Source of the DNA: Hahella sp. CCB-MM4
GTDB lineage: Bacteria > Pseudomonadota > Gammaproteobacteria > Pseudomonadales > Oleiphilaceae
Length of the DNA: 64,000 nucleotides
Direction: 5' to 3'
Assembly: GCF_002260525.1 (NCBI RefSeq)
Contig: NZ_MRYI01000004.1
Coordinates: forward strand, 62,001-126,000
The position numbers and the translations under genes were made by a program. The notes beneath the pieces are model-generated. The model searched no databases. It saw nothing but the letters and a program-made list of their open reading frames with translations, and had not been told where the DNA came from. How positions within the stretch are numbered: the first letter of the stretch is position 1; each line of letters starts with the position of its first letter. Shown in pieces: positions 1 to 64,000 of the stretch.

Positions 1-3000
1 TCTCCTCCAGCTCCATAAAGGTAGTAGGTGTGAGCTCCACGGGTTTGTGGGTAAATAAATTGAGTTCCCCTTTGCACAAGAGCTACAGGCGCATCTGTCC
101 ATGGCATAGTGCTGGAAATTGAAAATCCGCCATCAGATGAGCTTAACCCCATTCCCTGAATAATATTAGCGGAATCTATACTAATTATTTCTCCCTGACC
201 CAAAGGACCAAGCCCAATATTTCCTCCAATATAGACATCGTCATCTCCACCTATAAGCACCATATCTCCTGAAGTTTGCAAAGGGTGAAGAACCGTATAA
301 CCGTATCGCGTAGAAATCTCGCTACTACCATAGTTTCCAACCAGGAATTCGAGATAGTTGTTAACACCGTCATTATCAGCATCCAATAGTCGATCCAACG
401 GATCCTTGGGATTCAGCCCATACTGGATTTCTCTGAATGTTGGTATGCCATCGCCATCATCATCTTTGTATGAATCTGAAGAATAAACTTGTACAGATAT
501 TGAGCGCTCACTTTCACCTCCCAAGCTATCAGTGACTTTAGCCGTTAACACATGGGTAGTGGGATCCACCTGATCATAGGCGGTCAAATAGACTTTTGGC
601 GAGCTTCCCTGTCCAAGATAGCCATCAATGTCAGAGTACCACTTAACCTGTTCTGCGAGATTATCCCCCTCGGGGTCCGAAACACTCGCAGAGGGATAAA
701 GGCTTCCAGACATTAGCCATTCACCTTCAGTCGGGGAAGCAATCGTGATAGATGGCAAGTCATTCATGATGAGCGTTATTACAGACTGACCAACAATTCC
801 TTCTGAATCACTTACAGATGCGGTAATTCTATGAACCCCATCGCTTAAAGCCGTAGTAATATTAGTACCCGACCCCAGTAAACCATCTATATCCGAACGC
901 CATTCGATAGAAGTAGCCAGATCTCCGTCCTCTTCATCGACCGCAGATCCTGACAACACGATCGTAGACCCTCTTGGCAACATCGAATCGGACTCGGGGG
1001 CGTTGATAGACACAATGGGCGAATAGTTTCCACTAAATGGTAATGAGTATGTATGAGAAGCATTACCGCCTTTAAGCGGCCAACCGGTTTTGGCCAAGCC
1101 ATCACTGCCATCCTGGAAATAGTAAATATGGTCTCCGTTAAAATTACTGTCATTGGAGTAATAAATCATGCCGTCGTTGCCCAATATATATTGGGTCAGA
1201 CCTGAAATGGATTTAGTCCACAGAACCACACCGTCAGCAGTAAGTGCGTATAGAGAGTGAGATCCTGAACTACCATATTTCTTTAAATAGATCGTTCCAT
1301 CTTCTGCTAGAGATACGTCACCAAACCCACTGGAGGTACTCCAGATTGGTCCCGGAGTCAAAGCTTCACCGTCTTTGGAAAAACCAAATAAATATGTCGT
1401 TACTTCGTCATCTGACGTAGCTTTAACAAAGACATTTCCGTTTGAATCAACAAGAGGATAACTGACGTAGTTAATGTCGGCTTGATTTTCCTTAGTCCAC
1501 AAGAGTTGCCCTGTTGTTCTATCAATACAATAAAGCGCATCACTTAGTACGTATTCCCTATTGTCACTCCCCAAAGCAATATAACCGGTTAAGTTTGCTT
1601 GCCCTGTATCGTACAAGGTAGTGACATGTAAGCCATCAGGGCTGACCTTATTGAACTTGCCGCCGGCAGTGAAGTATAGGTATCCGTATTCATCAATCGC
1701 TGTTGAAACACCTATAACGGAATCTGGCTCGCTATATGTCCAAATAGGCTCTTCCTGTTTAGAATCCAAAGCGACAATATTATGACTATCCTTCAGATAA
1801 ACGGTCCCATTACTGCCAATTCCTACAAGGGTAAACGGATAAATTGGGTTCTCCCACTGTCGAATTGTTTCGCCGGTATTTGGATCCAAAACGTAGACAT
1901 GCTTTTTCCCGTTAACCGTCTGGCCAATGACTACGAGCCCCCCGTTCAATCCTGGACTAACCGCGATCTCCTCTGCCACATCATCGAAGGGAACGCTCCA
2001 CTTTTCGTTATTGAAAAGATCCCACGCAGCTATAGATCCGGTGCTTGAAGACCACCTTTTGAAGGAGGTATAAAAGGTGCCGTCACCTCCTACAGCAAAT
2101 CTATAAAAGTCAATTTGATTGAGGAGAACATTTCCAGCTCTTGTTGGGTAGCTGTCTAAATCAAAGTTGTCAGTGTGAGCAACAATTTCTTGGCGCACGC
2201 TGAAACCATCCCCATCAACATCAACCCACAACTCTTCATTACTTTTTGGGTCGTATCCGTTATCGACCTCAAAGCCATCGCCCAAGGTATCTCCATCAGT
2301 ATCAGCATCTAGAGGATTGGTAGCGAGGTCTGCTTCCTGCTTATCAGAAAGCCCATCGTTATCTGTATCCGTAATGTAAAGCATGGTGCCCTGTTGATAT
2401 TCAACAGCATTCGACAAACCATCACCATCTTCATCTCCTTCACCATCAAGATCTGCTAAAAGGCTTCGACGAAAGTCCAGACAATCAGGAATTCCATCTA
2501 AGTCACTATCGCTACCAGTACTATATGATCCAGCTCGGTGCCTACACTCAAATGCGGACCTGAAGGAGTCATGCCCTGAGGTCTGCCAGCCTTCATCTGC
2601 CATCCCTTTGGAAACGGCAGCATAAGCTGATACTTGGCCTAACTTGTCACTAACGATAATTGTGCCGTCTTGTGTAGACAATAATGGGCTATAACTTCCA
2701 ATTACGGACTGCGTCCAAAGAGTTTGAAGATCTTTATCAAGCGCAACAAGGTGATCATCTATAACGATATAAATCGTATCGTTCTTCGACAAACTCAATG
2801 AGGAGGCACCTCTATATGGGAGCCTTATAATATTGCCAACTGCATTACCTTCTACGTCATACTTATAAACGCGACCACTGTCTGAAGCGATATATATATG
2901 CCCTTCACTATCTATCACAGGGCCATATACTGCATCTCCGACATAAACATACCAAGTTACATTTTTCCCGATAGGATTTAGCCCATACAGATATCCGTCC

Positions 3001-6000
3001 TCCGTCGTAACGACGATTGTTCCCTGGTACGTCACAGCCATGCCCGTAATATCTCCACTACCAGGCCTGAACCACACAAACTCGTCAGTAGGTAGTAATG
3101 TACGAACTATATTTCCATAGGCTTGAAAAACTTTGCCATCTGCAGCGATGGCTATGGGAATATCTGCATCATTACCAAAATCAACTTCCCTTATAGGCGC
3201 ATCACTACCGTTATCACTATTAAAAACAAATAATTTTCCATTGCTTAGCATATAGATAGAGTCACCGCTCCCTATTCCAAGCATGGCAGATGTATACTGG
3301 CTGTTCCCCATATCCCTTTTCCAATTGAGGGAACTATCAGGTGCATAGGAATATAAATAGTAACCGTCGTATACGATTATCGCACCGCCTTCGGTTATCA
3401 TTGGCGAGGATTTAATAGCCCCTTCCAATTCGACTTCCCACTTTTTCTTGCCAGAGGGAGAAAGCGCATAAACTCTATTATTATCTGAACCCACATAAAT
3501 AGTGCCATCTAAGCCATAGGCTGGCCCTGTAATGTTTCCATCCAATGAAACTAGCCACATTTGGCTTCCTTCTTCAGGCATTACATTGACATTAAATGGC
3601 TCAGACCTGGTTAATCCTTCCTGGACATTCGAATACCCATCACCATCATCGTCCAGAAAAGCTTCTGCTGCGTTATTAGGGTCATAACCTCGATCAAGTT
3701 CTTCCTTATCACTTAGCCCATCAAAATCAGTATCCCAATTGGTTGGGCTGGTTGAACCATTTAATTCGATATTGTCGTCAATGCCATCCATGTCCGAGTC
3801 ACGACTAAAATAGTCCGTTCCCAACAAATACTCTTGATAATTTGTCAGCGTGTCTTCGTCCAGATCAATATCCGAATCATTATTATTAGGATCTAATCCG
3901 TGAGCAAATTCTTCGCAATCGGGAATTTTATCACCGTCTCTATCGCTATTGTTGGTGTAGTATCCGCCCTCAAATCTGCATACGTTATTTGAATTGAATC
4001 GATCATGGTTGCTCTGCGGCCAAGGCGTTTCAGCGGCCTTCTTGTTATCAACTATGGCAAACACTCTTCCGGCGTAATTACTAAAGAATACAGTGCCATC
4101 CTTGTCGATAACCGGTGCCGACCCACCGGTAAACTCAGAATAATAGTCAAACTTGGTGTTCAGACTCGGGTCCATTGATAGATCAAAGCTTCGTAACGCT
4201 CCCCCTTTGTTGGAACCATAAACCACCGAGTCGTTGGCTATGGCAGGAGTGTTTACATAGGTATCAAACATTGAAAGCTTATCGATAAGCTCTCCACTTT
4301 CCTTGTTAATGACAGCAAACCCACTACTGTCCGTGGTATCTTCATATGGAGCAAGAACATAGTCAGATCCAATTACAGGATTGATTTTTAATAACGTACT
4401 GCTAGGTATACTCGGTACGCCAGCTAAAGCATCCGACACCCATTTTGATTGTCCCTGAGACGAGATCGCAAAGAGTCGATTTTCAGAAATAAAATATAAG
4501 GTACCGTCATAATCAACCGATAATCCTGATGCCACTGAATCAGTATTATATGCCCAGTCATGCGATCCATCTTTGCTCAACGCCATTACTACAGAGAAAT
4601 TCGAGTTATAGGGCTTTTTAGATATATATAGTTGTCCGTCTGCTCCTACGATCGGAGCTGTAAAGTAATCGTACAGCTCACCGATTTGTTTCTTCCATAA
4701 GAGATCGCCGGTTGGAGTATTTGCATAGAGAAACCCGTCTCGAGAGGCTGAATACACGGTTCCGTCTGACGCCAGACTCAGCGATAGAATTTTACTTCCT
4801 GCCTTATAAGGCCATCCATTAATTAATGAGCCATTTGAATCAAGAGCGTAGATGTACCCGTCATAATCACCAACATAAATTATGCCTTCTGGAGAAACAA
4901 CTGGGTCGCTTTCAGTGCCAGATGTAGAATTAAATTCGAACTCCCATTTCTCCGTTCCGTCAGGATAAAGTGCATATAATCTATCATCTGAAACAAATAT
5001 CGTTCCATCGGGACCGATAGTGACCCGCCCTAAATCAAATAGTCCGATTTCACTCGTCCATGCGATTGTCCCGGGCTCAGGCATACTGGCATTATCTGTA
5101 GGATCTGTCCCAGACAAACTTTCCTGCCGGTTAGTAAATCCATCATTATCCCAGTCTAATAAAGCGTCATCTGGATTGCTGGGATCAGTCTGCAAGACTA
5201 TTTCCCATTTATCAGTGACTCCGTCATGATCGGAGTCCACCAGCATTGGATTCAACCTTGGATCAGCTAGCTCATCAGCATCCAATATTCCGTCCCGGTC
5301 TGAATCTATACTGGTAGGGTCAGATCCAGCGTCAATTTCTTCCTGGTCAGAGAATCCGTCACCATCGGTATCTCCACTGCCAAATATGGCTGTCCCTAGT
5401 GCCAATTCCTCTTTATTCAATATACCGTCGTTATCACTATCGGCATTTCCATCCTGAGGATCCTCGGGAGACAGTCCTACTTGAACTTCAACACAGTCTC
5501 GAATTCCATCATTATCGGCGTCCAGCAACGGCTCATCCGCGACATCGTCAGATTTGGCGATTAATGAACTACCTAGCAGTATGTAGTTTGTTGTCTGGCA
5601 ATCATCAATGGATTGTTCGTACAAAAGATGGCCAGACTTAGTGTAGATATTATACTTGAGCTTATAGGTCCCATGTATTTGATCAACTGCCAGCTGACCA
5701 TTTCCATCATAGGAGTAATCTTTGACCGTGGAATCTGTTACGACTCGAACAAGTCTTGAGGCATCATCAAAGTCGAAATGCTTCTTATCGTAATCCGCTA
5801 AAGGATAGGTGTTTTTATTGACAATCTTATCTGTAATATTCGCTAACGAATCATATTTCAACGTATAGTTCTGCTGAAGCGCACTTCCGTCTGATTTTTG
5901 GAGCCTGTCAGATATTAATCGGTTATTTTTGTCATAAATATATAATGTCTTTTGAGGTGCATTCTCAGCATCACGAGTGCTGGAAATATTCCCAATATGG

Positions 6001-9000
6001 TCATACTCAAAATATATATCACCCCAAGAACCACGAGCATTACGGAGCCTGTTAACCCCGTCATAGCTATCGTTTCTCGCCATCGAGATGCTTTGACCAG
6101 GATCTACAGAATTTTCAATAGAGGTTATGTTGCCAGCATCGTCATAGGTATAAGAAAGACCAACAAGATTCCCTGCACTGATGGTTTGTGGGAAAAGCCG
6201 CTGGTTCAAAGTCAGCGACCCTGTAACACCATTTGATAATGTGTAGCTTTGAATTTGACCGCTTGGATGAAAGCTAAGATTTGATGCAAATCCACCGACT
6301 TTCGTCGGCCTTCCAAATGCATCGGGAGCATAATCAACCGAGAAACTGTCTGGATAGGTTATTTTTTCCAGTGAATCCAGATTGTCAAAATCATAATGAA
6401 GGTTAAATGCCTTGGTTAGCAGGCCAGTAACAGTAAGCGTTTCATCTATTAAGTTATCATTGTCATCATAGACATACTCCCAGTCGGTATGCCCTGACGT
6501 CATTCTCTCAATGTTACCGTTTTTATTGTAGTGATTTTCAATATCAGCCGTGTAACCAGGGTAGTCAATATAGGTAACCCGGTTAAGACCATCATATGTA
6601 AGCCGAGTTGCTTCGTGATCACCTACCCGAATCGACGTATTGTTACCAAGTTCGTCATGCTCATAATAGGTAGTTCCGGTTTCCGGATGAGTCTGCTCGA
6701 TCAGGAAAAGATGCTCATCGTAGGTATAAGTTCGATTAGGACCAACAACATGAGTTCCAATGTTTTCGCCCTGAAAAACTTTAGTAATCTGTCCAAGAAT
6801 ATTACGCTTCAAACCAGTTGACACAGACTCAGGCTGGTTAATGCTCATCAGCACTTGGTCCATTCCTCCGCCAAGCACTCTAAAAATAGTCTCAGTCTGG
6901 TTGTCACGTTCATCTGTCTGGACCACTTTCCCGTCGTAATAGTCAAACTTCACCGCTGTTCCGTCAGCGTTTTGCTGCTTAACTATTCTTCCCAAGGCGT
7001 CGTAGACATAATGGGTTCCATCAGATGAGTTTGGATATGATTGAAAGGTTTTGCGGCCTAAAGCATCATATTCGTATGTGGTAACAATAGAGTTACTACT
7101 AAGTGTATCGGTCCTAGTCGTACTTTTAAGACGCCCAAAACCATCATAACTGTCTTTCTGACTGTAGTTGCCTCTAGTTAAAGTACGAGTTTTGTTACCA
7201 GCTGAGCTATAAGAGACCGCTACACTGCTATTGATAGGATAGCTAATGCTTTTTAAACGATTTAACTCGTCGTACCCATAATTAGTGGTAAATCCCCGGC
7301 CATTCGTCTCAGACTTGAGCCGTCCGATATCGTCTACATCCCTTCTGATTTCAATACTCTCAGGATGTACTTCGAGTTTTGAAATACCCCTCTGATAGTC
7401 AGAATATTGAGTTAAAAAGTGCCGCGCGTCTTCCGTTGATTTCAAGTCCCCTGAGGCGTGGTACTCAAACTTAGAAACTACGCCGTTTTGATTTTCTTCC
7501 CGCAACTGGCCAATACCGTCAAACACCCTATCAACTTGGCTGACAATTGTTTCATCCTGAATCGACCAATTCTCGGGTTCAGCCGCTTCTATTGCATTTG
7601 CCTGAGAAACCGTTTCCTGTACGGCTTTATTGAGTATCCACGTATCCGTATCGTGTTCATATGTCGCTCTGGATACCCGATCAAAGTCGTTTAATAGATT
7701 CGAGGTCTCTATGATCGTTTGTGGATTACCAAACCTGTCCTGATCAATATAGAGAGTAGCGTGAGCATAGCCCTCTGAACCGACAGCTTTATCATCGCGA
7801 CTTGAATATTCAGCCTCAACATAAGGCGCGTAGGTCTCAAAAGTCGCATCCCAATTATGGTTTACGCCATGAACATAATTCTCTTCAGATATTTTTCTGT
7901 AGCCCCAGGATTTCTTTCTTTTTTCCAATAAAACATTGTCGAGACTATATACAAGCGCTTCTACCTGCAGACCAAAAGAGGCTGGATCCCAGTGCCATAC
8001 AGACAAGTCGTAAAACACTGTATCCTGACCGTAATGGCGATAAACGTATTTCGCGTCTGGAGCCGTTACCACAGTTTCATCAAGCTTAAGTGGCCTTTGA
8101 CCACCTACAACACTACCATAGGAATAAGAGGAAGGCTTAAACTCGTAAGTCCACACCCCTTCTTCAGTCCCTTCATTTACAACGGTTTTAGAGCTAATAG
8201 ATGTCGTTCTGTGGTCACTATCGACATAGAATTGTACATATTGATATGTGTAATGAATCTCTCCGCCGTCCGGATAGGTCACCTGTTTTAAAGAATAACT
8301 CCCAAGCCCATCTTCATCTATCTCATCATCTGGGTTTGGATCATCTTGCTTTTCGAAATAATCATAAGCCCAAACCCTTCCATCCGGCCTAACAACCTGC
8401 TTTAAATGACGGGAAGCATAATAATTGGGGATATCTTCAAACACATACTCCCAACGCTGGCCCTTAGCGACAATGGCTTTTAGTGTAGGTGCATCAGACT
8501 GGACATTGTCATATTCATAGGTAACGATCGGCGAACTATCACCTTCTTCACTACGATATATTTCAGATATATATACTATCCCTAGTGAATTACTTTCATA
8601 CTTAATGTCAATCCAGTTTCCATGCACATCCTCTATACGAGTGGTAAACCAGCTGGGCTCGTCCTGGAAGAAAGAATATTCTTCCATGTAGTATTTTGTG
8701 CCGTTTGGTGCAGTTACCAGCATTCCCTCCATGCCATCGACACACTCTGCCTTCCAGTTACTCCGTGTAACCAGCGTCCCGTCTTTCAACTCACTACTTA
8801 ATACGAGAAGTTCACGACTTCCGTCCGGATGCTCCAGGGAGGGGTTTTCTATGGTGGAGCCACTGTATAGAGAGCCCTGATTACAGAGATGGTCGCGATT
8901 TCGCCATGCAGTAACAATTCGACCGAAGTGCATTGTCCATCCAAGTCCATAGAAATTCCAGGACGGATAGGCATTTGTCTGAAGGCTGTTATAAAAGCGG

Positions 9001-9227
9001 TTTATTCTGACATCCATTCCTCCGTTACCGGGAAGATAAATGTCAGTATATGAAAGCTGAAGACCTCCAGAAAATGGATCGATGCTTTCATTAAAGCTCT
9101 GATTGAGAGTTTCCTTAAACGGATTTAAGCCTGGTTCAGAATAGTAATCACGGATTTCCTCTGATCGCGACCCTAGAGAAATACATAGCAATATTAGAAA
9201 GAAGAAAAGGCGATGTTGAACCGGCAT
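1..9227 (-). CDS. Giant exported RHS/YD-repeat protein with three TSP3-beta-propeller modules (3' end outside window)
   Basis: Open reading frame on the minus strand from the ATG at 9227 to the window edge, 3,075 codons with no stop where I read it; the C-terminus is missing. It starts with a hydrophobic signal-like segment (FFFLILLCISLGS). Residues about 30-1190 resemble RHS/YD proteins, with many repeats of the type YDALGR, YDGLNRV and YDDAGN. Asp-rich repeats of the calcium-binding thrombospondin type 3 kind (DxDxDG) follow at about 1230-1380, 1745-1880, 2225-2350 and 2915-2960. Between them lie three PQQ-like beta-propeller regions (about 1380-1740, 1880-2210, 2350-2730) with blades such as DGTIYVGSD and endings such as GWQTSGHDSFRSA. 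Residues about 2735-2910 look like two Ig/PKD-type domains. I see no RHS core autocleavage signature (DPxG type) where the YD region ends. The likely role is an exported surface or secreted protein; function unknown. A conventional RHS toxin is the alternative, but the missing core argues against it. Confidence 0.85.
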   Translation of the reverse strand, partial: MPVQHRLFFFLILLCISLGSRSEEIRDYYSEPGLNPFKETLNQSFNESIDPFSGGLQLSYTDIYLPGNGGMDVRINRFYNSLQTNAYPSWNFYGLGWTMHFGRIVTAWRNRDHLCNQGSLYSGSTIENPSLEHPDGSRELLVLSSELKDGTLVTRSNWKAECVDGMEGMLVTAPNGTKYYMEEYSFFQDEPSWFTTRIEDVHGNWIDIKYESNSLGIVYISEIYRSEEGDSSPIVTYEYDNVQSDAPTLKAIVAKGQRWEYVFEDIPNYYASRHLKQVVRPDGRVWAYDYFEKQDDPNPDDEIDEDGLGSYSLKQVTYPDGGEIHYTYQYVQFYVDSDHRTTSISSKTVVNEGTEEGVWTYEFKPSSYSYGSVVGGQRPLKLDETVVTAPDAKYVYRHYGQDTVFYDLSVWHWDPASFGLQVEALVYSLDNVLLEKRKKSWGYRKISEENYVHGVNHNWDATFETYAPYVEAEYSSRDDKAVGSEGYAHATLYIDQDRFGNPQTIIETSNLLNDFDRVSRATYEHDTDTWILNKAVQETVSQANAIEAAEPENWSIQDETIVSQVDRVFDGIGQLREENQNGVVSKFEYHASGDLKSTEDARHFLTQYSDYQRGISKLEVHPESIEIRRDVDDIGRLKSETNGRGFTTNYGYDELNRLKSISYPINSSVAVSYSSAGNKTRTLTRGNYSQKDSYDGFGRLKSTTRTDTLSSNSIVTTYEYDALGRKTFQSYPNSSDGTHYVYDALGRIVKQQNADGTAVKFDYYDGKVVQTDERDNQTETIFRVLGGGMDQVLMSINQPESVSTGLKRNILGQITKVFQGENIGTHVVGPNRTYTYDEHLFLIEQTHPETGTTYYEHDELGNNTSIRVGDHEATRLTYDGLNRVTYIDYPGYTADIENHYNKNGNIERMTSGHTDWEYVYDDNDNLIDETLTVTGLLTKAFNLHYDFDNLDSLEKITYPDSFSVDYAPDAFGRPTKVGGFASNLSFHPSGQIQSYTLSNGVTGSLTLNQRLFPQTISAGNLVGLSYTYDDAGNITSIENSVDPGQSISMARNDSYDGVNRLRNARGSWGDIYFEYDHIGNISSTRDAENAPQKTLYIYDKNNRLISDRLQKSDGSALQQNYTLKYDSLANITDKIVNKNTYPLADYDKKHFDFDDASRLVRVVTDSTVKDYSYDGNGQLAVDQIHGTYKLKYNIYTKSGHLLYEQSIDDCQTTNYILLGSSLIAKSDDVADEPLLDADNDGIRDCVEVQVGLSPEDPQDGNADSDNDGILNKEELALGTAIFGSGDTDGDGFSDQEEIDAGSDPTSIDSDRDGILDADELADPRLNPMLVDSDHDGVTDKWEIVLQTDPSNPDDALLDWDNDGFTNRQESLSGTDPTDNASMPEPGTIAWTSEIGLFDLGRVTIGPDGTIFVSDDRLYALYPDGTEKWEFEFNSTSGTESDPVVSPEGIIYVGDYDGYIYALDSNGSLINGWPYKAGSKILSLSLASDGTVYSASRDGFLYANTPTGDLLWKKQIGELYDYFTAPIVGADGQLYISKKPYNSNFSVVMALSKDGSHDWAYNTDSVASGLSVDYDGTLYFISENRLFAISSQGQSKWVSDALAGVPSIPSSTLLKINPVIGSDYVLAPYEDTTDSSGFAVINKESGELIDKLSMFDTYVNTPAIANDSVVYGSNKGGALRSFDLSMDPSLNTKFDYYSEFTGGSAPVIDKDGTVFFSNYAGRVFAIVDNKKAAETPWPQSNHDRFNSNNVCRFEGGYYTNNSDRDGDKIPDCEEFAHGLDPNNNDSDIDLDEDTLTNYQEYLLGTDYFSRDSDMDGIDDNIELNGSTSPTNWDTDFDGLSDKEELDRGYDPNNAAEAFLDDDGDGYSNVQEGLTRSEPFNVNVMPEEGSQMWLVSLDGNITGPAYGLDGTIYVGSDNNRVYALSPSGKKKWEVELEGAIKSSPMITEGGAIIVYDGYYLYSYAPDSSLNWKRDMGNSQYTSAMLGIGSGDSIYMLSNGKLFVFNSDNGSDAPIREVDFGNDADIPIAIAADGKVFQAYGNIVRTLLPTDEFVWFRPGSGDITGMAVTYQGTIVVTTEDGYLYGLNPIGKNVTWYVYVGDAVYGPVIDSEGHIYIASDSGRVYKYDVEGNAVGNIIRLPYRGASSLSLSKNDTIYIVIDDHLVALDKDLQTLWTQSVIGSYSPLLSTQDGTIIVSDKLGQVSAYAAVSKGMADEGWQTSGHDSFRSAFECRHRAGSYSTGSDSDLDGIPDCLDFRRSLLADLDGEGDEDGDGLSNAVEYQQGTMLYITDTDNDGLSDKQEADLATNPLDADTDGDTLGDGFEVDNGYDPKSNEELWVDVDGDGFSVRQEIVAHTDNFDLDSYPTRAGNVLLNQIDFYRFAVGGDGTFYTSFKRWSSSTGSIAAWDLFNNEKWSVPFDDVAEEIAVSPGLNGGLVVIGQTVNGKKHVYVLDPNTGETIRQWENPIYPFTLVGIGSNGTVYLKDSHNIVALDSKQEEPIWTYSEPDSVIGVSTAIDEYGYLYFTAGGKFNKVSPDGLHVTTLYDTGQANLTGYIALGSDNREYVLSDALYCIDRTTGQLLWTKENQADINYVSYPLVDSNGNVFVKATSDDEVTTYLFGFSKDGEALTPGPIWSTSSGFGDVSLAEDGTIYLKKYGSSGSHSLYALTADGVVLWTKSISGLTQYILGNDGMIYYSNDSNFNGDHIYYFQDGSDGLAKTGWPLKGGNASHTYSLPFSGNYSPIVSINAPESDSMLPRGSTIVLSGSAVDEEDGDLATSIEWRSDIDGLLGSGTNITTALSDGVHRITASVSDSEGIVGQSVITLIMNDLPSITIASPTEGEWLMSGSLYPSASVSDPEGDNLAEQVKWYSDIDGYLGQGSSPKVYLTAYDQVDPTTHVLTAKVTDSLGGESERSISVQVYSSDSYKDDDGDGIPTFREIQYGLNPKDPLDRLLDADNDGVNNYLEFLVGNYGSSEISTRYGYTVLHPLQTSGDMVLIGGDDDVYIGGNIGLGPLGQGEIISIDSANIIQGMGLSSSDGGFSISSTMPWTDAPVALVQRGTQFIYPQTRGAHTYYLYGAGG

Positions 9228-9323
9228 GTCCTTGTTTCCCTGTTTCAGTAGAATGACAAGAATCCTTCTTATATCCATCTGCTTAGCGAAAATAGATACA
9301 GAAAAATTGACTGGTAATTAAAT

Positions 9324-9701
9324 TTATTTGCGTACTTTGTTTGTACGGTATGGCTCAGAGCTTGCTGCTGGAATAAAAAGCCTTTCTGATAACTGAGGAA
9401 GCTCGTTGTACGTCGACAAAGAAGCATCCTTACCGTCGACCACATCCCCGGAAAGCTCTCTATTATTTTTCTGCTGCTGGTTAAAAGAGGCTGTATCTGT
9501 AGCTTCTATTACCTCTACACCATTAGCGGAGGTTGCAAGCTCAGGTGAACTTATAACCGGCATTTCATTTGAACTAGCAGAGTTCGATGGCAAGGCATTG
9601 CCAGAATCAGCCTCTTGCGGCATGCGTATGAAGTAGATAGTAAGAATAGAAAATCCAATTAAGAAGGTAGCCATACCTAAGCGCTTTACCCTAAAGGCCA
9701 T
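9324..9701 (-). CDS. Small single-pass membrane or exported protein, unknown function
   Basis: A 125-residue protein from the ATG at 9701, which has a purine-rich AAAGGGAAATGAG just upstream; an in-frame start 30 codons earlier lacks such a site. The N-terminus is positively charged, then hydrophobic (residues about 9-24, MATFLIGFSILTIYFI), consistent with a membrane anchor or uncleaved signal. The rest is Ser/Asn/Glu-rich, of low complexity and probably disordered. I do not recognise a family. It lies 96 bases upstream of the giant RHS-type gene on the same strand, so the two may be cotranscribed and the small protein may serve the large one. That role is inferred from position only. Confidence 0.6.
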   Translation of the reverse strand: MAFRVKRLGMATFLIGFSILTIYFIRMPQEADSGNALPSNSASSNEMPVISSPELATSANGVEVIEATDTASFNQQQKNNRELSGDVVDGKDASLSTYNELPQLSERLFIPAASSEPYRTNKVRK

Positions 9702-9988
9702 CTCATTTCCCTTTATTCCTTTGCCCCTATTGCGGACGGAGTAGCAAAAACGTGACTGATTACACATCAGAATCGCGCGACAAGTTAACACATTTTAATC
9801 GTGACTGTGAATCACTTTTTAAACATAAAGTTACCTCTTGTTACACAGACGCCTTCTTTAGCGATCTTCCCATTCGGTAACACAAAAGCTCCAAATTAGG
9901 GTCATCAAGGCACACCGATGATTTCATTCTGAATAATCTTTCGGCTATTTCATGTCATAGGATCACATTCGGGTATTACAACCTTGTT

Positions 9989-10006
9989 GTTGACGTTTAC
10001 GTCAAC
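9989..10006. promoter_or_regulatory. Likely LiuR operator inside the liu promoter spacer
   Basis: An 18-base perfect inverted repeat, GTTGACGT-TT-ACGTCAAC, lies 55 bases upstream of the MerR-type regulator gene. It sits between a -35-like CTTGTT/TTGTTG (9983-9989) and a -10-like TAATAC (10008-10013), giving an 18-19 base spacer. Operators inside an overlong spacer are typical of MerR-family control, and ACGT-centred palindromes are known for LiuR in gammaproteobacteria. The assignment to LiuR is inference from sequence and position. Confidence 0.65.
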
Positions 10007-10060
10007 GTAATACACACTTAGCCCATTCAATCGAACAATACCCACTAAAAGAAGTTGCCT

Positions 10061-10441
10061 ATGAGCAAGACTTACAGCATTAGCGATCTGGCCAAAGAAT
10101 TTGATATCACCACCAGGACGATCAGGTTCTATGAGTCTGAGGGACTGATCTCCCCTGAACGCCAGGGACAGACGAGGATCTACTCAGAAAAAGACCGGGT
10201 AATGCTCAAGCTCATTTTGCGGGGTAAACGGCTTGGTTTCAGTCTTGCCGAGTCCAGAGCCATTCTGGACCTTTACGACCCCCAGACAGGTAACAAAGAC
10301 CAGTTGCAGCTCCTACTGAGCAAGATTTATGAGCGCCGCGAAGCTTTGCAGCGGCAGCTTAAGGATATCGAAGTCATGCAGAGGGATTTGAATGAGGCTG
10401 AAGCCCGCTGTCTTGAAGCTATGTCAGGCCTAACAGATTAA
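10061..10441 (+). CDS. liuR: MerR-family regulator of leucine degradation
   Basis: A 126-residue MerR-family regulator. I start it at the ATG at 10061 because AAAGAAG sits at a good distance upstream; a TTG two codons earlier is the other option. The N-terminal winged helix-turn-helix (YSISDLAKEFDITTRTIRFY, about residues 4-23) with the family hallmark TxRTIRFYE is followed by a helical region and a C-terminal coiled coil that would make the dimer. In the family, LiuR represses branched-chain amino acid catabolic genes, and its gene is normally the first of the liu cluster, as here. It reads into liuA after an 84-base gap and probably controls its own promoter through the palindrome at 9989-10006. 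Confidence 0.9.
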   Translation: MSKTYSISDLAKEFDITTRTIRFYESEGLISPERQGQTRIYSEKDRVMLKLILRGKRLGFSLAESRAILDLYDPQTGNKDQLQLLLSKIYERREALQRQLKDIEVMQRDLNEAEARCLEAMSGLTD

Positions 10442-10525
10442 ACCGGTTGACGCCTGACTCCCACGACGGTGATTCAGACGACAGCCCGACCAAATAACCA
10501 GGAACAACAATAACGCAGGTGAACT

Positions 10526-11695
10526 ATGAGCTCTCATTATCACTCACTGAACTTTGGATTCGATGAAACAATCTGCATGCTGAGAGACCAGGTGTCTTCT
10601 TTCGCTCAAAGCGAAATTGCACCTCTGGCAGCTGAGGTCGACCGGGAAAATGCTTTCCCTAACACTTTATGGAAGCGATTGGGAGAGCTTGGCCTGCTGG
10701 GAATTACCGTCTCGGAAGAATATGGCGGCTCTGATATGGGGTATCTGGCTCATGTTCTGGCAATGGAAGAAATCAGTCGCGCTTCAGCCTCGATAGGCCT
10801 AAGTTACGGCGCTCACTCCAATCTCTGCGTTAATCAGATTCACCGCAACGGAACCCCGGAACAAAAAGCAAAATATCTACCCAAGCTGGTATCCGGGGAG
10901 CATATTGGCGCACTTGCGATGAGCGAACCCAATGCGGGCAGCGATGTTGTCAGCATGAAACTGCGCGCGGAACGTAAAGGTGATCACTATGTGCTTAACG
11001 GCGCCAAGATGTGGATTACCAACGGACCGGATGCCAACACTTATGTGATCTATGCAAAGACCGACATTGAAAAAGGACCTCACGGCATCACCGCTTTTAT
11101 TGTTGAACGGGATTACCCGGGGTTCAGTCGCTCTCCCAAGCTGGACAAACTGGGCATGCGCGGCTCCAACACCTGCGAGCTGGTATTCGACAATTGTGAA
11201 GTACCGGTCGAAAACATTCTTGGTGGAGAGAACCAGGGCGTCAAAGTTTTGATGAGCGGACTGGATTATGAACGGGTGGTCCTGTCCGGTGGCCCTACCG
11301 GCATCATGCAAGCCTGCATGGATCAAATCGTGCCGTATATCCATGAGCGCGAGCAGTTCGGACAATCCATTGGCCAGTTCCAATTGATTCAAGGCAAAGT
11401 GGCGGATATGTACACCACCCTCAACGCCTGCCGCTCTTATTTATACGCGGTTGCCCAGGCGTGTGACCGAGGCGAAACCACCCGTAAAGATGCCGCCGGC
11501 GTCATTCTTTATTGTGCAGAAAAAGCGACTCAAATGGCGCTGGATGCGATTCAGATTCTGGGGGGTAACGGCTATATCAACGAGTACCCCACCGGTCGCT
11601 TGTTGAGAGACGCGAAGCTATATGAAATCGGGGCCGGCACGTCGGAAATCCGTCGCATGCTGATCGGCCGGGAACTGTTTAACGAGTCACGTTGA
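10526..11695 (+). CDS. liuA: Isovaleryl-CoA dehydrogenase
   Basis: A 389-residue acyl-CoA dehydrogenase of the isovaleryl-CoA type. It oxidises isovaleryl-CoA to 3-methylcrotonyl-CoA with FAD and passes electrons to electron-transfer flavoprotein. The N-terminal helical domain, the central beta domain with [11 protein letters not shown] (about 131-141) and WITNGP (about 163-168), and the C-terminal helical domain are all present. The catalytic base is most likely Glu249, in [12 protein letters not shown], matching the unusual position of the base in human IVD (LDLERLVLAGG). [10 protein letters not shown] near the C-terminus is also a family signature. The electron acceptors are encoded nearby (etfBA, etfD, 19.4-23.4 kb). 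It is the first enzyme gene of the liu operon, 12 bases from liuB. Confidence 0.95.
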
Positions 11696-11707
11696 TAAGG
11701 AGGTTCC

Positions 11708-13315
11708 ATGGCGATCATCGAATCCAAGATAGACACTGCAGGCGAAGAATTCCAGAAGCGCCAGGAACACATGGCCGGACTGGTAGACAACCTGCAGACA
11801 TTGGTTGCAACGATCGAGCTTGGTGGCGGAGAGAAAGCCCGGGAGCGCCATCTTGCCAAAGGCAAGCTTCTTCCCCGGGAAAGAATCGCCAGGTTACTGG
11901 ATCCCGGCTCTCCTTTCCTGGAGATAGGACAATTGGCCGCCCACGATGTCTATCATGAAGCTGTACCGGCGGCAGGGGCGATTGCCGGCATTGGTCGAAT
12001 CGAAGGCATTGAATGCATGATCGTCGCAAACGATTCCACCGTTAAGGGCGGCACCTATTACCCGTTAACGGTAAAGAAACATATCCGCGCCCAAACCATC
12101 GCAGAGGAAAACCGCCTACCTTGCATCTACCTGGTCGACTCCGGCGGCGCTAACCTGTCTCAGCAGGATGAAGTATTCCCCGGCAAGGAAGATTTCGGCC
12201 ATATTTTCTACCGTCAGGCGAGAATGTCTGCCCAAGGGATTCCCCAAATTGCCGTGGTTCTCGGCCTTTGCACGGCGGGAGGCGCGTATGTTCCCGCCAT
12301 GGCAGATGAAAGCATCATGGTAAAGGGGCAAAGCACCATATTTCTGGCAGGGCCGCCACTAGTTAAGGCGGCCACCGGAGAAGTGGTGTCCGCCGAAGAA
12401 TTGGGCGGCGCCGACGTGCATTGCCGCACTTCCGGTGTTGCAGATCATTATGCCGAAGATGAAGTACATGCCCTGATGCTGGCACGCCAGGCCATCCGAC
12501 GGGTAAACCACAAGAAACTGGGGAGCCTGGATACCACCCCATCGATCCCACCAAGATATGACGTAAACGAACTGGACGGAGTCGTTCCCTCTGATCTCAA
12601 GACCCCATATGACGTTCATGAGGTCATCGCCCGAATTGTGGATGACTCAGACTTTGACGAGTTCAAAGCCCTGTTTGGCTCGACACTCGTGTGTGGATTC
12701 GCCCGCATTCACGGCTATCCGGTGGGCATCGTCGCCAATAACGGCATTCTATTCAGCGAGTCCGCCCAGAAAGGCGCTCACTTTATTGAGCTGTGCTGCC
12801 AGCGCAAGATTCCATTGGTCTTCCTGCAGAACATCACTGGATTTATGGTTGGGAAGCAGTATGAAGAAGGCGGCATCGCCAAGCATGGCGCGAAGATGGT
12901 GACGGCTGTCGCCTGCGCAGAAGTTCCTAAATTTACTGTCGTGATCGGCGGAAGTTTCGGAGCCGGGAACTATGGCATGTGTGGCCGAGCCTATAATCCA
13001 CGATTTATGTGGATGTGGCCCAACGCCCGCATCGCCGTTATGGGAGGAGAGCAAGCCGCCGGCGTTTTGGCACAGGTCAAAGAAGACGCCATGAAGCGCC
13101 AGGGACAGAGCTGGACAGACGCTGAGAAAGAAGCGTTTAAAGCCCCGACGATAGAACAGTTCGAACGCCAGTCACACCCTTATTATGCGAGCGCCAGACT
13201 CTGGGACGACGGCATTATCGCGCCGGCTGACACCAGACGGGTTCTCGGACTGGCGATTTCCGCCTCCCTTAACGCTCCAATTAGTGACACCAAATTCGGT
13301 GTCTTCAGAATGTAA
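11708..13315 (+). CDS. liuB: 3-methylcrotonyl-CoA carboxylase, carboxyltransferase (beta) subunit
   Basis: A 535-residue carboxyltransferase with the usual two crotonase-like halves. Together with LiuD it carboxylates 3-methylcrotonyl-CoA to 3-methylglutaconyl-CoA. Family features include LVDSGGANL (about 141-149), [40 protein letters not shown] and a conserved C-terminal region. The length matches non-biotinylated MCC beta subunits. The ATG at 11708 follows an AAGGAGG ribosome-binding site at 11698-11704, 12 bases after liuA, so the genes are cotranscribed. Confidence 0.96.
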
Positions 13316-13346
13316 GCTCTGGACGCAATCACTAAGGATTTTCGAT

Positions 13347-14168
13347 ATGAGTAACACCAATTTCGATACTGATGACAGCCTCGTTACCCTTCAGATTGAG
13401 CATGGAGTTGCCACACTGGCACTGAACCGTCCTGAGAAATCCAATGCGTTTAACGCCGAGGTGATCGAGCAACTGATACGCTCTTTAGAGGAACTTAAAT
13501 CCAACAATACCGTGCGGGTTCTTGTGATCGCCGGGCACGGTAAGCACTTCTCGGCAGGCGCTGACCTCCACTGGATGAAAAGCATGGGGGAAGCCAGTTA
13601 TGAAGAAAACCTGGCCGATGCCAATCGACTCGCTTTCTTGATGGATACCCTTTACAAGTTCCCCAAACCGACCATCGCCCGCGTTCAGGGAGGTGCATTT
13701 GGTGGCGCACTTGGATTGATCTGCTGTTGCGATATCGCCATAGGCACCCAGTCCTCAAAATTTTGCCTGAGTGAAGTCAAACTGGGTCTGGTCCCCTCAG
13801 TGATCAGCCCTTATGTAAACCGGGTAATCGGTGCCCGCAATATGCGTCGCTATACGCTAACCGCCGAGTTGATAAATGCCGAAGCGGCCAAACAGCTCGG
13901 CATTCTCCACGAAGTTGTTTCCGATGACCAACTTCAGGAAACCACCTCCAATCTATGCAAACAGATTCTGAATAACGCCCCTAATGCCCTGACCAGCGCC
14001 AAACAGCTGCTCAACATGATCCAGAACCATCCTATCGGGGAGCAAACTCTCGTCTATACCAGTGAACTGATCGCCGAGCTCAGAGTTAGCGAGGAAGGAC
14101 AGGAAGGACTGAAAGCCTTTCTGGAAAAACGGTCGCCCCAATGGGCCCACGCAGGAGACCAGCCATGA
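13347..14168 (+). CDS. liuC: Methylglutaconyl-CoA hydratase (enoyl-CoA hydratase family)
   Basis: A 273-residue crotonase-fold enzyme that would hydrate 3-methylglutaconyl-CoA to HMG-CoA. I start it at the ATG at 13347, which has TAAGGA about 10 bases upstream; the longer frame from 13185 runs back through the end of liuB and is not needed. HFSAGADL (about 67-74) supplies the oxyanion-hole loop, GGAFGGALGL (about 113-122) the second loop, and CLSEVKLGLVPSVISP the region of the catalytic acid. The function within the crotonase family comes from its place between the two MCC subunits. Its stop overlaps the start of liuD by four bases (ATGA). Confidence 0.93.
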   Translation: MSNTNFDTDDSLVTLQIEHGVATLALNRPEKSNAFNAEVIEQLIRSLEELKSNNTVRVLVIAGHGKHFSAGADLHWMKSMGEASYEENLADANRLAFLMDTLYKFPKPTIARVQGGAFGGALGLICCCDIAIGTQSSKFCLSEVKLGLVPSVISPYVNRVIGARNMRRYTLTAELINAEAAKQLGILHEVVSDDQLQETTSNLCKQILNNAPNALTSAKQLLNMIQNHPIGEQTLVYTSELIAELRVSEEGQEGLKAFLEKRSPQWAHAGDQP

Positions 14169-16276
14169 AACGACTATTGGTGGCTAACCGGGGCGAAATT
14201 GCTCTGCGGGTAATGAAGACAGCCCGGAAAATGGGAATTACCACCATCGCGGTCTATTCAGATATTGACCGCAATGCCCCTTTTGTACAGTTTGCAGATG
14301 AAGCGTACGCACTGCCGGGAACCAGCCCTAAAGACACCTATCTTAATCAGGACCGTCTCTTTGAAATCTGCAAAACCCACTCAATTGACGCAGTTCACCC
14401 CGGCTACGGATTTCTCTCCGAAAACGCGGATTTTGCTCAACGCTGCATCGATAACGACATTACGTTCATAGGCCCCCTCGCCTCATCTATTTCTGCGATG
14501 GGCGATAAAGCCGCTGCAAAGAAACTGATGGACGAAGCCGGTGTTCCCCTGGTGCCGGGATACCACGGCGAAAACCAGGACAGCGCCTTTCTGCTGGAAG
14601 AAGCACAAAAGATCGATTTTCCGCTACTCATCAAAGCAAGCGCCGGTGGCGGCGGCAAAGGTATGCGTGCGGTAGAAGCTGCCTCCGAGTTCGAGGATGC
14701 ACTACAGGCGGCCAAAAGAGAGGCACTAAATGCCTTTGGGGATGACAAGGTACTCCTGGAAAAACTCATCATCCAGCCTCGCCATGTCGAAGTTCAGGTC
14801 TTCTTTGATAGTCAGGGTAACGGCGTCTATCTGTTTGACAGAGACTGCTCAATACAGCGCCGCCATCAGAAAGTGATTGAAGAAGCCCCCGCTCCCAACC
14901 TCAGTGCAAACACCCGAAGACTTATGGGAGAAGCTGCGCTGGATTGTGGCCGCAAGATTCAATACCGGGGCGCTGGCACAGTTGAGTTTCTGGTCGATTA
15001 CCAGGAAAACTTCTATTTCATGGAAATGAATACCCGGCTGCAAGTGGAACACCCTGTCACCGAACTGATTACCGGTCAGGATCTGGTGGAATGGCAGATC
15101 CGTATCGCCCGGGGAGAATCACTGCCTCTGGACCAGGAAAGCCTCAGCATCAAAGGGCATGCAGTAGAAGTCAGGCTCTATGCGGAAAGTCCGGAAAACA
15201 ATTTTCTGCCGAGCATCGGCCACCTTAAACAGGTGACTTTTCCCGAACCGCACTACTTTTTTGAACAACCACACCAATCCTTTGAACAGCCTGCAGAGTC
15301 CCGCGCTAGATTTCTCAGGGTGGACAGCGGCATTGAAGCCGGCAACAGTATTACCCAACACTATGACCCCATGATCGCCAAAGTGGTTGCGTGGGGGCCA
15401 TCACGAGAGGAATCTGTCGCCTATTTAGCTGAAAAGCTTCGGCATACCCTGATCAGCGGAGTGGAAACCAACAATGGTTTTCTGGTTAAAACGCTTGAGC
15501 ACCCTGACTTTGTAGCCGCCAGATTTTCAACGAATTTTATTGCCGAAAACGAGCCGGACCTCATTCCGGCAATCGAGCCTGACTCCGATCTGATGGGGGT
15601 CGTCACCGCACTGCATTGGAATCTCAAATCACAACAGCTTGGTTCCAGTCGCTATGAGACTTTTGATTCGAGCCCCTGGAATACCGCCGACTTGTGGAGC
15701 ATGAACGGACAGCGAACAGCCACGTTTGAGTTCTGGCTGAATAATGAAAATTTAACGACGAGCATCCACTCCCCCCGTTCCTTCGGACAAAGAAAGGGAT
15801 CATTTAGCCTTTCCTTCGATCACCAGACAACAGAAATTGACTTCGATATCGTGTCTGAGAATACCCTGACGATCAGAGCGGATGGCAAGCTCCGGGAATA
15901 CCACTATTTTATCGATACCAATCAAATAGTAGTGTTCGTCGACGGGTACGGTGTCACTCTGGAAACTCCGGATGACAGCACCCTCGTTCAGCACCATGGT
16001 GATCACCAGGGAAATGCGCTTTCCGCCCCCATGGGAGGCACCATCGTTAAGGTTCTGTGTGACGAGGGAGCAACCGTCGAGAAAGGCCAGGCCCTTGTGG
16101 TCATGGAGGCCATGAAGATGGAACATACGATCAAAGCGCCAGACCAGGGTGTGGTGAACCGATTGTTATGCCGCGAGAAAGAAACAGTTTCCGCTCAGCA
16201 ACTGCTGATCGAGTTTCTATCGTCACAAGACCTGGATTTACCCCAAAACAACGCACAAACTGGTACAACAGGATGA
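14165..16276 (+). CDS. liuD: 3-methylcrotonyl-CoA carboxylase, biotin carboxylase/biotin carrier (alpha) subunit
   Basis: A 703-residue protein with the acyl-CoA carboxylase alpha layout: biotin carboxylase N-terminal domain (KRLLVANRGEIALRV), ATP-grasp domain with a glycine-rich loop (KASAGGGGKGMRAV) and MEMNTRLQVEHPVTE, a C-terminal biotin carboxylase lobe, a linker/BT region, and a biotinyl domain with AMKM. The biotin acceptor is Lys651. It carboxylates its own biotin using ATP and bicarbonate for transfer by LiuB. The ATG at 14165, with GGAGA upstream, overlaps the stop of liuC; an in-frame start eight codons earlier is less likely. Its own stop overlaps the start of liuE. Confidence 0.96.
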   Translation: MKRLLVANRGEIALRVMKTARKMGITTIAVYSDIDRNAPFVQFADEAYALPGTSPKDTYLNQDRLFEICKTHSIDAVHPGYGFLSENADFAQRCIDNDITFIGPLASSISAMGDKAAAKKLMDEAGVPLVPGYHGENQDSAFLLEEAQKIDFPLLIKASAGGGGKGMRAVEAASEFEDALQAAKREALNAFGDDKVLLEKLIIQPRHVEVQVFFDSQGNGVYLFDRDCSIQRRHQKVIEEAPAPNLSANTRRLMGEAALDCGRKIQYRGAGTVEFLVDYQENFYFMEMNTRLQVEHPVTELITGQDLVEWQIRIARGESLPLDQESLSIKGHAVEVRLYAESPENNFLPSIGHLKQVTFPEPHYFFEQPHQSFEQPAESRARFLRVDSGIEAGNSITQHYDPMIAKVVAWGPSREESVAYLAEKLRHTLISGVETNNGFLVKTLEHPDFVAARFSTNFIAENEPDLIPAIEPDSDLMGVVTALHWNLKSQQLGSSRYETFDSSPWNTADLWSMNGQRTATFEFWLNNENLTTSIHSPRSFGQRKGSFSLSFDHQTTEIDFDIVSENTLTIRADGKLREYHYFIDTNQIVVFVDGYGVTLETPDDSTLVQHHGDHQGNALSAPMGGTIVKVLCDEGATVEKGQALVVMEAMKMEHTIKAPDQGVVNRLLCREKETVSAQQLLIEFLSSQDLDLPQNNAQTGTTG

Positions 16277-17169
16277 GTGCTCCACAGGTTAAAATTGTTG
16301 AAGTCGGCCCTCGGGACGGTCTACAGAACGAGTCAACACCTCTGACACCTCAGCAGAAAGCCGAGCTTATCAATGACCTAGCCAAATCAGGCATTACGCA
16401 TATTGAAGCCGGTAGCTTTGTGTCTCCCAAATGGGTGCCGCAAATGGCTGACTCAGAGCAGGTATTTGATCTGATAGAGAGGGTTACCGGGGTGACCTAC
16501 TCCGCCCTAACTCCAAATCTCAGGGGCTTTGAAGCAGCACTCAAATGCCATGTCGACGAAGTGGCCATATTCACTTCCGCCTCCGAGTCTTTTACCCAAA
16601 AGAACATCAATTGCAGTATCGCAGAAAGCATTGAACGCTTTATTCCCGTATTAGAGGCAGCCCGGCAGCATAATATTCCGGTGAGAGGCTATGTGAGCTG
16701 TGTACTGGGTTGCCCTTATGAGGGAAATATTTCTCATCAGGCAGTCCTTGAAGTGTCTCAAAAGCTCAGGGAACTCGGTTGTCACGAGATATCGCTGGGA
16801 GACACGATTGGTGTCGGTACGTCCCGGCAGACAAAATCACTACTTCAAGCCCTGATACCGGAACTTGGCGCAGAAACCCTGGCCGTACACTTTCACGATA
16901 CCTACGGACAGGCAATTGCCAACATTGACCAGTCCCTGGATCTCGGCATCCGCATTATTGATGCCTCCGTTGCAGGCTTAGGGGGCTGCCCCTATGCCAA
17001 AGGTGCCTCGGGCAACGTCGCCACAGAGGATGTCATCTACATGCTGGAAGGAAATGGCATCCATACCGGTGTAGATATAAATAAGCTGGTGGAAGCAGGC
17101 AGCAAAATATCGCGCGTACTCAATCGCCCCAATGGATCAAAGGCCGGTACAGCCTTGTCTCATAAATAG
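16273..17169 (+). CDS. liuE: Hydroxymethylglutaryl-CoA lyase
   Basis: A 298-residue HMGL-like TIM-barrel aldolase. It cleaves HMG-CoA to acetyl-CoA and acetoacetate, the last step of leucine degradation. VEVGPRDGLQNE at the N-terminus carries the catalytic Arg-Asp pair, VHFHDTYGQA carries metal-ligand histidines, and GLGGCPYAKGASGNVATEDV carries the conserved active-site cysteine. The ATG at 16273 overlaps the TGA of liuD; the longer frame from 16168 lies inside liuD. It ends the tightly packed liu genes and leaves acetoacetate for the synthetase encoded next. Confidence 0.96.
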   Translation: MSAPQVKIVEVGPRDGLQNESTPLTPQQKAELINDLAKSGITHIEAGSFVSPKWVPQMADSEQVFDLIERVTGVTYSALTPNLRGFEAALKCHVDEVAIFTSASESFTQKNINCSIAESIERFIPVLEAARQHNIPVRGYVSCVLGCPYEGNISHQAVLEVSQKLRELGCHEISLGDTIGVGTSRQTKSLLQALIPELGAETLAVHFHDTYGQAIANIDQSLDLGIRIIDASVAGLGGCPYAKGASGNVATEDVIYMLEGNGIHTGVDINKLVEAGSKISRVLNRPNGSKAGTALSHK

Positions 17170-17328
17170 GCTCCATTACGTTAGTACCCAGATCAGCACT
17201 ATATATGAAGAAGAACACGATTCCTTTGAGATCCATTGACAGGAAAAAGACTTAACTTTACTTTCCAGAATCAGCAAACTAAACGACCCTTTCAGCAACA
17301 AACAGAACAACCTCAACAAGGGGCTATC

Positions 17329-19344
17329 ATGTCACAGCCAGAATCGTTCACACCACTCTGGACACCCTCCAAGGAAAGAATCAGTAAAACTCGTCTGACG
17401 GACTTTGTCCGCTTTGCCAAAGCCCATTACCCTGACGTACCGGAAGCCTACCAGCCGTTACATCAATGGTCTGTCCAGAACAAAGAGCAATTCTGGTCCC
17501 TGATCTGGGACTACTTCGGCGTAAAGGGAAAGAAAGGAAGCTCACCTTACCTCGAAAACGCTGACGCCATGCCCGGCGCCAAATGGTTCCCTTCCGCCTC
17601 CTTAAACTTTGCGGAAAACCTGCTGTCCAGAAGCAACGATGAGCCCGCCATTATTTCGTATAAGGAAACTGGAGAGCGCATTGAGATTTCCTGGTCAGAA
17701 CTCAACCGTAAAGTTGCTCAATTAGCCGCCACATTGAAACGCCTGGGCGTTGAAAAAGGTGACCGAGTGGCCGCCTTCCTCCCCAACTGCGCGGAAAGCG
17801 TGATAGGTATGTTGGCAGCCTCCAGTATCGGAGCAATCTGGTCCTCTTGTTCACCGGATTTTGGCCTGCAAGGGGTTCTTGATCGCTTTGGACAGATCAA
17901 ACCCAAAGTTTTGCTGGCGTGCAATGGCTACTATTACAATGGCAAAGTCATTGATACCCGTTCCCGGGTATCTGAAATCACTCAATCCCTGGAGAACCTT
18001 TCCGGCCTGATCTGGTTGAGCTTTGCCAAAAACCTTCAGGTTGCCGGCTCGAGCAATGTATCAGAATTGACCTATCAGGTTATGAATATTGAAGCCGACA
18101 TCTATTCTGATACGTCTGTACCCGAGCTAAGCTTTACACCCTGCTCTTTTGATGACCCGCTTTACATCATGTATTCATCAGGCACAACCGGCGTTCCAAA
18201 ATGCATTGTGCACAGCATTGGGGGAACACTCCTGCAGCATTTGAAAGAGCTAGGCCTGCATACGGATCTTCATCAAAGTAATCGCATTTTTTACTTCACC
18301 ACCTGTGGATGGATGATGTGGAACTGGCTGGTATCAAGTCTGGCTTTTGGCGCCACACTGGTACTCTACGACGGCTCTCCGTTCTTTCCGAAACCAGATC
18401 GTTTATGGGATATTGCGGAAGCTGAAAAAATCCGAATTTTCGGTGCCGGAGCAAAGTTCTACAGTGCTTGCGAAAAAGAACACCTGTCTCCAGGGAAGTC
18501 CCACGACCTTTCTTCCTTAGACGCCCTTCTCTCGACCGGCTCCCCATTGCCTCACGAGACGTTTGATTATCTATACCGGGAGGTGAAGTCCGATATCTGC
18601 CTCAGCAGTATTTCCGGTGGCACAGACATCATTTCCTGTTTTGCCCTGGGCAATCCAGTTCTGCCGGTTTATCGGGGAGAGCTCCAGTGTCTTGGACTCG
18701 GCATGGACGTTGCATTTACAGATGAAGAAGGACAACCTCTTATCGGAGAAAGAGGCGAGCTGACCTGTCAATCTCCGTTCCCCTCCATGCCGATAGGTTT
18801 CTGGAATGACACGGATGGCAAAAAGTATCACGAGGCCTATTTTGATCGTTTTGCCAATATCTGGGCGCATGGTGATTTTGGAGAGGTTGTAGAGCACCAG
18901 GCAACCTCGCAAACGCCACTCCAACACGGCGTGATAATACACGGCCGCTCTGATGCAGTGTTGAACCCTGGCGGCGTCAGAATAGGCACGGCAGAGATTT
19001 ATCGTCAGGTGGAGAAGCTGGACGAAATACTTGAGTCCATTGTCGTTGGCCAACAATGGCAAGACGACGAAAGAGTTATTTTATTCGTTAAGACAAGACA
19101 GGACGTTGAGCTGAACGATGATTTGATCAGCAAGATCAAACAGACTATCAGAGCTAACACCACTCCACGACACGTCCCGGCCAAGATCATTGCCGTGCCG
19201 GATATCCCACGCACCATCAGCGGAAAAATTGTCGAGCTGGCCGTCAAGAAAATCATTCATGGAGAAGAAGTAAAGAACAAGGATGCTCTGGCAAATCCAG
19301 AGGCACTTCATCACTTTGAAAATATAGCGGAGCTGAAGAGCTGA
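17329..19344 (+). CDS. aacS: Acetoacetyl-CoA synthetase
   Basis: A 671-residue ANL-superfamily ligase that activates acetoacetate with ATP and CoA, feeding the product of LiuE back to acetyl-CoA or toward polyhydroxyalkanoate. The AMP-binding loop YSSGTTGVPKCIVH, the region FTTCGWMMWNW, the hinge HGRSDAVLNPGGVRIG and the C-terminal lysine motif PRTISGKIVE are present. The length fits acetoacetate-CoA ligases rather than acetyl-CoA synthetases, and the first residues (LWTPSKERI) are typical of this group. I start at the ATG at 17329, with AAGGGG a suitable distance upstream; the frame is also open from a TTG at 17236. It follows liuE by 159 bases and is probably part of the same regulon. Confidence 0.93.
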   Translation: MSQPESFTPLWTPSKERISKTRLTDFVRFAKAHYPDVPEAYQPLHQWSVQNKEQFWSLIWDYFGVKGKKGSSPYLENADAMPGAKWFPSASLNFAENLLSRSNDEPAIISYKETGERIEISWSELNRKVAQLAATLKRLGVEKGDRVAAFLPNCAESVIGMLAASSIGAIWSSCSPDFGLQGVLDRFGQIKPKVLLACNGYYYNGKVIDTRSRVSEITQSLENLSGLIWLSFAKNLQVAGSSNVSELTYQVMNIEADIYSDTSVPELSFTPCSFDDPLYIMYSSGTTGVPKCIVHSIGGTLLQHLKELGLHTDLHQSNRIFYFTTCGWMMWNWLVSSLAFGATLVLYDGSPFFPKPDRLWDIAEAEKIRIFGAGAKFYSACEKEHLSPGKSHDLSSLDALLSTGSPLPHETFDYLYREVKSDICLSSISGGTDIISCFALGNPVLPVYRGELQCLGLGMDVAFTDEEGQPLIGERGELTCQSPFPSMPIGFWNDTDGKKYHEAYFDRFANIWAHGDFGEVVEHQATSQTPLQHGVIIHGRSDAVLNPGGVRIGTAEIYRQVEKLDEILESIVVGQQWQDDERVILFVKTRQDVELNDDLISKIKQTIRANTTPRHVPAKIIAVPDIPRTISGKIVELAVKKIIHGEEVKNKDALANPEALHHFENIAELKS

Positions 19345-19414
19345 TCTGATACAAAGCAAGCCAATCACCACCTCCACAAGAGGTGGTTTAGGTATGCCAG
19401 CAGAGTGCACCAAC

Positions 19415-19443
19415 AAAAAAGGAGAGCAATAGCTCTCCTTTTT
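19415..19443. terminator. Bidirectional terminator between aacS and etfA
   Basis: AAAAAAGGAGAGC-aat-AGCTCTCCTTTTT forms a strong hairpin with a T-run on either strand, placed between the convergent genes aacS and etfA. A second weaker hairpin (CCACCTC...GAGGTGG) lies just before it, at about 19370-19388. Confidence 0.85.
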
Positions 19444-19462
19444 CATATGTTATGAAGACAGA

Positions 19463-20392
19463 TTAGATAGCTTTCTCAAGCTCTGGAACTGCTTCGAACA
19501 AATCTGCCACCAAACCGTAGTCAGCTACCTGGAAGATAGGCGCTTCCTCGTCTTTGTTGATGGCAACAATGACTTTACTGTCAGACATACCTGCCAAGTG
19601 CTGGATTGCACCGGAGATACCAACAGCGATATACAGCTGAGGAGCAACGATTTTACCGGTTTGACCAACCTGCATATCGTTAGGAACGAAACCGGCGTCA
19701 ACTGCCGCGCGAGAAGCACCAACAGCAGCACCCAACTTATCAGCCACTTTGTACAGCATTTCAAAGTTGTCACCGTTTTGCATACCACGGCCACCAGAAA
19801 TAACGATACTGGCACTGGTCAACTCTGGACGATCAGATTTGGCCAACTCTTCCTTAACAAAGGAAGATACGCCCGCATCGTGTGCTGCACCTACAGCTTC
19901 AACTGAAGCTGAACCGCCTTCTGCTGCAACCGGGTCAAATCCGGTAGGACGAACAGTAATCACTTTGATGCTGTCGCTGGACTTAACAGTAGCAATCGCG
20001 TTACCCGCATAGATTGGGCGAACAAATGTATCAGGACCTTCAACTTTGATGATGTCAGATACCTGAGCAACGTCCAACAAAGCGGCAACACGAGGCAAGA
20101 AGTCTTTACCAGTAGTGCCTGCGGAGGTCAGGATATGGCTATAGCCTTTACCCAGCTCAGCCACCAGAAGAGAAAGGTTTTCGGCCAGGTGATGTCCGTA
20201 GGCAGCGTTATCAGCAACCAATACCTTGCTGACACCGGCAACTTTCGCAGCAGCTTCACCTACTGCCCCGCAACCTTCACCTGCAACCAGAATTTCAATA
20301 TCGCCACCAATCTGTTGGGCGGCAGCAACAACGTTCAGAGTGGCAGGCTTCAGTACGCTGTTATCGTGATCTGCAATTACCAAAACGCTCAT
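19463..20392 (-). CDS. etfA: Electron-transfer flavoprotein, alpha subunit
   Basis: A 309-residue ETF alpha subunit. With EtfB it accepts electrons from acyl-CoA dehydrogenases such as LiuA and delivers them to ETF-quinone oxidoreductase. The C-terminal FAD-binding half carries the family signature: [44 protein letters not shown] and a terminal region with [13 protein letters not shown]. It is the second gene of etfBA, two bases after etfB. The neighbouring leucine genes supply an obvious electron donor, although ETF also serves fatty-acid oxidation. Confidence 0.97.
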
Positions 20393-20394
20393 AA

Positions 20395-21144
20395 TTAAAT
20401 CACCTTCGCTTCGTTTTTCAGCTTTTCAACCAACTCAGCCACGCTACCGACCTTAATACCGGCCTGACGTTGCGCTGGAGCCTCAACCTTGACGGTAGAC
20501 AGACGTGGTGCAATATCAACACCCAGATCTGCTGGAGTCGTGGTCTCCAAAGGCTTTTTCTTGGCTTTCATGATGTTTGGCAGAGATGCGTAGCGCGGCT
20601 CATTCAAACGAAGATCCGTTGTTACAACGGCAGGAAGGTTTAGAGCAACTGTTAACAGACCACCGTCAATTTCACGAGTGACATTGACCTTATCGCCTTC
20701 AACAACCACTTCTGAAGCAAAGGTACCCTGTCCGTAACCACACAACGCCGCCAGCATCTGACCGGTCTGATTGTTATCGGTATCGATGGACTGCTTACCA
20801 AGAATGATCAGTTGGGGCTGCTCTTTCTCAACCACTGCTTTCAGCAGTTTGGCTGCCGCCAGAGACTGAACCTGCTCTTCAGTTTCGATGTGGATACCAC
20901 GATCAGCGCCCAGTGCCAGAGCTGTTCTGATCTGCTCCTGGGAAGCCTTGGGTCCGATGGAAACGACTACGACTTCAGTAGCAACACCCTTTTCTTTAAG
21001 GCGAACCGCTTCTTCGACAGCGATTTCACAGAATGGGTTCATTGCCATTTTGATGTTGGTTAGATCAACGTCAGTATTGTCTGACTTAACTCGTACCTTA
21101 ACGTTGTAATCAATTACTCGTTTTACAGCGACCAGAACCTTCAT
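20395..21144 (-). CDS. etfB: Electron-transfer flavoprotein, beta subunit
   Basis: A 249-residue ETF beta subunit, which in the family binds AMP and holds the recognition loop for partner dehydrogenases. [19 protein letters not shown] at the N-terminus, [35 protein letters not shown] and a basic [13 protein letters not shown] segment are typical. It is the promoter-proximal gene of etfBA and is transcribed away from etfD. The 559-base gap between them holds a 20-base perfect palindrome that could coordinate both. Confidence 0.97.
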
Positions 21145-21703
21145 AGATTCCTCGTTTGTGTTGTGATGTGTTCAATTGGAACCAATGCGGCGCAATCCGT
21201 AACTGTTTTAAATTCAGATTTAAATTCAGAAATTTAAACACAGTACGCGCCAGCAGGCGTTTTCAAAGCAGCCCAATACTGAACGCTTCTCTCGTGCAGG
21301 TCAACCACACAGGTCAGAGAATCGGCAGTAATTGGCGGGAAATTTTTACTCCCCTGATAACTGCATCCGACCTATTAAAGGCGATTTTGGAGAAAAATTC
21401 AAACAAACGTTTGTTTGAGGTTGAAAATACGTTATGCTACGTATGTTTTAATCCTCTATACTTCTGAGATTTTAACGACTTGCAGCACAGCGTGGTCGGA
21501 CCGTATCGAGGGGTGACACAATAAAACCCCAGAGCTCCCGACAACAATAACACCGAAGTATATCAAGGATGTATCACGATAAACCGTATTAGTTTTATCG
21601 TTCAGGCGCTCACAATAAGAATGAGAGTGTACAGGGCCGTGCTGCCAGAAACTTTTTAGAATACCCAAAAGCTTTTTAAAGCTGTGAAGCTAAAAGGAGA
21701 TCA
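21145..21703. promoter_or_regulatory. Divergent etfBA / etfD control region
   Basis: A 559-base gap between divergent genes that must hold promoters for both. It contains the palindrome annotated separately and short AT-rich direct repeats (TTTAAATTCAGA twice, about 21207-21235). A possible rightward promoter has TTGTTT (21411-21416), overlapping the palindrome, as -35 and TATGCT (21433-21438) as -10; this is a weak match. A frame of about 70 codons inside the gap has no coding character that I can see. Confidence 0.5.
21399..21418. promoter_or_regulatory. Perfect 20-base palindrome, likely PsrA (TetR-family) operator
   Basis: TCAAACAAACGTTTGTTTGA is a perfect inverted repeat without spacer. 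It contains the CAAAC...GTTTG core reported for PsrA, the fatty-acid-responsive TetR regulator of Pseudomonas and relatives, whose known regulons include ETF genes. It overlaps a possible -35 element for etfD. No psrA gene lies in this window, so assignment to PsrA is inference; another TetR-family protein could be the binder. Confidence 0.65.
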
Positions 21704-23362
21704 ATGGTGGAACGCGAATCGATGGAATTTGACGTTTTGATCGTGGGCGCTGGTCCGGCTGGTTTGTCTGCTGCCTGCAGAATTCTTCAGCTGGCTCAGG
21801 AAAACGAGCAAGAACTGACCGTCTGTGTTGTAGAAAAAGGTTCTGAAGTCGGCGCGCACATCCTCGCCGGTACCGTATTCGAACCAACAGCTCTGAATGA
21901 ACTGTTTCCCAAGTGGAAAGAAGAAGGCGCTCCCCTTAACACTCCTGTTGCCGGCGATGACATCTTTGTTCTTCGCGGCCCTGAATCTGCGATCAAGGTC
22001 CCCAACGCCTTTGTCCCCCGCAACATGCATAACGAAGGCAATTACATTATCAGCCTTGGTAACCTTTGCCGCTGGCTTGCTGAAAAAGCCGAGGGCATGG
22101 GGGCAGAAATCTACCCCGGCTTTCCTGCCGCTGAAATTCTTTATCACGAAGACGGCAGCGTAAAAGGTATTCTGACTGGCGACATGGGTATTGGACACAA
22201 CGGCGAACAGAAAGACAGCTATGTGCCCGGCATGGAACTACACGCCAAGTACACTTTGTTCAGCGAAGGCTGCCGTGGGCATCTCGGCAAACAGCTGATC
22301 GAAAAGTTTGACCTCAGCGAAGGCAAAGATCCCCAGCATTACGGCATCGGCATCAAAGAACTCTGGGATGTTGATCCGGCCAAACACCAACCAGGCCTCG
22401 TTATTCACACCACCGGCTGGCCGCTCACCGAGAGCAAATCGACCGGCGGTTCTTTCCTGTATCACCTGGAGAATAACCAGGTATATGTGGGCCTGATTAC
22501 AGACCTGGGTTATACCAACCCTCACATGTCTCCTTTCGAGGAATTCCAGAGACTCAAACTGCATCCTGAGATCAAGAAGTATCTCGAAGGCGGCAAAAGA
22601 GTCGCGTATGGCGCAAGAGCGATTGCCAAAGGCGGATTCAATTCACTACCCAAAATGACCTTCCCCGGGGGCCTTCTCCTGGGTTGTGATGCAGGCACCC
22701 TGAACTCTTCAAAGATCAAGGGTTCACACACGGCAATGAAGTCTGGCATGCTGGGCGCCGAAGCAGTTTTTGAAGCCCTGAAAGCCGGCTCAGAAGGTAA
22801 AGAAGACCTCACGGCATTTACCAATAAATTCAAAGCCTCCTGGCTGTATAAAGAGCTCTATGATGAGCGCAATTTTGGCCCCGCCATGCACAAGTTCGGC
22901 AACATTATGGGCGGTGCCGTCGCATACTTTGAACAAAACATTCTTCGCGGCAGCCTGCCTATCACATTCCGTGACACCAAAAAGGATCACGAAGTGCTGA
23001 AACCTGCCAGCGAATGTCCGAAAATCAGCTACCCCAAACCGGATAATAAGCTGACTTTCGACAGATTAACCTCCGTGTTTCTGTCCAATACCAACCACGA
23101 GGAAGATCAGCCCTGCCACCTGAAGCTTAAGGACGCAGACGTGCCGATCAACTACAATCTGCCGAAATACGACGAACCAGCGCAGCGCTATTGCCCTGCG
23201 GGAGTTTATGAGGTCGTTGAAGGCGAGGATGGCAACAAACGCTTCCAGATCAACGCTCAAAACTGCGTTCACTGTAAGACCTGCGATATTAAAGACCCTA
23301 CCCAGAACATCGTGTGGGTAACGCCTGAAGGCGGCGGCGGTCCAAACTACCCCAATATGTAA
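21704..23362 (+). CDS. etfD: Electron-transfer flavoprotein-ubiquinone oxidoreductase
   Basis: A 552-residue membrane-associated FAD/iron-sulfur enzyme that moves electrons from reduced ETF to ubiquinone. The Rossmann FAD motif VIVGAGPAGLSAACRI lies near the N-terminus, the quinone-binding/FAD middle includes GCDAGTLNSSKIKGSHTAMKSG, and the C-terminal 4Fe-4S region has CPAGVYEV followed by NCVHCKTCDIKDP, which gives the four cysteines. The length is normal. The start at 21704 has an excellent AAAGGAGA site. It completes the chain LiuA - EtfAB - EtfD - quinone. Confidence 0.97.
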   Translation: MVERESMEFDVLIVGAGPAGLSAACRILQLAQENEQELTVCVVEKGSEVGAHILAGTVFEPTALNELFPKWKEEGAPLNTPVAGDDIFVLRGPESAIKVPNAFVPRNMHNEGNYIISLGNLCRWLAEKAEGMGAEIYPGFPAAEILYHEDGSVKGILTGDMGIGHNGEQKDSYVPGMELHAKYTLFSEGCRGHLGKQLIEKFDLSEGKDPQHYGIGIKELWDVDPAKHQPGLVIHTTGWPLTESKSTGGSFLYHLENNQVYVGLITDLGYTNPHMSPFEEFQRLKLHPEIKKYLEGGKRVAYGARAIAKGGFNSLPKMTFPGGLLLGCDAGTLNSSKIKGSHTAMKSGMLGAEAVFEALKAGSEGKEDLTAFTNKFKASWLYKELYDERNFGPAMHKFGNIMGGAVAYFEQNILRGSLPITFRDTKKDHEVLKPASECPKISYPKPDNKLTFDRLTSVFLSNTNHEEDQPCHLKLKDADVPINYNLPKYDEPAQRYCPAGVYEVVEGEDGNKRFQINAQNCVHCKTCDIKDPTQNIVWVTPEGGGGPNYPNM

Positions 23363-23379
23363 CCGGGGCACATAAATGG

Positions 23380-23408
23380 AAAAGGCAGCGTTACGCTGCC
23401 TTTTTTAT
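23380..23408 (+). terminator. Terminator after etfD
   Basis: AAAGGCAGCG-tta-CGCTGCCTTTTTT forms a stable hairpin with a T-run, 18 bases after the etfD stop. The A-run on the other side could also stop transcription from the right. Confidence 0.85.
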
Positions 23409-23536
23409 TTCTGCTTAAGAGATCGGGGCCGGAACAGAACCCTCTATAGCCAGGAAGGTTTTCTAAAACCAAACAAGCCTTCCGGAATCACCCGGCCAGC
23501 GAAAACTATTCAGACCCGTAAAGCTTTCCAAACCCA

Positions 23537-24103
23537 CTAAAATTTTCCAAGAAAGAAAGAGTCATCCTGGCTCACCAGTGTCAGAGTAGTTACGCCGTTA
23601 CTCTCCTGCTGAGTGGCCAGCTCGACCAACTCATAAAATATGTTACGTCCCACCCGAGCTTCGAGCCCCCTGTCCAGCTGGAGATAGGGAATCGTTTCTC
23701 CAGTCTCATCATCAAAACTGACTCTTAAACCATGCTCCCTGGAAAGAACAACGTTTTCGCCAATATTCGTTGTAAAGACGATCGCGTCCCGCCCCTTATC
23801 ATCCAGATACTCTTCCATGCCGGTCACAACAAATGGAGAATCCTCCACTGTCAGGCGCGCTTTCTCCACAGGCGTTTTCAGGTAGTAATTTCCATCAGGC
23901 TCTCGCACGAGGATTGATGCAAACAATTTAACCATCGCCTCTCTGGCAATCGGTCGCCCTTCATAGAACCATTCGCCCTGCCGATTAATGGACATCTCGA
24001 TATCCACTTCTATTTCCGGATGCCAGTTCTCGACGGGAGGCTTTCTCGTACTGCTGATTTGATCCAACAGACTGGCTAATTCTTCAGGCGTTCTTTTTTG
24101 CAA
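23537..24103 (-). CDS. DUF1285 family protein
   Basis: A 188-residue protein that I place in the DUF1285 family from its overall pattern: WHPEIEVDIEMSINRQGEWFYEGRPI near residue 22, then a segment ending FFLGKF. The family is widespread in proteobacteria and has no settled function. The start is a TTG at 24103 with AGGAGG eight bases upstream; the next in-frame Met would remove 35 conserved-looking residues. The Shine-Dalgarno overlaps the stop codon of the radical SAM gene, so the two are translationally linked. Confidence 0.8.
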   Translation of the reverse strand: MQKRTPEELASLLDQISSTRKPPVENWHPEIEVDIEMSINRQGEWFYEGRPIAREAMVKLFASILVREPDGNYYLKTPVEKARLTVEDSPFVVTGMEEYLDDKGRDAIVFTTNIGENVVLSREHGLRVSFDDETGETIPYLQLDRGLEARVGRNIFYELVELATQQESNGVTTLTLVSQDDSFFLGKF

Positions 24104-24115
24104 CTAACTATCCTC

Positions 24116-25009
24116 CTACAGACCTCTCTGCCATTCCTGCCGTAACTGCACCAGTTCTGGATGCTCTATAGCCAGATCCAGTTTCTCCAGCATAGACGCT
24201 TTGTCTTTACCCAACACGCCTTTCAGCACCAGATAATTTGAAGCATGATCACTGCGAAAAATGGTTTTGGAGAGTTCCGTTTTACTCAGAAACAACCTCA
24301 CTTCTTTGAAGAGCTCTTTCTGCGTCGGCATATCGAAATCCTCAAAGTCTGACCTTAGCCGCTGCTCGCCAAGCGGAAAGCTCACTACCAGCGTGGAAAG
24401 ATAATCTGGTTGAGCCTGATTCACCATTTCAGCACTATTTACAGCATGCTGCTGCCAGTATCGACGCCCTCCAAGTCCATTCAGGATCATGACGGAACTT
24501 CTCAAGCCTGCCTGCTTGATTTTCAGCAATGCCTCCACCGTGGACTTCTGGGTTTCACCCTTCTGCACTTTATCCAGAACCAGGTCATCTCCTGATTCTG
24601 CTCCCACATAGAGAATATCCAGACCAAGTGAGCGTAACTCAGCAAGCTCGGCCACAGATTTTTTACGAATATTCCGCGGAAGACAGTATGAAGAGACCCG
24701 CTGCAGATTTGGAAAAAACTCATTCAGCCACTCAAGAATCTGCCGCAGTCGCCGGAATGAAAGAACCATCGCATCACCATCGGCCAGGAACACTCTGCGT
24801 ACTCCGGGATCCATTGCTGCAGCAGCCTTAATTTCAGCCAGCACAACATCTTCCTGTTTTGGCTTAAACTTCTTTTGCGGTGCGGTATACATTTCGCAGA
24901 ACGTACAATTGTTCCAGGAGCAACCATTAGTCACCTGAAGGATAAAAGAGCCAGCTTCACTGGGTGGTCGAAACACAGGTTCTATGTAGCTAAATGGTAT
25001 GGCAGACAT
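24116..25009 (-). CDS. Radical SAM enzyme, unknown substrate
   Basis: A 297-residue radical SAM protein. The cluster motif NGCSWNNCTFCEMY (about residues 29-42) has CX4CX2C spacing, one residue longer than canonical, as in the COG1032-like group with CSxNxCTFC. FLADGDAMVLS and DILYVGAESGDD fit the SAM-binding barrel. No B12-binding or SPASM domain is visible. The substrate cannot be told from sequence. It is upstream of and coupled to the DUF1285 gene. Confidence 0.85.
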   Translation of the reverse strand: MSAIPFSYIEPVFRPPSEAGSFILQVTNGCSWNNCTFCEMYTAPQKKFKPKQEDVVLAEIKAAAAMDPGVRRVFLADGDAMVLSFRRLRQILEWLNEFFPNLQRVSSYCLPRNIRKKSVAELAELRSLGLDILYVGAESGDDLVLDKVQKGETQKSTVEALLKIKQAGLRSSVMILNGLGGRRYWQQHAVNSAEMVNQAQPDYLSTLVVSFPLGEQRLRSDFEDFDMPTQKELFKEVRLFLSKTELSKTIFRSDHASNYLVLKGVLGKDKASMLEKLDLAIEHPELVQLRQEWQRGL

Positions 25010-25156
25010 TCGATTGAGGTCTTTCGTCTTTTCAGTTAGTTTGATACGGCATTATAGCGGCTCCAAAAGGATTTATAACGTCTGACAGGCTGACTGGAGC
25101 CACATTGTGAATGACTTCTCTTATGTCACAGCCGTGTCGACTTGCCAGGAACTACC

Positions 25157-26311
25157 ATGACGACAAATTCCCTCGACACCCTATTCCGCACAGAATTCCC
25201 GCTCGAGCAACACCTGATTCACCTAAATCATGCAGCCGTTGGCCCCTGGCCTATGCGTTCGGTATACGCGATCAAGCGCTTTTCTGATGAGAACATGTAT
25301 CTGGGCTCTCAGAATTACCTGAATTGGCTGAAAACCGAGAATCAGTTACGGCTTAGACTGTCAAAGTTGATCAATGCAGCCTCTGTCTCGGAAATTGCAC
25401 TAAGCAAGAACACCTCTGAAGCACTATCAATCGTCGCCTACGGTTTGGATTGGTCCCCTGGCGATGAGGTTGTGATCACCAACCAGGAATTCCCTTCCAA
25501 CAGAATCGTGTGGGAATCACTGCAGGATCGTTTTGGGGTTGTCGTTAAAGTGACAGACTTGAACACCGCGGAAGATCCTGAATCGGCCATATTGAAATGC
25601 CTCAGCCAGCGCACGCGCCTAGTCTCTGTGAGCTCCATACAATACGGCACCGGCCTGAAACTTGACCTGACGCTACTCGGGAACGAAATCAAAAGCAGGA
25701 ATATTTTATTCTGCGTTGACGCGATCCAATCGGTAGGGGCCTGCAAAGTTGACGTCCAAAGGGACAAGATTGATTTTCTCATGGCTGACGGCCACAAGTG
25801 GATGCTGGGCCCAGAAGGCTTAGCGCTGTTCTTCGTCAAGAAAGACGCGCTCAACAGCTTGAAACTGAATCAGTTCGGTTGGCACATGGTTAAGGATCGA
25901 GGCAATTTTGACCGCCACGATTGGGAACCCGCAGACACCGCGATCAGGTTTGAATGCGGGAGTCCGAATATGCTCGCGACCCACGCCTTGAATGAAAGTG
26001 TCGGACTGCTACTCGAAGTAGGAATAGAGGTCGTTGAAGACCTGGTAAAAAACAAGGTTAAAACGCTCGCAGACCACCTTCAGGCAATTCCCGGCATCAG
26101 TCTTGTCACTGATCTTGCCAACAGCAGGTATGCCGGCATCCTGACTTTCCGCCACTCCTCACGGGACAGCCGACATCTTTTCGATACCTTAAATAGTCTG
26201 GATGTCTTATGTGCAGCCCGAGGTGGAGGCATCAGATTTTCCCCTCACTTCTATACCCCGGACGAAAAGCTTGCTGCAGCCTGTGAAAGACTGGAAACAG
26301 CCTTAAGATAA
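25157..26311 (+). CDS. Class V aminotransferase-fold PLP enzyme
   Basis: A 384-residue class V aminotransferase family protein (cysteine desulfurase/isopenicillin-N-epimerase-like fold). LNHAAVGPWP near the N-terminus, FCVDAIQSVGA (PLP-binding Asp and Gln) and MADGHKWMLGPEG, whose lysine would form the PLP Schiff base, are visible. RGGGIRFSPHFY is the C-terminal carboxylate-binding region. I start at the ATG at 25157, with AGGA upstream; a TTG five codons earlier is possible. I see no IscS/SufS-type active-site cysteine loop, so I would not call it a cysteine desulfurase. Substrate unknown. Confidence 0.8.
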   Translation: MTTNSLDTLFRTEFPLEQHLIHLNHAAVGPWPMRSVYAIKRFSDENMYLGSQNYLNWLKTENQLRLRLSKLINAASVSEIALSKNTSEALSIVAYGLDWSPGDEVVITNQEFPSNRIVWESLQDRFGVVVKVTDLNTAEDPESAILKCLSQRTRLVSVSSIQYGTGLKLDLTLLGNEIKSRNILFCVDAIQSVGACKVDVQRDKIDFLMADGHKWMLGPEGLALFFVKKDALNSLKLNQFGWHMVKDRGNFDRHDWEPADTAIRFECGSPNMLATHALNESVGLLLEVGIEVVEDLVKNKVKTLADHLQAIPGISLVTDLANSRYAGILTFRHSSRDSRHLFDTLNSLDVLCAARGGGIRFSPHFYTPDEKLAAACERLETALR

Positions 26312-26333
26312 ATGTCGAAACAGAGGGTTAAGA

Positions 26334-26807
26334 CTAATAAAGTCGACCAACCATCTGACCGCAACCTTTGCCCCAGATATCAGCAGAATAGGCACGTATC
26401 TCGCTGGTATGGAAACCCTGGCCATGGTAAAGGTTGCCATGTTCAAGCAGAGAACCCAACGACGACACTAATGGCATGTGACTGACTAGCACAAAACTTT
26501 CGTCCGTATAGGTGTCGAGCTTACCGAAACAGTCATTCGGGTCATCGTCCGGAGTGGCGAATTCCAGGCATATGGAACTCTTTATGCCAGGCAAAGATGT
26601 TTCCAGAGCCTTGGCAGTTTGTCTGGCACGCGTGAATGGACTATGCAGCACAACCAGAGAGCCTATCTCCAGTCTCTCCAGTAAATCAGCAAGTTGCTCT
26701 GCCACCTGCTTCGTATAGGCCAAACCGTAAGGTGTCAGCTCCCTTTCTGAATCGGAAGCTGCATGCATTTCGGCTTCACCATGCCGCATAATAAAAAAAT
26801 AACTCAT
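26334..26807 (-). CDS. sixA: Phosphohistidine phosphatase SixA
   Basis: A 157-residue histidine phosphatase. FIMRHGEAE at the N-terminus carries the nucleophilic His9, HSPFTRARQTA the second arginine, and VLVSHMPLVSSL the second catalytic histidine. The short size and lack of extra domains fit SixA, which dephosphorylates His-containing phosphotransfer domains in gammaproteobacteria. The gene is next to gpsA on the same strand, a common arrangement. Confidence 0.88.
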   Translation of the reverse strand: MSYFFIMRHGEAEMHAASDSERELTPYGLAYTKQVAEQLADLLERLEIGSLVVLHSPFTRARQTAKALETSLPGIKSSICLEFATPDDDPNDCFGKLDTYTDESFVLVSHMPLVSSLGSLLEHGNLYHGQGFHTSEIRAYSADIWGKGCGQMVGRLY

Positions 26808-26891
26808 AAACCTTCCTTAATAACCAATACATTCCTTCCTTGAGGCATCCTCAAGCCTCCAGCAGCGTCATGAATAAGAGGTTTGATGGCA

Positions 26892-27902
26892 TCAGGTACG
26901 AGGCAAGACAAACTCTACATCACTGTTTTGCTCGCGCAACATTAACTGGGTGATGACCTTATCGACAGCAACATTTTCGTAAATAATTTTATACAAACCT
27001 TTCACCAGTGGCATTTCCACCTGCATTTCTGTGGCCTTCATATGCGTAATACGGGTGGTATTCACACCTTCTGCCACTTCACCAAGGTTCTCGACCGTCT
27101 CCTCCAGAGATTCTCCTTTCCCTAAAGCATATCCGACCCGGTAATTCCTACTGAGAGGAGAAGTACAGGTCACGATCAGGTCTCCGACACCGGCCAATCC
27201 TAAAAATGTCATGGGATTGGCTCCCATCTCCACGGCAAACCGACTCATCTCCGCCAAACTACGGGTAATCAGCATCGCCTTGGTGTTTTCCCCGAGATCC
27301 ATCGCTGCCGCCATACCTGAGATAATGGCATAGATATTCTTCAGCGCACCTCCCAGCTCGACACCATACATGTCAGTATTGGCATAGACGCGGAAACTGG
27401 AGCTGCTGAGCGCCGCCTGCACTTTTGTTCTTAAATCCTCACTGATGCTCGCAATCACGGTTGCCGTCAGACACCCCCTGGCAACCTCTTTGGCCAGATT
27501 AGGCCCACTGAGCACACCAACCTCATTACCTGCCAGCTCACCGGTCAAAATTTCACTCATTAGTGAAAAGCTTGATTCTTCAATCCCCTTTGTCGTACTG
27601 ATCCAGTACTGACCTTCTTTTCTATACTCCTTGGCCTCCTGCACCACCTTGCGGAAGGACTTACTGGGAACAGAAACAAAAACCAGATCCGCATTCCGGA
27701 CAGCGGCAGAAATATCTACTGTCGCAACCAGGGAGTCATCAAGCGTTGAATCAGGGAGGTACTTGGTGTTGACATGCTGCTGATTAATTTCATCAGCCCT
27801 TACCTGGTCCCTCAACCAAAGGGTAGTCTCAAAACCGTTTGCCGCAGAGATATTGGCAATGGCAGTACCAAAACTACCACCGCCCAATATTGAAATTTTC
27901 AT
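26892..27902 (-). CDS. gpsA: NAD(P)-dependent glycerol-3-phosphate dehydrogenase
   Basis: A 336-residue GpsA, which reduces dihydroxyacetone phosphate to sn-glycerol-3-phosphate for phospholipid synthesis. The N-terminal NAD motif [34 protein letters not shown], and the catalytic-lysine region [17 protein letters not shown] are all present, as is [16 protein letters not shown]. The length is normal. Confidence 0.96.
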
Positions 27903-28039
27903 AGAAATTCGTCTCTTGGATTAAGTTCCCTATTTTTGTCCTACAGCCATGAAACGCTCTACCACCCGGATAAAACGCCTCATACTCATGCTTGTACTCT
28001 GTAGAGATGACAAAAAGATAAAAGAAAGGATGGCATGGA

Positions 28040-28543
28040 TTAAGAAGAAGTGTGAGCCTGCTCTTCTTCCAGAGCTTTTACAAGATCTTTAAATGCCTCT
28101 CTGTTGTTGGCATTGAGATCCATCAGGACTTTGTGTGCCGCCAGCACTTTTTCACGAACTTCCTGCTCGGAAGCATGCAGTATCGGGATTTCATCCAGAT
28201 GCTCAATTTCCGTAGCAGCCTTCTCCACGATGATGAACAACTCATCAAACCCCATTGAGTATATCAATCGGGTGATATCAGGATTAGTTGAGATAATCGT
28301 TGGCAGCAGCTTGTTGTTTTTACGCGCAAAAATGCCAATCTTGGCCAACAGACCAAGCGTTGTACTGTCAACCACTGACGTTTCCGTCAGATCTATGACA
28401 ACTGTCAGAAAGTTGGCATCGTCTTTCATCAGATCGATTAAACGATCCAGGGTAGAACAAAGATACAACCGGATTTCTCCGATGAACTTAAGAACGTAGA
28501 TACCCTGCTGCTCTGCCTGGAGTATTTTATACCCGGACATCAA
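28040..28543 (-). CDS. STAS-domain anti-sigma-factor antagonist
   Basis: A 167-residue protein with an N-terminal STAS domain. VVIDLTETSVVDSTTLGLLAKIG carries the usual phosphorylatable serine, here Ser60. About 50 further helical residues follow the STAS fold, longer than a minimal SpoIIAA-type protein. Its gene starts at the base next to the stop of the REC-PP2C phosphatase gene, so the phosphatase is very likely its activator. The pair resembles the HsbR/HsbA partner switch of Pseudomonas, but no anti-sigma kinase gene is adjacent. Confidence 0.82.
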   Translation of the reverse strand: MMSGYKILQAEQQGIYVLKFIGEIRLYLCSTLDRLIDLMKDDANFLTVVIDLTETSVVDSTTLGLLAKIGIFARKNNKLLPTIISTNPDITRLIYSMGFDELFIIVEKAATEIEHLDEIPILHASEQEVREKVLAAHKVLMDLNANNREAFKDLVKALEEEQAHTSS

Positions 28544-29722
28544 TTACACCGCTGATTCCAGTATGGACACTATGGCTATATCATCAGGCAGCTCGGTCAC
28601 CCAATCCAACCTGAATGCTTTTTCTAAACTTGCTATAGTGTGACTCGCAGACTGTACGGTTTCAAGAAGACACTCTTCTTTTTCTGCTAGGGATTTGGCA
28701 TTTATCACTTCCAACAACCCATCTGAGCACACCACCAGCGAAAATCCGGGGGCAAGATGCTCCTTATATAGTGGAAACTTCGGATCATCAAATAGTCCCA
28801 CAGGTGGCCCCTTACCTTCCAAATAACGGCTATGCCCGTTCACAGACAGTATTGGCATCGGAAAATGAGCACCGACTGAATATGTCAGGGTGCGGGATTC
28901 CGTATCAATAATGCCGGCAAACATAGTCAGGTGCTTGCCCATGTCCGTCTCAAGGATCTCTGTATTCACCCGGGCCAGGAACCGGTCCGGATAAAGCACA
29001 TCATCACTGGAATGACGGCGCAGGTTTCTTTGCAGTCGGTTTGTCAGATTTTTTAACAGCACGGTAACGAAAGCAGATGAGGCCCCATGACCAGAGACAT
29101 CTGCAAAATAAAACGCTACCTGGGTATCACTGACTGGAAAATAGTCAAAGAAATCGCCGCTTAGATAGAGGGAAGGCTTGATACAGTGATCAAATGTGAT
29201 GTTGGAAAATTCCAGATTATGCTCCGGCAACATCTTCATCTGAATCTGCCGACCAGCCCGGTGATCCGCCTGCAATTCCTCCAAGCCCGCTTTCAGGCTT
29301 TTATTTGCCTGCTCAAGCTCCAGCCTGTACTGCTGATTTTCCCGTGATAGCCTCACCCGCTCCATAAGCCTGGAAATGGAATGATCGATATCAATGGTAT
29401 CTATCATGGGTTTCGCCACAAACCCGGCAGCGCCTGCTCGTAACGCAGACAAAATATGTCCGGAGCTGACATCCTGACTCATGACGATCAAGGGGGGACG
29501 GGGCCTCATGGGGGCAACAAGTCTGGCAACAGTGGAAAGCTCACCCGTAGGAAGATCCCCTATGACGAGATCCGGAGAGAGATCCTCGAGCTTAGGAGTA
29601 AATTCAGCCAAGGTGCTAAAAATTTCTACATAGAACCCCTGGGAGTCCAGATGCTCTTTGAGATGTCGAGCTGATTCAGCATCAGCATCAATGATAATGA
29701 GAGTTTCCTCAAGGTCGGCCAT
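28544..29722 (-). CDS. Response regulator with PP2C-type (SpoIIE-like) phosphatase output
   Basis: A 392-residue protein. Residues about 7-115 are a receiver domain (LIIIDADAE acidic pocket, likely phosphoacceptor Asp56 in IGDLPTG, conserved Lys104 in VAKPM). A coiled coil follows (about 118-160), then a PP2C/SpoIIE phosphatase domain with LSGDFFDYF, FADVSGHG and CSDGLLE metal-binding aspartates, ending with DDIAIV. Phosphorylation of the receiver would control dephosphorylation of a STAS protein, here the one encoded immediately downstream. Unlike HsbR there is no C-terminal kinase domain, so the serine kinase and the sensor must be elsewhere. Confidence 0.88.
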   Translation of the reverse strand: MADLEETLIIIDADAESARHLKEHLDSQGFYVEIFSTLAEFTPKLEDLSPDLVIGDLPTGELSTVARLVAPMRPRPPLIVMSQDVSSGHILSALRAGAAGFVAKPMIDTIDIDHSISRLMERVRLSRENQQYRLELEQANKSLKAGLEELQADHRAGRQIQMKMLPEHNLEFSNITFDHCIKPSLYLSGDFFDYFPVSDTQVAFYFADVSGHGASSAFVTVLLKNLTNRLQRNLRRHSSDDVLYPDRFLARVNTEILETDMGKHLTMFAGIIDTESRTLTYSVGAHFPMPILSVNGHSRYLEGKGPPVGLFDDPKFPLYKEHLAPGFSLVVCSDGLLEVINAKSLAEKEECLLETVQSASHTIASLEKAFRLDWVTELPDDIAIVSILESAV

Positions 29723-30031
29723 AGCTATTTTGCCGATATTTCCTGATTGTTATTGTGTCTCAGCCACTATTTTTGTCACTATTACGCTCAAATATAGTCA
29801 GGTCGTTTCTTGATCCGAAGGTGTAAAACACCTTACTGATATACCCTGAATTGATGTCTTTGTGGCTTAGACAACCAAATGTTCAAAAACAAAGGATTAT
29901 ATACTTGTTTTTAGCGGACTATCAGTCGACCTGCAACTTACAAATGCAACATAATGACAAAAATTAGAATTATCATACTAACTGGGTAATTCTTATTTTA
30001 TACGCACTTCTACTATTCAAACGTTAATCAT
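29723..30031. other. Intergenic region, divergent promoters
   Basis: A 309-base gap between the divergent REC-PP2C and HD-domain genes. It is AT-rich, above all from about 29870 to 30010, as expected for promoters on both strands. I see no hairpin, repeat or operator that stands out. Confidence 0.4.
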
Positions 30032-31489
30032 ATGGATAACACGATTTACGACTTATTAGGTGTCCGGGACAGATTAATCATGGACCCGGTTCATGGAGGC
30101 ATCTCCCTTTTCAAACAGGAAGTTGCTGTCCTTGACCACCCTCTTTTTCAGCGCCTTCGATATATTTGCCAAAATGACATCCTCTCTTATGTCTTCCCAG
30201 GAGCGACACACTCCCGCTTTCTTCACAGCATCGGTACCATGCACGTTGGGCATCGCATGTATAGAGGGCTCATCGAGTCCTGCCTGAGAAGATTCAGAAA
30301 AGAAGAAGGCTCTCTGACGAATGCCCAACTCGCCAGCATCAACTACTTCAATAAATTGATTCGCCTGGCCTGCCTGCTTCACGATTGCGGTCATAGCAGC
30401 TTTTCTCACCAGTTTTCACAGGTGCCCACCATCAGGCAGCTGATGGATAAGCCAGGCAGATTCAAAGAGTTATGGAGCGGCATTGATCCTCGTCCACTTT
30501 ACTCGGAGATCCCGACCGAACTTGAACATGAGCACTTCTCTGTACGCTGTGCCCACGAAATTCTGGGGCCGGATCTGACTAAAACCGCAGATATTGAAGC
30601 CAGAGATGTACTGGCACTGATGGAAACCACCTCCGTGGTGCTTAGCGAACGATTTACGGAACATACGATACAACTTTGGGAACTGATTACCGGCTCCTCC
30701 TCTGTTCCGGACAATGCCCCCTTCCACTTAAGGAATGTGCTGTCCCTGATCGTATCCGGAGAAATTGATGCAGATCGGGCAGACTACATGCTGCGTGACG
30801 GATTCCACTCGTCTGTCACCATCGGCGGGTTTAACCTCGATCACCTGCTGAAGAATCTGCACATCGGATGGGATCCTGAAGCCGACTGGATGGGACTGGC
30901 CATTACCTCAAAGGGCTTGGGCTCGCTGGAAGACTTTGTCTATTCCCGCCATCAGATGTACCGAAAGGTCTACGGTCACAAGACATCTATCGGCTTTGAC
31001 TGGATTCTCCGTCAAGCCATCGAAGAAGTTCTCACTCAGCCGGAAGTATATGAATACATCGACCTCTGTCTGAGCGATATCAATGCTTTTCGCTACCTCA
31101 CGGATAACTATTTCTGGGAACAGTTCAGGGTACGCGCACAAAGAGACCCTGACAGTTTTTCAGCCATGATGATGGACCGCAGGAGGCTTGAACACCTCCA
31201 CAGCATGGAAAATGTGGACTCCGAAAAGCTGGCTGAAAAAATCAGCAAAGTGGCCGATTTCAACAATATCTATCCGGATGACATCGTTTGCTGCACATTA
31301 CGTGCACGTTTTTCCAAAATTCGTAAAGACTTTGACAAAATCAAAGTCCTGAATAAAAGACCGCTCAGCGAACAGTCCCCTCAGATTTACTATTCATTGA
31401 TCAGCGATGAAAGCGGCTTCTTTCAGAAATTCTCAGATGCCAATATCGTGCATTTCTATCGTAGCCCCCAGGCGAAGCATTTGAACTGA
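30032..31489 (+). CDS. HD-domain phosphohydrolase (dNTPase/SAMHD1-like)
   Basis: A 485-residue HD-superfamily protein of the COG1078 type. The metal-binding residues are visible as H60...RFLHSIGT, LLHDCGHSSFSH (HD at 117-118) and the later Asp in SGEIDADRADYMLRDG. LEHEHFSVRC is typical of dGTPase-like members. The family includes deoxynucleotide triphosphohydrolases and uncharacterised metabolite phosphohydrolases; the substrate cannot be read from sequence. It has its own promoter region and is convergent with the DUF523 gene. Confidence 0.82.
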   Translation: MDNTIYDLLGVRDRLIMDPVHGGISLFKQEVAVLDHPLFQRLRYICQNDILSYVFPGATHSRFLHSIGTMHVGHRMYRGLIESCLRRFRKEEGSLTNAQLASINYFNKLIRLACLLHDCGHSSFSHQFSQVPTIRQLMDKPGRFKELWSGIDPRPLYSEIPTELEHEHFSVRCAHEILGPDLTKTADIEARDVLALMETTSVVLSERFTEHTIQLWELITGSSSVPDNAPFHLRNVLSLIVSGEIDADRADYMLRDGFHSSVTIGGFNLDHLLKNLHIGWDPEADWMGLAITSKGLGSLEDFVYSRHQMYRKVYGHKTSIGFDWILRQAIEEVLTQPEVYEYIDLCLSDINAFRYLTDNYFWEQFRVRAQRDPDSFSAMMMDRRRLEHLHSMENVDSEKLAEKISKVADFNNIYPDDIVCCTLRARFSKIRKDFDKIKVLNKRPLSEQSPQIYYSLISDESGFFQKFSDANIVHFYRSPQAKHLN

Positions 31490-31513
31490 CGAGCAGTACC
31501 TCACTTAAACGCC

Positions 31514-32479
31514 TTAAATCTGATTACGCAGCCCCAGCTCATGAGGATGGGGCTTCAGATATGTCTGCCCGGTGGCGTAACCCCGATTCTGCGCCAGCAG
31601 ATAATGGTTCAAGAGTGTCAACGGTACAATCAATGGCACAGTCCCCTGCCGATACTGATAGAGAAGGCTTTCCCACTCTCTCAGCTGAGCGTCACTCATT
31701 GAACTGACAGAGGTTCGAACAAGATCCTGCAGCACATGTGCATGATTCTTTCTCTCAGCTTTTTTCGCCAGCGCCGACATGAACAGCTCTTTGTATCGTT
31801 GCATGTCTTCGTGCAGAGTGTTTTGCCGGGTATTTGCCACGATATTTCCGAGCAACGGCAAACTTGAAGGAGAACAAGCTTTCAACAGGCTTTTGTGCCT
31901 TGCGTGAAAGGACATTAGAGCGGATATCGACGAGCTATTCTGTACATTGGTTCGCCAGTCATTATGGCAAAACACCCGGGTAACAAAGTTTTCAAGAAGC
32001 ACCGGGTCGCTCAGTCTCCCGGCCTCCTCGATCGGCAGTGTCGGCAACGCTGCCTGAATATACCCGGCATAAATTCCAGGCCTGGATGCCACAATTTGAT
32101 TACCTTCTTCGTTGTAGACTTTGACCCTGAACGCTCCACAACTGGGAGACTTCTGCATAAAAATGTAGCCATCTACCTGGGTTAAATCAGGAATCCGCTC
32201 CTCGGCAAACTGCCTTAAACGATTGGTCACATCAATTTTCGAATCCCGACTCCCAACGGCAGCTACTCCGCTGTCGGTAGCCACCAGACGAAGCGCCTGC
32301 CTGGGAACTCCCAACCCAATACCAACTTCAGGACAGATTGCTTTAAAGTCCATAAACCGCCCCAATTGCTCACGAATATAGAGGGAATTTTTGTGTCCAC
32401 CATCGAAGCGAACGTTTTCCCCTCTGAGACAGGCGCTTATAGCCACCAAAGGGCGATGATTACGGCAATTTTCGTTCAT
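31514..32479 (-). CDS. DUF523 and DUF1722 domain protein
   Basis: A 321-residue two-domain protein. The N-terminal half (about 10-150) has the DUF523 pattern, ISACLRGENVRFDGGHK, with QKSPSCGAFRVKVY and ICPEVGIGLGVPR. The C-terminal half (about 190-310) matches DUF1722 (YbgA-like): MSFHARHKSLLKACS...LPLLGNIVANTRQN. Such fusions are common in gammaproteobacteria, often near photolyase genes, but no photolyase gene is present here. Function unknown; the conserved cysteines may bind a metal. Confidence 0.85.
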   Translation of the reverse strand: MNENCRNHRPLVAISACLRGENVRFDGGHKNSLYIREQLGRFMDFKAICPEVGIGLGVPRQALRLVATDSGVAAVGSRDSKIDVTNRLRQFAEERIPDLTQVDGYIFMQKSPSCGAFRVKVYNEEGNQIVASRPGIYAGYIQAALPTLPIEEAGRLSDPVLLENFVTRVFCHNDWRTNVQNSSSISALMSFHARHKSLLKACSPSSLPLLGNIVANTRQNTLHEDMQRYKELFMSALAKKAERKNHAHVLQDLVRTSVSSMSDAQLREWESLLYQYRQGTVPLIVPLTLLNHYLLAQNRGYATGQTYLKPHPHELGLRNQI

Positions 32480-32610
32480 AATTGATGATCTCCGGGCACG
32501 ACTAATTTGTTTTTACGTGTTGAGTCGGTCTTCGGTTTATGCTTTTCTTGGCCCTGAAAACATCTCGTTATAGATAAAGCTGAGTCATCCATCCCTATAA
32601 AAGGACCAAT

Positions 32611-33420
32611 ATGAAGGTTGTATCATTTAACGTAAATGGTATTCGTGCCCGTCTGCATCAGCTCGATGCTCTGATATCACAGCATCAACCGGACATCATC
32701 GGGCTTCAGGAAACCAAGGTTGAAGATGCCCTGTTCCCCGAGGACGCCATCAAAGAAATGGGGTACCAGGCCCACTACCACGGCCAGAAAGGTCACTACG
32801 GTGTTGCATTATTAAGCAAAATACCCGCAGAAAATGTTGAGAAAGGATTTTCTACCGACACCAAAAAGTCTCAAAAAAGATGGATTACCGGTGACTTTCG
32901 CATTGGTGATCGTACGGTAACGGTCTGCAACGGTTACTTTCCTCAAGGCGAAAACCGGAGCCATCCCGAAAAGTTCCCCAATAAACAGAAATTCTACGCG
33001 GACACCCTGGAATACCTCCTGGGCAAATCTCCTGAGCAATCTCTCATCATTATGGGGGACGTAAATATATCCCATCAGGATATCGATATTGGTATCGGCG
33101 AAGAGAACAGAAAGCGCTGGCTCCGCACCGGAAAGTGCAGCTTTTTGCCTGAAGAGCGAGAATGGCTGGAAAAATTGCTTGAATGGGGTCTGGAAGACAC
33201 TTACCGCAAGCATTTTCCTGAGGACACCTCCAAGTACAGTTGGTTTGATTATCGCAGCCGTGGATTTGAAGCCGATCCCAAACGCGGATTGCGAATTGAT
33301 TTAATATTGGCAACCAGGCCACTTAACCAGGCCTGTACAGGTGCCGGAATCCATTATGACATCAGAGGAATGGAAAAGCCTTCTGATCACGCTCCTATAT
33401 GGGCGGATTTCGCACTATAA
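32611..33420 (+). CDS. xthA: Exodeoxyribonuclease III
   Basis: A 269-residue AP endonuclease/3'-exonuclease of the EEP superfamily, for base-excision repair. KVVSFNVNGIRARLHQL at the N-terminus, GLQETKVED with the metal-binding Glu, GDVNISHQDIDIG, and the C-terminal LRIDLIL and PSDHAPIWADF carry the known catalytic residues. The length matches E. coli XthA. The start follows AAAAGGACC. Confidence 0.94.
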   Translation: MKVVSFNVNGIRARLHQLDALISQHQPDIIGLQETKVEDALFPEDAIKEMGYQAHYHGQKGHYGVALLSKIPAENVEKGFSTDTKKSQKRWITGDFRIGDRTVTVCNGYFPQGENRSHPEKFPNKQKFYADTLEYLLGKSPEQSLIIMGDVNISHQDIDIGIGEENRKRWLRTGKCSFLPEEREWLEKLLEWGLEDTYRKHFPEDTSKYSWFDYRSRGFEADPKRGLRIDLILATRPLNQACTGAGIHYDIRGMEKPSDHAPIWADFAL

Positions 33421-33437
33421 ATTGAATCTTTCACAGT

Positions 33438-33489
33438 AGACAGATATGTTAACGGTAGTCGCCTTCCCCGACCCGGAACATATCTGTCT
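33438..33489. repeat. 13-base perfect inverted repeat between xthA and the TetR gene
   Basis: AGACAGATATGTT (33438-33450) and its exact complement AACATATCTGTCT (33477-33489) flank a 26-base loop. It begins 18 bases after xthA and ends 60 bases before the TetR start. There is no T-run after it, so it is a poor intrinsic terminator. It could be a transcript-end stem or paired half-sites for the neighbouring regulator. Confidence 0.6.
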
Positions 33490-33549
33490 CAAGCTCATCC
33501 ACTATGGCGGCATTCAGCACAGCATGGCAACTTGCGGAAACCATCAGGC

Positions 33550-34170
33550 ATGAAAACAAAGGAAAGGATTGTTCACGTCAGTCTGGAGCTGTTTAACCGC
33601 TATGGCGAACCGAATGTCACCACTCTGCAAATTGCCGATGAACTCGATATAAGCCCCGGCAACCTTTACTACCACTACAAGAACAAAACAGAAATTCTGA
33701 CTGAGTTATTCAGCCGTTATGAAAGCCAGATCATGGATCTGCTGGATGTGCCGGACATTGAAATCAGCCTGGAGGATCACTGGCTGTTCTTGCACCTGAT
33801 CTTCGAATGTATTGCCCAATACCAGTTTCTCTACAAAGACCTGGTAAATATCCTTCAGCGCTACGAAAAAATCAGAGGGAAATTCAAAAAAATTCTGCAA
33901 AAGAAAATAGAGGCATCGAATCGGATATGCAGCAGCCTGAGACAGCAGGGAATACTATCGGCCACCGATGAAGAGCTGGACTCCCTGTGCCAGAATATCG
34001 TGCTTACCACCACCTATTGGTCAAGCTTCGATATCATCCGGAACGGCACCGGAGAGCACGAAATTGACCTTGCGAGAGGGATTTACCAGGTAATGTCTCT
34101 GGTTGCTCCCTTCCTGCGAGAAGAAGAGAGGCAGGACCTACTGACCATGAGCAGGGAGTATCTTCATTAG
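33550..34170 (+). CDS. TetR-family transcriptional regulator
   Basis: A 206-residue TetR-type regulator. The N-terminal helix-turn-helix (ERIVHVSLELFNRYGEPNVT then LQIADELDISPGNLYYHYKNK) is clear; the rest is a helical ligand/dimer domain I cannot assign. I start at the ATG at 33550; a TTG six codons earlier also opens the frame, and neither has a strong ribosome-binding site. It is convergent with the phasin gene. Its ligand and targets are unknown, though the 13-base inverted repeat just upstream might be an operator. Confidence 0.85.
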   Translation: MKTKERIVHVSLELFNRYGEPNVTTLQIADELDISPGNLYYHYKNKTEILTELFSRYESQIMDLLDVPDIEISLEDHWLFLHLIFECIAQYQFLYKDLVNILQRYEKIRGKFKKILQKKIEASNRICSSLRQQGILSATDEELDSLCQNIVLTTTYWSSFDIIRNGTGEHEIDLARGIYQVMSLVAPFLREEERQDLLTMSREYLH

Positions 34171-34194
34171 CTGCCTGTCAGCTGCCTGCCGAAG

Positions 34195-34602
34195 CTATTC
34201 TGGCTTCTTGCGTGAGCGTTTCGGTTTTTCCTTTTCAGCCAATGCAGCTTTCAGCTCTTCCACTTCCTTCCGAAGCTGCTGAAACTCACTATAGGTCGGC
34301 ACCCCCAAACGATGCAGTGCACGCGATACTCGTTGGTCAAACACCGTCTCCAGTTTATCCCAGGTAGTGTTAGCCCTGTCCTTCACTTCTTCTACCCGAC
34401 CTTCAACAGCCTTGACCTGCTTTTCGAACACACCTCTGGTTTTCTTTTCAAGCTCCTCCCCTTCCTGTACCAGCTTCTCAAAGACTTTTCCGGCATCTTC
34501 TTCTGCCTTATTGTATGCACCAAGTCCGGCCAACCAGATTTGGCGGGCGGATTCCTTGATTTTCTGCGATACCTGTTTGGAGTTCTGCTTCTCTTCAGTC
34601 AT
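34195..34602 (-). CDS. Phasin (polyhydroxyalkanoate granule-associated protein)
   Basis: A 135-residue phasin of the PhaF/PhaI type. ESARQIWLAGLGAYNKAEEDAGKVF (quoted in part: IWLAGLGAYNKAEE) is the family hallmark, followed by an amphipathic helix and coiled coil, a conserved GVPTYSEFQQL, and a short basic Lys/Arg tail like a reduced PhaF DNA-binding tail. It would coat PHA granules. No PHA synthase gene is in the window, but acetoacetyl-CoA from AacS is a possible precursor. Confidence 0.88.
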   Translation of the reverse strand: MTEEKQNSKQVSQKIKESARQIWLAGLGAYNKAEEDAGKVFEKLVQEGEELEKKTRGVFEKQVKAVEGRVEEVKDRANTTWDKLETVFDQRVSRALHRLGVPTYSEFQQLRKEVEELKAALAEKEKPKRSRKKPE

Positions 34603-34750
34603 TGAGTTTTCTCAGGTTTTGGAGTTCTCGGGTTATTTTGGCCGCCAATGCTATAAAGCTCAACAGATATTGGTCGAACCGGTCTTTTTGAACCAGAATA
34701 ATAGTAGATACACAAAAGAATTTCTTTGAACAGGCTGTCTATTCCCCCAT

Positions 34751-35605
34751 ATGATTGATGGACCCAAAGAACGTCTCATTGAGCTCCTTACTAAGTGGTT
34801 GACCAGGGAAAAATCAACCACGGAAGTTCCTTTAAGTAATTTTGACCGCCTGCGTCATGAGATCCGTACTTGCGATGTGATTCTCGTAGAAGGCAAATCC
34901 AGGGTGAGCAATGTCATCAAGCTGGTTACCCAGAGCCGCTGGTCTCACGCTGCGTTATATCTCGGACGCATACATGAAATCGAAAATCCCTTTACCCGCA
35001 AGCGGATACAGGCATTCTATGATGGTCAGCCGGACACCCAACTGATCGTTGAGAGTGAGCTGGGCGTTGGTACGATTGTTCGACCTCTTTCCACATACGA
35101 CCGGGATCACGTACGCATCTGCCGCCCTCGGGAACTGACCTATCAGGACTCCCAGAATGTCATCAGTTTTGCCGTCAGACAGCTTGGTTCAAACTACAAC
35201 GTTCGACAGATACTCGATCTTTTCAGGTTCCTTCTACCCTGGACTCTCCTACCCAGGCGATGGCGTTCTTCCCTGTTTAAAACCCATCCGGGAAAGCAAA
35301 CCGAAACCGTTTGTTCCACCATGATTGCCGAAGCGTTTGGTTCCATCCAATACCCGATTCTACCGCTGGTTAAAAAAACCTCGGAAGATGGCATAAAACT
35401 GTTCAGGAGAAATCCGAAGCTCTGTACACCCAGTGACTTTGATTACTCTCCTTATTTCGACATTATCAAATACCCATTTGTGGATTTTTCACACAGCAAT
35501 ACGCGCTATCGCCTTCTCCCCTGGAAAGGCAATGCCAAGCTGACATCAGAAGAACACGGTTACTACCTCGACGACGCCCCTTTCCCCCATGATCGCTTTG
35601 AATGA
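34751..35605 (+). CDS. YiiX-like permuted NlpC/P60 (papain-like) hydrolase
   Basis: A 284-residue protein of the YiiX/YebB type, a circularly permuted cysteine hydrolase fold. The N-terminal part has CDVILVEGKSRVSNVIKLVT and then SRWSHAALYLG with the catalytic-type His66. The cysteine comes later, in TVCSTMIAEAF (Cys188). Relatives are proposed to act on amide or ester bonds of lipids or peptides. I see no signal peptide, so it may be cytosolic or peripheral. Confidence 0.75.
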   Translation: MIDGPKERLIELLTKWLTREKSTTEVPLSNFDRLRHEIRTCDVILVEGKSRVSNVIKLVTQSRWSHAALYLGRIHEIENPFTRKRIQAFYDGQPDTQLIVESELGVGTIVRPLSTYDRDHVRICRPRELTYQDSQNVISFAVRQLGSNYNVRQILDLFRFLLPWTLLPRRWRSSLFKTHPGKQTETVCSTMIAEAFGSIQYPILPLVKKTSEDGIKLFRRNPKLCTPSDFDYSPYFDIIKYPFVDFSHSNTRYRLLPWKGNAKLTSEEHGYYLDDAPFPHDRFE

Positions 35606-35739
35606 CATTCATATCGGCCGATTAAATCGAGACACACTTAAATTGAATATGTAAACAGTCTCTTATAAACCATAGATCTTAACGATCCTCTATTAGAATA
35701 AAATATGATTAAAAAGTGATCATTTTCATTTGTAATTAT

Positions 35740-35865
35740 GTGTAAAGGGTCAATACTTAAACATGACTGTTTCAGCGCAAGCGGAGCAGTCATGTAGGAA
35801 GTCTTTCATGGATACTACTCACACCTCTAACCCGGCACCTCCCCTAGGTCCCGGGTTTTTTTATG
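35740..35865 (+). ncRNA. Candidate small RNA or attenuator leader
   Basis: Two hairpins in a row. CATGACTG (35762-35769) pairs with CAGTCATG (35787-35794) around an inner CGC-AA-GCG. Then AACCCGG (35829-35835) pairs with CCGGGTT (35851-35857), with inner ACCT/AGGT, followed directly by seven T residues, a standard intrinsic terminator. The transcript could be a free small RNA or a leader that terminates ahead of the acyltransferase gene. The exact 5' end is not visible. I do not recognise a known RNA family. Confidence 0.45.
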
Positions 35866-35945
35866 CATTCTTTTTATGCTTCTTTAGTCGAATACCGACC
35901 CCAATTCACAGGAATGACAACTTTCTGGAGCAACTTGTCCGCTGA
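35808..35945 (+). CDS. Possible short leader peptide overlapping a terminator
   Basis: A 45-codon frame from the ATG at 35808 with GGAAG six bases upstream. The first codons read MDTTHTSNPAPPLGPGFF, rich in Thr and Pro, and they run through the terminator hairpin at 35829-35863. Translation would therefore disrupt the hairpin. A coding role is doubtful: there is no recognised family and the remainder is nondescript. It is listed because the ribosome-binding site and overlap suggest a regulatory leader. Confidence 0.25.
   Translation: MDTTHTSNPAPPLGPGFFYAFFLCFFSRIPTPIHRNDNFLEQLVR
35829..35863 (+). terminator. Intrinsic terminator in the acyltransferase leader
   Basis: A GC-rich stem AACCCGG/CCGGGTT with inner ACCT/AGGT pairing is followed by a TTTTTTT run. 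It lies 190 bases upstream of the next gene and is not at the end of any clear gene, so it ends a small transcript or acts as an attenuator. Confidence 0.7.
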
Positions 35946-36054
35946 GATCTTCCAATTGATTCAACGTCATAAGTATAATCAATGACTGCTGGTCAATTAT
36001 AACGCTCAATTAAACCGTCGCTATTCCCATATGAAGCGGTAAGGATCGATTCAC

Positions 36055-36870
36055 ATGAAAGTGCGCTCCCTTCTGAAGCGAACTCTGGTGCCTAAAGCCC
36101 TTGATGAGCAACTCAACGCTATCGAAAAGCCAGTGGGCACCCTGGGCTATGATCCCTGGGGTTTCAATGTCGATACAAACAAGATTGCGGTTGCCCTGTT
36201 CAAACCGATTTTTGAAAAATACTTCAGGGTAGAGGTCAATGGCATTGAAAATGTTCCGGCAGAAGGGCCCGTCCTTCTGATAGGAAACCACTCCGGACAG
36301 CTCCCTATCGACGGCACACTGATTGCCTACGCACTGGCAACACGCAAACAAAATCCCCGCCTGCCACGCGCGATGATCGAACGTTTTTTCCCGACGGTTC
36401 CCTATCTTGGCAACATTCTTAATCAAATGGGGGGAGTGTTGGGAGATCCGGTAAATTGCTCCAAGATGCTCGCACGCAATGAAGCAGTCATTGTGTTTCC
36501 AGAAGGCATTCGCGGCTCAGGAAAACTCTATCGGGATCGCTACCAGCTGAAACGCTTTGGCAACGGATTCATGCATCTGTCGATGCAGCATAATGCTCCT
36601 GTAGTGCCGGTCGGGGTCGTCGGGTGTGAAGAGACCATCCCAGCAATCGCCAACATAGCCCCGTTGGCTAAAATGCTCGGCATCCCCTATGTCCCTGTCG
36701 CGCTGCCTTTGATACTGCCGGCAAAAGTCATCCTCAACTTCGGCGAGCCAATGTCGTTTCCCTCCGAAGAGTGTCAAGAGGAAGAGGTCACCCGCCGCGT
36801 CGACAAGGTTAAAGAGCAAATCAGCATATTGATAGACAAGGGTCTGCAGCAGAGAGAAGGTCTTTTTTAA
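36055..36870 (+). CDS. 1-acyl-glycerol-3-phosphate acyltransferase-like protein (PlsC family)
   Basis: A 271-residue lysophospholipid acyltransferase family protein. The acyltransferase motif is NHSGQLPIDG, a wider-spaced variant (HX6D) of the canonical HX4D known from the lysophospholipid/glycerol acyltransferase branch. VVFPEGIRGSGKLY is the second motif and VPVGVVG the later one. It would acylate a lysolipid or related acceptor at the inner membrane. Its TAA overlaps the next start by one base, so it is cotranscribed with the SDR gene. Confidence 0.82.
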   Translation: MKVRSLLKRTLVPKALDEQLNAIEKPVGTLGYDPWGFNVDTNKIAVALFKPIFEKYFRVEVNGIENVPAEGPVLLIGNHSGQLPIDGTLIAYALATRKQNPRLPRAMIERFFPTVPYLGNILNQMGGVLGDPVNCSKMLARNEAVIVFPEGIRGSGKLYRDRYQLKRFGNGFMHLSMQHNAPVVPVGVVGCEETIPAIANIAPLAKMLGIPYVPVALPLILPAKVILNFGEPMSFPSEECQEEEVTRRVDKVKEQISILIDKGLQQREGLF

Positions 36871-37820
36871 TGGCAACTCCCAAGAATAAAAGCAAACCGG
36901 AAATCATGATCACTGGAGCTGCCGGAGCTCTTGCACAGCAGGCTATCAAGCGACTTCGCGAGCAATACAAAATTATCGCGGTGGATTTTCGCGAGCAGGT
37001 CTACCTCAGCGACGATATTGCCAGCTACCGAATTGATGTTAATAAACGGGGATTTGAAGATATCTTCCGTAAACATGACATTAAAGCCGTGGTTCATCTC
37101 GGGCGCATGATCGCCAGTGAAGAAAACCGCATGCGCCGATACAACTCTAATGTGATCGGCACTCACCGGCTCCTGGATCTCTGCCATAAATATCACATCG
37201 GCAAGGTTGTCATCCTCTCCACCTACCATGTCTATGGTGCGAATGCTTACAACCCTGCCCTGATAGATGAAAGCGCGCCACTTAAGGCTGCCGAGCTGAC
37301 CATGGACCTCATAGATTCAGTGGAACTGGAAAACCTGGCCAACATCTATTTATGGCGCTATCCGGATCTCAACATTACGGTTTTACGTCCATGTAACATC
37401 GTCGGCCCCGGTGTAAAAAATACCATTTCCACCTTGCTTTCCAGTCAATATACCCCCGTCCTTGCCGGTTTCTCGCCGATGATGCAGTTTATCCACATTG
37501 ACGATATGGCAGACGCAATTGCTCTGACGGTGGTAAAAACCAAGGGTGGGATCTATAACGTTGCCACTGATGACTGGGTCGCTTACCAGGAAGCCCTGGC
37601 AGCCTCCGCCTGCCGGAAGATCCCTATTGTTTCAGTGCCTCCAGTGCTGCCCAAAATGATCAGCAGTGTCCTTCGGCTCCGGAGCTTCCCCTCCTATCTG
37701 ATTAACTATTTCAAATATCCGGTGATTCTCGACGGAACCCTGTTTAACACGACCTTTGGATTTAACCCCCAGTATTCGCTGAATGAAATATTCCGATACT
37801 ACCGGTCGATGAAAACCTGA
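36870..37820 (+). CDS. NAD-dependent epimerase/dehydratase (extended SDR)
   Basis: A 316-residue extended short-chain dehydrogenase/reductase. IMITGAAGALAQQAIKRL is the NAD-binding loop, VVHLGRM and STYHVYGA correspond to the usual substrate-side segments, and LRPCNIVGPG is conserved in sugar epimerases. The catalytic YxxxK is not clear: Tyr occurs in STYHVYGANAYNP without a lysine four residues on, so activity may differ. One-base overlap with the acyltransferase suggests a lipid or glycolipid pathway. Substrate unknown. Confidence 0.75.
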   Translation: MATPKNKSKPEIMITGAAGALAQQAIKRLREQYKIIAVDFREQVYLSDDIASYRIDVNKRGFEDIFRKHDIKAVVHLGRMIASEENRMRRYNSNVIGTHRLLDLCHKYHIGKVVILSTYHVYGANAYNPALIDESAPLKAAELTMDLIDSVELENLANIYLWRYPDLNITVLRPCNIVGPGVKNTISTLLSSQYTPVLAGFSPMMQFIHIDDMADAIALTVVKTKGGIYNVATDDWVAYQEALAASACRKIPIVSVPPVLPKMISSVLRLRSFPSYLINYFKYPVILDGTLFNTTFGFNPQYSLNEIFRYYRSMKT

Positions 37821-37875
37821 CAATTCCTGAAAAACCTGGCCTGCTGATCTGAACGGTTATTTACTCTCGTAATGG

Positions 37876-37922
37876 CTGTACTAGTCTACCAGCTGTACTA
37901 GACTACCAGCTGTACTAGACTA
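37876..37922. repeat. 17-base tandem repeat, 2.8 copies
   Basis: CTGTACTAGTCTACCAG (37876), CTGTACTAGACTACCAG (37893) and CTGTACTAGACTA (37910) follow each other directly. The copies differ at one base and each contains CTAG. They lie between the SDR gene and the next small gene, and could be a regulator-binding array or simple slippage. Confidence 0.85.
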
Positions 37923-37964
37923 AAAGATAAACAACGGCTACCAACCAGCAAGGGGTGGTTTTGG

Positions 37965-38216
37965 ATGGACTCGTATGATGTATTGGATCGGCTTCTTTGC
38001 CACGCCTATATGGCTAAAAAAGAAATCGTACCCGACAAAAACCATCCTATCGGCCGACGTTATACACGCCCCTATAAAATAAAAAAGAAGACCGTCAAAA
38101 ACATCTGGCTGGTTTCTGGCACCTTTATGCTGCTTAACCCTTCCATTCCGCTGATTATCGGTACAACTTTATTTACAGCGTTTATATCCTTCAGCATACT
38201 TGACGAATCACTTTAG
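37965..38216 (+). CDS. Small membrane protein, unknown
   Basis: An 83-residue protein starting at 37965 with AAGGGG a suitable distance upstream. The N-terminal half is polar and basic (RRYTRPYKIKKKTVK), followed by one or two hydrophobic segments (IWLVSGTFMLLNPSIPLIIG and TTLFTAFISFSIL) that should span the membrane. I do not recognise a family. It sits 55 bases upstream of prsK on the same strand and could be cotranscribed with it. Confidence 0.6.
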   Translation: MDSYDVLDRLLCHAYMAKKEIVPDKNHPIGRRYTRPYKIKKKTVKNIWLVSGTFMLLNPSIPLIIGTTLFTAFISFSILDESL

Positions 38217-38271
38217 TCTAAACTAACAAACGCTTATTTTTTAAAAAGTTGACCTGAGTTACAGCAGTAGT

Positions 38272-40371
38272 ATGGACATCACTTTTGGTGGCATCAGCCA
38301 CGCGACCGGCGCCCTGGTATATTTACTGATCATGGGGTTGCTGGCCCAAGGGTATTTGCGCCGGTTAACTGACCGGGCTCTTCTGGCCGCCTGTCTTTTG
38401 ACGTCTGTCTGGCTGGGAGTCATTGCCAGTCAGCAAGCCTTTAACGCTCCCTCTTTTTTCATTCGTTATACCTTTGAAATACTTCGCAATGCAGCGTGGA
38501 TAGGAGTTCTATTTGTACTTCTCGGCGTTAGATTAAGCCGCAAGTCCAGCTCCGGGAACACTCAGTACTGGCTAGGCCTGATCATCACAGGCATTCTCAT
38601 CTTCATGCTGATAGCGGGCATGGCCAGAGGAATGTTTGGAGCCATCGTCTTCAGCGGCCAGACGCTGTTGACAGGGCAAATCGTGGTGTCTCTGGGAGGC
38701 TTGGTCCTTCTGGAGCAGGTCTGGAGAAACGTCACCGGCTATAAACGCCAGAATACGCGATATCTCTGCCTGGGCATCGGAACCTTATTCGTCTACGACT
38801 TTTTCATGTATTCCGACGCCCTGCTCTTCAACCAGATATCCCAGCCATTCTGGGACGCCAGAGGAGCGATCAACACTGTCTGTGCTCCGTTGATTGCGTT
38901 GACCATGGTCAACACCCGAAAGCAGCCACTCGATGTCCAGATTTCGCGTCAGTTTGTCTTCCACACCAGCGCCCTTGTATTTGCCGGTCTCTACCTCCTG
39001 ATCATGGCTGCCGGGGGTTATTACATCAATACTGCCGGCGGGGAATGGTCCGAGGCCCTGCTGATTATATTCTTCTTCTCAGCAACCGTTTTCCTCATCC
39101 TGCTTGCCGGATCCGCACGCCTCAGAGCCAGACTGATGGTCTTTATCAGTCAGCATTTCTTCAACTACAAATATGACTACCGTGAGGAGTGGCTGAATGC
39201 CACCGGACTGGTCACATCTCTGGAGAGTAATGACGACCTGGAAAAGAAAGTCATACAGCTCCTTGCGGAGCCCGTTGAAAGTCAGGCAGGTGCGCTTTGG
39301 CTCAAAAACGAAGATAACAATTTTTCAGCCTCGACGTTCTGGAACATGCCGGAAATCAAGTTTGACCGGATTGATAATAATTCAGAACTGGTTGATTTTA
39401 TGCGGCAGAGCGACTGGATTATCAATCTTAAGGAATACCAGCTCGACCCTACCCGCTATCACTTGATGGAGATACCCGACTGCCTTTGGACCACCCATAA
39501 ACCATGGCTACTGGTTCCATTATTTATCGGGGATGCTCTCATAGGTTTTGTGCTTATTTCAGAGCCACTGGCCAAAATTGAACTGAACTGGGAAAACTAC
39601 GACCTTCTAAAGATCGTCGCACGTCAATGTGCCAGCTATATTGCCCTGCTGCATGCCCAGAACCGGCTATCCGAATCCAAGCAGTTTGAGGCGGTTAACC
39701 GCACCTCGGCCTTTATGGTACATGACCTTAAAACCATCATCGCCCAGCTTTCCCTGTTGGTAAATAACGCGGGCAAGCATAAATCCAACCCCGTGTTCGT
39801 GGATGATATGATCACCACCACTGAGCACGCTCTCAAGAAAATGAACCACCTGTTGCTGCAGATTCGCAATCCTGTCACCCAGGACGATGTCACCCAGGTA
39901 GATGTGATCGATCTGCTGAAAGATATCATTCAACAGGAATCCCGCCGGGAACCGATACCCAGTTTTACCGGCGATGACAGCCAGGTCATTATTTCTGCGG
40001 ATAGGGAAAAGCTCAGAAGTGTGTTTGTCCACATGATCCAGAATGCTCAGGATGCTACAGACAAATCCGGTGATGTTACCGTTTCGGTCAAAAAGAGTAC
40101 TGGATGGATTGTTGTCTTTGTTCAGGACACAGGCATCGGCATGAGCGACGAATTCATCAAAGCCGAGCTATTCAAGCCCTTTACAAGTACCAAAGGGCTG
40201 ACCGGGATGGGCATCGGCGTTTATCAAAGCCGCGAGTACATCCGCAAACTTGGTGGTTCCATTGACGTCACCAGCGAACCCGGAGTTGGCACCTGCTTCA
40301 CAATCAAGATCCCATTGGTCAACACCAGTTCGGGCTATGGGAATTACAAAGGGGCAGCATATGGAAGTTGA
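38272..40371 (+). CDS. prsK: PEP-CTERM system sensor histidine kinase PrsK
   Basis: A 699-residue membrane histidine kinase. The N-terminal third contains several hydrophobic helices (about residues 10-290), then a GAF-like domain (about 310-470), then the kinase core. The likely phosphoacceptor is His484 in AFMVHDLKTIIAQLSLL; the ATP-binding domain has VFVHMIQNAQDAT, DTGIGMS and TSTKGLTGMGIGVY. This layout, with PrsR encoded next, matches the PrsK family found in genomes with exosortase A. The signal it senses is unknown; envelope or polysaccharide state is the usual guess. The gap to prsR is 138 bases. Confidence 0.9.
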   Translation: MDITFGGISHATGALVYLLIMGLLAQGYLRRLTDRALLAACLLTSVWLGVIASQQAFNAPSFFIRYTFEILRNAAWIGVLFVLLGVRLSRKSSSGNTQYWLGLIITGILIFMLIAGMARGMFGAIVFSGQTLLTGQIVVSLGGLVLLEQVWRNVTGYKRQNTRYLCLGIGTLFVYDFFMYSDALLFNQISQPFWDARGAINTVCAPLIALTMVNTRKQPLDVQISRQFVFHTSALVFAGLYLLIMAAGGYYINTAGGEWSEALLIIFFFSATVFLILLAGSARLRARLMVFISQHFFNYKYDYREEWLNATGLVTSLESNDDLEKKVIQLLAEPVESQAGALWLKNEDNNFSASTFWNMPEIKFDRIDNNSELVDFMRQSDWIINLKEYQLDPTRYHLMEIPDCLWTTHKPWLLVPLFIGDALIGFVLISEPLAKIELNWENYDLLKIVARQCASYIALLHAQNRLSESKQFEAVNRTSAFMVHDLKTIIAQLSLLVNNAGKHKSNPVFVDDMITTTEHALKKMNHLLLQIRNPVTQDDVTQVDVIDLLKDIIQQESRREPIPSFTGDDSQVIISADREKLRSVFVHMIQNAQDATDKSGDVTVSVKKSTGWIVVFVQDTGIGMSDEFIKAELFKPFTSTKGLTGMGIGVYQSREYIRKLGGSIDVTSEPGVGTCFTIKIPLVNTSSGYGNYKGAAYGS

Positions 40372-40509
40372 GGTAAGCCCGCAGAAACTGACTCAGAACA
40401 GTTAACGATCAGTTTCCAGAATCTACCAATCAAATTTTTGAATTGATTGTAGGCCCTGTTAATATCCGGGTTTACAAAATTTAATGACCATAACAAGGCT
40501 AAAGTCATT

Positions 40510-41865
40510 GTGAATAAACGATTGCTAATCATTGAAGATGATCCTGGTCTGCAAAGCCAGATGCGGTGGTGTTTTGAGGACACAGAAGTATTTGTTGCAG
40601 ATGACAGGGAATCCGCCATCTCCCAATTAAGAAGAGTGGAACCCCAGGTTGTCACGCTTGACCTCGGACTTCCTCCTGACCCGGGCGGTTCCAGCGAAGG
40701 CTTTGCCATCCTTCAGGAAATCCTCACATTGTCACCAATGACAAAAATTATTGTCGTGACGGGCCGTGAAGAGCGCGAAAATGCGGTCAAAGCGATTGGC
40801 CTGGGCGCTTGTGACTTTTACCAGAAGCCGTTGGATGCAGACATTCTGTCGTTTGTTGTTAACCGGGCATTCCGGCTATATGAGCTGGAACAGGAAAACC
40901 GCGAACTCTCCGAAAGCAAGTCCACCTCCCGGTTAAAAGGGGTTATTGCTTCAAGCCCTCCCATGCTGGAGGTGTGCAGAACCGTTGAGAAAATAGCGCC
41001 GGCGGATGTAACCACCTTGATTCTGGGGGAAACCGGAACCGGGAAAGAGGTTCTGGCCCGGGCTGTTCATGATCTCAGCCCTCGCCGTGATCACAACTTT
41101 GCCGCCATCAACTGTGCAGCAATCCCCGAGAACCTGCTGGAGAGTGAACTGTTCGGCTACGAAAAAGGCGCTTTTACCGGCGCTACCCAAATGAAAAAGG
41201 GCAAAATCGAGTTGGCCAACGGTGGCACGCTGTTCCTGGATGAAATCGGGGACATGCCCATGCCGCTGCAGGCAAAAATGCTCCGCTTCCTGCAGGAACG
41301 GGTAATCGAACGGGTGGGCGGTACCAAGGAAATTCCAGTGGATGTGCGGGTGGTCTGTGCAACCCATAGAGATGTCAGGCAGCTGATCACTGAAGGCAGT
41401 TTCCGGGAAGACTTATACTATCGCGTCAGCGAAATCACCATAGAGGTCCCACCTTTACGCTCCAGGCAGGGAGATGCTTTAGTCATTGGCCAGGCCCTGC
41501 TTAAATCGTTTTCCAAGCAACATGACAAAGGCTCCCTGTCATTTAGCGAGGATGCCGCACAGGCCATCCAGAACTACGAATGGCCCGGCAACGTCAGGGA
41601 GATGATCAACAAGGTCAAGCGGGCTACGATCATGTGTGAAGGCAAACGTGTAGTGGCTTCAGATCTTGAGCTTGGTCATGTTGAGGGCGGCGCCAAGGAA
41701 GTGTTTAATCTTCGCCAGGTACGCGAGGATGCGGAAAAAGCCGCCATCAAACAGGCTCTGGAATCGTGCGAGTACAATATGTCCAAAGCAGCTCGTCTGC
41801 TTGGCGTCACCCGCCCCACCCTATACAGCCTTACTGACAAGTACAATCTTACCACTACTCAATAA
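40510..41865 (+). CDS. prsR: PEP-CTERM-box response regulator PrsR (sigma-54 activator)
   Basis: A 451-residue NtrC-type regulator starting at GTG 40510. Receiver domain residues about 1-125 include IIEDD and the likely phosphoacceptor Asp51 (VTLDLGLPP). The AAA+ domain (about 145-375) has Walker A GETGTGKEV, the sigma-54-contacting GAFTGA motif, and LFLDEIGDM. A Fis-type helix-turn-helix closes the protein (NMSKAARLLGVTRPTLYSL). With PrsK it should activate sigma-54-dependent promoters of PEP-CTERM and exosortase-associated genes; three such promoter sequences are visible downstream in this window (50333, 52238 and 54104). Confidence 0.93.
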   Translation: MNKRLLIIEDDPGLQSQMRWCFEDTEVFVADDRESAISQLRRVEPQVVTLDLGLPPDPGGSSEGFAILQEILTLSPMTKIIVVTGREERENAVKAIGLGACDFYQKPLDADILSFVVNRAFRLYELEQENRELSESKSTSRLKGVIASSPPMLEVCRTVEKIAPADVTTLILGETGTGKEVLARAVHDLSPRRDHNFAAINCAAIPENLLESELFGYEKGAFTGATQMKKGKIELANGGTLFLDEIGDMPMPLQAKMLRFLQERVIERVGGTKEIPVDVRVVCATHRDVRQLITEGSFREDLYYRVSEITIEVPPLRSRQGDALVIGQALLKSFSKQHDKGSLSFSEDAAQAIQNYEWPGNVREMINKVKRATIMCEGKRVVASDLELGHVEGGAKEVFNLRQVREDAEKAAIKQALESCEYNMSKAARLLGVTRPTLYSLTDKYNLTTTQ

Positions 41866-41990
41866 GCTGGCCCGGCAGTGATACCAGAGATGCCTTGTCA
41901 AAGGTATCACTGCTTTAATTGACTAGTGAATTTAGTACTATTCATCTAGTTGGCTATAGTTAGATATGATGTAACCCGTCTGAAGCCCAT

Positions 41991-42836
41991 ATGAACATAG
42001 AAGATCTTATCGCCAACGCCGACAACCTGTTCGCCCTACCGGACGTTGTCACCAGACTTCAGGAAGTATTGGAAGACAAGGCGTCCACGTTTGAAGATGT
42101 GGCAGACGTTGTCTCACTGGATCCCGTGCTGACCTCCAAACTGCTCAAATTGGCCAACAGTGCCTTTTATGCGTTTGCAGCACAAATCGATACCATTCCC
42201 AGGGCGATCAACATCATTGGTGCAGATGCGGTATTCAATCTGGCATTAGCCAACAGCGCCCTAGACGCATTCAATCGACTCCCCAAGGACATCATTGACC
42301 TTGATCGCTTTTGGCGTATCAGTGTCGACTGCGCCTTGATAGCGAAGCAGTTGGGCAAATCCGTGTCCAACCAAAGTGTCGAGCGACTTTTTGTCACCGG
42401 GCTATTACACAATATCGGCGAACTCATCTGCGTGATTCAACTGCCTGATCAAGCCAGAGAAATTGCCAGCCAGACCGATCCGGATCTTTCCCTGGAATCG
42501 CAGAAATCAATGCTGGGCTTCAGTTATCTGGAGCTTTCGAAGGAGTTCATGAAAGGCTGGCAGCTTCCTCCTGAAATATATGAGGTTGTAGGAGGCATCG
42601 CGGCCCCTGTCAGCAGCAAATTCCCGATTGAATCAACAATACTATGCCTGGCGAGAAAGATCGCCTACGCTCTGGAAAACCAGCCCCCCACCGATATCGA
42701 GTCGCTTATCGAGCCCGACCAACTTGAGTTGCTGGATATAGACATGGACGATATTGCCAATGCCACAGAGTATGCCAATCTGGAGGCAATTAACGTTCTT
42801 TCCATCCTAAGCCCACAGACTATGGCGATTTTCTAG
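41991..42836 (+). CDS. HDOD-domain protein
   Basis: A 281-residue HDOD protein. NLFALPDVVTRLQEVLED and VVSLDPVLTSKLLKLANSAFYA are the standard N-terminal signature, and RLFVTGLLHNIGELI marks the degraded HD site. HDOD proteins are non-enzymatic signalling adaptors in proteobacteria. It follows prsR on the same strand after 125 bases. No GGDEF, EAL or other output domain is attached. Confidence 0.88.
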   Translation: MNIEDLIANADNLFALPDVVTRLQEVLEDKASTFEDVADVVSLDPVLTSKLLKLANSAFYAFAAQIDTIPRAINIIGADAVFNLALANSALDAFNRLPKDIIDLDRFWRISVDCALIAKQLGKSVSNQSVERLFVTGLLHNIGELICVIQLPDQAREIASQTDPDLSLESQKSMLGFSYLELSKEFMKGWQLPPEIYEVVGGIAAPVSSKFPIESTILCLARKIAYALENQPPTDIESLIEPDQLELLDIDMDDIANATEYANLEAINVLSILSPQTMAIF

Positions 42837-42921
42837 ATCCTCAAGCCCTTTCGATGAACCATTTTATGAGGCCAACCGCCGGGCACCGAAGACCGGTCTA
42901 TTGCATCATCTGCTTGATGCT

Positions 42922-43698
42922 CTAGTCCATCATCTGTTTTAGATAAAGAGCAGGTATCGCATAAGTAATGCCGCTTGGTTTTTCCAAAACGGCCTCCTTA
43001 CTTTCTTTGACAAACACTTTGTTTATCACGCCCAGTATTTCTCCCGTCTCAGGGTTAAACATCGGACTACCACTGTTTCCCGGATAGGCCGTTGCATCCA
43101 ATTGATAGACATCAAACGGCGTTCTCAGTCTTTTCAGGAGCTTCGCGTTTAGCCCTCTTGCCGTACTTGCAGGAATCGCGATTGGTGTAATAGAGCTGAT
43201 GATTCCTCTATGAGTCACCGGATAGAGACCCAGTACTATACCAATCGGAAAACCGATAAAAGCAACATCCTCACCTTCTCTGACTTTGGTCTCTGATACG
43301 GTTAATGCTGGAAGAGGTTTCCCCGGCAGCTTCAATATCGCCAGATCATAGATAGGATCACTGTTCAATACGGCAACCTTGCGTACCTCGGGGGTATTAC
43401 CTGTCCCGATAAACACCACCAGATCAAATTCTGTCTCATTTTCAATTGCTCGGACAACATGATGGTTGGTCACCACCAGGGTACCGTCTCCCACCACAAA
43501 GCCGGTGCCCGCAACCTGAGCCCGCGGGCTGGCCAACTCGTTATAACGCCCCACTCCAACAATAGATGGCTTGATTTTCTCTATGGTTGCAGGAAGATCT
43601 GCATAGGTTGGGCCGGCCATAAATGTGACAAAAAGCCAGATAAACAGGCGACGGATATTTCCCAGCAAAAAATTCACGTTGTTTTTCGTATTCTTCAT
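42922..43698 (-). CDS. Exported trypsin-like serine protease without PDZ domain
   Basis: A 258-residue S1C-type protease. An N-terminal basic and hydrophobic segment (RRLFIWLFVTFMAG...YADLPA) looks like a signal peptide with cleavage near residue 33. The catalytic triad is visible: His80 in VVTNHHVV, Asp118 in IYDLAILKL and Ser209 in YPGNSGSPMF. Unlike DegP/DegS it ends soon after the protease domain and has no PDZ domain. It is divergent from prsT; a role in processing envelope proteins is inference from context. Confidence 0.85.
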   Translation of the reverse strand: MKNTKNNVNFLLGNIRRLFIWLFVTFMAGPTYADLPATIEKIKPSIVGVGRYNELASPRAQVAGTGFVVGDGTLVVTNHHVVRAIENETEFDLVVFIGTGNTPEVRKVAVLNSDPIYDLAILKLPGKPLPALTVSETKVREGEDVAFIGFPIGIVLGLYPVTHRGIISSITPIAIPASTARGLNAKLLKRLRTPFDVYQLDATAYPGNSGSPMFNPETGEILGVINKVFVKESKEAVLEKPSGITYAIPALYLKQMMD

Positions 43699-44066
43699 TT
43701 TAAAATCACATCCCTTGGAACATCGCCAGTATCCCTTTAGTCTGGTATGTTTACCAACTTGTTAAACCTTAACTGTTATGAATTCCCGTTTAGCGATAAT
43801 GAATTTATCTCCGTAAACCTAAACAGTTTAACAGCATGAACCTTCGCCCCGTTGCCGTAGCTAAGGACCAGCAGACAACATCGGTGATGGAGAGATATCG
43901 GCGGTCAGTCTATTGATACATCCGGCTTCTACCGGATGACCCCGAAAAAATCCTAATGCATTGGATTACAGCAGTTAATTTCTTTATAAAACATAGTTAC
44001 AATCTCAAATACTAGTAACTACAACAACTACAACGATATGCAGAGAGTCATTTAAGGGAGTATTAG
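43699..44066. other. Intergenic region upstream of prsT
   Basis: A 368-base gap between the divergent protease and prsT genes. It contains a 7-base inverted repeat CATCCGG-cttcta-CCGGATG at 43919-43938 and an AT-rich stretch just before prsT with the ribosome site AAGGGAG. I looked for a sigma-54 promoter; only a poor candidate near 43888 has the right GG/GC spacing. Confidence 0.4.
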
Positions 44067-46883
44067 ATGAAAGCGCCCAGGTTTTTGCTTGTTGGCAAGA
44101 CTAAATCGTCCAGCAAGTATGCAAAACCATTAAGTACCCTACTTGTCATTTTTGCCCTTGGCTTAAATGGTTGCACCCAAGATAAAACCGACGTCGAATA
44201 CCTCGAGTCCGCCAAGAAATACGCGGCGGAGGGGGATTACAAGTCATACTCCATAGAGCTCAAAAACGCTCTGCAGCAGAACCCGGAAAATGCCGAAGCC
44301 CGTTTTCTTCTTGGCCAGTTCTATGTTGCCAATCAGTTGGGTGCCCCAGCCGAGAAGGAGCTGTCCAGAGCCATAGAGTATGGAGCCCGCAAGGCAGCCG
44401 TCAGCAAATATCTGGTTCAGGCATACTTTTTCCAGTATCAATACCAGGAATTGCTGGATGCCACAGCCACGCTGCCAGAAGGTGTTTCCGACGAGGACAA
44501 GGCTGAGATCCATTTCTACAGGGCTGCAGCCAACATCAACCTCAATAATGTCGACGAGGCACAGAAGGAATTTGATGTTGCCACCAATGCAGCTCCGGAC
44601 TCCCTCTATGGCAAACTTGCCCAAGGGTACCTCTATCTGGTCTTTGATAAGCCATCAACCGCAGAAGAAATTGCGACGGAACTGACAAAGTCAACTCCCG
44701 ACAACGCAGAAGCATTTCTGTTGCTGAGTCGGGCTAAGCTGGCATTGAAGAAACAGAAAGAAGCAGCTGATGCAATGGGTTCCGCGCTTGCATTACAGCC
44801 AAACAGATTGCAGCTATATGTGGATGCCGCCAGATTACAAATTGTTGCCAACGAGTACGAGAAAGCCGAGAAAAACATCGATTATGTTTTGAAAAAGGCG
44901 CCCAATCACCTGCCCTCCAACATTATCAAGGCAACTCTCAGGCTGCATGCAAGAGATTGGGAATCTGCCCGGATTCATGCAGATAACGCGATCACCATCA
45001 GTGAAGTCAACAAACAGGCCAAGCTGCTTTCCGGTATGGCCAACTTCTATCTGAAAAACTGGGAAATGGCCAGGGACCGACTTACTGCGGTTCATGAGTT
45101 CGTGCGCCCCGGTCACATAGCCCAGCGCATGTTGAGCTATGCGGAATTTAAGCTTGGTTACTCGCAATCTGCTGAAGAGGTTTTACAAAACCTTGGAGAT
45201 TTGAAAGAAACTGACACCAAGTTACTGGCAAGCTTCGGTAATGAATTCCTTAAAAAAGGTCAGGTTGATCAGGCGTATTCATTATTTGAAACCGCAGCCG
45301 GCCTCAACCCTGAGGACTCAGAATCCTTGACCAGACTGGGCATCCTTAAGCTCCAGCTTAGTGACATGTCTGGTGTATCCGACCTTGAAAAAGCTCTGGA
45401 ACAGGATAGCAACTCTACCTGGACCCGAGCCGCACTGGCCAAGCACTACATCAAAATGAAGGAGTTCGACAAGGCAATAGAGACCATTGAAGCCCTCGTC
45501 GCAGCTAACCCAAATCAGGTTGAACCTTTATTGCTGGCCGCAGAAGTGTACGGGGCTGCTGACCGTATCCAGGATTCCAAGAAGACGCTGGACAAGGCCT
45601 ACGCACTCAACAAAAAACATATTCCTACACTCATCGGCTATTTCAAGCTGGCATTGGCACAGAACGACCTCAAGGAAGCCAATTCAAGACTTGAGGAGAT
45701 ACTGAAGGTCGATGCTGCAAACGAGTATGCATTGATCAACACCTATCGCCTTGCCAAAAAGGAAGGCGCTGTCGATCGCGCTATGAATGCTATTGATAAC
45801 GCACTGAAGCAGGAGCCTGATCAGGGCAGTGTGAAAATTATTAAGTCGATGACCCAGGTTGACCAAGACAACCTTGAGGGAGCACTTAAGACACTGGAGT
45901 CTATTAAGGAGAACTCTCCACAATACATCCGTGCCCTATCCACAACCGGGAATATCTACCTGCAACTTGGCAAGCCAGAAAAAGCAATTGAAAGGTATCA
46001 GACCTGGACCCTGAACAACCCTAAAGACGTCAGGTCCTATCTCGCCACGGCAAAGGCCTACATGTCGAAAGAAAAATACCGGGATGCCATGGCTGCAATT
46101 CAGAAAGGTCTGACTGAAGTTCCGGGCCACAAAGATCTTCAACTGGCGGAGATCCAATTGTTGATGCTGCAGGATCAGGCCGAGCAGGCGAACAGCAAAA
46201 TTGCAAAATTCACAGCAATTTATGGTCAGAACGCCACTTTGGAATCCTATCGCGGAACTTACTTCCTCAAGAAAGGAAATTACAAAGAAGCCATCAAGCA
46301 TTTCGTCAATCTTCACCAACTGCAGCCATCCAGCCAGACCCTGATCACTCTGGCCGAGCTGTATAAGAGGGATAATCAACTCGATAAAGTTAATGCCCTG
46401 CTAACCCAATGGCTCAAGGACAATCCGAAAGACCAGGCCGCCAAGCTGTATCAGGCGAACCTGAGTATCGCCAAGGACAGCCAGGACAATTCTGCTGCAA
46501 TAGCCCAGTTTGAGTCCATCGTGAAGCAAAACAGCAACAACTATGTTGCCTTGAATAATCTTGCCTGGACACTGGGTCAGGAAGGCCGCCTGAGTGAAGC
46601 AGTGGAGTACGCCCAGAAAGCCTACAACCTTCAGCAGGATAATCCTGCTATTGCTGATACCTATGGCTACCTGCTGCTGCAGTCAGGTGATATTGATACA
46701 GCAGAACAAGTTCTGTCCAAAGCCCACAGTCAGGCGAAAGAAGAACCCAGCATCGCCTTTCATTACGCCATGGTATTAAGCCAGATCGGCAAAACAGATG
46801 AAGCAAAAACTTTGCTTTCAAAACTGGAATCCAAGGATTTTCCAGAGAAGGACGAAGCCACCAAGCTTCTGAAAACTTTATAA
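44067..46883 (+). CDS. prsT: PEP-CTERM system TPR-repeat lipoprotein PrsT
   Basis: A 938-residue lipoprotein. The signal segment ends in the lipobox LNGC with lipidated Cys36. The rest is a long array of tetratricopeptide repeats (for example EIHFYRAAANINLNNVDEAQ, YVALNNLAWTLGQEGRLSEA, PAIADTYGYLLLQSGDIDTA) to the C-terminus. This size and layout match PrsT, encoded near exosortase and EPS genes, where it is thought to scaffold polysaccharide or protein export at the membrane. It is followed by a clear terminator and the MMPL transporter gene. Confidence 0.92.
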   Translation: MKAPRFLLVGKTKSSSKYAKPLSTLLVIFALGLNGCTQDKTDVEYLESAKKYAAEGDYKSYSIELKNALQQNPENAEARFLLGQFYVANQLGAPAEKELSRAIEYGARKAAVSKYLVQAYFFQYQYQELLDATATLPEGVSDEDKAEIHFYRAAANINLNNVDEAQKEFDVATNAAPDSLYGKLAQGYLYLVFDKPSTAEEIATELTKSTPDNAEAFLLLSRAKLALKKQKEAADAMGSALALQPNRLQLYVDAARLQIVANEYEKAEKNIDYVLKKAPNHLPSNIIKATLRLHARDWESARIHADNAITISEVNKQAKLLSGMANFYLKNWEMARDRLTAVHEFVRPGHIAQRMLSYAEFKLGYSQSAEEVLQNLGDLKETDTKLLASFGNEFLKKGQVDQAYSLFETAAGLNPEDSESLTRLGILKLQLSDMSGVSDLEKALEQDSNSTWTRAALAKHYIKMKEFDKAIETIEALVAANPNQVEPLLLAAEVYGAADRIQDSKKTLDKAYALNKKHIPTLIGYFKLALAQNDLKEANSRLEEILKVDAANEYALINTYRLAKKEGAVDRAMNAIDNALKQEPDQGSVKIIKSMTQVDQDNLEGALKTLESIKENSPQYIRALSTTGNIYLQLGKPEKAIERYQTWTLNNPKDVRSYLATAKAYMSKEKYRDAMAAIQKGLTEVPGHKDLQLAEIQLLMLQDQAEQANSKIAKFTAIYGQNATLESYRGTYFLKKGNYKEAIKHFVNLHQLQPSSQTLITLAELYKRDNQLDKVNALLTQWLKDNPKDQAAKLYQANLSIAKDSQDNSAAIAQFESIVKQNSNNYVALNNLAWTLGQEGRLSEAVEYAQKAYNLQQDNPAIADTYGYLLLQSGDIDTAEQVLSKAHSQAKEEPSIAFHYAMVLSQIGKTDEAKTLLSKLESKDFPEKDEATKLLKTL

Positions 46884-46921
46884 AGCAGAGTTAGCACTCT
46901 ACCTTTATCTTAGTAAGAATC

Positions 46922-46960
46922 ATGTCGATGCTCCTTGAAAAAGGGGCATCGACATTTGGT
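46922..46960 (+). terminator. Terminator after prsT
   Basis: ATGTCGATGC (46922-46931) pairs exactly with GCATCGACAT (46946-46955), extended inward by CC/GG, followed by TTGGTTTT. It lies 39 bases after the prsT stop. The T-run is interrupted, so termination may be partial. Confidence 0.7.
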
Positions 46961-46980
46961 TTTAGTACGCACGACTGGTT

Positions 46981-46996
46981 AGGCAATCTTACAGCA
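46981..46996 (+). promoter_or_regulatory. Weak sigma-54-like promoter before the MMPL gene
   Basis: AGGCAATCTTACAGCA has GG and GC 12 bases apart, as for -24/-12 elements, but only GGCA and GCA match the consensus well. It would give a very short leader to the gene at 47019. I treat it as possible only. Confidence 0.25.
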
Positions 46997-47018
46997 CACC
47001 TGTGTAATAGAGGGAATT

Positions 47019-49313
47019 ATGAGAAGTGATCGAATTGCTGAATTCCTGGTGTCAAAGAAAACCCGACTTGCCATAATCAGCTTCATCTTAATTGCCCTCT
47101 CCCTTTGCGGACTCCCTTACCTGTATGTTGAAAGCGACTACAGCGTATTCTTCGACTCAAACAACCCACAACTGGTACAACATCACCTTATCGAGGATGA
47201 GTTTACCAACTCAGACACCATCTCCTTCATCATTTCATCCTCACACGAGGATCTATTTAATCAGGAAGACTTGGAAGGAATCATCTACCTCACAGACGAA
47301 GCATGGAAGTTACCTTATTCCGGCAGAGTGGATTCAATCACCAATCATCAACATACCGTGGCCGAAGAAGATGATCTGTTTGTCGGAGATTTAGTTGATG
47401 AGAACCAACTAGACAATGATCACCTTAAGAAGTACAGGGAAATTGCATTAAAGGAACCTGAACTAACTAACTTCATTATCTCATCTGACGCCAAGGTTAG
47501 TGCGGCTAACGTCTCGCTGATTTTACCGGACGACCCGATCGCAAAAGATCAGGCCTCCATTAAAGCCGTAGCAGCCGCCCGGGTTTTGGCGGCCTCTGTC
47601 ATGAGCAAATACCCGAGCCTGAATATCCAGCTCGCTGGCCAGACAACCGTTGTTGCCACTTTTAACACCCTGTCTGAGCAAGATACCAAATTGCTCTTTC
47701 CAGTCATGATTATTCTCATGGGCGCTTTGCTTATTATCCTGCTGAGATCCTTAACCGGCATGCTGGCAACACTTGTCATCATATTAACAAGCGTTGCCTG
47801 TACTCTCGGATTAATGGGATGGGTTTCCACGCCTCTAAACCAGGTCACTGCCGCCCTCCCCGTCATCATCATGACAATTGCAATTTGCGACTCAGTCCAC
47901 CTCATATACAGCTATCAATTTCATTTAGCCATAGGCCAGGACAAACTCACTGCATTAAGCAACACCTACAAATCGAATCTTCAGCCAGTATTTTTAACCA
48001 GCGCAACAACGGCTGTCGGCTTTCTCGCCATGAATTTCAGTGAAGCGCCGCCATTCAGGGAACTAGGCAACTGGGGAGCCATTGGAATTATGCTCGCTTT
48101 TACCTGGAGCCTGACGCTTCTTCCTGCCCTGCTCTATTGGCTCCCGATCAAAAGCCCCAAACAGGCCAAACAGAATTTTGCAGACCGTTTCAGCTCTTTT
48201 CTGATAAGCCATAGAAACCCGATTATCTTAATTGGTCCCATTCTTATAGCCACCCTGATTGCTCAGGTTCCCAATAATGAACTAAACGATAATACCCTGG
48301 GATATTTCAAGCAAAGCGTTCCTTTCAGGCAGGCAGCCGATTTTATGCAGGAACACCTGACAGGATTTGATGCCTTCAACTATGCCCTCAGATGCCAGGA
48401 ATCCAATTGCATTAATGAGCCTGAATTTCTACTCAAAGTGGACCGGTTTAAAGAATGGCTACTTCAGCAGCCAGAAATTGTTCATGTCATCAGCTACACC
48501 AATGTCATCAAACGACTGAATAAAAACATGAATGCCGGCAATGAGGAGTTTTATAGGATTCCTGAAAACAGGGAGTTGTCGGCCCAATACCAGCTACTTT
48601 ATGAGCTGTCACTTCCCTTTGGGCTGGACTTGAACAACATCATTAATTTCGACAAATCGGCACTTAAAGTTACCGCCATTGTTAAAGGCCAAAAAGCCAA
48701 ACAGCTACTGGAAATAGAATCCCGTATTGATCAGTGGCTCGCCAATAACCTGCCGGAACTAAGAACACCTGGTGGAGGCATATCCATCATGTTTTCCCAT
48801 CTTGGGCAGAACAATATCAACTCCATGGTATCCGGATCTCTGCTAGGCCTTCTGTTCATTACCATCACACTTATTCTGGCACTTGGCTCTATAAAGTATG
48901 GATTAATCAGCATCATTCCGAATGCTTTACCGGCAGCCATGGCCTTTGGAGTATGGGGAATGACTATTGCGGAGGTGAATGTTGCCGTGGCGATTGTATT
49001 TTCGTTTACCTTGGGGATTATCGTCGACGACACCGTTCACTTTTTATCCAAGTACATCCGGGCTCGGAGAGAACTGGGACTCGATCCAGAGCAAGCGGTG
49101 ACATATTCCTTTCATCATGTGGGGAAAGCCATCATTGTTACCACAGTCGTCCTTTCAGTGGGCTTTCTCACACTAGCCTTTTCGGAATTCAATGTTAATT
49201 CTTATATGGGCTCGATGGTCGCTATGACAATCGTTTTTGCATTGGTCCTGGACTTCTTCCTTCTGCCGGTCATCTTGCTCACCGTCGACCGCAAGACCTT
49301 ACCGGCTGGGTAA
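47019..49313 (+). CDS. MMPL/RND-superfamily membrane transporter
   Basis: A 764-residue RND-superfamily protein. The layout is one N-terminal helix, a large periplasmic loop (about 35-215), five or six helices, then a second such half (loop about 405-585, helices to the end). GIIVDDTVHFLSKY in the second half and MTIAICDSVHLIYSY in the first are the conserved intramembrane acidic segments of the MMPL/HAE3-type group. No adaptor or outer-membrane partner gene is adjacent. Position right after prsT suggests transport of a lipid or polysaccharide-linked compound, by inference only. Confidence 0.85.
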   Translation: MRSDRIAEFLVSKKTRLAIISFILIALSLCGLPYLYVESDYSVFFDSNNPQLVQHHLIEDEFTNSDTISFIISSSHEDLFNQEDLEGIIYLTDEAWKLPYSGRVDSITNHQHTVAEEDDLFVGDLVDENQLDNDHLKKYREIALKEPELTNFIISSDAKVSAANVSLILPDDPIAKDQASIKAVAAARVLAASVMSKYPSLNIQLAGQTTVVATFNTLSEQDTKLLFPVMIILMGALLIILLRSLTGMLATLVIILTSVACTLGLMGWVSTPLNQVTAALPVIIMTIAICDSVHLIYSYQFHLAIGQDKLTALSNTYKSNLQPVFLTSATTAVGFLAMNFSEAPPFRELGNWGAIGIMLAFTWSLTLLPALLYWLPIKSPKQAKQNFADRFSSFLISHRNPIILIGPILIATLIAQVPNNELNDNTLGYFKQSVPFRQAADFMQEHLTGFDAFNYALRCQESNCINEPEFLLKVDRFKEWLLQQPEIVHVISYTNVIKRLNKNMNAGNEEFYRIPENRELSAQYQLLYELSLPFGLDLNNIINFDKSALKVTAIVKGQKAKQLLEIESRIDQWLANNLPELRTPGGGISIMFSHLGQNNINSMVSGSLLGLLFITITLILALGSIKYGLISIIPNALPAAMAFGVWGMTIAEVNVAVAIVFSFTLGIIVDDTVHFLSKYIRARRELGLDPEQAVTYSFHHVGKAIIVTTVVLSVGFLTLAFSEFNVNSYMGSMVAMTIVFALVLDFFLLPVILLTVDRKTLPAG

Positions 49314-49341
49314 CCTCCATATAGCCAGAGATGTTCCCAGT

Positions 49342-50223
49342 CTATTCCACTTCCGGTTCAGGCCGGATCTTTTTCTTTGTCAGAATGCGCTTGGCAATAA
49401 TGAAGGCAATTTTCTGAAGGATGTTCGCATTACCTCCCGGCCTCCAGGTTTTCACCATCTTATTTCGATAGGCGTCAAAGTGTAGCCCATAGGGTGCGGC
49501 GATCACCTTGCCACGCCCCAGCAATATCTTAACGGCGTTAGTTGCCGCAATGCCTGCACACAGGTCAACCGCCATCGGAGTCGAGGGGCCTTTCCTTTCA
49601 TGAAAGTCCGCCCTTGAAGGATCGACAAGATAGTTCTTTTGAAGCACAGCAGGTGACAAGCCAATGAGAAACCGGATGAGCTGATCTTCCTCTGAGAGAC
49701 CTTCCATTTTGAAATACTCATCAAACGTCATTCCTCCTGGCAAAAAAGCGAGAAAAGCACACCCCATCCCCATGGGGGCAGCCGTAATTGCCGGGATCCC
49801 TTTTTCGGCGCACTTTCTGAAAACCAGTTTGCGCGCCTCCAACGCAAAAAAGTCCAGACTGTCTACATACAAGTCCACACCTTCAAGAAATTCATCAACA
49901 TTAGTGTCGTCGATTCCTTTATCGTAGTGATGGACCTCTAGCTGCGGGTTAATGTCCAGTGCACGTCTCATCATAACTTCTAACTTCGGCTGCCCAATTG
50001 TGCTCATTGAAGCTCCAGCCTGACGGTTAAAATTATGCACTTCAAAAACATCAAAATCAGAGAGCTGAAACTTGGTAATACCCAATCGGGTTAAGGTTTC
50101 AAGGTGAGCCCCACCCACTCCTCCCATACCCGCTATAGCAATTCTCTTCTCTTTAAGTACATATTGCTCCGTTTCAGACAGCCATCCGATGTTTCTGGAT
50201 ATTGCAGCATCGTAGTTATACAT
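49342..50223 (-). CDS. ThiF/MoeB/HesA-type E1-like adenylyltransferase
   Basis: A 293-residue E1-like protein. The nucleotide-binding loop IAGMGGVGGAHLETLTRLG, then LSDFDVFEVHNFNRQAG (with the conserved Asp and the Arg-rich contact) are typical of ThiF-family adenylation domains. I see no CXXC zinc pairs and no ubiquitin-like or JAB partner gene, so it is not clearly ThiF or MoeB. It is divergent from the acyltransferase gene. It might adenylate a protein C-terminus or a small acid; the substrate is unknown. Confidence 0.82.
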   Translation of the reverse strand: MYNYDAAISRNIGWLSETEQYVLKEKRIAIAGMGGVGGAHLETLTRLGITKFQLSDFDVFEVHNFNRQAGASMSTIGQPKLEVMMRRALDINPQLEVHHYDKGIDDTNVDEFLEGVDLYVDSLDFFALEARKLVFRKCAEKGIPAITAAPMGMGCAFLAFLPGGMTFDEYFKMEGLSEEDQLIRFLIGLSPAVLQKNYLVDPSRADFHERKGPSTPMAVDLCAGIAATNAVKILLGRGKVIAAPYGLHFDAYRNKMVKTWRPGGNANILQKIAFIIAKRILTKKKIRPEPEVE

Positions 50224-50332
50224 TTTGGTTCAGAGTCCAATCCTGTTTACAATTTTTCGCACTATACTTTTTAATATATAACCCTATTCTAAGGGCTTGA
50301 AAATCATATAGTTATGAGTATTGTAGCTCAGC

Positions 50333-50348
50333 TGGCAAATGGATAGCG
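50333..50348 (+). promoter_or_regulatory. Sigma-54 (-24/-12) promoter upstream of the acyltransferase
   Basis: TGGCAAATGGATAGCG fits the sigma-54 pattern TGGCA-N-TTGC with GG and GC exactly 12 bases apart; the -12 element reads TAGC rather than TTGC. Transcription would start near 50359, about 160 bases before the chosen start at 50519. The neighbourhood looks superficially like a tRNA D-arm, but no tRNA can be folded. Confidence 0.5.
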
Positions 50349-50518
50349 GAAAATCACATTATTTTTGAATAACTATTTCGAATATCTAGTCTTTTAACCT
50401 ATACCTGGAGCTTTCTCCTTTCTAACACTCCTTTACTTATAGCGCTATACTGATGATATGTCATATAGCCGGGGTTGATCTGGAAATTCGTATCGCCTGG
50501 GATAAAAGAGCAATAAAT

Positions 50519-51337
50519 ATGAGCGTTATTAAGAAACTTGGACAGACCAGAATTGGCGGTAAGCTATTGGGCGGCATGGTAGCCAATCGCGTTAACAAGG
50601 AAGCAACCACTATCGCCGAGCATTTCGATAAGTTTCTTTCTCCAGTTATCGCAAAAACAGAAAGCGACAGACAGCGCGTCTTTGAAATTCGCCACCAAGT
50701 CTACTGCGAAGAACTAAAGTTTGAACCTCCAAGACCTGACCGGCTCGAACTGGATGATTTCGATTTATATTCCGCTCACTGCCTGATAAGACACAACCCC
50801 ACAGACAGATTTGCCGGCTGCGTCAGAGTCGTTTGTCCCAGCAACGAAGGCGAGCTTCTCCCGATCCAGAAGTACTGCGCCCATGCTTATCAGGAAAATC
50901 CACTAAAACCAGAATCCTTTGCGCGGGGAAAAATTTGTGAGATATCAAGACTCGCGGTTTTAGCAGAATTCAGGCGTCGGAAAAGTGATAAGTATCGTGG
51001 TGCTGAAACCGGGGTCATAAACGAGATCACCTATTCAGAACAAGAGCTACGCTGTTTTCCTTTCATCTCCATAGGACTTTATCTGGCTGCTGCAGGTCTG
51101 GCTTTGGAAAAGGGAATAGAACACGCTTTTGTGATGATGGAACCACGTCTTGCGAGGAGCATGGCGTTAATCGGCATACAGTTTGAACAGATCGGTCCAG
51201 CCATTGAGTATCATGGGCAGCGAGCACCCTACTATATCAACCAGGAAATTTTTCTTACAAGCCTGAAACCCGGCTTCAAAGCCCTCGAAGTCGGTATTCA
51301 GCGATCCATTCTTGAACAGCTAAAAGAGCCTGACTAA
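50519..51337 (+). CDS. PEP-CTERM/exosortase system-associated acyltransferase (N-acyl amino acid synthase-like)
   Basis: A 272-residue GNAT-fold protein related to autoinducer synthases and FeeM-type N-acyl amino acid synthases. VFEIRHQVYCEELKFEP near residue 60 is the hallmark N-terminal motif, followed by FAGCVRVV, EISRLAVLAEFRRRK, and AFVMMEPRLARSMALIGIQFEQIG. A family of these enzymes is repeatedly found with exosortase systems. It probably joins an acyl group from acyl-ACP to an amino acid or similar acceptor. I start at the ATG at 50519; an in-frame ATG at 50453 has no ribosome site. Confidence 0.85.
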   Translation: MSVIKKLGQTRIGGKLLGGMVANRVNKEATTIAEHFDKFLSPVIAKTESDRQRVFEIRHQVYCEELKFEPPRPDRLELDDFDLYSAHCLIRHNPTDRFAGCVRVVCPSNEGELLPIQKYCAHAYQENPLKPESFARGKICEISRLAVLAEFRRRKSDKYRGAETGVINEITYSEQELRCFPFISIGLYLAAAGLALEKGIEHAFVMMEPRLARSMALIGIQFEQIGPAIEYHGQRAPYYINQEIFLTSLKPGFKALEVGIQRSILEQLKEPD

Positions 51338-51380
51338 CTCAGGAAGGCTCCCTCAACCATTAACGCCCTTTTTCACAGCA

Positions 51381-51415
51381 CAAAAAAAAGCAGCCTTTCG
51401 GCTGCCTTTTTTGTT
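51381..51415. terminator. Bidirectional terminator between acyltransferase and PEP-CTERM genes
   Basis: AAAAAAAAGCAGCC-tttc-GGCTGCCTTTTTT forms a stable stem with A-run and T-run flanks, placed between two convergent genes, so it can serve both strands. Confidence 0.85.
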
Positions 51416-51433
51416 TTAGGAGCATTCCTAAGA

Positions 51434-52195
51434 TTATGCGCGCTTACGACGTGCACTGAATCCTAAACCTGCTGCTGCAACACCCAGAATAGCCAGTGAA
51501 GCAGGCTCTGGTACGAATACCGCGCTCACGTCACCAGTAACTACTTGAGTACCAGTCAATTCGAATGTATCGAAATCACCGTCTACGTTAACTTTGATGT
51601 AGAAAGGATCTGGAGCAACGAAGTAGTCAGAACCGTCTGCAGTCAGAGCGAAGTTATCAAACAGCAGATCGAAGAAACCGCCAACACCAGTCAACAGACC
51701 AGTACCGTAAACCAAGTCATTAGAAGTGGCCAACAGCAAGTCATCACCGTTGTCTGCCAATGAAATTGGATCCAGAGCAGTAGCGCCCAGAGTACCGTCA
51801 GTATCGTTGTTTGGATCCAACCAAATGCTTACGAAACCGTTACCACCAGTGAACTGGTTAATTCCACCGCCGATATCAGCTACAGTACCGTCAGAAGTGA
51901 ACATAGCGTAGATTTTGTAAGTATCGCCGATTTGAGAATCTGCACCCAGATCCTGAGTACCGTCGCTACCAAACAGCTGACCAAAAGTAGCGAATGCAGA
52001 AGTTACGAAATTTCCGCCGCCAGTGAAGGTCAGGTTTTCCTGGTAACCGCCATTCAGTTTGTCGGCAGTCAGAACGGTTCCACCATATGGAGTCTCGTCA
52101 ACCTGGAAATCCAGAAACCCAGCATTTGCTTGGAAAGAGAATGCCGCGCATAAGGTCGCTACTCCAGCAGCGTTTAACGCACTTTTCTTGAACAT
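51434..52195 (-). CDS. PEP-CTERM surface protein (exosortase substrate)
   Basis: A 253-residue exported protein. I start at the ATG at 52195, with TAAGGAG upstream, giving a normal signal peptide (MFKKSALNAAGVATLCAAFS...ANAG). The C-terminus has the exosortase sorting signal: VPEP at about residue 228, a hydrophobic helix, then the basic end ARRKRA. The mature part (about 25-225) is rich in Gly, Asp, Asn and Thr and acidic, with no domain I recognise. Exosortase A, encoded at 57263, should cut at the PEP motif. A sigma-54 promoter precedes it. Confidence 0.92.
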   Translation of the reverse strand: MFKKSALNAAGVATLCAAFSFQANAGFLDFQVDETPYGGTVLTADKLNGGYQENLTFTGGGNFVTSAFATFGQLFGSDGTQDLGADSQIGDTYKIYAMFTSDGTVADIGGGINQFTGGNGFVSIWLDPNNDTDGTLGATALDPISLADNGDDLLLATSNDLVYGTGLLTGVGGFFDLLFDNFALTADGSDYFVAPDPFYIKVNVDGDFDTFELTGTQVVTGDVSAVFVPEPASLAILGVAAAGLGFSARRKRA

Positions 52196-52237
52196 CGAAT
52201 TGCTCCTTAACAATGTGTAGTTATACGCCATTGACAA

Positions 52238-52253
52238 AGCAGTCTGCGTGCCA
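52238..52253 (-). promoter_or_regulatory. Sigma-54 (-24/-12) promoter of the PEP-CTERM gene
   Basis: Read on the minus strand, TGGCACGCAGACTGCT matches the sigma-54 consensus TGGCACG-N4-TTGCT at all but one position, with GG and GC 12 bases apart. Transcription would start about 33 bases before the start codon at 52195. PrsR, the GAFTGA-bearing activator encoded at 40510, is the natural candidate activator. Confidence 0.75.
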
Positions 52254-52454
52254 ATTTTTATTTTTTCTTTATTATCATACACTTAAAAATATTTACCCTT
52301 ACCAAACTTTAGGTCAATGTAAGATTTACTGACACCCTGTTCCGCTTATGCAGCAGCTCCCCGATAACGATTAGAGCTGTTGTGCGGCAGCTATCTTTGC
52401 CTATACTTTTAGCTGCTAGTTAACCTCAATATAAGCAATAAATGGATTATTAAC

Positions 52455-53123
52455 GTGGAAAACACAGGCAAAACCAGAGACGAAATAGCCGAAGCCTACT
52501 CTTCTCCACCATGGTGGTATGACATCAGGGGCTTCTTCATACTTACGTTTGCCTATAACAGTACAATCTGGGCACAGCTCCGCTTTTTTGCCCCTAACTT
52601 TGGGAACAACCATCTGGAAGTGGCCTGCGGTACGGGCACTTTGCTGGAAATGATTTTGCGTTGGAGAAAATATAAGAAGATGCCAACTTCCAATATAGTC
52701 GGCATCGATTACGCCGAGTCAATGCTTGCCGGAGCTATCAAAAGATTCAAGGATAACCCCGACGTCACGCTGAAACACGCAGACGCCGCGGAACTTCCCT
52801 ATCCTGATAATTTCTTTGACACCGCAAATATTGCCAACTCAATACACTGTTTTCCCAGCATAGAGGGTTCACTGAAGGATATCCTTCGGGTATTGAAGCC
52901 AGGAGGGACTCTGGCCTGTAACGTTCTTCTATATCCACGAACTCCCTGGCCTTTCAATAGAATCGCCCAAAGGATTAACGACTGGGGAATCAAAAAAGGC
53001 ATTTTGTATACGCCATATCATAAAGATGAGCTAAAGGATAAGCTGCTTGAAGCGGGTTACGAGGTAACCTATGAAAATATTTCAGGGAATTGCTACGACG
53101 TAGTATGCAGAAAGCCACAGTGA
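52455..53123 (+). CDS. Class I SAM-dependent methyltransferase
   Basis: A 222-residue methyltransferase starting at GTG 52455. HLEVACGTGTLLEMIL is the SAM-binding motif I, VGIDYAESML the acidic motif II, and ADAAELPYPDNFFDTANIA the following segment; VLKPGGTLACNV is motif III-like. It resembles the ubiE/phospholipid methyltransferase type (Methyltransf_11). Substrate unknown. It is divergent from the PEP-CTERM gene. Confidence 0.85.
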   Translation: MENTGKTRDEIAEAYSSPPWWYDIRGFFILTFAYNSTIWAQLRFFAPNFGNNHLEVACGTGTLLEMILRWRKYKKMPTSNIVGIDYAESMLAGAIKRFKDNPDVTLKHADAAELPYPDNFFDTANIANSIHCFPSIEGSLKDILRVLKPGGTLACNVLLYPRTPWPFNRIAQRINDWGIKKGILYTPYHKDELKDKLLEAGYEVTYENISGNCYDVVCRKPQ

Positions 53124-53248
53124 CTCACATCCTAAGCCTGTCCGAGCAATTTCTCGTTCAGGCTTAAGCTCATCAATAGCAATTTATTCTATTCGGCAGC
53201 CAGCACCCTACAATTTAAACTAAACACTTCCCTCTTCTTAACTTTCAT

Positions 53249-54037
53249 TCATTCGCGGACCAATTGTTTAACAGTGAACCAGAGGTTTCCCAGAAATTCG
53301 TATATGACCGTTTCACTTAAAGCCAATGCTGTGGCATCAGGGGTAAATACATGATATGAAAGAGTTTTACCCCGACTGGTTAGATGCCCGACAGGCACAG
53401 GGATGACTTGAATTCCTACACTGTCAAAAATATTAACAGCCCTTTTCATATGATCTGCCGAGGTAATCAGCAAATTTGATTTGCCCACACTTACCGGCTT
53501 TACGAGATCCGCTTCAGATTCGGTATCCTTACTTCCGGCCAGCACTTCTATACGCTTTCGATCCAGGCCGAGTGACACCAGGAAATCGGCGGAATAATCA
53601 GGATGTGAAGCTTCGAATCCCGGCACCTTATGTCCGGAAAGTATGACCTTTGCATCGGGATAAACCCTGGATAATCGGAATGCTTCAACCACCCTGTACA
53701 ATGAGCATGGCGCAATTCTAGATACTTCCGGAAGCTTTTCATCTTCATTGTTCCAGCATCCCAGCACCATAATATTATCCACGTGGATAGGTGGGTCATT
53801 AAATGCCGGGTATTCCAATTCCAGTGGACGGAGCAATGAGCCTGGTATAATTGGAATGGAAAATAACAGCAGAAGAAAAAGTGCACTTCCAAAAAACCTG
53901 CCTGACAGCAAGTACCTCTGTTTTACAAAATGAAAGTACAGACCACAAAACAGCAGGAAGACAACAATGGGCACCGGCGAAACAAATGACCCGATCAGCT
54001 TTTTAAAAAAGAAGAGAGTATCCATACATTCCATCAT
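53249..54037 (-). CDS. YdcF/SanA/ElyC-type DUF218 membrane protein
   Basis: A 262-residue protein with two N-terminal transmembrane helices (FVSPVPIVVFLLFCGLYFHF and FGSALFLLLLFSIPIIPG) and a DUF218 domain (about 85-235). IMVLGCWNNEDE, RVYPDAKVILSGHK, and LITSADHMKRAVNIF fit this family. Relatives (ElyC, SanA) affect envelope polysaccharide and peptidoglycan precursor use. The start at 54037 lacks a good ribosome site; an in-frame ATG at 54025 is possible. Confidence 0.85.
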   Translation of the reverse strand: MMECMDTLFFFKKLIGSFVSPVPIVVFLLFCGLYFHFVKQRYLLSGRFFGSALFLLLLFSIPIIPGSLLRPLELEYPAFNDPPIHVDNIMVLGCWNNEDEKLPEVSRIAPCSLYRVVEAFRLSRVYPDAKVILSGHKVPGFEASHPDYSADFLVSLGLDRKRIEVLAGSKDTESEADLVKPVSVGKSNLLITSADHMKRAVNIFDSVGIQVIPVPVGHLTSRGKTLSYHVFTPDATALALSETVIYEFLGNLWFTVKQLVRE

Positions 54038-54103
54038 GTCAGAATAATTTACAAATATTTTTTATGGTACAATTTACTTCTTCAAAAACATAGGCTTACA
54101 TTT

Positions 54104-54119
54104 TGGCTTATTTTTTGCT
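54104..54119 (+). promoter_or_regulatory. Sigma-54 (-24/-12) promoter of the Tat/PqqD/HprK/exosortase operon
   Basis: TGGCTTATTTTTTGCT has TGGC and TTGCT with GG and GC exactly 12 bases apart, the sigma-54 geometry. Transcription would start near 54130, about 70 bases upstream of the first gene of the operon. The flanks are AT-rich. Confidence 0.65.
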
Positions 54120-54200
54120 TTAATAGTTTTATAACTTTTTACCAATAACACACAGTTTTAGTCGTACAATAGCCGCTAAACGTCATTCTAGGGTAAACCG

Positions 54201-54911
54201 ATGGAATCGAATAAGCAGGATAACATTGCTGAGTCTGCGCTAGGCAAATCCTCCAGACGCCAGTTTTTACAACGCGCCTCAGCCGGTGCAGTACTTGCAA
54301 CCATTCCCACCAAGTCAGTCTGGGCAGGTGGTGGTGGAATTACCCAGTCAATTGTTGCCTCAGGCCATGGCTCTGACTGGGCTGATGGAATAACAATCCA
54401 GTTACGTTCTCCAGGCTACTGGAAAAATCACTTTCCTTCGAACGAAAAAAATCTGTCTTTCAAGTCGGTTTTTGGCTGTGAGCCATTGAGCGAAAATAAT
54501 TTTTCAGGTTTTTGTAAGATCAAGTCGAATGACAATTACTACTTCGACCTGACTTTGTTTGATATCGCCAAAGATGCTGAAGGGGATTCAGGTGCCGTTG
54601 TTGATAACTCAAGCACAGATCTCGACGGAAGTCAGAATCCTGACTTTTTGAAAACCAAAGATGGGGATAACTACTTCGATCTGTCCGGCCCTCATAACGT
54701 CAACAGGTACATGGTCTGCATGTATATGAATGCGCTTTACCATGGCACCAGAGGGATCTATTACCCAATCACAAATGTTTTTGGGACGGTTGATGCATTT
54801 GCCCAGTATTTGTGTGAAAAGGCGTTAATCAGTTCTTATGAACTCGCTTCTTCTTTGGAATATATCATCCAAAACTGCGACGTGGGCACCAATACCTGCA
54901 ACGTATCCTGA
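54201..54911 (+). CDS. Tat-exported protein of unknown function, candidate substrate of the downstream cassette
   Basis: A 236-residue protein with a twin-arginine signal (SSRRQFLQRASAGAVLA, Arg19-Arg20; likely cleavage after Ala42 in SVWA). Tat export suggests folding or cofactor loading before transport. The mature part has SPGYWKNHFPS (about 70-80), a motif found in several uncharacterised bacterial surface proteins, six or so cysteines (for example FGCEP, GFCKI, NCDVGTNTC) and Asp/Asn-rich stretches. The C-terminus ends CNVS. It is the first gene of the operon, three bases before the PqqD-like gene, and may be the client of that chaperone and kinase. I cannot name a family. Confidence 0.75.
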   Translation: MESNKQDNIAESALGKSSRRQFLQRASAGAVLATIPTKSVWAGGGGITQSIVASGHGSDWADGITIQLRSPGYWKNHFPSNEKNLSFKSVFGCEPLSENNFSGFCKIKSNDNYYFDLTLFDIAKDAEGDSGAVVDNSSTDLDGSQNPDFLKTKDGDNYFDLSGPHNVNRYMVCMYMNALYHGTRGIYYPITNVFGTVDAFAQYLCEKALISSYELASSLEYIIQNCDVGTNTCNVS

Positions 54912-54914
54912 TCA

Positions 54915-55157
54915 ATGGAACTAGCACATTGCAAATTGACAAAAGGGGTGGACATCCACCCCTTTTCTGATGGATCAGGTTGTGTGTTTTTTAATACAAA
55001 TACTGGTGAAACCATCGGCATAGAGCTAAGGTTAGAGCAGATAGAAGAAGCCTTGACTGTATATTTCAGTCAAAATACCTCTGAGAAATTCCATAACCCA
55101 CTGAAAGGCTTGATTGAAAAGGGCTTCATTAGTACCGAAAACCAGCAGCCCTGTTGA
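54915..55157 (+). CDS. PqqD-like peptide chaperone (HPr-rel-A system type)
   Basis: An 80-residue PqqD-fold protein. GSGCVFFNTNTGETIGIEL followed by a helix (LEQIEEALTVYF) and LIEKGFIS fits the winged-helix-like PqqD/RRE fold that binds leader peptides. In many genomes a PqqD member of this kind is encoded beside an HprK-related kinase and exosortase A (the HPr-rel-A system). It follows the Tat gene by three bases without its own good ribosome site, so it is probably translationally coupled. Its peptide partner is unproven. Confidence 0.8.
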   Translation: MELAHCKLTKGVDIHPFSDGSGCVFFNTNTGETIGIELRLEQIEEALTVYFSQNTSEKFHNPLKGLIEKGFISTENQQPC

Positions 55158-55247
55158 TTCCGCCCGGTCGACGATATTTGAAAGATTGACCATGCGGCAG
55201 CAAGGAAGTAGCAACCAAGACCATCAGAGAACAAAAGCATTTTTTTC

Positions 55248-56120
55248 ATGGCCCTTCAGAATTTTTGCCTGAACCTTTACCCTTTCTCGTTCAATATTCA
55301 AACCAACTTAAAGCTCGTTAGAGACAACCTATACCGTTTATATCCTGGCCAGGTTTCACTAAATAGCACCCAGGTTACGGACTATTCACTCTCACTGAGC
55401 AAAGGATCTGGTTTCAGACGGCTGATAAAACCTCAAGCACGCTTTTTCTGCGATCAAAAGGAACCGTTCAAGCCTCTAAGACAAGAACAAGGTTATGCAC
55501 TTCTTGAGTGGGGTATGAACTGGACCATTGCAGCCAATGAGATGCAATATGTCATTGCCCATTCGGCAGTTCTGGCCAAGGACGACAAGGCTATACTATT
55601 TCCGGCTCCACCGGGATCAGGTAAAAGTACACTGACCGCCTACCTCGCATTTAAAGGTTGGCGCCTGCTATCAGATGAAATGGCACTCATTAACCCTGAC
55701 ACCAATATAGTGACGCCATTCGTCCGTCCCATCTGCCTGAAGAACCGCTCTATCGATCTGGCTAAGTCCTGGTTTCCTGAAGGACACTTTTCGTCTGTCG
55801 CGCACAATACCCACAAAGGCGATGTCGTTCATTTATCTCCACCAGAGCAAAGTTGGAAAAACAACAAATCTAATGCCCGGATCGTTGCGGTGGTTTTCCC
55901 AAACTACAGAGCGGGAAAAGAGCTGGAAATCTACCAGTTGAATAAAACCCAGGGGTTTATGCAGTTTGCAGAAAACGCCTTTAACTTTGGAGTCAACGGC
56001 GCAACAGGATTCAGAACCCTGACCAAAGTTATAGAAAATGCAGAGTCTTTTGAGATTTTTTATAGTAATCTCGAGGAAGTCATTGAGTTTCTGGAACAAG
56101 ATATCATCGATCATGCCTGA
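55248..56120 (+). CDS. HprK-related kinase A
   Basis: A 290-residue P-loop protein related to HPr serine kinase. The Walker A loop is PAPPGSGKSTLTAYLAFKG (about residues 120-138), followed by WRLLSDEMALI, the Walker-B-like acidic segment of HprK proteins. The N-terminal 110 residues are specific to this subgroup and lack the HPr-kinase N-domain. No HPr/PTS gene is nearby, so the target is probably a protein or peptide presented by the PqqD-like partner. Its stop overlaps the start of the nucleotidyltransferase. Confidence 0.85.
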   Translation: MALQNFCLNLYPFSFNIQTNLKLVRDNLYRLYPGQVSLNSTQVTDYSLSLSKGSGFRRLIKPQARFFCDQKEPFKPLRQEQGYALLEWGMNWTIAANEMQYVIAHSAVLAKDDKAILFPAPPGSGKSTLTAYLAFKGWRLLSDEMALINPDTNIVTPFVRPICLKNRSIDLAKSWFPEGHFSSVAHNTHKGDVVHLSPPEQSWKNNKSNARIVAVVFPNYRAGKELEIYQLNKTQGFMQFAENAFNFGVNGATGFRTLTKVIENAESFEIFYSNLEEVIEFLEQDIIDHA

Positions 56121-57216
56121 TATAACGGCGTCTGACATTATCCGTCTATACCTTAAGCCAGAGTTTGCCACCACACTGAGTGCTGACCAGTGGCAGAAAG
56201 CTATTCTGATTTTGCGCTACCAACAATTGCTGGCCCGTTATGCCAAACATTTCAGAAAAAAAGGTATATTTGATCAACTACACGAGTATGCCAGGCATCA
56301 TCTGACAAATGCAGAAATTATCGCCGATAAGCAATATCAGCAGGTTCACTATGAGGCAGCCCTGCTCAAACAACAGATTGGCAATATTGGTTCGCATTTG
56401 GTTTTCCTGAAAGGAGCTGGATATTCTCTATCAGGCCTGCCGGTAGGTGTCGGAAGAACTTACAGTGATATCGATATATTGGTGGACAAACAATATATCA
56501 GGGAAATTGAGAAAACCATGACACTTCATGGCTGGCTCCCTGAAGAGATGGACGAGTACGACCAGAAATACTATAGGCAATGGGCGCATGAAATCCCGCC
56601 CATGAAGCATGCTACCCGGGGAACACTGATTGATATTCACCACAATATCATCCCCATCGTTTCCATGCGTGCACCTGATATCAATATCCTTTTTGACCAC
56701 ACCGTGATGACTTCAGATGGTTATCAGGTGTTGGACAAAGCGGCGATGACGTTACACAGCCTTATCCATCTTTTTTACAACGAAGAGTTTAAATATGGAT
56801 ACCGTGACCTGATGGACATCCATATTCTGATGTCAGGCAACTCAGAAGACTATTGGCAACAACTACTCGACCTGGCGAAAACCTGTGGCTTTGAAAAAGA
56901 ACTCTACTTTGCATGCCGGTATGCTGAAGGGTTAATGCAAACAGGAGTGCCGGATTTTGTTACAACGCAGCTAGCTCATCATAAGAGCCGCATGCAGTCT
57001 GTTCTCGATTTTATGTTCACAAACCTGCTTTCACCCAGTCACCCGTTTGTACGCCGCCCCATTTATCCGCTTGCAGTGTTTATGGGCTTTATTAGAGGAC
57101 ATCGCCTGAAAATGCCTCTCTCGATACTGGTCTATCACAGTATGAATAAGGCTTGGCGTTTAACCGTTGAGTATCTGCTTGGTAACACCTTCTTCGACAA
57201 ACAGAAAACCCAATAA
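56113..57216 (+). CDS. Nucleotidyltransferase family protein (NTP_transf_5 type)
   Basis: A 368-residue protein of the uncharacterised nucleotidyltransferase family. LVFLKGAGYSL and GRTYSDIDILVDK (about 98-125) supply the Asp-x-Asp metal site; the rest is helical. I start at the ATG at 56113, which overlaps the kinase stop; a longer frame from 56038 lies inside the kinase gene. Members are often found with HprK-like kinases and PqqD-like proteins in peptide-modifying clusters, including some lasso-peptide loci. The reaction here is not known. Confidence 0.82.
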   Translation: MPDITASDIIRLYLKPEFATTLSADQWQKAILILRYQQLLARYAKHFRKKGIFDQLHEYARHHLTNAEIIADKQYQQVHYEAALLKQQIGNIGSHLVFLKGAGYSLSGLPVGVGRTYSDIDILVDKQYIREIEKTMTLHGWLPEEMDEYDQKYYRQWAHEIPPMKHATRGTLIDIHHNIIPIVSMRAPDINILFDHTVMTSDGYQVLDKAAMTLHSLIHLFYNEEFKYGYRDLMDIHILMSGNSEDYWQQLLDLAKTCGFEKELYFACRYAEGLMQTGVPDFVTTQLAHHKSRMQSVLDFMFTNLLSPSHPFVRRPIYPLAVFMGFIRGHRLKMPLSILVYHSMNKAWRLTVEYLLGNTFFDKQKTQ

Positions 57217-57262
57217 AAGCGGCAAAGATATAGAGCTTAAGTAAGAGGCTGATTAGATTTAA

Positions 57263-58792
57263 ATGGAAGCACTCTCCAACTTCTTCGAGGACATTAAAAG
57301 CAACAGGTCTCTCGTGTTACTGATATCGGCTGTTTCTGTTCTCTGGTACGCAGGGTTTCACGAGGGTGTCGACACTGCTATAACGATCTGGCTGAACAAT
57401 GATATTTTTAATCACTGCGCATTTGTTCTGCCCTTTGCTGCCTATCTGATATATCGGAAAAAAGAAGAGCTGACGCTCACCAAACCGACTCCTGCTTACC
57501 TTATTCTGCTCCCTTTATTGCTGATATCATTTATCTATCTTTTCGGAAAAGCCGGCGATATTAATGTGTTGATGCATCTGGCGGCTTTTTCTTTTATTCC
57601 TACCGCCATCATCCTCTGTATAGGGTTTCGGTCGTCCATTACGATCCTCTACCCCCTGATATTCTTCTTTTTTGCGATCCCTATCGGCGAGCAGCTGATT
57701 CCGAACCTGCAGGATATTGCAGCCAAGTGGTCGGTAGTTCTTTTAAATCTGTCTTCCGTCCCTGTCTTCAGGAACGGTTTATATATTGATATTCCCCAGG
57801 GGCGCTTCCTTGTTGCAGAAGCTTGTTCTGGTATCAGTTTCACCATTGTTTCAGTTGTCATCGGAAGCCTGCTGGCTCATCTGAACTACACAAAGCCCTG
57901 GAAAAAAGGCCTCTTCATTCTGATCTCTTTCCTGGTTCCTATTGCAGCGAATGTTTTACGAGTATATGGAATTATCATCATCGCCTATTCCTCGGATATG
58001 GAGTATGCCGTCGGTGCAGACCATCTGATCTATGGATGGCTGTTCTTCAGCATCGTTATCTTTCTATTGATACTGATGGGGGAAATTGGGCGGGAACCCC
58101 AGTCAGCCTTTACACTTCCTGTTCAGCAAAAGAGAGAGAGCGGCGTAGACTATTCCGCCGCCTGGAATGCCGACACATTTAAAAAGCCGGGGTTACTGAT
58201 TTCAGGGGTTTTACTGGCCCAGTTAGCATTTGGCTATCTATGGATTGATGCCAAAAGGTCCAGCGACTATAGCCATGTAGAAATTTCAATTCCTGATGCA
58301 TCTCCAGTAGTTTCGCCAAAATGGCAGCCGGTGTTTGAGGGCGCTACTCAGAAACTTCATACGTCTTTCCCCTATCAGTCTGAGCAGATAGAGTTATATC
58401 TGGCCTGGTTCGGTACCGGGAGCGACGGAGAACTTGCCTCATACCTTAACAGAGACTTTGACATAGAGCGCTGGAGCCTTATTCAGCAGCGTACAGTTAA
58501 CTTTGGTAGTCCCGTTCACGATGCCAGTCTCTTGACGATTACCTCTCCCGATGGAGAGAAAAGAATTGTGCTCAGCTGGTACCTGCTAAGCAATTTCCAG
58601 TCATCATCCAAAACCATGACCAAGCTTAGCCAAACAGCCCAGTTTCTGTTAACTGGCCATCAGGAAGGCGCTTATGTGGCGTTTTCAATTAAAGCAAGTG
58701 ATAACAATCAGACTGAGGCAGAGCAAACGCTCATCAATGCGGCGCAAGAGGTTTTTCCAGCGATCGCCGAAGACCTCCCTTTTACAAGGTAG
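57263..58792 (+). CDS. xrtA: Exosortase A fused to an EpsI domain
   Basis: A 509-residue multi-spanning transpeptidase-like protein. Residues about 15-275 hold the exosortase fold with 8 or so helices and the catalytic triad: Cys188 in VAEACSGISF, Arg233 in ANVLRVYG and His254 in GADHLIYGW. After a linker, one further helix (about 310-330) leads to an extracytoplasmic EpsI/DUF3485 domain (about 335-505). Exosortase A cuts PEP-CTERM proteins at the membrane and is tied to exopolysaccharide production. XrtA-EpsI fusions are known. It is fifth in the operon from 54201. Confidence 0.94.
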   Translation: MEALSNFFEDIKSNRSLVLLISAVSVLWYAGFHEGVDTAITIWLNNDIFNHCAFVLPFAAYLIYRKKEELTLTKPTPAYLILLPLLLISFIYLFGKAGDINVLMHLAAFSFIPTAIILCIGFRSSITILYPLIFFFFAIPIGEQLIPNLQDIAAKWSVVLLNLSSVPVFRNGLYIDIPQGRFLVAEACSGISFTIVSVVIGSLLAHLNYTKPWKKGLFILISFLVPIAANVLRVYGIIIIAYSSDMEYAVGADHLIYGWLFFSIVIFLLILMGEIGREPQSAFTLPVQQKRESGVDYSAAWNADTFKKPGLLISGVLLAQLAFGYLWIDAKRSSDYSHVEISIPDASPVVSPKWQPVFEGATQKLHTSFPYQSEQIELYLAWFGTGSDGELASYLNRDFDIERWSLIQQRTVNFGSPVHDASLLTITSPDGEKRIVLSWYLLSNFQSSSKTMTKLSQTAQFLLTGHQEGAYVAFSIKASDNNQTEAEQTLINAAQEVFPAIAEDLPFTR

Positions 58793-58825
58793 TAACTGTC
58801 AGGTTGAGTAAAGTGATATCTCTCT

Positions 58826-59710
58826 ATGAGTAAGCAGAGTTTTTTCCCGCCAATAGTTAATTGGCTGATAACGGTAATCCAACGTACAGATCCCCCGGGA
58901 AAATACTTTCTGTACGAACGCCTAAAAGATCGCCTTGGTCGCCATTTGATCAGGCATAAGATTGGTGGCAGCCCCTTTTTTATCCCCTGGGATCAGTGGT
59001 GTTTCTGGCTGAATAGAGGCCCACAAAATTACTATCTCGACGAGATAGAGCCTTTTCTGAAAACAGTCAAGAATGAAAAGGGATCTGTTGCTTTCATTGA
59101 TCTTGGGGCTGACATCGGAATAGTGTCCGCATTAGTGGCTGAAAGCTGTCCAAACATCAGCCTGATTGTTGCTATTGAACCCAATCCTGCGTCATACCAA
59201 ATCCTCGAGCTCAATGCTTCTAAACTCAAAGTCGAGACCGTCACGAGCCGGATAGCTATTTCAAACTTTACCGGGGATGCCTTCTTCAACTTTGATGAGA
59301 GTGTCGCTTCCGATCACGAAGGACATCTATTGCTCACCGAGGGTGAATTGAACGCATCGACACATAAGACAGAAGTGACGACCTTCGACGAGCTTTTCGA
59401 TCAAAACTCTTTATCGGGCTATGACTGTGTGGTTGTGAAGCTGGATGTGGAAGGACAAGAACAGGCATTCTTTGAAGGAGCTGAACGCGCTCTTCAATCT
59501 GCCACGAAACTAATAGTCCTTGTTGAGCTTCACCCGGATGTTCTCAGAAGAGAAAACATGACGCCAGAGGACATATTTCAAACCGCAGAAAAGGGACGCC
59601 AGTTTACCTGGTACGTCCCTCTTGAAGGCAACCGTAGGATTGATCGCAACCGTCCATTCTATGAACAGTTTGCCCTCCATCAATACGATGTCATTGGAAT
59701 ATCCGCATAA
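58826..59710 (+). CDS. FkbM-family methyltransferase
   Basis: A 294-residue methyltransferase. AFIDLGADIGIVSALVA is the SAM motif, VAIEPNPASYQILELNA the acidic follow-on, and VVVKLDVEGQEQAFFEGAE the hallmark FkbM C-terminal segment. FkbM enzymes in polysaccharide loci usually O-methylate sugars. It ends the operon that includes exosortase A. Its TAA stop directly abuts, with no spacer, the stop of the next gene on the other strand. Confidence 0.9.
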   Translation: MSKQSFFPPIVNWLITVIQRTDPPGKYFLYERLKDRLGRHLIRHKIGGSPFFIPWDQWCFWLNRGPQNYYLDEIEPFLKTVKNEKGSVAFIDLGADIGIVSALVAESCPNISLIVAIEPNPASYQILELNASKLKVETVTSRIAISNFTGDAFFNFDESVASDHEGHLLLTEGELNASTHKTEVTTFDELFDQNSLSGYDCVVVKLDVEGQEQAFFEGAERALQSATKLIVLVELHPDVLRRENMTPEDIFQTAEKGRQFTWYVPLEGNRRIDRNRPFYEQFALHQYDVIGISA

Positions 59711-62638
59711 TTACCAACCTTCTGGTTTTATGGCAAAGGACCTTTCCATTTTCGTGACATTCCCTTGATTGTCTCTGACAGATACAAAGAGTGTACCCTG
59801 ACTAAGTGAGTAAATTGAGTTCTGTAATGTCATTTCATATACGCCGTCTGATACCTGACGGAATCCCTCAGCCAGCTCAGTCCCCGGAGCTTTGCCATCG
59901 ACTTCAAAGTCCGCCGTAATGTGCAAAGAGGATACATTCACCCCAGTGTATGCATCCGCCACACCGACGAGAATGCGCGTTAACGGGTAAAAGGAGTTTC
60001 CTGGCGCAGGATAAGTAACAGCAAGCGTGGGCCTTGTTTCGTCAAGGAACCAGCCATACCCTTCCCGCTCAGTGCCTTTTGCGGTATCAATGGGACATCC
60101 CAGATCAATCCAACGGGCAAAAGTCATTTTTTCATCAATAGTCAATGGTGCGACACCGGAATCTACTGGAGGCATAATTGTTCCTGTATAGTCCAGATCA
60201 GCCTGATTGGCGATAACCCCTTCAGGTAAGGTGTCAGGATCTCCTGCCACACTCTCGGTTGGGTGGTCGCTATTGCTCCAGCCATCCATTCGTTCGCCAA
60301 ATATTTTCCACATCAGCAAACTGCGACGACTTTGGAACTCTCTTACATACCGACTCGCATTGGTTTGCCTCCACAACGGCTGATTACTGACCCTCAGCAC
60401 TGGTGGAATCCCCCAATTCGCGCTTTGGTCGTCGCACAACCTTGCATAATCCACGGGAACAAAGCTCTCTTCAATGATACTGGTATCATCAAAGGCCAGC
60501 TCAGCAGGAGCGCCCCCATAAGCATTCGAATTGTGGCAACCTACACACTTCTCTTGAAGTACAGGGCGGATATTCTGATAAAACTCCACATTCACAAGAG
60601 ACTCAGGTTCAAATTTAACGGTTGGCTGATCATCACTGTTCTTCGTGATTAGCGGTGTATTTTTAGTCAGATCCCAAACCTGATAGTCCGGCCGACCAGC
60701 GTAGGTATTTCTGAAGTCTACCGCAGGCTTACTATGTGCGTGACAGCCGCCACAGTCATTGCGAACTTCGCCGGGACGAACCTGATGCCAAGTTTGAGCC
60801 ATATTCAGCACGACGCCATTTTTATCTATCGTCTGGAATGTAAATGGTGTGTCTGCCGGAATTTTGGCAAGAAAGCTGGTGTCAGTCGTTCCATTGGAAT
60901 CCACAACCAGGCTGCCATCGGAATTAAACTTCCTTAGCGGTATTTCACCCAGGATTCTCAATCGCTCGCCGGCATGATTTCGGAAAAAAGCCGCTCTGTT
61001 GAAATGGGATTCTGGCCCGTACCCTTTATGGGTGAATGGTTCCATGGCAATAATTCTGACAGCCCAGATATCGTCCTCGGTATATCTGCCGGCATCTGCA
61101 CCCTGCAGATTCCAGTTGGTGTTCTGATTGTTCTTGCTGGTATTAAAAGCATCCAATCCTCCGAACTGGTAGTCATCCCTCACCTCTCCCCCAGGCATGG
61201 TTTCCCGGTTCAGAAAACTGGAGGTCCCAATCAGACCGTAAGGGGTGCCTTCTGGTAGTTCCGGATGAACACTTCCGGTATTTGGCAGCCAGTCGATTTG
61301 GGCAGGTTCATCAACGCCATATATATCCCGGTATTTTACAACAGCACGCGGCCAGGCTTCGTTGTATTCCGGATCATTCTTTATCAATACCAATTGTTGC
61401 GAATCATATACGGTATCCATGCCCGCGATCATGTAGATCCCTGAATCCACCGCGGGAAAGGGCGACGGTCTGTTCAGTTTATTGACGGGCCCATCAGACC
61501 AGACCACGAGAAGGTTATTTCCCGGAGCAGCAGAAGGATGTGTATATTTGCCCTGTCCCGGAGTTGCCGATGTATCAAACGCAGTAGCTGACGGTGTCAG
61601 GGCATACATGCCTTTAGGGGTAAAGGGCATGCGAAAGTTGGTCAGATTCCCATTAACCGTGTGCTCAATTTTGGGATTTTCCTCTCTGATGGCACTAAAG
61701 AATTTGGGTTCGCCGTATAGATTTTCATCGGAGAACGTCAATAGTGAGCCAAATCCAAAGTTATTCTTGTTGTAGTAGTCTTCTACTACGATTCTTCCGT
61801 CACTGACCTGAGTGGTGAAATGGAATACCAAAGCATGACCAAACGCACTCACCACCGGGTCCCAGTGGCGTCCATCCGGATAGATTGACCACAATCCCCA
61901 CAGCCTCACATCTCTTAGCCCCTGAGACTCATAACTACTAAATACAATCCGGCCATCCTTTAAGGGAGTTGGATGAAGCGCAGACCCCAAGGTCATAGGC
62001 GCTATGGCCGTTACATTGCTACCATCCTCATCCATCACATAGAGCTGCATGGTTGGACTGGTGTAGCTCTTGGTAGGCTTAAACCCATTCCTGTTGCTGG
62101 TAAATACAATCTTGTTTCCTGCTATAGGAGCCGGGCCGGTATTTAATATCCCATATCCCAGAGAGTTATATATGCTTGCTGGATTAACGGGATTATCTTC
62201 ATTCCAATTACCAGAGCCGGTATTCGGGGTAAATTCCTGAAAGGTCAGTCTTATGATTTCTCTGGTTTCGAGATTGATCTTGTATATATCAGCCCCTTCC
62301 AAAGGAAGATTGTCGCGCTGGGAGTTTAAGCTGGAAGTCCGAACATCCGGAAAGAAGCTGTAGAAAACCCACTTTCCGTCAAAGGAAACATAGGGATCGG
62401 TAACAGCACCATTTTCCGTATCCACAAGAATTTCCTCTGAACCATCAGGGTGAAGCAGAACCAGGTCTGAGCCCTGCTCAACTCTCGCAGGGAAGCCCGC
62501 TTCAGGCCAGTTGATATGTTCAGAGTCACCATGCCTGGGCTGCTTGACATAAACGATGTCGTAATCGACGGGGGCTGCCAGCGTTTCCAGACTCCAAAAA
62601 AATACTGCCAGGGATATTAAGACATTTAACCTAATCAT
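59711..62638 (-). CDS. Exported beta-propeller protein with two c-type heme sites
   Basis: A 975-residue exported protein. I use the ATG at 62638 with AGAGGTG upstream, which gives a clean signal peptide (IRLNVLISLAVFFW...LAAPVDYD). Residues about 25-460 carry TolB/PD40-like propeller blades (DPYVSFDGKWVFYSFF, NKIVFTSNRNGF, DGRIVFSSY). Two CxxCH heme-binding motifs follow, DCGGCHAHS and KCVGCHNS (about 640-730), in a segment resembling the alpha subunit of hydrazine synthase-like proteins. The end looks Ig/cadherin-like. It is probably periplasmic or surface-exposed with redox function; no partner gene is visible. Function unknown. Confidence 0.8.
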   Translation of the reverse strand: MIRLNVLISLAVFFWSLETLAAPVDYDIVYVKQPRHGDSEHINWPEAGFPARVEQGSDLVLLHPDGSEEILVDTENGAVTDPYVSFDGKWVFYSFFPDVRTSSLNSQRDNLPLEGADIYKINLETREIIRLTFQEFTPNTGSGNWNEDNPVNPASIYNSLGYGILNTGPAPIAGNKIVFTSNRNGFKPTKSYTSPTMQLYVMDEDGSNVTAIAPMTLGSALHPTPLKDGRIVFSSYESQGLRDVRLWGLWSIYPDGRHWDPVVSAFGHALVFHFTTQVSDGRIVVEDYYNKNNFGFGSLLTFSDENLYGEPKFFSAIREENPKIEHTVNGNLTNFRMPFTPKGMYALTPSATAFDTSATPGQGKYTHPSAAPGNNLLVVWSDGPVNKLNRPSPFPAVDSGIYMIAGMDTVYDSQQLVLIKNDPEYNEAWPRAVVKYRDIYGVDEPAQIDWLPNTGSVHPELPEGTPYGLIGTSSFLNRETMPGGEVRDDYQFGGLDAFNTSKNNQNTNWNLQGADAGRYTEDDIWAVRIIAMEPFTHKGYGPESHFNRAAFFRNHAGERLRILGEIPLRKFNSDGSLVVDSNGTTDTSFLAKIPADTPFTFQTIDKNGVVLNMAQTWHQVRPGEVRNDCGGCHAHSKPAVDFRNTYAGRPDYQVWDLTKNTPLITKNSDDQPTVKFEPESLVNVEFYQNIRPVLQEKCVGCHNSNAYGGAPAELAFDDTSIIEESFVPVDYARLCDDQSANWGIPPVLRVSNQPLWRQTNASRYVREFQSRRSLLMWKIFGERMDGWSNSDHPTESVAGDPDTLPEGVIANQADLDYTGTIMPPVDSGVAPLTIDEKMTFARWIDLGCPIDTAKGTEREGYGWFLDETRPTLAVTYPAPGNSFYPLTRILVGVADAYTGVNVSSLHITADFEVDGKAPGTELAEGFRQVSDGVYEMTLQNSIYSLSQGTLFVSVRDNQGNVTKMERSFAIKPEGW

Positions 62639-62765
62639 ATATAAACACCTCTGGGTGCACGTCCACTGTAACTGCAGCCCCAATCATATGTAGGTCACTT
62701 TTTGATCTAAATAAGCCTTTTACACCTTTATAGTAATCAATTGGTGGTGGAATATTTCAGTTCGT

Positions 62766-63890
62766 TCAAAAAGCTACGCCGCGGTCTCGCAATGTTTCAG
62801 GACGAATAATTTTATTGATCTCAACTTCAAGTTTGTTACCCTCAAGGGTTCCCTGTGCGTCGTCTCTATTCTGAATTTTTTTGTTTGTAATATTGTTACG
62901 AATGATAACTCCGACTGTCTCAACGAATCGGAATTCTATGGCGTTGGGATAAGAATGAGCCTGGAATATGCGATTGCCTTCAATCAAGGTATTCGGGCTT
63001 TCTTCGATAATGATGGATGCATCTGCATAGGGATCATCATTATCGTGATGCAGAAATACGTTGTTTCTGATTATCCCTCCTTCGTTAGGCCGATTGGTCA
63101 GCCCGAATCCAACTCCCCGGTCACAATCGATGATGACATTGTTTTCAACCAAAGTGTCTTTCGTACGATTCCAAAAGTGAATCGCGTGCTCTGCTACATG
63201 TTTTGACGGACTGGCGATATCACGAAACGTGCTGTTACGAACAATCCAGCCCTGCCCCCCATGAACGTCGATTCCACCAATGTAGAATTGGGGGCCTATG
63301 CCGTCTGAATATTCAAACACGCAGTTGTCAACAATACCGTAATCACTGGCAATCCTGGTGTCCCGGTTGTAACTCACCTTTAACAGCTGCTCAAACCCAT
63401 CACGCAAAACACAATTACGGATACTTGGGAAATCCGCATCCTGTTCTCCTGCGATCTGTATCAGATGATTACCAGCTTGTTCTAACGTGATGCCATCAAG
63501 CGAGAAGTATTTTCCGGACACCCTGATGAGGTTATCCACTCGCTTGGTTTTTCGCATTCCATTGCCTCGTATGATGACTTTTGACCTATCGCCGTTAAAG
63601 GAGGCGATGGAAATATGACTTCCTGTGATCACCAGGGTTTTACTTATTTTATAGACACCATCCATTAATAACACTGTGGTAAACCCTAGCTTATTCGCTA
63701 ATTTAATAGTGTTTTGCAGTTCTACGGCGTCTTTAACAATAATGGTGCTGGAAGGTTTTTCTGCAGCCCCCTCTTTAGGAGAGCTGCTGGCGAGGGCTAA
63801 AGCTGGTAGATAGAGGGCCAGCGACACTGCCACAATAATGAAGAATTGGACGATCAGTGCCGCTGAATTATGCTGGGTTGCAGCTCCCAT
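62766..63890 (-). CDS. Exported right-handed beta-helix protein (pectate-lyase-like fold)
   Basis: A 374-residue protein with a signal peptide (ALIVQFFIIVAVSLALYLPA...LAS). The mature part is a series of short parallel-helix rungs such as DSLIRVSGKYFSLDGITL, NTLIEGNRIFQAHSYPNA and GIIRNNVFLHHDNDDPY, typical of right-handed beta-helix proteins acting on or binding polysaccharides (poly-uronate lyases, epimerases, adhesins). I do not see a diagnostic catalytic motif. Position beside exosortase and acetyltransferase genes suggests a role with exopolysaccharide. Confidence 0.8.
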   Translation of the reverse strand: MGAATQHNSAALIVQFFIIVAVSLALYLPALALASSSPKEGAAEKPSSTIIVKDAVELQNTIKLANKLGFTTVLLMDGVYKISKTLVITGSHISIASFNGDRSKVIIRGNGMRKTKRVDNLIRVSGKYFSLDGITLEQAGNHLIQIAGEQDADFPSIRNCVLRDGFEQLLKVSYNRDTRIASDYGIVDNCVFEYSDGIGPQFYIGGIDVHGGQGWIVRNSTFRDIASPSKHVAEHAIHFWNRTKDTLVENNVIIDCDRGVGFGLTNRPNEGGIIRNNVFLHHDNDDPYADASIIIEESPNTLIEGNRIFQAHSYPNAIEFRFVETVGVIIRNNITNKKIQNRDDAQGTLEGNKLEVEINKIIRPETLRDRGVAF

Positions 63891-63915
63891 ATCGAAGACC
63901 CCACTTCACTGAATT

Positions 63916-64000
63916 CTAGTTTCTCATCTTGATGATCTTGGCAGGGTTGCCTGCAACGATGGCATAGTCCGGGATGTCACTAATTACCACGGATCCGGCA
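63916..64000 (-). CDS. C-terminal end of a hexapeptide-repeat acetyltransferase (partial)
   Basis: The last 27 codons of a minus-strand gene that continues past the right edge. VVISDIPDYAIVAGNPAKII followed by a short basic end is the classic C-terminus of left-handed beta-helix (hexapeptide) acyltransferases of the maltose/serine acetyltransferase type, often used for sugar O-acetylation in polysaccharide synthesis. Nothing more can be said from this fragment. Confidence 0.8.
   Translation of the reverse strand, partial: AGSVVISDIPDYAIVAGNPAKIIKMRN

Follow-up and report, generated by a model that had tools for sequence, protein, structure and literature searches.

The cassette and its promoter

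The window, a stretch of 64,000 nucleotides of Hahella sp. CCB-MM4, harbours a four-gene cassette in which a Tat-signal protein, a PqqD-like protein, an HprK-related kinase and a nucleotidyltransferase are encoded in this order on the + strand (Table 1). A first, sequence-only reading had placed these four consecutive genes behind one sigma-54 promoter, an arrangement that is borne out by the −24/−12 site upstream of the Tat gene. Its description of the genes as tightly packed holds for both ends of the cassette, where 3 nt separate the stop of the Tat gene from the start of the PqqD-like gene and the kinase and nucleotidyltransferase genes overlap by 8 nt, but not for the middle, where the PqqD-like and kinase genes are 90 nt apart. 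The nucleotidyltransferase, with an SDIDI motif in its translation, starts at an ATG within an ORF that opens at 56038.

Table 1. Features of the cassette and its surroundings in the window
Feature	Position	Strand	Basis
PrsK histidine kinase	38272..40371	+	TIGR02916 714 bits
PrsR sigma-54 response regulator, predicted cassette activator	40510..41865	+	TIGR02915 704 bits
PepA-type PEP-CTERM protein, predicted to be co-regulated	51434..52207	-	NF033554 181 bits, cut-off 80
PEP-CTERM-box-like activator motif TGTCAGAATAATTTACA, predicted PrsR site	54037..54053	+	
Sigma-54 type -24/-12 promoter TGGCTTATTTTTTGC	54104..54118	+	8/10 consensus positions
Putative Tat-signal precursor/substrate protein, 236 aa	54201..54911	+	TIGR01409 and family alignments
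Divergent, shortened PqqD-like RRE, 80 aa	54915..55157	+	Slot synteny, iterated alignment, hhalign, predicted fold
HprK-related kinase A (HprK_rel_A)	55248..56120	+	TIGR04352 312 bits, cut-off 200
NTP_transf_5 nucleotidyltransferase, 367 aa	56113..57216	+	PF14907 129.5 bits, cut-off 31.2
Exosortase A (XrtA) with EpsI domain, neighbour	57263..58792	+	TIGR03109 289 bits, cut-off 208

The pattern TGTCR-N7-TTACA occurs three times in the window against 0.15 expected. The motif upstream of the cassette ends in TTTACA and lies 50 nt from the −24 element, agreeing with the published box (PMC1569441); motif 1 ending in TTTACA, a spacer of 32–92 nt and a −24/−12 site are all present. The PepA-type gene has the same elements upstream, a box at 52318-52334 and a −24/−12 site at 52253, both on the − strand. 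The Hahella cassette is probably switched on together with PEP-CTERM proteins, via PrsK/PrsR and sigma-54, which would make its product part of the exopolysaccharide/surface-protein state of the cell. Further afield, a −24/−12 site of equal score precedes 28 of 62 precursor genes by at most 300 bases, versus 2.6 expected from mononucleotide shuffles.

The exosortase next door proves to be a local feature, and the association with exosortase put forward earlier was overstated: an XrtA-like ORF falls within the fetched stretch at only two loci of 67, both from Hahella, and 36 of 61 kinase genomes are without an XrtA match over cut-off, which rules it out as a general partner of the cassette. Recurrent ORF families near the cassettes resemble, judged by eye, the asparagine synthases and glycosyltransferases found in exopolysaccharide regions.

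Co-occurrence across genomes

The survey of the kinase covered 67 fetched loci, 65 of them with upstream sequence, from 61 genomes of 32 genera, many of the loci coming from related genomes. The motif GxGK[ST] followed by D[DE] is intact in 66 of the 67 kinases; it replaced a stricter first P-loop pattern that had missed 23 of them. The nucleotidyltransferase gene lies directly downstream in 46 of the 67 loci, is fused to the kinase in a single ORF in one genome (G185) and was not found in 12 of the fetched stretches. In the window the PqqD slot immediately precedes the kinase and NTP_transf_5 follows it, which is also the order of this sample.

A Tat-signal ORF occupies the PqqD/kinase slot in 58 of the 65 loci with upstream sequence. 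Four of the remaining seven have a Tat-signal ORF beside a PqqD gene that is detached from the kinase, so the Tat gene appears to be linked more closely with PqqD than with the kinase. Individual cases vary: the precursor lies about 455 bases from PqqD in L086, precursor, PqqD and kinase are spread over three contigs in G081, no precursor was recognised in L038, whose kinase ORF is also split, and none was found in L095, where PqqD and kinase are present. A strict Tat detector was positive in 43 of 64 slots (one of them, in L095, probably a chance ORF) against 43 of 988 control windows. The reciprocal search points the same way. One Tat profile (A5) matched in 48 of 369 genomes and returned 20 loci; besides the window itself, the kinase follows downstream on the same strand in 19 of 19 and a clear PqqD is present in 18 of 19. 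A second profile (A4), whose rows came from 22 of the 39 kinase genomes that it matched, had matches in 43 of 398 genomes, namely in these 39 kinase genomes over cut-off versus 4 of the 337 others. A chance neighbourhood is ruled out by the control windows and the reciprocal search. Absence of the Tat gene from the majority of HPr-rel-A loci, which would have spoken against the earlier reading, was not what was seen: the protein belongs to these loci as a regular component.

The PqqD-like protein

The PqqD-like protein is the least conventional member of the cassette. It matched nothing in Pfam and NCBIfam at E ≤ 1, and genome-wide searches with PF05402 and TIGR04353 miss it. A profile from four Hahella-type seeds grew to just 8 loci, and TIGR04353-type seeds were used instead; TIGR04353 itself scores above cut-off in 48 of 61 kinase genomes. 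A single profile comparison by hhalign supports a PqqD-like identity (80% local, 59% global, E about 1.4e-5), and the AF2 model (pLDDT 78, from an alignment of 5 rows) has an RRE-like fold. Its top PDB matches in Foldseek are the leader-bound lasso RRE TbiB1 (5v1u/5v1v), at a probability of 0.94-0.97, E 0.05-0.08 and TM about 0.5, with none at E ≤ 0.001. This predicted fold is in keeping with the identity proposed for the second gene. Modelled as one chain, with the Tat protein read through into PqqD, the pair gave a pLDDT of 41 and no usable interface or contact. PDB sequence searches with the kinase and the nucleotidyltransferase returned nothing of use.

Leader and mature part of the Tat protein

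The Tat protein of the window has all the parts of a putative Tat substrate: a twin-arginine signal (SRRQFLQ..KSVWA), a hydrophobic stretch and an A-x-A-like end, scoring just above cut-off with TIGR01409 (17.9 versus 16.7 bits). Behind the signal follow a serine ladder (S50-x3-S54-x3-S58), the motif SPGYWKNH and a C-terminal TCNVS. The export machinery appears to be at hand, as TatC was found in 36 of 36 genomes searched and over cut-off in 34; this set comprised 34 of the 61 kinase genomes, Hahella included, and two genomes of family f39. The mature parts scanned had no family above cut-off in Pfam and NCBIfam, and profiles of both precursor groups, searched against PDB sequences, returned chance-level rows only.

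In two of three precursor groups, conservation of the signal clearly exceeds that of the remaining protein, with median identities of 0.53 versus 0.30 (g1) and 0.47 versus 0.31 (Hahella-like set); the leader of g2 is barely ahead (0.72 versus 0.69, higher in 24 of 36 pairs). The earlier statement that no classic RiPP precursor is present was therefore too cautious, as a leader more conserved than the body is the pattern of a precursor. The serine ladder is found in 29 of 34 precursors versus 1.7 expected and a C-terminal [ST]CxxS in 46 of 63 versus 1.1 expected, the C-x-x-S being conserved in g1 and g2. Gamma-type precursors conserve the ladder, SPGYW and LNA along the mature part. The groups do not share any one acceptor residue. 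Cysteine, which had been singled out as a feature of the protein, is not general: three close relatives of the window protein (L033-L035) lack it, which rules it out as the general modified residue. The serine motifs are conserved. The C-terminal serine is the known acceptor of lasso kinases. As a general acceptor in the present family it was likewise ruled out, with only 5 of 63 precursors, both Hahella proteins among them, ending in serine.

A Tat signal as a proposed modification leader

NCBIfam describes HPr-rel-A as a kinase with a peptide chaperone, TIGR04353 being named 'HPr-rel-A system PqqD family peptide chaperone'. Gene order now points to a candidate substrate, and its identification as the Tat protein encoded beside PqqD is well supported on that basis. 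In the literature searched there was no description of a Tat/PqqD/kinase/nucleotidyltransferase system, nor of any HPr-rel-A substrate. We propose, with a probability of roughly 60%, that the four genes form a RiPP-like HPr-rel-A system in which the Tat signal serves as leader and the kinase and nucleotidyltransferase modify serines before Tat export. The signal would be used twice: the PqqD-like RRE would bind it and present it to the kinase, and it would afterwards act as export signal. The HprK-like kinase would phosphorylate serine in the cytoplasm, candidate sites being the ladder right behind the signal and, in other groups, the C-terminal C-x-x-S. The nucleotidyltransferase may then add a group onto the phosphate, either a nucleotidyl or, as in pseudomycoidin, a sugar, and the modified protein would leave via Tat and lose its leader to signal peptidase. 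Tat would be a natural route for such a product because it moves folded, finished proteins. The data suggest that a Tat export signal can double as a handle for chemical modification ahead of export; if so, one signal peptide would be both modification leader and export ticket, and an HPr-type kinase would gain a role outside sugar control together with a link to PEP-CTERM regulation. The wider claim that the RRE docks on this leader while both enzymes place phosphate-based groups on serine, and that folded export by Tat yields a widespread class of phospho- or phosphoglyco-proteins, with mature parts of at least three kinds that look unrelated plus a radical-SAM branch, is more tentative, and we would give it rather less than even odds.

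Signal-peptide-binding Tat chaperones are well established, and the PqqD-like protein could be one of these, a proofreading factor akin to the redox-enzyme maturation proteins, with kinase and nucleotidyltransferase regulating it or releasing the substrate and the Tat protein escaping covalent modification. The fidelity of the Tat gene to PqqD where the kinase lies elsewhere fits this. RRE folds, however, present leaders to modifying enzymes, and it is leader-bound TbiB1 that heads the structural matches; together with the conserved serine motifs of the mature part and the existence of a radical SAM/SPASM version (L111), this makes the chaperone explanation unlikely. Slightly less likely again is that the two enzymes have an exopolysaccharide or lipid precursor as their substrate, the Tat protein being exported as a partner that just travels with the cluster. 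The resemblance, by eye, of recurrent neighbours to exopolysaccharide glycosyltransferases and asparagine synthases and the proximity of the PrsK, PrsR and XrtA genes in the window speak for it, but a peptide binder encoded between the Tat and kinase genes is then hard to account for, and against it also stand the kinase recovered by the Tat profile in all 19 loci examined and a leader more conserved than the body in two of the three groups. That the Tat protein is processed to a small final peptide, the remainder being a long leader or follower, is improbable: the short radical-SAM-variant precursors and the C-terminal C-x-x-S of g1 and g2 would suit it, yet the nine proteins scanned from the cassette and its surroundings include no lasso-B2-type protease, and gamma-type mature parts carry conserved features along their length.

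Relation to known systems

The window kinase is a clear member of HPr-rel-A, and slot and gene order agree, whereas its PqqD-like protein goes unmatched by TIGR04353. Modification by phosphate-based groups is borrowed, by analogy, from the phospho(glyco)-lasso peptides. Clusters such as those of paeninodin and pseudomycoidin likewise have an HPr-kinase homologue, and the predicted fold of the PqqD-like protein resembles a lasso RRE; lasso kinases phosphorylate serine and the pseudomycoidin nucleotidyltransferase adds hexoses to that phosphate, while the part of the review relied on here reports nucleotidyltransferases in lasso clusters without naming the family (PMC8498205). They differ in that the cassette precursor is a large Tat-signal protein and a C-terminal serine acceptor is not general; no lasso cyclase was found among the nine proteins scanned. 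Comparable too are bufferins and other MNIO-modified RiPPs, in which the recognition sequence is believed to include the signal peptide and export follows modification, and for whose Sec-signal precursors premature export is named as a problem needing a solution (PMC12452194). Those systems use Sec, not Tat, and an MNIO enzyme with a partner protein takes the place of kinase, PqqD and nucleotidyltransferase; the main text of that article contains neither 'Tat' nor 'twin' as a whole word (PMC12452194).

The cassette kinase is also weakly similar to ScmC of SynChlorMet (ScmC/ScmD/ScmF), although matches stay far below the Scm cut-offs, and the nine proteins scanned around the cassette in Hahella include no radical SAM protein. 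HprK-like kinase, PqqD and radical SAM do co-occur in L111, where a radical SAM/SPASM version of the system combines a similar Tat leader with PqqD, an HprK-like kinase and NTP_transf_5; the precursors of this variant are short, cysteine-containing proteins of 93 and 95 aa.

The Tat gene at kinase loci

In the phylum sample of 398 genomes the HprK-related kinase A family (TIGR04352) scored above its cut-off in 61 genomes spanning 32 genera; 59 loci from kinase genomes and eight from genome contigs gave a set of 67 loci with a kinase, the window among them. At 57 of these (including loci L061 and L091) a Tat-signal ORF on the kinase strand occupies the slot at the PqqD and kinase genes, and at one more, L056, it lies within a divergent PqqD operon. 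The sequence-only reading had placed a Tat protein beside the HprK and PqqD families, and the neighbourhood survey bears this out: such an ORF is present at 58 of the 65 assessable loci (L036 and L098 are without usable upstream sequence), and at four of the remaining seven (L101, L103, L104 and L105) PqqD is located elsewhere in the genome with a Tat ORF adjoining it. The exceptions are L038, L095 and L059, the last from a genome (G081) in which precursor, PqqD and kinase are carried by three separate contigs. A strict Tat detector, which overlooks true cases, was positive in 43 of 64 slots compared with 43 of 988 equal-sized control windows elsewhere in the same loci; its match at L095 is probably due to chance. 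Since many loci derive from related genomes, the locus counts do not represent independent events.

The association also holds in the reverse direction. Profile A5, built solely from gamma/Rhodocyclaceae-type Tat proteins, found matches in 48 of the 369 genomes searched in the class, and its best 20 loci comprise the window and 19 others (17 of them in genomes absent from profile construction), with a kinase downstream on the same strand in all 19 and a clear PqqD in 18. Profile A4, representing the SCWxSF type, had matches in 43 of the 398 genomes. Of these, 39 are among the 61 kinase genomes (22 of the 39 had supplied rows to the profile) and 4 are among the 337 others. These four all belong to a single family, f39, whose kinase matches are weaker. 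Contig C66 (L106) of genome G185, which already has a full cassette, carries a second precursor–PqqD pair, and at L065 an early stop leaves a precursor ORF of just 82 aa in an otherwise normal cassette, a truncation or an assembly error.

Precursor anatomy

The leader, taken as 30 residues counted from the RR, was compared by pairwise identity with the rest of the protein. In g1, the SCWxSF-type precursor group, median identity is 0.53 in the leader versus 0.30 in the rest (leader higher in 297/325 pairs), and in the Hahella-like set 0.47 versus 0.31 (21/21 pairs); in the second group, g2, the values are only 0.72 versus 0.69 (24/36 pairs). In ordinary Tat enzymes the opposite would be expected, the rest being more alike than the signal. 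All 23 rows of the A4 alignment share the leader RR, one K, one P and one T, as well as a C-x-x-S close to the C-terminus. In 46 of 63 precursors [ST]CxxS falls within the final 35 residues, where shuffles predict 1.1 such cases. The two Hahella proteins carry this motif at their ends as well, which may be chance judging from its absence in their closest relatives. In g3, the group that holds the window protein, an S-x3-S-x3-S ladder directly follows the signal in 29 of 34 members (1.7 expected), succeeded by SPGYW and LNA; in the window protein, whose TIGR01409 signal scores barely above cut-off, the ladder is S50, S54 and S58.

The cassette proteins

Family-model scans assign the window kinase to TIGR04352 and the nucleotidyltransferase (NTase) to PF14907 (NTP_transf_5). 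The 80-aa protein between Tat protein and kinase had no match in the family library; it aligns with TIGR04353-type proteins, which occupy the same slot in other loci. A profile comparison of six divergent with clear PqqD members gave 80% (local) and 59% (global), with E ~1.4e-5 for a single comparison. An AF2 model of the 80-aa type, made from five divergent members only, reached pLDDT 78, and its three top PDB matches are chains of TbiB1 (probability 0.94-0.97, TM ~0.5, E 0.05-0.08; none at E<=0.001), a lasso RRE whose structure was solved together with its leader. On the strength of slot alignment, profile comparison and predicted fold, the protein is likely, though not proven, to be a shortened PqqD-like RRE.

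Of the 67 kinases, 66 retain both the phosphate-binding loop and D[DE]. NTP_transf_5 lies immediately downstream in 46 of 67 loci and somewhere in the fetched stretch in 55, and TatC was found in all 36 genomes searched (34 kinase genomes and two of f39). At L061 (G185) kinase and NTase are fused in a single 706-aa ORF, with PQAGK as its P-loop versus GxGK in the other 66 kinases.

We infer that PqqD on the Tat leader would guide modification of the precursor, the kinase phosphorylating a Ser that the NTase would then cap, before export of the modified protein by Tat. Phosphorylation and capping are proposed on the model of lasso kinases and of pseudomycoidin, for which PMC8498205 describes a kinase-phosphorylated Ser and hexoses added to the phosphate by an NTase. 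Bufferins (PMC12452194) illustrate that a RiPP precursor can bear a signal peptide; unlike the system proposed here they use a Sec signal and other enzymes. Literature searches, with most subscription papers outside their reach, returned no paper on HprK-related kinase/HPr-rel-A, none joining SPASM, PqqD and HPr, none joining RiPP, Tat signal and leader peptide, and only papers unrelated by title for twin-arginine with PqqD. PqqD with HPr kinase or exosortase retrieved lasso-peptide papers only, and no Tat-leader RiPP title was among the matches listed for twin-arginine with 'ribosomally synthesized'.

A radical-SAM branch

Locus L111 (genome G036, family f39) combines a radical SAM/SPASM protein, a PqqD above the Pfam cut-off, an HprK-like kinase below that of TIGR04352, an NTP_transf_5 on the opposite strand, and two small tandem proteins, 93 and 95 aa long, whose leader reads RR.LLKLGAYVPPAI; the cores of such peptides read SCKP[ST]AC[RK]PC. 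Thus a similar Tat-type leader occurs alongside textbook RiPP enzymes, and the L111-type cluster is a probable undescribed RiPP family. The complete radical-SAM gene set was established in L111 only; partial views show leader peptides of the same kind at L112 and L114, and PqqD-like and kinase ORFs at L113 and L115.

Regulation and genomic setting

The box-like motif lies 50 nt upstream of the -24/-12 site, and this arrangement agrees with the two-part PEP-CTERM box described in PMC1569441. Three copies of the box pattern occur in the window (0.15 expected); the second precedes pepA, and the third, within the NTase gene, is probably chance. Of 62 precursor genes, 28 have a sigma-54-like site upstream, compared with 2.6 expected, but many of these sites are distant from the start. 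Thirteen lie within 135 bases of it, eight of these with a correctly spaced TTTACA (0.46 expected); all 13 belong to gamma/Rhodocyclaceae-type loci and L105. None occurs in g1 loci, and regulation therefore probably differs from one precursor group to another. RpoN1 dependence has been reported for Aquincola pepA (PMC9850573).

Features of the window and of selected loci
Feature	Sequence	Position	Strand
PrsK	window	starts 38272	
PrsR	window	starts 40510	
PrsT	window	44067	
Exosortase-system acyltransferase	window	50453	
PepA	window	51434-52207	-
PEP-CTERM-box-like motif TGTCAGAATAATTTACA	window	54037-54053	
Sigma-54-like -24/-12 site, upstream of cassette	window	54104-54118	
Cassette	window	54201-57216	
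XrtA	window	57263	
979-aa protein	window	59711-62650	-
Fused kinase-NTase	L061	7944-10064	
Short precursor ORF	L065	6091-6339	-
Radical-SAM cluster	L111	2029-6496	

The exosortase association, initially taken as part of the system, does not generalise: 35 of the 398 genomes have an XrtA match above cut-off. The kinase is also present in 25 of these 35; among the 61 kinase genomes, 36 have no such match. The exosortase is not a fixed partner of the cassette. The source genome (6.66 Mb) is near Hahella ganghwensis, with 83% kinase identity. The 979-aa window protein contains CGGCH and CVGCH motifs and matches hydrazine synthase alpha weakly (44 bits, cut-off 800).
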